A stretch of 21,450 nt of DNA from a virus, in the IMG/VR virus record IMGVR_UViG_3300037189_015380, positions 1 to 21,450 of that record. One strand, 5' to 3'. The notes under the pieces are model-generated. The model did not search any database. It saw only the letters and a program-made list of their open reading frames with translations, and was not told where the DNA came from. Below are positions 1 to 21,450 of this stretch, piece by piece. A program made the position numbers and the translations under genes. Positions within the stretch are counted from its first letter, which is position 1. Every line of letters begins with the position of its first letter.

Positions 1-87
1 CTTGTCTGTCGCCGAGCCGCCCAGCAAGGTTTGCAGGGACGAGTCCCCGCTCAGCGCCGTAAAGAAAGCTTCATATATACCGTCCAC
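1..87 (-). CDS. Partial tail terminator/completion-like protein (N-terminus only)
   Basis: A leftward frame opens with GTG at 87 and runs off the left edge after 29 codons, following an in-frame TAA four codons upstream of the GTG. The visible start reads MDGIYEAFFTALSGDSSLQT and continues with LLGGSATDK. This resembles the N-terminus of phage tail completion/terminator proteins of the DUF3168 kind (a short helix, then a 'L..D..L..LLGG' stretch). In HK97-like phages such a gene normally follows the gp10-like gene, which is the next leftward gene here (1494-2105), so the gene order supports the call. No strong ribosome site is visible before the GTG. The identification rests on 29 residues plus position, so it is tentative. 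Confidence 0.5.
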   Translation of the reverse strand, partial: MDGIYEAFFTALSGDSSLQTLLGGSATDK

Positions 88-213
88 GCATGTAGATTAC
101 CAAGTATTCAGTAACATTCCAGACCACAGACATCTACACACACAACATGTGCGCGAGCCGTGTAGCGGGTATACTATGAACGCGGCAACTAAGCCGAAAA
201 CATTGGAGGTTTT
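88..213. promoter_or_regulatory. Divergent intergenic region with a possible rightward promoter
   Basis: This gap separates the leftward tail gene from the rightward metallophosphoesterase. TATACT at 170-175 (or TACTAT at 172-177) resembles a -10 box about 40 bases before the GTG at 214, but no good -35 is present. The segment ATACTAT also occurs at 11349-11355 before another rightward gene, and on the minus strand at 7079-7073. A ribosome site GGAGG lies at 205-209. No -35/-10 pair for the leftward gene is convincing. Confidence 0.3.
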
Positions 214-1497
214 GTGGAAAAAGAATATAACAAGCCAGTGCTCTCCTGGACCCCCCAAGAGAAGGCGGATGCAGTGAGCATGGAGTGGGAAGAATTTTAC
301 AGCAAATATCCAAGCCGAACCCCTAACGCCTACCGCATTAAGCGCAACACGCTGCTGAACGGTAAGGCTTCTTTTATTGACCGACGAGTAAACAACGGGG
401 GAACCCGAAGCGTATTCCCAGGGACGCTTGCCGCAAAGGCTGCGTCTGAGGGAAGGATTAACCGCGATGCCGTTCTTAAGGCGGCAGAGGAAGAGCTTTC
501 TTCTGAGGCAGTGCGCAGCGAGATTGAGCAGTTGAAGCAAGCACATCGCGCCGCCCTTCGTAAACTTTCTCAAAAGGAAGACGACCGAGAAGAGCTTGTC
601 CGTGCCGTGTACCAGGCAGCCAGCGATGCCGCTGCGGCAATCACCTTGCCTGCGGTGAAGGCCCCAGAAAAGGATAAGCGCAAGGGCGCGGTTGAAACCG
701 CAATCCTGCTTCTCTCGGACTGGCAGCTTGGAAAGATTACCCCTACTTATAATAGCGACGTCTGCGCAGAGCGCATTGAGTTGCTTGCAGAGAAGGTGGA
801 GTCCCTAGTAGCCATTCAACGAGCAGACCACCCAGTTACAGACCTGCGCGTCTATCTGCTTGGCGACCTTGTTGAGGGAGAAGATATTTTCCCAGGCCAG
901 GCGCACCTGATTGACGCATCTCTGTATAACCAAACGTTCCGTGGCGCGGAGATTCTTGCTGGGCTTGTGCGCCGACTGGCCGCAAGCTTTGAGAACATTC
1001 GTGTCGTTGGGGCCATTGGCAATCACGGCCGACTTGGTCGCAAGGGAACATTCCACCCAGAGTCCAACGCTGACGCAATGATGTACAAGGTTGCATCAAT
1101 GCTGGTGAAAGACGTTAAGCATGTTGAGTGGGTTGAGACCATCTCAAAGGGCGAGCGGGCGTGGTTTGGTACCGATGAGGTATACGGCAAGCGCTGGTTC
1201 CTCTTCCACGGCGACCAAGTTGGCGGTGGCTTTGCTGGCTTTCCGTGGTACGGATTTGGCAAGAAGATTCAGGGTTGGAACATGACGGTGGCGCCATTTG
1301 ATTACAGCGCTGCTGGGCACTTCCACACTCCTGTTCGGATGTACTTGAACGGCATTGTGCACTGGAACGGCGGCTCTACCGAAAGCAGCAACACCTACGC
1401 GCAGGAGCAGCTTGCCTCTGCTGGTGAGCCATGCCAGTGGCTGTTGTTCCAACACCCAGACGGAGTTTCTGCGGAGTACTTGATCCGGCTTGGTTAG
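214..1497 (+). CDS. Calcineurin-like metallophosphoesterase with N-terminal DNA-binding-like segment
   Basis: The product is 427 residues. GTG at 214 is preceded by GGAGG at 205-209. Residues 1-50 are basic and aromatic (WTPQEKADAVSMEWEEFYSK, then YPSRTPNAYRIKR) and look like a small helix-turn-helix. Residues about 85-140 are predicted helical and charged. Residues 160-425 carry metallophosphoesterase motifs: SDWQLG (D169), LLGDLVEG (D218), GNHGR (N270, H271), FHGDQ (H332) and GHFH (H369, H371). The first motif is D-x-Q where the family usually has D-x-H. Related enzymes hydrolyse phosphodiesters or phosphomonoesters with two metal ions; the substrate here is unknown. The gene stands alone on the plus strand inside the leftward head-tail operon and its stop overlaps the stop of the gp10-like gene, so it looks like a moron-type insertion. 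Confidence 0.85.
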   Translation: MEKEYNKPVLSWTPQEKADAVSMEWEEFYSKYPSRTPNAYRIKRNTLLNGKASFIDRRVNNGGTRSVFPGTLAAKAASEGRINRDAVLKAAEEELSSEAVRSEIEQLKQAHRAALRKLSQKEDDREELVRAVYQAASDAAAAITLPAVKAPEKDKRKGAVETAILLLSDWQLGKITPTYNSDVCAERIELLAEKVESLVAIQRADHPVTDLRVYLLGDLVEGEDIFPGQAHLIDASLYNQTFRGAEILAGLVRRLAASFENIRVVGAIGNHGRLGRKGTFHPESNADAMMYKVASMLVKDVKHVEWVETISKGERAWFGTDEVYGKRWFLFHGDQVGGGFAGFPWYGFGKKIQGWNMTVAPFDYSAAGHFHTPVRMYLNGIVHWNGGSTESSNTYAQEQLASAGEPCQWLLFQHPDGVSAEYLIRLG

Positions 1498-2105
1498 GCG
1501 GCGCTGCCGTACTTCCTCATAATGTATCTGCGTTGGCGGAATATTTTTAGCTGACGGCTACGGGGCAGTTGCGCAAGCTTTCCTGGTCCGTAGCCGCGCC
1601 CAGTTCTTGTTGGGACAAAGCTTCTGTCAAGCGCCCGCTCAATAAGTTGCGCCAAAAATTCTTCTGCAGCGCTTCTGACCGCGCCGGCTACGGCCTGGTT
1701 GATCATAAGTCGGTACTTCTGAACGTTAAACTTTACAAACTGCCCGTAGAAGTGCTCTCCGCCATCTGCGGATTCTTCAAATGGGTCGCTTCCGTACTCA
1801 ACAGTAATGTCGTCACCGTATGGCGTTAAATCAAAAACTGGGTTTGAGTATCTGGCGGCTTTGCGCTTGCTGGAGGTAAACGCCCCCCACTGTCCAGAGA
1901 GTCCAGCCGCAAATGCGCCGGAATCAACGGGGGCGGCCTCTGCGGCCTTGGGGGCAACCTCTGAGTACACCGCCTGGAACGCGGCAACCTGGACCGCCCG
2001 GGCAAATTGCGCCTCTGCCTCTTTTGGTATTTCCCCTAAGTTTTTTGCAAGCGCGTTAAGTCCGCCAATTACACCTTTGACGCGCACCCTGACAGCCTTG
2101 CTCAT
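1494..2105 (-). CDS. HK97 gp10-like head-tail/minor tail component
   Basis: A 203-residue protein. Residues 1-35 (MSKAVRVRVKGVIGGLNALA...) and the later AAPVDSGAFAAGLSG motif match the pattern of HK97-gp10-like proteins, where a long N-terminal helix is followed by 'P.dTG.L' and beta strands. This family acts at the neck/tail interface during assembly. The C-terminus is very basic (RSRQLKIFRQRRYIMRKYG) and longer than usual, which may reflect contact with DNA or the tail. ATG at 2105 directly follows the TAA of the upstream gene (TAAATG), with GAGGT just before, so translation is likely coupled. The stop codon (TAA, 1494-1496) overlaps the TAG of the opposite-strand phosphoesterase gene (1495-1497). 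Confidence 0.7.
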   Translation of the reverse strand: MSKAVRVRVKGVIGGLNALAKNLGEIPKEAEAQFARAVQVAAFQAVYSEVAPKAAEAAPVDSGAFAAGLSGQWGAFTSSKRKAARYSNPVFDLTPYGDDITVEYGSDPFEESADGGEHFYGQFVKFNVQKYRLMINQAVAGAVRSAAEEFLAQLIERALDRSFVPTRTGRGYGPGKLAQLPRSRQLKIFRQRRYIMRKYGSAA

Positions 2106-2432
2106 TTATACCTCGGAGATTCTTGCCTTAACCGTTAGATGATGACGAAGGGATTCCTGCAAGATACCAATAACAATAAAGGTCTTCCCGTGGACGACTA
2201 GGCGGTCGTCTGGGGCCGGTCGACTTGTTCCAGTAAGGAACGGTAGGTAGAATTCGTAGAACTCTTCAGCCCGGCGGCCAGTGTCATTCTGCTGTTCAAT
2301 GTTGTAACGCTTCTGGTAGTGACCCTTCTTGGTCCAGACTACAGACGTGGTTCGGATGGGCGTGCCCATTGCATCTTGCGACGTTGTTCCTGGTCTCGTA
2401 AGCTGTATTGACGCATTGAATCCTGGAATCAT
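2106..2432 (-). CDS. Head closure / head-tail joining protein
   Basis: A 108-residue, beta-rich protein (LTRPGTTSQDAMGTPIRTTS, ...VVWTKKGHYQKRY, ...PDDRLVVHGKTFIVIGI). Its size, strand pattern and position between a connector and a gp10-like gene fit the small head-tail joining/closure proteins (SPP1 gp16-like or lambda FII-like) that seal the portal vertex after packaging. No enzymatic motif is present and none is expected. The start ATG overlaps the upstream stop (ATGA), indicating translational coupling. The call rests mainly on gene order and fold-like sequence pattern, not on an unambiguous signature. Confidence 0.6.
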   Translation of the reverse strand: MIPGFNASIQLTRPGTTSQDAMGTPIRTTSVVWTKKGHYQKRYNIEQQNDTGRRAEEFYEFYLPFLTGTSRPAPDDRLVVHGKTFIVIGILQESLRHHLTVKARISEV

Positions 2433-3364
2433 CGCAATGCTGTTCCTTGATACTGGTCAAGAAGCGCCATAGCGGAACGTGGGATTCTTAAGCTGCTTCC
2501 CAACCTGCCATTCTCACGCTCTCCTTGTGGGTTTGCGGCATACATTTCAAACTCGCCAATGCGGAAACGGGATAGCCCACCCATGCCTTGCTTAACAAGG
2601 TTGTCCTTAGCAAGCAGGTCAACGGTAATCATCGCAACAGCATCTTTGACCGGCTGAGGTGCTGCCTGATAGCCGTGAGTGTAGGTAATCTCAACAACGG
2701 GCTCAATCATGCCAAGGGCAACAATAGCCGGGAATAGAGAGTAGGTTACGGCGGCCAGCGAAGTCACTTCAACGTAGCCACGGTCTTCGTTAATGTAAAA
2801 GTCGTTAACGGTGAAGCTGGCGCTTTGCTGGGCACTGACGTGCACGCTGACTTCTGAAACTGAAACGATTGGACGCTGACGCACATATACGCGACGGTTC
2901 TTCTGGTTCCAAGGATGCTTTTCCGTGTTCTGCACATACTCAAATGAGTAGCCCACGTAGGAGTCAGCAAGCCCGCCGGCAGCCTTAATAAGGCGCTCAA
3001 TCTTCTGGTCGCTGAGTGGGGTGCCGTCTGGGTCGGTTAGGTCGCCAATCTCGTAAGAGCGGAACTCGTCAACAGTGATATAGCCAAGCGGCTGGCCCTG
3101 CACTGGGGTTACCCAGGAGCCCGCTGCGGAAGTGCTGGTGTTGTATAGGCGCCAGGTGCTCCACTGATTGCTTGCGCACCCCGTATCTGTGTATTCGTAG
3201 GTAGACACTACAGCGTTAAGGGTGATAACCGACCCAAGGTTGGTAAAGGTGCCGGTTTGAGCTGCGGCGTGGGCGGACGTGGCTGCCCTGCCCACCTGAA
3301 TGGCGTTATACGTTGCCACGGCGGTTTGAATGTCTGAAACGTTGATCGTCAGTTTTACAGCCAT
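2429..3364 (-). CDS. Head-tail connector/adaptor-like protein
   Basis: A 311-residue product from ATG at 3364, with GGAGA 8 bases upstream. An upstream in-frame TTG at 3379 lies inside that ribosome site and is rejected as the start. The C-terminal two thirds (from about YITVDEFRSYEIGDLTDP) has the hallmark of gp6-like head-tail connectors: a helix after 'LSDQKIERLIKAAGGLADSY', then R-x-Y-V-R-Q-R-P-I-V-S-V beta strands, and a late helix pair (PVKDAVAMITVDLLAKDNLV). The first about 100 residues, rich in Thr/Ala/Ser, are an extra domain that resembles a small beta-sandwich decoration. Connectors of this kind form a ring under the portal. It sits between the 83-residue protein and the closure gene in the leftward operon. 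Confidence 0.65.
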   Translation of the reverse strand: MAVKLTINVSDIQTAVATYNAIQVGRAATSAHAAAQTGTFTNLGSVITLNAVVSTYEYTDTGCASNQWSTWRLYNTSTSAAGSWVTPVQGQPLGYITVDEFRSYEIGDLTDPDGTPLSDQKIERLIKAAGGLADSYVGYSFEYVQNTEKHPWNQKNRRVYVRQRPIVSVSEVSVHVSAQQSASFTVNDFYINEDRGYVEVTSLAAVTYSLFPAIVALGMIEPVVEITYTHGYQAAPQPVKDAVAMITVDLLAKDNLVKQGMGGLSRFRIGEFEMYAANPQGERENGRLGSSLRIPRSAMALLDQYQGTALR

Positions 3365-3411
3365 ATTCGTATTCTCCAAAATTTATTGGCTAGGCGCCAT
3401 AGGGGGGCTAT

Positions 3412-3663
3412 CTACGTTTCGTTGCGAACCAGGCGGCACCCGCTTCGCTCTGCGCTCTCTAAATACTTAGCAGGGATTTTTGCTCTTTTGTTGACAAAAC
3501 GTACAAAGTAGCCGCCGTCAAGACCCAGAACGCCGTCCATTTTCCATTCAATCTCTACAAGTTGATTAGATTTTCTAAAAGCAACTGCCTGAATATGTTT
3601 TCTGGCAAGGTTTGCTGCATGTTGTTCCATGGTTAGCGGTTTAACAATTTTCTTGCGCGGCAT
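3412..3663 (-). CDS. Small basic protein between capsid and connector genes
   Basis: An 83-residue protein with a basic start (MPRKKIVKPLTMEQHAANLA) and a predicted beta-rich C-terminal half (QLVEIEWKMDGVLGLDGGYF). I do not recognise a family. The start ATG at 3663 has AGAGG a few bases upstream. It lies downstream of the capsid gene, separated from it by a strong hairpin at 3685-3704, and is followed by the connector gene, so it is probably expressed as part of the morphogenesis operon but below capsid level. Small basic proteins in this position are sometimes head decoration or completion proteins, but nothing in the sequence proves that here. Confidence 0.7.
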   Translation of the reverse strand: MPRKKIVKPLTMEQHAANLARKHIQAVAFRKSNQLVEIEWKMDGVLGLDGGYFVRFVNKRAKIPAKYLESAERSGCRLVRNET

Positions 3664-3684
3664 ATTTTACCTCTAAATAGTAGA

Positions 3685-3704
3685 GGCGGGGCCGAAGCCC
3701 CGCC
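3685..3704 (-). terminator. Hairpin with UUCG tetraloop after the capsid gene
   Basis: GGCGGGGC (3685-3692) and GCCCCGCC (3697-3704) form a perfect 8-bp stem. In the leftward RNA the loop is C(UUCG)G, the extra-stable tetraloop. It starts 25 bases after the capsid stop and ends about 10 bases before the ribosome site of the next gene. No long U-run follows, so it may be a partial terminator or an mRNA 3'-end stabiliser that raises capsid yield over downstream genes. Confidence 0.7.
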
Positions 3705-3729
3705 CCCACATGAGTCCCTATCGGGAAGA

Positions 3730-4956
3730 TTACACGGTGACGCGAATCTTGCCGTTGAACTGAGGTGCCTTGTTCGAAAGGCCAAACATCACATACATGA
3801 TATAGAGGCGCGAAAGGGCACCGTTCACGCCGACTGGAATCTCCAGCGTCGTGATCGAGTCCGAGCCAAGGTATGGCATTGACCAGGCATCCTCGTCAAC
3901 AACATACATGTCTCGGTAGTTGGTCGAGCTGACCGTGTACGAGCCAATGCTGTCGCCCGGAACTGGGAGGAGTGGAAGCTCGCCAGCGGCCGTAACAACG
4001 GTTCCGAGGGTGAGTCCCATGACCTGCTGTCCCTGCGATGGGGCATTGTAACGAACAAGGTTCGTGACCTCATTCACAAGACCGGCGTAGTCCGTAGGCG
4101 AGCAAAGGATCGCCGACGGGTTACCACCCGCGTTGAGAATTGAAGCAACGTTCGAGTTGATCGTTGCGAGGTATGCGCTTGCGCCCTTGTTAACGATCTG
4201 GGCATTGCCAGCCGCCGTACCAAGGTGCTTGCGAAGACCAGTGAAGCCGTTTGCGTCGTACGCGCCAAGCTCAGTCGCAGCGCCAGCCGAGGCCGTCGTG
4301 TCTGCGTTGCCCTGGAAGAGGGCGTACTGAAGCTTGTGAGCAATGGCGGTTACGCCCGAGGCAAGCTCGGTCGAAAGCCCGTTGAAGGGGCCGCCACCCT
4401 GGTTAAGGGCGAACTGCGACTTCAGCGTGATACCGCGTCGTGTCGCAAGGACGGCCACGTTGGTCGTCTGGCGAACGTAGGTCGCGGCATCATCGGTCAC
4501 GGTGCCGGTCTCCGTCTGGAAGACGGCGTCACCGTAAGCGGTCTGCTGGTTGAACGCGTGCACGAGGCCGTTTGCCGGCTCCTTGCGGATGCGCTCAAAG
4601 AATGGGAACTTCTTTACGAACAGCGAGTAAAGGATTGGCTCCAGGTCCTGACGGATAAGAGCCGTGCCGCCGCTGCTGTCGAGAAGCTTGGCAATGTTGG
4701 GGTTAGCAACTGCCAGCTGGTTGAGGACGTCGGACGAAGCCTGCTTGCCGGTCTCGCGAGCAGCCTGAATATCAAGCATCTCGTGAAGGTCCGACGTGCT
4801 CATCTTTGAGAACTTCTTGCGAAGGTCCTTCTGAATTGCGTAGGCCTCGGCGGCGTCGAAAGTCTTCCCGGCGCCCGAATCTCGGGTCACCACGGACTCG
4901 TTAAGGGCTTCAAGGCCCTTAGACGCTCCGCCTAGGATCTCTCGGTTGTCGCTCAT
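3730..4956 (-). CDS. HK97-fold major capsid protein
   Basis: A 408-residue protein and the main shell subunit. Residues 1 to about 110 are helical and charged (delta-domain-like, e.g. KDLRKKFSKMSTSDLHEMLD). The rest follows the HK97 capsid pattern: an N-arm and E-loop region around TAYGDAVFQTETGTVTDDAA, a spine helix around ALNQGGGPFNGLSTELASGV, and a late P-domain (YRDMYVVDEDAWSMPYLGSD). The gene follows the protease/scaffold gene by 6 bases. Its ribosome site AGGAG lies in the last codons of that gene, 9 bases before ATG 4956. A hairpin directly after the stop is consistent with high expression. There is no obvious accessory domain. The order protease-scaffold-capsid supports the call strongly. 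Confidence 0.9.
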   Translation of the reverse strand: MSDNREILGGASKGLEALNESVVTRDSGAGKTFDAAEAYAIQKDLRKKFSKMSTSDLHEMLDIQAARETGKQASSDVLNQLAVANPNIAKLLDSSGGTALIRQDLEPILYSLFVKKFPFFERIRKEPANGLVHAFNQQTAYGDAVFQTETGTVTDDAATYVRQTTNVAVLATRRGITLKSQFALNQGGGPFNGLSTELASGVTAIAHKLQYALFQGNADTTASAGAATELGAYDANGFTGLRKHLGTAAGNAQIVNKGASAYLATINSNVASILNAGGNPSAILCSPTDYAGLVNEVTNLVRYNAPSQGQQVMGLTLGTVVTAAGELPLLPVPGDSIGSYTVSSTNYRDMYVVDEDAWSMPYLGSDSITTLEIPVGVNGALSRLYIMYVMFGLSNKAPQFNGKIRVTV

Positions 4957-4962
4957 GATTTA

Positions 4963-5610
4963 TTACTCCTGAGTCTCCAGCACACGCTGGATGTATGGGC
5001 TTAGCCAAGGTGCGGATGTTGCCATCTCGCCCGAGGCGCGCTTAACGGCTGGAACATGACCGACGGGGACGTCAATCAGTCTGCCAACCAGGTCCAATGT
5101 CTTTTCCAACTCCAGCTCGACCTTGGCCTTTGCGGCGACTACTTCGGCAACGCTCTTCTTCAGGGCGATGACCTCTGCCTGTGCTGCAAGTGCTGCATCT
5201 AGCGCAGACTTGGCAATTTCGGCGACCTCGGCAATAGTTGCTGTATCGTCCGACTTTTCATCCGCAGCAGCTTCTGGCTCTGCGGCATGTTCAATTTCCG
5301 CTGCTGGATCTTCCGCCGGAGCCTCTGGCTCAACAGCTGGGGCCTCAGCAACGGGCTCCTCTTCAACCTTCTCTTCTGCTGGCGCCTCTGGGGCAACCGC
5401 AGCTGCCGCAGCAGCATCGGCGGCCGCCTGGGCCTGCCGGGCAGCAATCTCTAGGTCGGTATCCTTGACGACTTCTGCGCCAAGCTCTTCAAGCACTGCA
5501 ATGTGCTCGGCCTTTGGCTCCTCGTCGGCAGCAACTTCCTCAACGGCAGTTGGCTCCTCGGCAACGGGCGCTACGGCCTCGTCAACAATAATCTCGTTCT
5601 CGTTTTCCAC
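4963..5610 (-). CDS. Candidate scaffold protein from an internal in-frame start
   Basis: Inside the protease fusion gene, GTG at 5610-5608 (codon 458) is preceded by a perfect GGAGG (5623-5619) with an 8-base spacer. That is as good a ribosome site as those of the independent genes in this window. The resulting 215-residue product would begin VENENEIIVDEAVAPVAEEP and contain only the acidic disordered region, the coiled coil and the C-terminal tail, which is the composition of a scaffolding protein. Nested scaffold genes in the 3' part of protease genes are known (lambda C/Nu3). This would give free scaffold in excess over protease-linked scaffold. The GGAGG could be chance within LEV codons, so the start is an inference. 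Confidence 0.55.
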   Translation of the reverse strand: MENENEIIVDEAVAPVAEEPTAVEEVAADEEPKAEHIAVLEELGAEVVKDTDLEIAARQAQAAADAAAAAAVAPEAPAEEKVEEEPVAEAPAVEPEAPAEDPAAEIEHAAEPEAAADEKSDDTATIAEVAEIAKSALDAALAAQAEVIALKKSVAEVVAAKAKVELELEKTLDLVGRLIDVPVGHVPAVKRASGEMATSAPWLSPYIQRVLETQE

Positions 5611-6981
5611 GCTCTTTACCTCCAATAGGTTGCCCTGTGGGCCTTTGTTTTGCTTGATTGCAGAGGACAGTATTTCTGCCTCGCCTGGTTCTTCAACCTC
5701 GCCTGGCTCCTCGGCAAGAGAAGCCCGGAGCTGCCATGACCACTTCTGGTGCATGTCCTGACGCTCGGCCAGGAAGTTAGCAATCCCTTGCTGGTTGGCA
5801 TCGGTGGCCGCCTTAAAGGCAACCATGATGTTTTCCAGTAGAGATTCGTTAGCAGCATAAAGGTTAGAGGCAAGAGCTTCGGCTTCGTAGCCCTCTGCCT
5901 GAGGAGCGTTGTTAGTCATTTGGGCCAAATCCTTCAGCTCAAAAGGAGCTGCCGAGTTCAGCTTGCGAAGGCTTTCCGCAATAGGATCAAGGGATTCATG
6001 AACATCCTCATAGATCTTACCGAAAAGCTTGTGGTATTGAGCAAACTCTTCACCAACAACGTTCCAATGGGCGCCATGCGCCTTTAGGTAAAAACTTGTT
6101 GCCTCCGCAAGAAGGTTATACAGGGCACCAATGAGCGGCGCCTTGTCGGCACTAGCCTGGCCTTCAACTTCAACAGCCTTGCTAACAAGTTCATCAAAAG
6201 ACTTAGCGGCGCGAAGGGTAGACATCTTGTGGCCAACAATTCGGTCGGTTGGCTTGTCGTCCTTGTACACGCGAATAAGGACTGCCGGGTCTCCCTCTTC
6301 GGCAGTGATAGTAAATGAAGAATCAGGAACCTTCACGCTACCCTCTCGGACAATCTTGGTAATTTTGCCGCGAGCGGTCCCGCCACTTGCGCCCCAGCTG
6401 ACCATATCGCCAACCCTAAGGCCGCCTGCCGCCTTCTGCTCTTCAACAGAAGCGCTGCGAAGACTCTTAATAGCATTCTGCAAATACGAGCGCTGGTTGG
6501 CAGGAATGCCAACGACTGAAGCCTCCATCAATTTGACGCTGTCAATGACGTAGGTCTCCTCGCCGGTTGAATTGTCAACTTTCTTGCTAACTCTGTCAAC
6601 TCTTGCGCCAATAGACAGACCAAGCTTGACACCGCGCTTGATTGCGCGATAAGCACGGATTGCCTCTGGGTTTTCGTCTTCGGAAACCACGGAAATATCA
6701 ACGTCAAGGTCAAACACTTCTTGACCGGTTTCGTCAATTCTTTTTACTATTCTAGCGTCTTTGACGGAGCCGAAAAGATCGTCTGGGACCTGATATTCGT
6801 GATTCAGCCAAATGGTCATGTTCTGCTTTGCCGTTGCCTCCATGCTCTTCAAAGCAGATAAGGTCATTTCATCTCCATGAAGGTCCCTAATGGTTGAGGA
6901 AGTGGTGCCAGTGACGTATCGGTCGCCGTTATCGGCCTCATAGGCCTTTAACGCGTTCGTATAGATCTTGAAATCAGACAT
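4963..6981 (-). CDS. Prohead protease fused to TUDOR-like, Dps-like and scaffold domains
   Basis: A 672-residue multidomain protein; ATG 6981 has AGGGGGA just upstream. Residues 1-175 are an HK97-type prohead serine protease, with WLNHEY (H61), KLGLSIGA (S123) and VKLMEASVVGIPANQRS (E153 region). Residues 187-257 (LRVGDMVSWGASGGTARGKI...) match the HVA1/DUF2945 TUDOR-like domain often attached to phage head proteins. Residues about 278-423 look like a Dps/ferritin-like four-helix domain: H305-W306, H317, D332 and E336 align with the Dps ferroxidase ligands, and the last helix has MHQKWSWQLRASL. The usual Asp ligand four residues after H317 is Gly321. Residues 425-590 are acidic, Ala/Pro/Glu-rich and probably disordered. 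Residues about 595-640 are a coiled coil, followed by a short C-terminal tail; both are scaffold-like. An internal start at 5610 may make the scaffold alone. The protease cleaves scaffold and capsid during maturation; the role of the Dps part is unknown. Confidence 0.88.
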   Translation of the reverse strand: MSDFKIYTNALKAYEADNGDRYVTGTTSSTIRDLHGDEMTLSALKSMEATAKQNMTIWLNHEYQVPDDLFGSVKDARIVKRIDETGQEVFDLDVDISVVSEDENPEAIRAYRAIKRGVKLGLSIGARVDRVSKKVDNSTGEETYVIDSVKLMEASVVGIPANQRSYLQNAIKSLRSASVEEQKAAGGLRVGDMVSWGASGGTARGKITKIVREGSVKVPDSSFTITAEEGDPAVLIRVYKDDKPTDRIVGHKMSTLRAAKSFDELVSKAVEVEGQASADKAPLIGALYNLLAEATSFYLKAHGAHWNVVGEEFAQYHKLFGKIYEDVHESLDPIAESLRKLNSAAPFELKDLAQMTNNAPQAEGYEAEALASNLYAANESLLENIMVAFKAATDANQQGIANFLAERQDMHQKWSWQLRASLAEEPGEVEEPGEAEILSSAIKQNKGPQGNLLEVKSVENENEIIVDEAVAPVAEEPTAVEEVAADEEPKAEHIAVLEELGAEVVKDTDLEIAARQAQAAADAAAAAAVAPEAPAEEKVEEEPVAEAPAVEPEAPAEDPAAEIEHAAEPEAAADEKSDDTATIAEVAEIAKSALDAALAAQAEVIALKKSVAEVVAAKAKVELELEKTLDLVGRLIDVPVGHVPAVKRASGEMATSAPWLSPYIQRVLETQE
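5608..5623 (-). promoter_or_regulatory. Internal ribosome-binding site for scaffold
   Basis: GGAGG at 5623-5619, an 8-base spacer, and GTG at 5610-5608, in frame with the enclosing gene. It lies exactly at the junction between the Dps-like part and the acidic scaffold-like part. Confidence 0.5.
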
Positions 6982-7022
6982 GATTCCCCCTATTTGGCTA
7001 ACGCAAGATGGTTAGCGGATAG

Positions 7023-7052
7023 ATAATACACATGCTTTATCCTGTAACACAA
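7023..7052 (-). promoter_or_regulatory. Possible leftward promoter for the head operon
   Basis: On the minus strand TTGTGT (7052-7047), an 18-base spacer and TATTAT (7028-7023) form a sigma70-like pair about 40 bases before the ATG at 6981. The match is moderate. A second AT-rich element, GATACTATAGG, lies at 7080-7070 on the same strand. Confidence 0.35.
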
Positions 7053-7101
7053 CGCGCTACAAATCTATACCTATAGTATCTGCACGCAGTTGTGTGTCTA
7101 G

Positions 7102-7110
7102 TGTTATACC
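7102..7110 (+). promoter_or_regulatory. Possible rightward extended -10 promoter
   Basis: TG at 7102-7103, one base, then TATACC (7105-7110) gives an extended -10 element about 28 bases before ATG 7138. There is no clear -35 and no ribosome site before 7138, so the transcript leader would be short. Confidence 0.3.
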
Positions 7111-7137
7111 ATCTCAAAAACATGATAACATTACCCA

Positions 7138-7572
7138 ATGGAAAAGTGCATACTTTGCGAACAGATACGAGAGTCGGGCTCTGAGGTACAGGACCTGGCG
7201 TCGGCACTTCTCCGCCTTCAACGCACCATACAGCCGATCCTAGAAAGCTACGACCGGCAGCGCAAGGCCCATCACCGTTGCGCCTTGTGCACCATTCTGG
7301 TTGGGGAGTCCCACACCGAAAACATCCTTGTCCTTGAACCAATGGTTCCACGGGCCAAGGGCCAAAAGCGATATGCGGTCTGCCCTAATTGCCACAAACA
7401 CTTAAAGTCGCTAAGAATGAGTGTTCCGCAGGCAAGAAAATACCATCAGCGACTTGACGAAATATTACAAAAAGAAGAAGAGCTGGAAGAGGCGACGCTG
7501 CCAACTCTTGAAGAGGCCGAGGCAGAAGCAAAGGCCTGGGCGCTGGAGTCCTTGACAGACGATGAATCCTGA
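7138..7572 (+). CDS. Zinc-finger protein with degenerate HNH-like core
   Basis: A 144-residue protein with three Cys pairs: C4-x2-C7, C48-x2-C51 (HHRCALC) and C82-x2-C85 (CPNCHKHL). The middle part, CALC...ILVLEPMVPRAKGQKRYA then VCPNCHKHL, has the spacing of an HNH/treble-clef nuclease, in which a DH/HH pair before 'P..KG' is catalytic and CPxCH closes the zinc site. Here that pair is replaced by E67-P68, so catalysis is doubtful and a DNA- or protein-binding role is more likely. The C-terminus (from about residue 105) is acidic and coiled-coil-like. It is the first gene of the rightward run, upstream of the portal, and overlaps the next gene by 11 bases. No ribosome site precedes the ATG. 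Confidence 0.7.
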   Translation: MEKCILCEQIRESGSEVQDLASALLRLQRTIQPILESYDRQRKAHHRCALCTILVGESHTENILVLEPMVPRAKGQKRYAVCPNCHKHLKSLRMSVPQARKYHQRLDEILQKEEELEEATLPTLEEAEAEAKAWALESLTDDES

Positions 7573-7786
7573 CATTCAATCAACCGTAGAGGTTGAGTTT
7601 GTTGATATTACATGCGTAGTTCCTGTATGGTGGAGCCCATACATGTCGCAGTACACAATGACGTATCGCAACGGGAGAAGAGTGGTATCCTGCACCAGAG
7701 CAGAGATGCAGGACCACGTAAACAGACAAATGACGGACTCGATCTTTCGCAGGGCACTGCGGGGCGGGATTCGGGGGAGAGGCTAA
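7562..7786 (+). CDS. Small hypothetical protein upstream of portal
   Basis: A 74-residue protein with no recognised family. The N-terminal half is hydrophobic and aromatic (VEVEFVDITCVVPVWWSPYM) and the C-terminal part is strongly basic (FRRALRGGIRGRG). It overlaps the end of the zinc-finger gene by 11 bases, and its TAA is immediately followed by the ATG of the portal gene. Such tight coupling on both sides supports real coding. No function can be assigned. Confidence 0.6.
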   Translation: MNPDIQSTVEVEFVDITCVVPVWWSPYMSQYTMTYRNGRRVVSCTRAEMQDHVNRQMTDSIFRRALRGGIRGRG

Positions 7787-9916
7787 ATGGCAGATGACAG
7801 GTCGCTAATTGACCGAATACTGAATCGCGAAGCCCCCAGCTTGAAGAGCGGCGGATCGGCGATTGTTCCAGACTACGACATTGGGCCGTACGCCCGTGGT
7901 GTTGGCAGCGTGCAGATGACCCGCCGAAGCGTTCTTCAGCTTCGCAAGTGGTCACGCAGCAATCCATGGATTCGCGCCGCGATCAACCTGCGCCGCACAC
8001 AAGTGAGCCGCGCAAAGTGGGACATTGTTACGCTTGATGGAGAAGAGCGCGGCACCGTTCGCAAAGTCAACCAGGTCAAGGAACTGTTGCGTTATCCAAA
8101 TCGCCGCATGGATTCTTGGCGCTCGCTTATTGAGCCAGTTGTTGAGGACATCCTTGTTCTTGATCAAGGCTGCATTGAGGTTATCCCAACCCGTGGTGGG
8201 GCAATTGGCCTTGAAGGCGCTAAGCCTGTTGCGGAGCTTATTGCCAAAAACGGCGGAAGCATTGCCTTCAACAACGAGTGGGACGGCGAAGACGATAACG
8301 ACCCACGCTACTACGAGGTTGACGAAACGGGTCGGCAGATTCGCAAGTTCAAGAACCACGAGCTCCTTGTTATTATTGCCAACCCAGTAACGTACTCGCC
8401 TATTGGCTTGTCGCCGCTTGAAGTGCTGGCAGACACTATTGAGGCAGACCTGACGGCCGCAGCCTACAACGCTAAAGCTGTTTCGCAGGCGGCGCCCCCA
8501 GGGGTTCTGCATCTTGGCGAGGGCATCCGCGCAGACCAAGTTGACTCGTTTAAAGCGTACTGGGACACAGAGATTTCTGGACGCAGTCAGATTGCCATTA
8601 CCGGCGGCGGCAAGGGCGTTCAGTGGATTCCGCTTGCTTCTTCAAACCGCGACATGCAGTTCATGGAGTGGCAGGTCTATCTTGCCCGCAAGATCTGTGC
8701 CGTGTTTGGCGTACAGCCACAAGACATTGGTATCACCATGGACGTCAACCGTGCCAGCGCTGAGGTTGGCGCCGCGTTTACGCAAGACAACGGCATTGCC
8801 CCGCTCCTTGACCTTATTGCTGAGTACATGACCCGTGAAATTGTGTGGCGCTATGACAAGAATCTACGGTTTGTTTACACGGAAGTTGGCCGAGAGAGCC
8901 AGGGCGCAATGTCCGACTACTACAAGTCAGCCCTCTCTGGCATGCCGTGGCTAAAGCTGAACGAGGCGCTACAGGAGCGCGGGCATGAGGGCATTGGCGA
9001 GATGGGCGATGACATTTTCATTCCTTCGCCAAAAGGCTACATCCCGCTTTCGCGCTACGAGGAATACCTTGACGTGGCGCTTGGAAAGCCAGAAGACCCA
9101 AACAATCCAACCGGACCAGAGGACGGCGGGGCAGCCCCAGCACAGGGCGGCCCAGACAATCCTGGCGAGGAGCCAAATCAGGGGGAGACCATGAATCCGC
9201 AACAGCAGACTAGCAAGGCACTTCTTGGGCTAATGATCGGCATTGAGGCCTTATACGACGAGGATTGGGAAGTCCGACCAAAGGTTGCTGAGGCAATTGC
9301 TGAGGCTAAGGATTCCGGTCGGCGCATTGCTATTGTTGTTGGCTTCAAGAACGATAAGGAAGAGATTGCTGAGTGGCTTAAGGACGATGAGATTCCATAT
9401 GACGACTTGATTATTAACACTTGGCCAGAAGGCACTGAAAATCGCTTCCGCCTCTACGCGGCCAGCAAGCTGCTGCGAGACGGGCAGTTGGAGATTATTG
9501 AAAAGACCGACGATCTTGCTGACGAGTACAAAAAGATTGGCGCATCGTTTGTTGCGGTAAACATTTCTAACGACCCAATTGAAGCCCAGAAAGAAGGCGC
9601 AAGCACAGTCGCCCCAGCTGGAGCCAAGGCCGAAGCCCGCAAGGGTTTGAAGTGGCGAGAAGAGTTTGGTCGCGGCGGCATTGGCCCAGGTCAGGCTACA
9701 GCGCGAATGATTATCGGCAACCGACTTACCCTAGCTCGCATTCGAAAGATGAATGCGTACTTTGCCCGTCACGAAGTTGACAAGAAGGGCAAGGGCTGGG
9801 CACCAGGATCAGAAGGATTCCCAAGCAACGGGCGTATCGCCTGGGCGCTGTGGGGCGGAGATCCTGGAAAGTCGTGGTCGGCAAAGGTATCTCGCCAAAG
9901 CAAGGACAAGAAGTAA
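7787..9916 (+). CDS. Portal protein with C-terminal pseudo-HAD and RHEVDKKG modules
   Basis: A 709-residue protein. Residues 1 to about 430 are an HK97-family portal: the N-terminal QLRKWSRSNPWIRAAINLRR, the core NPVTYSPIGLSPLEVLADTI, and a clip/stem region with VFGVQPQDIGITMDVNRASA. The portal forms the dodecameric vertex ring for DNA packaging. Residues 430-468 are a Pro/Gly/Asp linker. Residues 475-592 follow a HAD phosphatase layout (ALYDEDWEVRPKVAEAIAEA, GRRIAIVVGFKND, WLKDDEIPYDDLII, DDLADEYKKIG), but the DxDGT nucleophile region reads GLMIGIEALYDED, so the catalytic Asp pair is missing. Residues about 612-695 (KGLKWREEFGRGG, ...ARHEVDKKGKGW, ...GRIAWALWGGD) are a module often found at the ends of phage head proteins. 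The gene is divergent from protease and capsid, unlike the usual portal-protease-capsid order. Confidence 0.9.
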   Translation: MADDRSLIDRILNREAPSLKSGGSAIVPDYDIGPYARGVGSVQMTRRSVLQLRKWSRSNPWIRAAINLRRTQVSRAKWDIVTLDGEERGTVRKVNQVKELLRYPNRRMDSWRSLIEPVVEDILVLDQGCIEVIPTRGGAIGLEGAKPVAELIAKNGGSIAFNNEWDGEDDNDPRYYEVDETGRQIRKFKNHELLVIIANPVTYSPIGLSPLEVLADTIEADLTAAAYNAKAVSQAAPPGVLHLGEGIRADQVDSFKAYWDTEISGRSQIAITGGGKGVQWIPLASSNRDMQFMEWQVYLARKICAVFGVQPQDIGITMDVNRASAEVGAAFTQDNGIAPLLDLIAEYMTREIVWRYDKNLRFVYTEVGRESQGAMSDYYKSALSGMPWLKLNEALQERGHEGIGEMGDDIFIPSPKGYIPLSRYEEYLDVALGKPEDPNNPTGPEDGGAAPAQGGPDNPGEEPNQGETMNPQQQTSKALLGLMIGIEALYDEDWEVRPKVAEAIAEAKDSGRRIAIVVGFKNDKEEIAEWLKDDEIPYDDLIINTWPEGTENRFRLYAASKLLRDGQLEIIEKTDDLADEYKKIGASFVAVNISNDPIEAQKEGASTVAPAGAKAEARKGLKWREEFGRGGIGPGQATARMIIGNRLTLARIRKMNAYFARHEVDKKGKGWAPGSEGFPSNGRIAWALWGGDPGKSWSAKVSRQSKDKK

Positions 9917-9917
9917 C

Positions 9918-10685
9918 GTGCAGCCGCTCTCCTTTTCTGACCAGCTATGGGTCACAGGCGTAGCGAGAAATGTCGGGCCACACCTTGACGCTGTTCTGGA
10001 AAACTTTGATTGGCTTTCAGAGCTTTACCCAGACATCCATTTCAGCTTATTTGAGAATGACTCCGACGATGATACGCGGGAAAGGCTGCAACGCTGGACT
10101 GCCAATCAATTTGATGCGCACCTAGTGACTGAAGATGGTTTAATAGAGCGCATTACTGATCGGGTTGACCGAATTTCGTACGCGCGAAACGTTGCCCTTT
10201 CCGGCGTAAATTTCTATAGCGCCAAGATGATCCTAAACGTCGATATGGATGACGTCTTTTCCAGGCCCCTGGAGACACAGTCTTTTGTTTCCGCAATGAA
10301 CACCATTACAGAATGCGACGTTGTAACCGCAAACGGGTATGGTGGTTATTACGATATTTATGCGCTACGGATTCCAGAAATTTTGGAATACGACTGCTGG
10401 GAGCGGTACTACTGGCTGGTCCGAGTGCAAGGATGGAACGAGAAGCTTGCCACTTACGAAGCCATTGAGCAGTGGAAAGACTTTATGCCTACGGTTGATA
10501 AGCCAATGGAAGTAATCTCAGCCTTCAACGCTGCTGCCCTTTATCGTGCGGATGCGTTTGACGGGTTCCTTAAATACAACACCGAAGACCTACTTGGCCG
10601 AAAAGTATGCGAGCACGTTGGACTACACGAGCGGATGGTTCGCAACGGCAAGCGCATTGTCTTCGACCCAAACTTCCGCGTATGA
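9918..10685 (+). CDS. GT-A-like glycosyltransferase
   Basis: A 255-residue protein beginning at GTG 9918, one base after the portal stop. A longer reading frame upstream exists, but it lies inside the portal gene and is rejected. Residues 12-70 contain a nucleotide-sugar-binding-like start (WVTGVARNVGPHLDAVLENF, then ...LFENDSDDDTRERLQRW). Residues 105-113 hold a DxD motif (LNVDMDDVF, D109/D111) that would bind metal and UDP/GDP-sugar. The pattern resembles cap59/CMT1-like mannosyltransferases and other GT-A enzymes. Phage glycosyltransferases modify capsid proteins, phage DNA or host surface polymers; the neighbouring portal suggests virion proteins as one option, but this is inference. No strong ribosome site is visible, so expression probably depends on coupling. 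Confidence 0.7.
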   Translation: MQPLSFSDQLWVTGVARNVGPHLDAVLENFDWLSELYPDIHFSLFENDSDDDTRERLQRWTANQFDAHLVTEDGLIERITDRVDRISYARNVALSGVNFYSAKMILNVDMDDVFSRPLETQSFVSAMNTITECDVVTANGYGGYYDIYALRIPEILEYDCWERYYWLVRVQGWNEKLATYEAIEQWKDFMPTVDKPMEVISAFNAAALYRADAFDGFLKYNTEDLLGRKVCEHVGLHERMVRNGKRIVFDPNFRV

Positions 10686-10828
10686 GCGACAAGTTCTACC
10701 ACCCAGCAACTTGTTTCTGCCTACCGTGCCGTGCTCTGCGCCAAGAAGGCGTAGCCAAGCCAGCAAAGAGGGCAGCGCCGGAAGAGGAGCCGGACAAGAA
10801 GCCTAAGAAGAAGAAGCGTGGCTCATAA
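10682..10828 (+). CDS. 48-residue Cys-cluster, Lys-rich small protein
   Basis: A short gene starting at ATG 10682, overlapping the glycosyltransferase stop (ATGA). The N-terminus carries a compact cysteine cluster (ATCFCLPCRAL) and the C-terminus is highly charged and lysine-rich (EEEPDKKPKKKKRG). Its end overlaps the start of the HNH gene by 11 bases. The double coupling suggests a genuine gene. The family is unknown; the composition would suit a small metal- or nucleic-acid-binding peptide. Confidence 0.55.
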   Translation: MSDKFYHPATCFCLPCRALRQEGVAKPAKRAAPEEEPDKKPKKKKRGS

Positions 10829-11114
10829 AGACCCCGTTACCCAAGACACATACGCTGCCGTCATGCTGCGCGACGAGCGGTCTTGTATCGGCCCCGGCAT
10901 TGGAATGACCGGTGAGTGCGGTAGCCAATGGGGCCCTGGCAAGCCCGTCGTCTTAGAAGTCGACCATGTAAACAATTCTGGGTTCGGCAAGCGCGGACCT
11001 TCCGTAGAAGAAAATCTTGTGGTATTATGCGGCTACCACCACCGAATTAAAACCGAAGCAAGTCGGATTTGGCGGGCAGCAATTAACGAATACCTCCGGG
11101 GGCACTATGAATAA
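10818..11114 (+). CDS. HNH endonuclease
   Basis: A 98-residue HNH nuclease starting at GTG 10818. The core is VLEVDHVNNSGFGKRGPSVE, then ENLVVLCGYHHRIKTEAS: D49-H50 as the metal/base pair, N66 as the middle Asn and H74/H75 after C71. C23 and C34 may contribute to a zinc site. Small HNH proteins in phages cut DNA for packaging (with terminase) or act as homing or anti-competitor nucleases. This one sits between small genes of the rightward run with overlaps of 11 bases upstream and 8 bases downstream, so it is an integral operon gene and not an obvious free-standing intruder. Confidence 0.85.
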   Translation: MAHKDPVTQDTYAAVMLRDERSCIGPGIGMTGECGSQWGPGKPVVLEVDHVNNSGFGKRGPSVEENLVVLCGYHHRIKTEASRIWRAAINEYLRGHYE

Positions 11115-11343
11115 TTTTGGGCGATGGGACGGTAATAAGGGCATGTTTGGCAGGCTTGTGTGCGACATGCCTGAGTGCCTAAACAGAACTGACGGATCTA
11201 CCCACAAAACTGCATATTTCAAAGACCTCGGCCCAGTAGTCGAGATTGGCTCTTCCCGAAAGCACATCCGCTGCCTTGTTGCCAAGACCGAAAACGAGGT
11301 CATTACCAAGGCAATCACAGAGTCGGTTGACCCAGCCAAATAG
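11107..11343 (+). CDS. 78-residue hypothetical protein
   Basis: The gene starts at ATG 11107, overlapping the HNH gene by 8 bases. A longer frame from 11017 would lie inside the HNH gene and is not used. The sequence contains VCDMPECLNRTDG and a later single Cys in HIRCLVAKTENEV; I recognise no family. The two close Cys may be a half zinc site. The -35 box of the next transcription unit (TTGACC, 11327-11332) lies inside its last codons, marking an internal operon boundary. Confidence 0.55.
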   Translation: MNNFGRWDGNKGMFGRLVCDMPECLNRTDGSTHKTAYFKDLGPVVEIGSSRKHIRCLVAKTENEVITKAITESVDPAK

Positions 11344-11355
11344 GTGTGATACTAT
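11327..11355 (+). promoter_or_regulatory. Sigma70-like promoter of the regulator/replication unit
   Basis: TTGACC (11327-11332), a 17-base spacer and TACTAT (11350-11355). Spacing is ideal and both boxes are close to consensus. The predicted start is near 11362, right at the dyad that follows. Confidence 0.65.
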
Positions 11356-11362
11356 CCTTGCA

Positions 11363-11379
11363 GATAGCACGTTGCTATC
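11363..11379 (+). promoter_or_regulatory. Dyad at the transcription start (operator or leader hairpin)
   Basis: GATAGCA-CGT-TGCTATC is a perfect 7-bp inverted repeat located at about +1 to +17 of the promoter at 11327-11355, and just before the ribosome site of the gene at 11395. This is a classic place for a repressor operator. The HTH protein encoded two genes downstream in the same unit is an obvious candidate ligand. Confidence 0.5.
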
Positions 11380-11394
11380 AGTATTGGAGGCTTT

Positions 11395-11643
11395 ATGCAG
11401 TACGAAGATGCATACATTCAGGGCGCCAGCGCCCTAGCGGAAATTCTCCCAGCTGAGCTCCCGGCTGACCCTGCAACACGGATTGCCGTCCTCCAGGACG
11501 CAATTCCTAAAGCCCAGGAAATCCTTGGCAACAAGGGGCATTGGGAGCACGAAGATTGGCTATCGGCCTGCGAGGGAATCTCCCACGTGGCAGTTCGGTG
11601 GCTGGAGGATGGAGTATTGGCAAAGGTGAATGCCGATGAGTAA
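11395..11643 (+). CDS. 82-residue acidic helical protein
   Basis: ATG 11395 has TTGGAGG eight bases away. The sequence is acidic and helical (SALAEILPAELPADPATRIA, ...WLEDGVLAKVNADE) with no catalytic motif that I recognise. It is the first gene after a good promoter and dyad, and its end overlaps the HTH regulator gene (ATGAGTAA), so the two are likely co-translated. First genes ahead of an HTH gene are sometimes antirepressors or early accessory proteins, but nothing here proves that. Confidence 0.6.
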   Translation: MQYEDAYIQGASALAEILPAELPADPATRIAVLQDAIPKAQEILGNKGHWEHEDWLSACEGISHVAVRWLEDGVLAKVNADE

Positions 11644-11893
11644 GCAAAGCGGAGACGACTTTAAGCAGATCCGCCTTACGCAAAAGCGGGAGACCGCAAA
11701 GGTATGGGAAATTATTCGAGAGTCTGGGATTAAGCGGCGCTGGATTGCAAAGCATCTCGGAGTGTCGTATGGTTACCTCAACCAGGTGCAGTATGGTCAC
11801 GCTCCGATGAGCGGGGCAATGCGTCAGCGCCTGAGTGAGTATTTAGGAATTCCCGAGAGCGAACTGTTCTCGGACATGAAGGAGGAAAGTTAA
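11636..11893 (+). CDS. Small helix-turn-helix (Cro/XRE-like) regulator
   Basis: An 85-residue protein. ATG 11636 is preferred to ATG 11630 because AAGGTGA lies 6 bases before it. A helix-turn-helix is visible at residues 24-57: WEIIRESGIKRRWIAKHLGV and SYGYLNQVQYG, followed by MSGAMRQRLSEYLGIPESEL, the typical end of XRE-type repressor domains. It is a single DNA-binding domain with no peptidase or oligomerisation extension. It probably binds an operator in the promoter of its own unit (dyad 11363-11379) or in the repeat-rich right region. It is followed directly by the recombination genes. No integrase is nearby, so a lysogeny repressor role is not demonstrated. Confidence 0.8.
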   Translation: MSKQSGDDFKQIRLTQKRETAKVWEIIRESGIKRRWIAKHLGVSYGYLNQVQYGHAPMSGAMRQRLSEYLGIPESELFSDMKEES

Positions 11894-12481
11894 GTGGCGT
11901 TTGATAAGAGTGCGCTAAAGGATTACGTTGATGTGGCAGAGCGAATTCGCGCTTGGTATGAGGCCTACCCAAATGGTCGCATTGAGACTGCGGTCTTAGA
12001 GCACGACGACAAGCGCGTGGTCATTGAGGCTAAGGCATATCGTGGCGAGGCTCCGGACGAGAAGCCAGCAGGGGTTGGCCATAGCGCCATGCAAATCCCT
12101 GGCAGCACCCCATACACGCGCGGCTCAGAGATTGAGAACTGCGAGACCTCTGCCGTTGGTCGTTCGCTAGTTATGGCTGGCTTGCCATCTAAGCGCATTG
12201 CTTCTGACGACGAAATCCGTTCTAAGGCAGGGGTTGCCAAGACCAGCCCAGTGCAGGAGCGCGAGAAGCAAAAGATTGATGACGAAGAGGTTCTCCGCGC
12301 AGCAGCCGCTGTGTTTGACGGACCAAGCCCTGCCGCCATTGAGTGGGCAGACGCCATCAACGGCGCGACGACCGCAGCGGAACTTGGTAAGATCGGTCAG
12401 CAGATTGCTACCGCCAAGATTTCCGACGACGACAAGACCTACCTTCAGAGCGTGTACAAGAGCCGCAAGGCTGCCTTGTAA
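11894..12481 (+). CDS. ERF-like single-strand annealing protein
   Basis: A 195-residue protein. GTG 11894 has AAGGAGG about 8 bases upstream. The segment IENCETSAVGRSLVMAGLP (about residues 81-100) is close to the 'E..etSAvGRAL..lGl' signature of ERF/Sak-type annealing proteins, and the N-terminal YVDVAERIRAWYEAYPNGRI and central VVIEAKAYRGE beta region also fit. The C-terminal part (from about residue 125) is helical and may mediate partner or SSB contacts. These proteins anneal complementary strands during phage recombination. The gene is directly followed (TAATG overlap) by a PD-(D/E)XK nuclease, a pairing like annealase plus exonuclease in other phages. Confidence 0.7.
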   Translation: MAFDKSALKDYVDVAERIRAWYEAYPNGRIETAVLEHDDKRVVIEAKAYRGEAPDEKPAGVGHSAMQIPGSTPYTRGSEIENCETSAVGRSLVMAGLPSKRIASDDEIRSKAGVAKTSPVQEREKQKIDDEEVLRAAAAVFDGPSPAAIEWADAINGATTAAELGKIGQQIATAKISDDDKTYLQSVYKSRKAAL

Positions 12482-13353
12482 TGCATGAGCGTGATGTCGA
12501 GCACATTAGCGTCAGCGAGATTCGGGAGTACTTCTCGTGTCCGCTGCGTTGGTGGTATCGCTATCGCCTTGGTCTCTGGACTGATAAGACTGCGGCATTC
12601 TTTGCCCTAGGGACTTCGGTGCACGCTGGCCTTGCTGGCTGGTACGCGCCGCTTCACGGGGGCAAGCTTACTGGCGACATTGGTCTGGCATATCGGCAAT
12701 ACGATAAGACGTTTGCTGAAGAGTCGGCTAAGGTTGACTGGGCTGCCGAAAAGGACGCCGATCCGATTGGCCAGGGCCAAATGGGCAAGACAATGCTCCA
12801 GGCTGCCATCTATGCTGGCGACGAGTGGAATGGCAAGCATATTGAGCACACAATGTTTTCCGACATTACCCACAGCAAGCTTGGCAAGCTTCCCATTAAA
12901 TTAAAGGCGCAGGTTGACCTGCTGCTTGATACCAACGATGTGGTTGAGCACAAGACTGCATCGCGCAAGTGGGAAGAGGGTCGGGAGCATGGTGACATTC
13001 AGGCAACTGCCTACACAATGGCGGTACGCCAGAACTACGACCATGACCCAAGCGTTACTTTTAACATCATTAGCAAGAACGCAAAGGGTCCGCTTGTGGA
13101 CCGACGAGTCACAACGCGCAATCAGGGCGATATCGACCGCCTGTACACGCAGGCACGAGTGGTCCTGACGGCAATGGAACAAGGGATTGTGTATCCTAAT
13201 CCAACGGCGTTTGCGCACGCCACGTGCGAGTATAAGGAGGCTTGCAACCAATGGGAGAGTCACCCGCAACAGCTACCAAAAACGGAGGAGGGCTTGAAGA
13301 AGCTCCTGCCAGTGGTGCGTATCTCGGACAACCTGCGAGATCGCCTGAGGTAA
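12481..13353 (+). CDS. PD-(D/E)XK nuclease, RecB/Cas4-like
   Basis: A 290-residue nuclease. H48 (GTSVHAGL), D146 (KAQVDLLLD), E156-H-K158 (DVVEHKTAS) and Q174-x3-Y178 form the PD-(D/E)XK active site of RecB/Cas4/AddB-type enzymes. C20 in EYFSCPLRWWYRY and C249-x5-C255 near the end (HATCEYKEAC) occupy the places of the iron-sulfur cysteines in Cas4/AddB. The fourth ligand is not a Cys; H246 is spaced x2 before C249, so an altered cluster or none is possible. It likely supplies 5' or 3' resection for the annealing protein. The start overlaps the upstream stop (TAATG). Its last 103 bases overlap the next gene. Confidence 0.8.
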   Translation: MHERDVEHISVSEIREYFSCPLRWWYRYRLGLWTDKTAAFFALGTSVHAGLAGWYAPLHGGKLTGDIGLAYRQYDKTFAEESAKVDWAAEKDADPIGQGQMGKTMLQAAIYAGDEWNGKHIEHTMFSDITHSKLGKLPIKLKAQVDLLLDTNDVVEHKTASRKWEEGREHGDIQATAYTMAVRQNYDHDPSVTFNIISKNAKGPLVDRRVTTRNQGDIDRLYTQARVVLTAMEQGIVYPNPTAFAHATCEYKEACNQWESHPQQLPKTEEGLKKLLPVVRISDNLRDRLR

Positions 13354-14009
13354 TTGCGCGGCACTATTGGAAGTGCTACGCCGACCTACCGCGACATAAG
13401 AAGATCTGGCGGCTACCAGACCACAATGCTCGCTGGGCATGGGTAACGATCCTCTGCGCAGCCTCAGAGTGTGGCGGCGTGTTTGAGTCTGACCAGCACA
13501 TCGAAGCGATGGTTGGCACCCAGAACGCAAAGTACCTGCCAATCTTCCGTAGGGTTGGGCTGCTTGACGGACTGGTCGTTCACGACTGGGACGAATGGCA
13601 AGAGACCCCAGACTCCATTGGGGCGCAGCAGCGCGCGGAGAAGGCCGCTTCAGCAATTGCCCGACTAGAACGGCTAGGCCTACGCGACGAAGAAGGCACA
13701 GAGATTGTTTACCGCACCATGAAGGAGTGGTTGGAATATGTTGTCTCTGGCCCAAACACGCAAGGCCGGTTGGGGGAGTTCATGGGGGCGATGTTTGGCA
13801 TTGTCCTACAGCGTGGCGATTACAGCCGTATTGCCAAGCTCATGAAAACCTACCCAGGCGGAATTCCTGCTATCATGTCTGCAATGGCTGACGCAGCCCT
13901 GCGAGATGTGACGGGAGACCCATTAGCGTACGTGCAAAAGATGAGCGGCTTCAAGAAGTGGGAGCCAGAAAAGAAAGTAGGAGGAAGGGATGTATTCATT
14001 GAGTCCTGA
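13251..14009 (+). CDS. DnaD-like replication initiator / replisome organiser
   Basis: A 252-residue protein. ATG 13251 has AAGGAGG (13234-13240) ten bases upstream; an earlier TTG at 13242 is too close to that site. Residues about 35-115 contain a winged-helix pattern (KKIWRLPDHNARWAWVTILC ... FRRVGLLDGLVVHDWDEWQ) typical of phage replisome organisers. The C-terminal half is helical and could bind the helicase loader. The DnaC-like gene follows with a 20-base overlap, which supports an initiation role at the phage origin. Its first 34 codons lie within the nuclease gene in another frame, an unusually long overlap for this operon. Confidence 0.65.
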   Translation: MGESPATATKNGGGLEEAPASGAYLGQPARSPEVIARHYWKCYADLPRHKKIWRLPDHNARWAWVTILCAASECGGVFESDQHIEAMVGTQNAKYLPIFRRVGLLDGLVVHDWDEWQETPDSIGAQQRAEKAASAIARLERLGLRDEEGTEIVYRTMKEWLEYVVSGPNTQGRLGEFMGAMFGIVLQRGDYSRIAKLMKTYPGGIPAIMSAMADAALRDVTGDPLAYVQKMSGFKKWEPEKKVGGRDVFIES

Positions 14010-14679
14010 GTTGGAGCGCATTGCTGGGACATTTCAGCTGGGCGAGCACAAAGTTCCAAATGCCGAAGAGCTGCACCTTGCCCAACAGCGAGATGTACTG
14101 GATCGCATGACAAAGGCAACCCTTATTCCCCCGCGCTATGTTGGCGCTACATTTCTTGAGTTTGGGACAGAGAAGGGCAACCAGAAGGCCTACGACGTGG
14201 CGCTCGATTGGGCAAACAGCACGGCACAGCAAACACGTGGCGAAGGCTTCTTTCTGCTTGGCGAGCCAGGCACAGGTAAGACCCATCTTGTATGCGCAGC
14301 AGCAATGGAGCGCGTTCGCAACGGGCAGTCAGGCGTTCGCTATCTGAACGTTCCGATCTTCCTTGACCGCATCCGTGCCTCATTTAAGTTTTCGGAATCC
14401 GCAGCCCAGGACCTCTTTGAGTTTGCCTGCACCAAGGCAACGCTCGTAGTTCTGGACGACTTCGGTAAGGAGAAGGCAACGGACTGGGCAACAGAGCGCC
14501 TCTACGTGCTTGTTGAGTCCCGCTACCAGAACATGCTCCCAATGCTCGTGACATCTAATCGGACGCTGGACGAGCTAGACGGTCTTGGATATGGGGCAAC
14601 CGTATCGCGGTTACAGCAGATGTGCCGTACAATCAAGTTGGAGACGGCGGACCACCGCCCACTACAGTGGAAGAAGTAA
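13990..14679 (+). CDS. DnaC-like helicase loader ATPase
   Basis: A 229-residue AAA+ protein with Walker A GEPGTGKTHL (91-100), Walker B TLVVLDDFGKE (151-161), sensor I LVTSNRTLDEL (186-196) and an arginine-finger-type SRLQQM (206-211). This is the DnaC/IstB/DnaI layout. The N-terminal about 55 residues would contact the helicase. Such proteins open or load the replicative helicase ring at the origin; no helicase gene is in the window, so the host helicase or one encoded elsewhere is the partner. The ribosome site GGAGG/AAGGG lies directly before ATG 13990, inside the end of the initiator gene. Confidence 0.88.
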   Translation: MYSLSPELERIAGTFQLGEHKVPNAEELHLAQQRDVLDRMTKATLIPPRYVGATFLEFGTEKGNQKAYDVALDWANSTAQQTRGEGFFLLGEPGTGKTHLVCAAAMERVRNGQSGVRYLNVPIFLDRIRASFKFSESAAQDLFEFACTKATLVVLDDFGKEKATDWATERLYVLVESRYQNMLPMLVTSNRTLDELDGLGYGATVSRLQQMCRTIKLETADHRPLQWKK

Positions 14680-15113
14680 CGTTCTCTCTCTTCATCCCTG
14701 GGCTTCCCATCCCGCAAGGATCTACTACTGCTTTCATGCATAACGGTAGGCCGGTGATTACATCGGCAAACCGCAAGCTGAAGGGTTGGCGGACCAAGGT
14801 GCGCACGGCAGTTGCCATGCACCGACAGACCCCGCCAGACAGTCCATATTGGGTGGTGTTGCGGTTTCTGCTGCCACGGCCCAAGCATCACTACGGCGCT
14901 AAGGGGTTGAAAGACTCAGCCCCCATGAGCCATACGTCAAAGCCGGATTTGGACAAGTTGGTCCGAGCCGTGCTTGACGGTGTAACAGACGCAAAGGTGT
15001 GGGTGGATGATGCGCACGTGGTGCGAGTCGTTGCATCCAAGGAGTATTGTGATTTGGACAAGATCGGTGTCCACGTTACCCTACGCCATGCAGAGCACCT
15101 GAGCGCATATTAA
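14667..15113 (+). CDS. rusA: RusA-like Holliday junction resolvase
   Basis: About 148 residues from GTG 14667, which overlaps the DnaC-like gene by 13 bases; a GTG at 14622 is possible but would lie deeper in that gene. The N-terminus VTFSLFIPGLPIPQGSTTAF is the RusA start pattern. The catalytic acidic residues are in SKPDLDKLVRAVLDGVTDAK (D94, D96) and VWVDDAHVV (D114/D115), matching D70, D72 and D91 of E. coli RusA. The usual length is about 120 residues, so there is a modest C-terminal addition. It would cleave four-way junctions and branched replication intermediates before packaging. Confidence 0.88.
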   Translation: MEEVTFSLFIPGLPIPQGSTTAFMHNGRPVITSANRKLKGWRTKVRTAVAMHRQTPPDSPYWVVLRFLLPRPKHHYGAKGLKDSAPMSHTSKPDLDKLVRAVLDGVTDAKVWVDDAHVVRVVASKEYCDLDKIGVHVTLRHAEHLSAY

Positions 15114-15138
15114 TCCGATCAGGAAGAAGGGTTAAGCA

Positions 15139-15528
15139 ATGATCAAGGTACAGATGATCGGCCGCGTCGGCGGAGAGCCAACAACGCGACAGACCGCAAA
15201 GGGTCGCCCAGTCGCTAACTTCAACGTTGCCGTACACGGCGCGAAGAATGAGAAGGGCGAGTCGGAGGCCACGTGGTATCCGATTACGTGCTGGGATGGC
15301 CGCGCAGAGCTTGCAGAGAAGGTTGTCAAGAAGGGTGACCTTATCTGGATCGAGGGAACCCCACAGGTTTCTTCGTGGCAAGACAAGTCAGGAACCACAC
15401 GGACTGACTTGAACATTCACGCAAAGTACTTCCAGGTGTTGTCACGCAGTGTGAAGAACATCAACGAAGGCAACGGCGGGATGAGCGCTCCGAAGGTCGA
15501 AGAGGACCTCGACGAAATGCCGTTCTAA
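15139..15528 (+). CDS. ssb: Single-stranded DNA-binding protein
   Basis: A 129-residue SSB. It has an OB fold in residues 1 to about 105 (MIKVQMIGRVGGEPTTRQTA ... WYPITCWDGRAELAEKVVKK ... LIWIEGTPQ) and ends in the acidic tip LDEMPF, the equivalent of the bacterial DDIPF tail that recruits partners. The linker is short, as in many phage SSBs. AGAAGGG precedes ATG 15139 at good distance. It sits after RusA and completes the replication/recombination set with the annealing protein, nuclease and loader. Confidence 0.92.
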   Translation: MIKVQMIGRVGGEPTTRQTAKGRPVANFNVAVHGAKNEKGESEATWYPITCWDGRAELAEKVVKKGDLIWIEGTPQVSSWQDKSGTTRTDLNIHAKYFQVLSRSVKNINEGNGGMSAPKVEEDLDEMPF

Positions 15529-15544
15529 CAGATTGATTGCGTCT

Positions 15545-15635
15545 CGCATGGATTCGTACCATGCGGTATATTCTTCTACCGATTAACGGAGGAAGAGCAA
15601 TCGTAGGGTCGGGGGTTGAACGCCTCCGGCCCTAC
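15545..15635 (+). other. Two hairpins in the ssb-thioredoxin gap
   Basis: CGCATGG/CCATGCG (15545-15551 and 15559-15565) forms a 7-bp stem. A second element pairs 15603-15615 with 15623-15635 as 13 continuous pairs including two G-U, with a 7-base loop TTGAACG. The second hairpin ends 8 bases before the GGAGG region of the first thioredoxin gene. No U-run follows either, so they may be RNA-processing or translation-control elements more than terminators. Confidence 0.5.
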
Positions 15636-15653
15636 ACTGTCTGTGGAGGACAC

Positions 15654-15986
15654 ATGTCGATTTTTTCAACGACCGACGCACAATTTCAGCACGACATTAT
15701 TGAATCGACAAGCCCAATCCTCGTAGATTTCTGGGCTCCATGGTGCAAGCCATGTAAGGCGGTCGCCACAGAGCTTGAAAAACTGAAGGAGCAGTACGGC
15801 AAGAAGCTCCGTATTGCCAAGATCAACGTCGACGAGAACCCCCTTACCGCACGGAGCCTTTACATCCGCTCTATCCCCACCATCATCTTCTACCCAGGCA
15901 AGGGGGAAGCTCCGCTCTCCGTCGTCGGTGCCACTACAGCAGTTGAGCTAGAGCGACGCTTTCGGCTTCCGGAACTGGTAAAATAA
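15654..15986 (+). CDS. Thioredoxin-like protein 1 (WCKPC)
   Basis: A 110-residue thioredoxin from ATG 15654 with GGAGG seven bases upstream. The longer frame from 15537 is rejected because it crosses the hairpins and lacks a ribosome site. The active site is FWAPWCKPCK (C31, C34) and the cis-proline loop is SIPT (P75). The fold order VDFWAPWC ... IAKINVDENP ... IPTIIFYPGKG is complete, so it should be redox-active in the cytoplasm. Phage thioredoxins reduce ribonucleotide reductase or host proteins, and host thioredoxin is a processivity factor for T7 polymerase. A second thioredoxin gene follows after 4 bases. Confidence 0.9.
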   Translation: MSIFSTTDAQFQHDIIESTSPILVDFWAPWCKPCKAVATELEKLKEQYGKKLRIAKINVDENPLTARSLYIRSIPTIIFYPGKGEAPLSVVGATTAVELERRFRLPELVK

Positions 15987-15990
15987 CCCC

Positions 15991-16326
15991 ATGATCTTTA
16001 GCATTACTGACGAGACATTTGGCCCAGTGGTCCTTGGCTCTACCAAGCCGGTCTTGGTGGATGTCTGGGCGCCCTGGTGTGAGCCCTGCCTGATGCTGGA
16101 TGCCGAGCTGACGCGGCTCGACAACAAATACGGCGAGAAGATCTTTATTGCAAAAATAAATTTTGACGAAAATTCACGCATGGCAGCAGGAATGGCAGCA
16201 GCAGGGATTACCTCTGTTCCAGCCTTACTGTATTATCCGATTGGGGTGCAATCGCCCCGGGTACTTCTTGGGTGCTACCCAATGGAGAAAATTGCCAAGG
16301 CGTTTGGGTTTGACAAGCTGAAATGA
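15991..16326 (+). CDS. Thioredoxin-like protein 2 (WCEPC)
   Basis: A 111-residue thioredoxin with active site VWAPWCEPCL (C30, C33) and cis-proline SVPA (P77). It aligns along its whole length with the preceding protein (VLVDVWAPWC / ILVDFWAPWC, IAKINFDEN / IAKINVDEN), so the pair is a tandem duplication that has diverged. The residues between the cysteines are E-P here and K-P in copy 1, which would shift redox potential and partner charge preference. It starts 4 bases after copy 1 with no clear ribosome site, so translation is likely coupled. Confidence 0.9.
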   Translation: MIFSITDETFGPVVLGSTKPVLVDVWAPWCEPCLMLDAELTRLDNKYGEKIFIAKINFDENSRMAAGMAAAGITSVPALLYYPIGVQSPRVLLGCYPMEKIAKAFGFDKLK

Positions 16327-16338
16327 AAGAGGAGCATG

Positions 16339-16845
16339 ATGACCACACCACTGCACGGAACCGTCGAGTACGTCAACATCGACAGCCTGGAAGTCCATCC
16401 GGAGAACCCGAGACAGGGGGATATCGGCGCCATCAGCACCTCAATCGCCGAGAACGGATGGTTTGGCACCATCGTCGCCCAAATTTCTTCCCGAAGGGTC
16501 CTCGCTGGGAATCATCGCCTCCAAGCCGCTAGGATTGCGGGGTTGGCGACCCTTCCCGTCTTCTGGGTTGATTGCGACGACACCCAGGCCCGGAAGATTC
16601 TGATTGCCGACAACCGCATGAGCGACCTTGCCAGCTGGGACGAGCCGTACCTTGCCGACATGCTGACGCTCCTTGCCCAGCAAGACGCCATCGCAGGAAC
16701 AGGGTTTGACGCCCAGGATATTGAAGATATTCTCGCCGCCGCAGGGGAGATTGAGAAGCCCGAACGAGAGCCCCTTACATGTCCGAAATGCGGTGCAGAA
16801 GTTCCTCTGGGAGGGAAAGGCGCGAAGCGATCTCGGAAGCGGTAA
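16339..16845 (+). CDS. ParB/Srx-domain protein with C-terminal zinc motif
   Basis: 168 residues from ATG 16339 (ATG 16336 is too near the AGAGGAG). The ParB/sulfiredoxin-like domain is clear: VNIDSLEVHPENPRQGDIGA, GNHRLQAARIAGLATLPV, then LIADNRMSDLASWDEPYLAD. The C-terminus carries CPKCG (C148, C151) and a basic tail, probably half a zinc ribbon for DNA contact. There is no ParA partner in the window, and phage proteins of this type are often DNA-modification or packaging-associated nucleases/CTPases, so partitioning is not implied. It is the last rightward gene; its end overlaps a leftward gene by 71 bases. Confidence 0.85.
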   Translation: MTTPLHGTVEYVNIDSLEVHPENPRQGDIGAISTSIAENGWFGTIVAQISSRRVLAGNHRLQAARIAGLATLPVFWVDCDDTQARKILIADNRMSDLASWDEPYLADMLTLLAQQDAIAGTGFDAQDIEDILAAAGEIEKPEREPLTCPKCGAEVPLGGKGAKRSRKR

Positions 16846-17038
16846 GTCCCCGCAGGTCGCCCGTCTCCATAAACGCACGGCCATTCACGAGCGGTACGCG
16901 TTCTGGGTGTCCCAGCTGTATGGCTTTGATCGCCTCAATCGCATAATACCAAACGCTTATATCCGAACCAGGCCGGGACTTCGCCACCGCCTCCACGACC
17001 GCCTTGGCGCTAATACCGGAAAGGGCGTGTTTGCTCAC
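16775..17038 (-). CDS. 87-residue hypothetical protein, convergent with ParB gene
   Basis: A leftward gene from GTG 17038. Its start overlaps the TGA of the preceding leftward gene (GTGA), a coupling pattern that argues for real coding. The sequence is helical (ISAKAVVEAVAKSRPGSDIS and LTASEIASRLSLPEELLHRI). The last part resembles a helix-turn-helix recognition unit, but no family is recognised. The 3' end overlaps the ParB-like gene on the other strand by 71 bases. It is possible that only one of the two uses this segment. Confidence 0.55.
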   Translation of the reverse strand: MSKHALSGISAKAVVEAVAKSRPGSDISVWYYAIEAIKAIQLGHPERVPLVNGRAFMETGDLRGLTASEIASRLSLPEELLHRISDM

Positions 17039-17289
17039 TGCTGAGGAATCCTCGCAGGGTGGAAGGCTTCGAAATCATCCGGGCTTGGGATCTCTTCCCA
17101 TTCAGGGACATCCAGCCAGCGGATTGACATGGTGGCAATATCGTTGTTTCGGTCGGTGATTTCCCGTGTGGCAATCATCTCCAGGGCCTGTCGTGGGGTC
17201 AGAGCTACCTCTTCCCAATCGTCAGACGTCACGCGCCAGGTACCGATGTTTCCGTTTTCGAATCGAATAACGTAGTTCATGGTGGACAT
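17035..17289 (-). CDS. 84-residue acidic hypothetical protein
   Basis: ATG 17289 (MSTMNYVIRFENGNIGTWRV) or ATG 17280 is the likely start. A longer upstream frame is less plausible because it begins in the A/T-tract region. The protein has a short beta-rich start and an acidic helix (LTPRQALEMIATREITDRNN), ending in EEIPSPDDFEAFHP. I do not recognise it. The downstream gene is coupled to it. No strong ribosome site is visible; TATGCT about 12 bases before the ATG could serve as a -10 box of a nearly leaderless message. Confidence 0.5.
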   Translation of the reverse strand: MSTMNYVIRFENGNIGTWRVTSDDWEEVALTPRQALEMIATREITDRNNDIATMSIRWLDVPEWEEIPSPDDFEAFHPARIPQQ

Positions 17290-17599
17290 GTTACGCCCAG
17301 CATAGCAGAGGGCAAGGGGTTGAGCTTCTACGACACAAATTTGGTAAAAAAAAAGTATGGCCCTAGCGCGAGCCACCACGGGTACTTCGTCGGAACCCCG
17401 AGGGGGGTTAGGGGGTCAATCAAGATAAGTCAAGTCAAGACTAGAACTCTAATGAACTCTTTCTCTAACTCTCTGACTAGTCGGCTCCTAGTCCCAACTA
17501 GTCCCATAGGCTCGGAGTTAGGGGCGGGATAACCCCGCCCCTAACACTAACCCTAACCCCCCTAACTCCTAACCCTAACCCTAACCCCTAACCTAACCC
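17290..17599. other. Gene-free stretch with terminator-like hairpins and short repeats
   Basis: No gene is visible in these 310 bases. They hold an A9 tract (17346-17354) next to TGGC/GCCA arms (17358-17361, 17372-17375), which on the minus strand is a hairpin followed by U9. AACCCC-GAGG-GGGGTT lies at 17394-17409. AACTCT occurs at 17445, 17455 and 17467. ACTAGTC/CTAGTCCC repeats lie at about 17475-17507. A strong hairpin is at 17518-17544, followed by CCCTAA-type repeats up to 17599. Confidence 0.6.
17518..17544 (-). terminator. Hairpin downstream of the 63-residue gene
   Basis: TTAGGGGCGGG (17518-17528) and CCCGCCCCTAA (17534-17544) pair as 11 bp with a 5-base loop. It lies about 55 bases past the leftward stop at 17600, beyond the telomere-like tract. 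No U-run follows. Confidence 0.5.
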
Positions 17600-17600
17600 C
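17545..17600. repeat. CCCTAA telomere-like tract
   Basis: Imperfect repeats of CTAACCC/CCTAACCCC, with CCCTAA units at 17551, 17573 and 17579 and shorter variants between. On the leftward transcript this reads as GGGTTA repeats with several runs of three or more G, so an RNA G-quadruplex is possible just after the stop of the 63-residue gene. Confidence 0.75.
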
Positions 17601-17791
17601 TAGCGGTATGAGTCCGCAATCGCGTTTGCTGCGTCGCGGTATTCGTCGGTGTGCTTCTGGCAATGCCAGATTGTTGCGCCGCTCTCCTTGTTTACTAGCC
17701 CCCAGACGGCTGGTAGCCCACACTCCGTAAAGGTGTTGATGAGGCTCTCATCGTGGTCGGTTGCGTCGCAACGCTGCTGCGTGTCCGTCAT
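17600..17791 (-). CDS. 63-residue zinc-finger-like small protein
   Basis: ATG 17791 is chosen over the longer frame because GGAGAGGAGA lies directly upstream. The sequence contains QRCDATDHD, ECGLPAVWGLVNK and IWHCQKHTDEYRDAA: three Cys plus several His, spaced like a small zinc-binding fold. The family is unknown. Its own promoter lies at 17838-17866 and it ends in a telomere-like tract followed by a hairpin, so it is a self-contained leftward unit. Confidence 0.7.
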   Translation of the reverse strand: MTDTQQRCDATDHDESLINTFTECGLPAVWGLVNKESGATIWHCQKHTDEYRDAANAIADSYR

Positions 17792-17811
17792 TGTTGTTCT
17801 CCTCTCCATCT

Positions 17812-17830
17812 GCGGGGTCATCTGCCCCGC
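17812..17830 (-). promoter_or_regulatory. Leader inverted repeat of the 63-residue gene
   Basis: GCGGGG-TCATCTG-CCCCGC gives a 6-bp G/C stem between the predicted transcription start and the ribosome site. Confidence 0.45.
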
Positions 17831-17837
17831 TGCGTTG

Positions 17838-17866
17838 ATTCTCCCACACCCTCGCCAATCCCGCAA
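17838..17866 (-). promoter_or_regulatory. Leftward promoter of the 63-residue gene
   Basis: TTGCGG (17866-17861), a 17-base spacer and GAGAAT (17843-17838) on the minus strand. The -10 and its flank GTGTGGGAGAATC are the same as in the promoter at 19432-19460. Confidence 0.5.
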
Positions 17867-17952
17867 GCCCCCGCCCTCGCCCTTTCCCCGTGGTGGTGCG
17901 CTGCCGAGGCCCTCTCTTGCCCCTCTCCCCCTCTTGCCTCTCGCCTGTATCG

Positions 17953-17994
17953 CCTAACCCCTAACCCCCTAACCCCTAACCGATAACCCCTAAC
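17953..17994. repeat. Second CCCCTAA tract
   Basis: CCTAACCCCTAACCCCCTAA and similar units continue to 17994, with four C-runs of four or five bases. On the leftward strand these are G-runs separated by TTA, so quadruplex formation is possible. It lies between a terminator (18005-18034) and the promoter of the next leftward unit. The C-rich segment 17867-17952 carries no gene that I can support. Confidence 0.7.
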
Positions 17995-18004
17995 ACATAA
18001 GAAA

Positions 18005-18034
18005 GAGGCTAGGGGTGGAGAATCCCCTAGCCTC
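18005..18034 (-). terminator. Intrinsic terminator of the first SH3-like gene
   Basis: GAGGCTAGGGG and CCCCTAGCCTC form a perfect 11-bp stem. In the leftward RNA the 8-base loop is AUUCUCCA and the stem is followed by UUUCUUAU. It lies 21 bases past the stop at 18056. Confidence 0.8.
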
Positions 18035-18055
18035 GTGCGCTAACCCGCCTAACCC

Positions 18056-18334
18056 TTAGGCGATGGTGTAGGTCGTACCCCCTACTACTAGGGTGCTAAT
18101 AGCGTCTAGCGGGATAGCCCGATAGGCGCGCTTCTGAACATCAAACACGCTGACCAGCCCCTTCTCAATGAAGTTGTAGGCAGCGTCGCCCCCCGCAAGG
18201 TGCTTCTTTACGCCTAGCCGCGCTACCATCTTGCGATGCTCGCCCGTCGTGCGCTTTACAAACTCAACGCTGAACATCTTGCCCTTCGTGGCGAGAATCA
18301 ACGCCGTTGCCTCTTGTGGTGTGATTAGTGCCAT
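18056..18334 (-). CDS. SH3-like beta-barrel small phage protein, copy 1
   Basis: 92 residues from ATG 18334, with AGGAGAAAGGAG just upstream; the longer frame includes the promoter region and is rejected. Sequence landmarks are ALILATKGKMFSVEFVKRTT, RKMVARLGVKKHLAGGDAAY and YRAIPLDAISTLVVGG, which match a family of small phage proteins annotated as SH3 beta-barrel fold proteins. The molecular role is unknown. A clear paralogue lies at 20540-20818. It has its own promoter (18382-18410) and terminator (18005-18034), so it is a monocistronic unit. Confidence 0.85.
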   Translation of the reverse strand: MALITPQEATALILATKGKMFSVEFVKRTTGEHRKMVARLGVKKHLAGGDAAYNFIEKGLVSVFDVQKRAYRAIPLDAISTLVVGGTTYTIA

Positions 18335-18381
18335 TTGTGTTCTCCTTTCTCCTATTACGGCTCTCCATCGCCGCTGAAACG

Positions 18382-18410
18382 ATTGTCTCACATCGCGCCA
18401 ATGCCGTCAA
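18382..18410 (-). promoter_or_regulatory. Leftward promoter of SH3-like copy 1
   Basis: TTGACG (18410-18405), a 17-base spacer and GACAAT (18387-18382), about 48 bases before ATG 18334. The flank CTAGGGGCTTGACG is shared with the promoter at 20881-20910. Confidence 0.65.
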
Positions 18411-18421
18411 GCCCCTAGTGG

Positions 18422-18465
18422 TGGATAGATTCTATCCATCGTGGATAGTGGCACAGCCCGTGCCA
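18422..18465. repeat. Two dyads upstream of the SH3-like promoter
   Basis: TGGATAG-ATT-CTATCCA (18422-18438) is a perfect 7-3-7 inverted repeat. TGGCAC-AGCCC-GTGCCA (18449-18465) is a member of the TGGCACA dyad family. They lie 12-55 bases upstream of the -35 box at 18405-18410 and could be operators for it. Confidence 0.6.
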
Positions 18466-18477
18466 GCAGCCCTACGA

Positions 18478-18515
18478 TTGTTACATTGTTACAGATAAGC
18501 CATAAGCCATAAGCC
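18478..18515. repeat. TTGTTACA pair and three ATAAGCC repeats
   Basis: TTGTTACA is repeated head to tail at 18478-18485 and 18486-18493. It is followed by three perfect tandem copies of ATAAGCC at 18495-18501, 18502-18508 and 18509-18515. Confidence 0.85.
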
Positions 18516-18525
18516 CTAACAAAGG

Positions 18526-18542
18526 TGGCACAACTTGTGCCA
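18526..18542 (-). terminator. TGGCACAA dyad followed by T-rich run
   Basis: TGGCACAA-C-TTGTGCCA is a perfect 8-1-8 inverted repeat. Read leftward it is followed by CCTTTGTT, so it may terminate the unit ending at 18565, or it may act as a protein-binding dyad. Confidence 0.5.
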
Positions 18543-18551
18543 ACCCCTAGT

Positions 18552-18567
18552 TAGAACAGGTGTTCTA
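18552..18567. repeat. TAGAACA-N2-TGTTCTA dyad overlapping a stop codon
   Basis: A perfect 7-2-7 inverted repeat. On the minus strand its first three bases are the TAG that ends the 22-codon ORF. The core GAAC-N4-GTTC resembles Gram-positive LexA boxes, but it sits at a gene 3' end, about 140 bases from the nearest downstream promoter. Confidence 0.65.
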
Positions 18568-18633
18568 CCTGCTGCCTCGTGATAGCAGGGCGTACAGCGC
18601 GAGCATCACAATCACCGCTCCGATGCCGCCCAC
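18565..18633 (-). CDS. Candidate 22-residue membrane micropeptide
   Basis: A short frame begins at GTG 18633, overlapping the TAG of the upstream zinc-ribbon gene (TAGTG), and encodes GGIGAVIVMLALYALLSRGS with a final Arg. That is a single hydrophobic segment followed by basic residues, the composition of a membrane micropeptide. Its TAG is the first codon-sized part of the dyad at 18552-18567, exactly as in the gene at 19203-19388. There is no separate ribosome site, so expression would rely on coupling. It could be a chance frame. Confidence 0.4.
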   Translation of the reverse strand: MGGIGAVIVMLALYALLSRGSR

Positions 18634-18893
18634 TAGACGAGCACCAAGAAGCGGCAGGCTCCACCCTCGGAGCACTCACCTGCTAGGTGCTGGACAGGCT
18701 CCACCGCCCAGTTCAGGCAGGTGCCACAGGATTCACCATCATCACGGACATCGTCAAAACCATAGACAGGGCGCACAGGATTGTTCTCCAAGTCGTAGGT
18801 GTTGCCCTCAGCCACATCATCGCCCCATCGCTCCTTCGCGCACGGAACGCAATGGAACGCCGCTTGATAGGTAAACGCTACGGGCTCAAACAT
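18633..18893 (-). CDS. 86-residue zinc-ribbon-like protein
   Basis: ATG 18893 has GGAGAGGAG seven bases away. Cysteines occur as FHCVPCAKERWG (C15, C18), ESCGTCLNWA (C56, C59) and GECSEGGACRF, a spacing compatible with one or two zinc sites. The middle is acidic (YGFDDVRDDGE). There is no recognised family. Its own promoter lies at 18962-18990, and the leader can form a hairpin around GGGGTGGC...GCCACTCCCC (about 18922-18943). Confidence 0.75.
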   Translation of the reverse strand: MFEPVAFTYQAAFHCVPCAKERWGDDVAEGNTYDLENNPVRPVYGFDDVRDDGESCGTCLNWAVEPVQHLAGECSEGGACRFLVLV

Positions 18894-18961
18894 CGTCTAC
18901 TCCTCTCCACTAAGCAGCGTGGGGAGTGGCACATCGCCACCCCTCTCACCCTGCTCATACG

Positions 18962-18990
18962 ATTGTCCCACACACACGCACTCCCGTCAA
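18962..18990 (-). promoter_or_regulatory. Leftward promoter of the 86-residue zinc-ribbon gene
   Basis: TTGACG (18990-18985), a 17-base spacer and GACAAT (18967-18962). The -10 and following CG are identical to those of the promoter at 18382-18410. Confidence 0.65.
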
Positions 18991-19109
18991 GCACCCATCG
19001 TCGTCGCCTGCTGGTCGTCATAGAGGCCCTCTCAGCAGCCACTCACCCCAGCTGGACACACGCACATCTATCTATTGCTGATAATCCATAAGCCCTAAGC
19101 CCTAAGCGA

Positions 19110-19149
19110 TTGTTACATTGTTACAATTGTTACATTGTTACCGTAACAA
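19110..19149. repeat. Four tandem TTGTTAC(A) repeats ending in a dyad
   Basis: TTGTTACA at 19110-19117, 19118-19125 and 19127-19134, and TTGTTACC at 19135-19142. The last is half of the perfect dyad TTGTTAC-C-GTAACAA (19135-19149). A further copy lies at 19181-19188. CCCTAAG repeats precede the array at 19093-19106. Confidence 0.85.
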
Positions 19150-19156
19150 AAAGGGC

Positions 19157-19173
19157 TGACACAAATTGTGCCA
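19157..19173 (-). terminator. Intrinsic terminator built on a TGGCACAA dyad
   Basis: Read leftward, GGGTTGGCACAA-T-TTGTGTCAGCCC pairs over 12 positions including two G-U and is followed by TTTTTGTT. It lies 30 bases past the stop at 19203. Confidence 0.7.
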
Positions 19174-19189
19174 ACCCTGATTGTTACAT

Positions 19190-19205
19190 TAGAACAACTG
19201 TTCTA
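19190..19205. repeat. TAGAACA-N2-TGTTCTA dyad overlapping a stop codon, copy 2
   Basis: A perfect 7-2-7 inverted repeat whose minus-strand first triplet is the TAG of the gene at 19203-19388. It has the same relation to a stop codon as the copy at 18552-18567. Confidence 0.65.
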
Positions 19206-19388
19206 CTTGTCCAGACTTACATCGCACGAGAAGCAATGAGGGGTGTCCTCATTGACATCAGGGGAATAGATCGGATCCATCCAAACGCCATCGCCATTAT
19301 CGCCACAATCCTTGCAGAGAACGATCCCTGCTGTGGTATCCGAATAGCCAACCAGAACGATTCCACTACCCGTCTTGGTCATACCCAT
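19203..19388 (-). CDS. 61-residue zinc-ribbon protein
   Basis: ATG 19388 (MGMTKTGSGIVLVGYS) has GGAGAGGAGA at good distance; the longer frame runs through the promoter and is rejected. Two CxxC pairs, VLCKDCGDNG and HCFSCDVSL, form a textbook zinc-ribbon spacing. No known family is recognised; small zinc ribbons in phage accessory regions often bind host polymerase or other complexes, but that is only a possibility. Its own promoter is at 19432-19460 and its terminator at 19157-19173. Confidence 0.75.
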   Translation of the reverse strand: MGMTKTGSGIVLVGYSDTTAGIVLCKDCGDNGDGVWMDPIYSPDVNEDTPHCFSCDVSLDK

Positions 19389-19431
19389 TGCGGTTCTCCT
19401 CTCCACTATCACGGCGGTTGCCGCTACAAGG

Positions 19432-19460
19432 ATTCTCCCACACCCTATGCGCCCTGTCAA
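19432..19460 (-). promoter_or_regulatory. Leftward promoter of the 61-residue gene
   Basis: TTGACA (19460-19455), a 17-base spacer and GAGAAT (19437-19432). The -35 is perfect; the -10 matches that at 17838-17843. Confidence 0.65.
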
Positions 19461-19502
19461 CCACTAGCCTCTGGCGTAGAGGCCTTCTGGTGAGAGGGTA
19501 GT

Positions 19503-19533
19503 GGGGCGAGTGGGTGGAGTGACCACCCGCCCC
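19503..19533 (-). terminator. Bulged hairpin downstream of the 84-residue gene
   Basis: GGGGC (19503-19507)/GCCCC (19529-19533) and GGGTGG (19512-19517)/CCACCC (19523-19528) stack with a 4-base bulge. It lies 17 bases past the stop at 19550. The apex GTGGAGTGACCAC resembles the apex of the other terminators here. Confidence 0.55.
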
Positions 19534-19549
19534 TTGCAGCTGTACGGGG

Positions 19550-19804
19550 CTAACCACTAACCCCTAACCACTGAGCCGAGCAGCCTACTGCTACGGCTGA
19601 ACCACCAATCTCAATACCATTGGGTGCTGGCTTCGGGGTCACCTGAACCCACGCCCCGCACTTATCGCACTCCGCCGAACTGACCGCACCCCAAGTGTTG
19701 GTGATGCCCCGTAGTGGCGTGAACTTCCCCAGCTGGTGTCCGCGAGTCTGGGCTGCATCGCGTGCCGCCTGTCGCAGTACCGTGAGGCTGTGTCGCAGTC
19801 CCAT
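19550..19804 (-). CDS. 84-residue Cys-containing small phage protein
   Basis: ATG 19804 has AGGAGAAAGGAG upstream. The sequence RGHQLGKFTPLRG, then AECDKCGAWVQVTPKPAPNG and IGGSAVAVGC, has the pattern of a common type of small phage protein: an N-terminal helix and a CxxC...C metal site around a short beta sheet. The function is not known. It has its own promoter with a perfect TATAAT (19845-19874), the strongest-looking promoter in the array. Confidence 0.75.
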   Translation of the reverse strand: MGLRHSLTVLRQAARDAAQTRGHQLGKFTPLRGITNTWGAVSSAECDKCGAWVQVTPKPAPNGIEIGGSAVAVGCSAQWLGVSG

Positions 19805-19844
19805 TGTATGCTCCTTTCTCCTATCACCCAAGTGGGCTGTGACC

Positions 19845-19874
19845 ATTATAAGGTCGGGTGCGAGAGGCTGTCAA
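19845..19874 (-). promoter_or_regulatory. Strong leftward promoter of the 84-residue gene
   Basis: TTGACA (19874-19869), an 18-base spacer and TATAAT (19850-19845): both boxes are perfect. The -35 overlaps the stop codon of the upstream gene. Confidence 0.75.
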
Positions 19875-20134
19875 GCCCCCGCAGCGTATCCCGTGATGAG
19901 GTCGCGGTGAGCGGTGAGCATACGCCGAGCGTCCATCAGGTTAGACTCCCGATTCTCCTCATCATCAGCAAAAAACCCAAAAGTCGCAATAAGGCTATCC
20001 GCACCCTTCCAAAGTTCCAGCATACGCCGAGCCTTGCCAATCGCCTTATTGCGGTCAACGCACTTAACGCTAATGGTATTGTGATACACCTGACCAGTGC
20101 GCAGTACCGCAACCATCTCTACCTTATGTTCCAT
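19871..20134 (-). CDS. 87-residue hypothetical protein
   Basis: ATG 20134 (MEHKVEMVAVLRTGQVYHNT) is chosen because it follows purine-rich AAGGAGTGGAGAG and the promoter at 20178-20206; the longer frame crosses that promoter. The protein has a beta-rich N-terminal third and helical rest (RNKAIGKARRMLELWKGADS and MDARRMLTAHRDLITGY). No family is recognised. The TGA is shared with the -35 box of the next unit, so no terminator separates the two. Confidence 0.7.
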   Translation of the reverse strand: MEHKVEMVAVLRTGQVYHNTISVKCVDRNKAIGKARRMLELWKGADSLIATFGFFADDEENRESNLMDARRMLTAHRDLITGYAAGA

Positions 20135-20177
20135 CTCTCCACTCCTTACTCTCTCTCCACCCGATTGGGCTATGACC

Positions 20178-20206
20178 ATAGTAAAGCCAACAACGGTCGT
20201 TGTCAA
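20178..20206 (-). promoter_or_regulatory. Leftward promoter of the 87-residue gene
   Basis: TTGACA (20206-20201), a 17-base spacer and TACTAT (20183-20178). The -10 is the same hexamer as in the rightward promoter at 11327-11355. Confidence 0.65.
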
Positions 20207-20254
20207 TGGGGGAGTGGGGGGCTGGTAGGTGCGCGCCACCAACCCCCCGAAAGA

Positions 20255-20280
20255 GCCGTGTAGTGGAGAAGCTCCACGGC
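20255..20280 (-). terminator. Hairpin with T-run left of the repeat cluster
   Basis: GCCGTG (20255-20260)/CACGGC (20275-20280), with an alternative inner stem TGGAG/CTCCA. Leftward it is followed by TCTTT. A second G/C-rich inverted repeat (GGGGGG...CCCCCC, about 20216-20248) follows. No gene is visible immediately upstream of it. Confidence 0.5.
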
Positions 20281-20305
20281 CGCCCGTAAACGATACCACA
20301 CCCAA

Positions 20306-20430
20306 TGTAACAATAAGCCCTAACACACAACCCGATTGTTACATTGTTACAGTGGCACAACTTATGCCAGTGGCACAACCTGTGCCAGCCGAATTGTTAC
20401 ATTGTTACAGGCCAATTGTTACAGTAACAA
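20306..20430. repeat. Third composite repeat cluster
   Basis: It contains TTGTTACA at 20336, 20344, 20394 and 20402 and inverted at 20306. Two TGGCACA dyads lie back to back (TGGCACAACTTATGCCA at 20353-20369, TGGCACAACCTGTGCCA at 20371-20387). The perfect dyad TTGTTAC-A-GTAACAA is at 20416-20430. The cluster lies between a terminator (20490-20519) and a hairpin (20255-20280), with no gene inside. Confidence 0.85.
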
Positions 20431-20489
20431 AACGACCCCGCAATAGCCCCTAGGAGCCACGCAGAGCCGCGATGCTGGTGAAATGAGGT

Positions 20490-20519
20490 GAGGCGACGGG
20501 TGGAGAATCCCGCCGCCTC
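20490..20519 (-). terminator. Terminator-like hairpin of SH3-like copy 2
   Basis: GAGGCGACGGG and CCCGCCGCCTC pair over 11 positions with one mismatch. The loop in the leftward RNA is AUUCUCCA, identical to that of the terminator at 18005-18034. It lies 20 bases past the stop at 20540; only a weak U-rich stretch follows. Confidence 0.65.
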
Positions 20520-20539
20520 GTAGTCGCTCCTAGAAGCCC

Positions 20540-20818
20540 CTAGCGGACTTCGTACTTCTCTCCGCCCGTGGAGAGCGTGAGGATCGCGTCTAGCGGGATT
20601 GCCCGATAGTCGCGCTTGGTCGTGTCGTACACGACGACCAGACCCTTGTTGGCTGCGTTGTAGGCGGGGTCACCGCCACGCAGAGCGGACTTCACGCCGA
20701 GGCGTGCCGTCATCTTGCGAACCGAGCCGTCGGTGCGCTTCACAAAGGTCACCCCAAAGAGGCGACCCTTGGTGGCAGCAATCAGAGCCGCTGCCTCGCT
20801 ACTAGTGATGGGCTTCAT
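20540..20818 (-). CDS. SH3-like beta-barrel small phage protein, copy 2
   Basis: A 92-residue paralogue of the protein at 18056-18334. Shared segments include ATKGRLFGVTFVKRT / ATKGKMFSVEFVKRT, RKMTARLGVKSALRGGDPAY / RKMVARLGVKKHLAGGDAAY and YRAIPLDAI in both. ATG 20818 has AAAGGAGAGGG upstream. The leader can form two stem-loops (GGCAGT/ACTGCC at about 20859-20876 and GCGG/CCGC nearer the start). It has its own promoter (20881-20910) and hairpin (20490-20519). The whole unit, not only the coding part, looks duplicated. Confidence 0.85.
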   Translation of the reverse strand: MKPITSSEAAALIAATKGRLFGVTFVKRTDGSVRKMTARLGVKSALRGGDPAYNAANKGLVVVYDTTKRDYRAIPLDAILTLSTGGEKYEVR

Positions 20819-20880
20819 AGACCCTCTCCTTTCCTGCGGCTCTCCAACCGCTTGTGGCAGTTCTCCGACTGCCTAGAGGC

Positions 20881-20910
20881 ATCTTACAGCATCTCCGCGC
20901 CAGCCGTCAA
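20881..20910 (-). promoter_or_regulatory. Leftward promoter of SH3-like copy 2
   Basis: TTGACG (20910-20905), an 18-base spacer and TAAGAT (20886-20881). The preceding CTAGGGGC is identical to that of copy 1. Confidence 0.55.
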
Positions 20911-20981
20911 GCCCCTAGATGTGTAAGGTTTCTTAACAATGTAACAATGGGGCTGCGGCCGGTCAAACGGGGGAAAGTCAA

Positions 20982-21010
20982 AGGGAGCAGAGGCAATGCC
21001 CCCACTCCCT
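20982..21010 (-). terminator. 13-pair hairpin ending the candidate RNA
   Basis: Positions 20982-20994 pair with 20998-21010 around a 3-base loop; arms AGGGAG/CTCCCT are outermost and two or three G-U pairs occur in the leftward RNA. It is followed by TTGACTTT, a weak U-run. Confidence 0.6.
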
Positions 21011-21240
21011 AACCGCGCTAACTACCTCACGGTTTGTCCGACTGCCGCGCTATCGGGGCGGCTATCTGGGTATCGCCCTTACGGACTATGCCATCACCTT
21101 TCGGTCTAACACTCAACGATAAGCGGTAGTGTTCACGCCTAGTCCATCGTTGCTTTACCAGAAACGAGTGCGCCGTTCACGCACACCATCAGCCGCGTTC
21201 GCCGTCTGGATTTCCACCTGACTAGCACCTCGGCTTACCT
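20982..21240 (-). ncRNA. Candidate structured non-coding RNA, about 260 nt
   Basis: A good promoter (21246-21274) and a strong hairpin (20982-21010) bracket about 230 bases with no ORF worth annotating on either strand. Helices visible in the leftward RNA are CAACGAT (21152-21146)/ATCGTTG (21120-21114), GGACTA (21145-21140)/TAGTCC (21088-21083), AACACT (21133-21128)/AGTGTT (21113-21108), and ACC-GAAA-GGT (21105-21096) with a GNRA loop. The first two interlock as a pseudoknot. CTAGTC (21225-21220) could compete for GACTAG (21144-21139). Several 6-7-bp matches are expected by chance in this length, so the fold is unproven. I do not recognise tmRNA, RNase P or tRNA signatures. Confidence 0.45.
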
Positions 21241-21245
21241 CTAAG

Positions 21246-21274
21246 AGTCTAACACCTTAGATTGGCGGGGTCAA
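21246..21274 (-). promoter_or_regulatory. Leftward promoter of the candidate RNA
   Basis: TTGACC (21274-21269), a 17-base spacer and TAGACT (21251-21246). It is of the same class and spacing as the promoters of the small genes to its left. Confidence 0.6.
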
Positions 21275-21282
21275 GTCTAGCA

Positions 21283-21450
21283 CTAGCGAGGCAGAACCCC
21301 AATCTGTCGCAACACGAACAAGATGGCGTGTGCCAAAAAGTAGCTACCGCCAAAGTAGACCAGCGAACGGAGAACGACTCCGCTCCAATCCCGCTCTGGC
21401 TTAGCCGCCAACGACTTCTTGCGAAGGGCTGGATACTTGTATGCGCCGTA
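21283..21450 (-). CDS. C-terminal part of a small membrane protein (truncated by window end)
   Basis: A leftward frame is open from the right edge (21450) to TAG at 21283-21285, giving 55 residues with no start in view. It reads YGAYKYPALRKKSLAAKPER, then a hydrophobic span VVLRSLVYFGGSYFLAHAIL followed by FVLRQIGVLPR. One transmembrane segment with flanking basic residues is likely. The family is unknown. The promoter of the candidate RNA lies just after its stop. Confidence 0.55.
   Translation of the reverse strand, partial: YGAYKYPALRKKSLAAKPERDWSGVVLRSLVYFGGSYFLAHAILFVLRQIGVLPR

Follow-up and report, generated by a model that had tools for sequence, protein, structure and literature searches.

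A Dps/ferritin-like domain in an exchangeable slot of a phage head maturation protease-scaffold protein

The window analysed here, a stretch of 21450 bases from a virus record, contains at 4963..6981 (minus strand) a gene for a single chain of 672 amino acids in which an S78 head maturation protease, an Hva1 TUDOR-like module, a Dps/ferritin-like domain, an acidic linker and a coiled-coil scaffold follow one another (ORF list, translation, Pfam and PHROGs). Comparison with related sequences places the Dps part in an exchangeable slot of this protease family, and we consider it somewhat probable (about 60%) that affinity for the scaffold brings a working ferroxidase into procapsids, where it would handle iron or peroxide. 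A preliminary description of this DNA had given the ORF at exactly these coordinates, omitting its strand, and had recognized protease, TUDOR, Dps and scaffold within it; all four parts were found again by Pfam, PHROGs, PDB and model searches. The exchange of modules in the slot, the recurrence of Dps on other head proteins and a probable nested start of the scaffold are additional to that description. The gene holds the only ferritin match of the record. A search of phage proteins for the same domain order returned the same unbroken chain on many independent IMG/VR viral contigs with 51-100% identity, which rules out that a sequencing error had joined two genes. No report of a Dps or ferritin fused to a head protease or prohead protease was found in the open-licence literature, and the same literature yielded neither proteomic data nor a structure for a virion of this kind.

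The S78 prohead protease domain occupies residues 3-179 (6445..6975, minus strand), as seen from the alignment, a Peptidase_S78 match (PF04586) over residues 48-171 (E 5e-7, 30.4 bits with a cut-off of 21) and a match to the head maturation proteases of phrog_80 (2e-10). H61 and S123, named earlier as the protease residues, are invariant across the 14 relatives of the protease alignment, and so is E153; the 672-aa protein is a putative protease in which the catalytic His and Ser of the S78 family are conserved. It is followed by the Hva1 TUDOR-like module at residues 190-257 (6211..6414, minus strand), where PF11160 matches residues 191-254 at 8e-7, above its curated cut-off. The number of TUDOR copies in relatives is 0, 1 or 2, and they are placed either 5' or 3' of the Dps part. 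The same module was found by tblastn, with 49-50% identity, in two cultured phages, Roseobacter phage CRP-811 (PV211010, 27360-27581) and Limnohabitans phage DC31 (PQ492658, 73344-73637), one of the two carriers being annotated as a major capsid protein and the other as a hypothetical protein.

The Dps/ferritin-like module spans residues 278-423 (5713..6150, minus strand). Pfam Ferritin matches residues 286-423 (E 3.5e-11, above the curated cut-off), phrog_3636 (Dps) matches at 1e-23, and the best PDB sequence match is 8ff9, a Pseudomonas Dps, over residues 276-423 (E 9e-17). The AlphaFold model of this segment, proposed in the preliminary description and built here with 51 relatives, has a pLDDT of 91.5 and a pTM of 0.86 and shows a Dps fold of four long helices with a short helix (80-86) between B and C, which is a hallmark of Dps. 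When this model was compared with known structures by VIA-align, Dps chains ranked first (Z 19.6-21.5 over 143-157 residues), and the same region cut from the full-length model gave a Z of about 20 to Dps. With a pTM of 0.30 the model of the whole chain is poor, and for this reason interpretation is confined to the Dps part of the structure. Profile and structure searches both agree with the ferritin-like fold that had been suggested, and by its sequence and its model the segment is a true Dps.

The ferroxidase ligands H305, H317, D332 and E336, together with W306, stand at the exact Dps spacing, as the preliminary description had read them. Of 157 distinct Dps domains from phages, 154 have the motif HW-x10-H-x14-D-x3-E, and in the other three the ligands are kept with one residue inserted. 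This conservation is partly built in because the peptide patterns used to find relatives include part of the motif; D332 and E336 are absent from every search pattern. Pairwise comparison of full-length Dps copies gave dN/dS values of 0.04-0.13, those of a segment under purifying selection at the sequence level. These values, the invariant ligands and the replacement of Dps by homologous, functional-looking copies largely refute the idea of a functionless, decaying passenger, in favour of which one could quote the frequent loss of the domain and the half-Dps remnant described below.

The Dps had also been proposed to bind iron or DNA. The first half of this proposal agrees with the intact ferroxidase site. 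The second does not fit the net charge of -8 to -15, without a basic tail, in each of the 11 free or fused Dps domains that were compared. DNA binding is a property of many cellular Dps proteins, and the basic DNA-binding tail belongs to only some members and does not define the family. The acidic net charge and the lack of a basic tail favour iron chemistry over DNA binding, which on sequence grounds seems unlikely for this segment. Packaging does bring DNA into the same space as the Dps, but with these charges in 11 out of 11 domains it is very improbable that the Dps binds the packaged DNA and condenses or protects it.

The scaffold part consists of an acidic Ala/Glu/Pro-rich linker at residues 430-594 (5200..5694, minus strand; translation), with pLDDT under 50 over most of its length, and a C-terminal coiled-coil/scaffold domain at residues 595-672 (4966..5199, minus strand), which was present in 61/61 complete family members counted. 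A long helix covers residues 580-636 in the full-length model, and the acidic coiled-coil scaffold described earlier was in this way recovered. Inside the linker a Shine-Dalgarno sequence, GGAGGT (5618..5623, minus strand), lies 7 nt before a GTG at 5608-5610 (codon 458). The predicted scaffold-only product would comprise codons 458-672 in the same frame (215 aa; 4966..5610, minus strand), and its prediction draws on the same arrangement in relatives: a strong Shine-Dalgarno motif with ATG or GTG was found between the last module and the C-terminal domain in 60/69 genes, and those listed of the genes without a strong motif have GGAG ahead of an ATG at the start of the scaffold. Such a motif and start lie no more than 100 codons from the last module in 19 of 24 chosen genes, as compared with 9.2 +/- 2.0 (maximum 17 in 500) in synonymous shuffles of those genes, a test with simple Shine-Dalgarno motifs in which over one third of the shuffled genes gain one too. 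The scaffold-only product is probably made from the internal GTG, and by analogy with lambda C and Nu3 plentiful scaffold beside a rarer protease-Dps-scaffold chain is likely.

The evidence for an exchangeable slot comes from the relatives of the 672-aa protein. Taken together, a protease-only scan and the first scan yielded 61 relatives that are distinct and complete. Their architectures were S78-TUDOR-CTD (22/61, CTD being the C-terminal domain), S78-TUDOR-Dps-CTD (10/61), S78-TUDOR-TUDOR-CTD (8/61), S78-Dps-CTD (7/61), S78-Dps-TUDOR-CTD (5/61), S78-CTD (5/61), S78-TUDOR-Dps-TUDOR-CTD (2/61) and a half-Dps arrangement (2/61). Gain and loss of Dps on the protease tree require at least 13 changes, 9 of which are forced by well-supported (starred) branches. 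Protease domains are identical in L108, which carries Dps, and in L100 and L109, which carry TUDOR; L108 and L109 have 91-93% identity over about 3.7 kb on either side and are unrelated within the slot. Between L001 and L002 identity is about 99% along 4 kb, apart from positions 6801-7400 of L002; this divergent stretch holds the Dps and ends at the start of the scaffold, after which identity is again ~100%. Synonymous divergence between the two amounts to 0.40 for the Dps as compared with 0.06 for the protease. The proteases of L008 and L027 are 76% identical and their Dps domains 99%. Two relatives (L085:4986-6548 and L087:2247-3809) keep only the C-terminal half of Dps, with MHQKWSQQL, and miss the ferroxidase half, which is a remnant of recent loss. 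From these sequence comparisons we conclude that Dps occupies an exchangeable slot of the protease family.

Other modules were seen in the same place. In L099:4998-7139 a different one (YRRGSGAYSTSHRPGVSRAAWSMARVNAFL) occupies the slot ahead of a TUDOR copy, and L008:5944-8490 has a further one, which resembles a stretch of L148:2492-4678 (YKLPFADVVDGELKAIP and YKLQFADIVDGELKAIP, respectively), a likeness spotted by eye and unscored. This further module is common to a C-terminal and an N-terminal Dps fusion with different protease families.

Frequent loss, the half-Dps remnant and relatives with an identical protease domain and a near-identical scaffold but no Dps all indicate that Dps is dispensable for assembly, which favours a conditional benefit, for example in peroxide- or iron-rich hosts or waters, over structural need. 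This bears on the suggestion in the preliminary description that Dps might shape the core as a 12-mer. Proteins with a Dps fold oligomerise strongly, and the location of a confirmed Dps fold between protease and scaffold would suit a role in which protease-scaffold chains are gathered by Dps oligomers (dimers, trimers or 12-mers) that help to nucleate or size the core, iron chemistry being secondary. The suggestion is weakened by the relatives without Dps, in which it is unneeded, and assembly alone would not require ferroxidase ligands that are kept everywhere; Dps is moreover found N-terminal to proteases without this scaffold. We therefore regard a primary assembly role as rather unlikely.

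Fusions of Dps to head proteins are not restricted to the window family. Scans with Dps alignments gave at least 585 and at least 574 confirmed stretches, and among the matches listed, besides free-standing genes of 144 aa, Dps was located N-terminal to an S78 protease in L037, L143, L148, L151, L155, L170 and L171, with or without phrog_2859 and TUDOR modules, and C-terminal to an S78 protease in L154. Also among the matches listed, it stood C-terminal to other proteases, phrog_2753 (L036), phrog_9427 (L049, L262, L266) and phrog_3270 (L142), and was joined to a minor head protein in L237; a chain of 1740 aa with phrog_2859, portal/protease matches and Dps (L033:1723-6942) is possibly a head polyprotein. 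Every nameable fusion partner among these matches was a head protein. Several of the fusions are independent because domain order and protease family differ, and this is in part backed by the tree of Dps sequences, where the window family forms one clade (98/95), a separate one (98/90) unites L154 with the main Dps-before-S78 group, and the other fusions are scattered on long branches. Fusion to a head protease and scaffold, and independent fusions on head proteins, argue at the sequence level for the earlier proposal that Dps is placed inside the procapsid before packaging. Such repeated acquisition by unrelated phages indicates that an iron enzyme probably has a job inside the newly forming head.

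Further Dps domains lie at the N-terminus of large proteins (L233, L236, L238, L240, L254, L257 and L271) whose remainder matches no named head family, and these are possible further cargo fusions. Some free phage Dps genes among the matches listed adjoin genes for the major capsid protein, portal or MuF (L052, L158, L048, L180). The 425-aa gene 5' of Dps in L048 was rejected as a protease, since its match to phrog_3017, labelled 'head maturation protease', sits in a region common to RNA-ligase and methyltransferase families. Phage Dps encoded as separate genes are thought to help the host (PMC8008677, PMC6669764), and by extension the fused Dps could be an auxiliary stress protein of the infected cell, the fusion ensuring late co-expression and the protease releasing it. 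The repeated fusions are to head proteins and not to random late proteins, which makes this explanation an improbable one.

A tblastn search for cultured relatives in 50,697 phage records, for which the whole protein, another fusion and the Dps part of the latter served as queries, found no Dps-protease fusion, the matches being protease-only, TUDOR-only or free Dps. An uncultured phage protein in BFVD, automatically named 'Prohead protease' (A0A6J7WPK9), matches over the Dps fold, and fusion sequences are thus already public under automatic names. A protein with a Dps fold exists in Escherichia phage SU10 (BFVD A0A0B4N267), and no gene is annotated as Dps in positions 1-40000 of its genome, which include the head genes. 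Two fused copies come from metagenome bins that carry the labels Actinomycetota and Betaproteobacteria; a genome scan for the host returned four phage-like contigs from metagenome bins and nothing else, and none of the four assigns a host.

The neighbours of the 672-aa gene are head genes. Directly downstream lies a SU10-type major capsid protein (3730..4956, minus strand; PF17236 9e-12, phrog_752 1e-11), followed by a head-tail adaptor (2429..3379, minus strand; phrog_442 1.7e-21) and an HK97 gp10-like neck/tail completion protein (1494..2105, minus strand; PF04883 1.8e-5). The portal protein (7787..9916, plus strand; Phage_portal 7e-38, phrog_12, phrog_2859) is divergent from the protease gene, although head genes usually run together; its C-terminal phrog_2859 module (residues 606-706) is the one located N-terminal to protease-borne Dps in L037 and L148. 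Elsewhere in the window, as read from translations only, are tandem thioredoxin-like genes at 15537-15986 (WAPWCKPC) and 15991-16326 (WAPWCEPC). Small paralogous proteins are encoded at 18056-18391 and 20540-20818 on the minus strand (ATKGKMFSVEFVKRTTG and ATKGRLFGVTFVKRTDG).

The loading of procapsids with ferroxidase, which we prefer, would proceed as follows. The protease-scaffold fusion offers a slot for exchangeable modules, here TUDOR and Dps, and the internal GTG would yield a second product, the scaffold alone. As both products share the scaffold/C-terminal domain, they would co-assemble inside the procapsid, and the rarer full-length chain would take in a small dose of Dps as scaffold-targeted cargo. 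The tail-less, acidic Dps part may then act as a ferroxidase that uses peroxide or oxygen to oxidise Fe(II) and stores the iron, most likely shielding the head contents from Fenton damage or buffering metal during maturation. After proteolysis the Dps would be either kept as an internal virion protein or set free. A bolder and tentative extension is that in many aquatic phages the procapsid is a virus-made iron compartment: a scaffold- or protease-borne ferroxidase, loaded into every head, would remain in the virion and there store iron or remove peroxide, or would deliver iron at infection, and the slot would serve generally as a bay for exchangeable cargo of the head. The usual view takes head proteases and scaffolds to be temporary assembly tools, and a conserved redox enzyme repeatedly acquired and cassette-swapped in such a protein would point to an unrecognised chemical task in the forming head. 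The slot may be seen as a natural exchangeable site for scaffold cargo. Whether phage heads handle iron, as the Ferrojan horse idea and ferritin-loaded encapsulins lead one to ask, becomes testable.

Several known systems share parts of this arrangement. With the Dps family, which are dodecameric mini-ferritins, the phage domain has in common the short BC helix, the spacing of ferroxidase ligands and a Z of about 20-21, but it forms an internal part of a 672-aa head protein and is flanked by other domains on either side; Listeria-type Dps likewise have no DNA-binding tail, as is the case for the acidic, tail-less phage Dps. The protease belongs to the same sequence family as the S78 prohead proteases (phrog_80, HK97 gp4-like), with conserved H/S/E and an adjoining major capsid protein gene, and differs from the usual ones in its module slot, its own scaffold and a portal gene on the opposite strand. 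In lambda the scaffold Nu3 is nested in gene C, and C belongs to another protease family than S78. Protease and scaffold share one frame both there and in the window gene, where an internal scaffold start is probable, but the window gene has extra modules between the two and an S78 protease. Lambda C, Nu3 and portal form an initiator complex (PMC3224144). Free phage Dps and ferritins are separate genes, discussed as having host-protective or tail-iron functions, and a ferritin of one Vi01-like phage has been detected by mass spectrometry and tied to the Ferrojan horse idea (PMC10892097). Encapsulins hold ferritin-like enzymes inside HK97-fold shells (PMC8346489, PMC6668986). The likeness would lie in such a shell with a ferritin-like enzyme inside. 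Encapsulins use a dedicated shell protein without virus genes; here the shell is a phage major capsid protein encoded beside portal and neck genes, and the cargo is covalently part of the protease-scaffold instead of carrying a short targeting peptide. If it exists, the virus-made iron compartment would be the viral counterpart of ferritin-loaded encapsulins.
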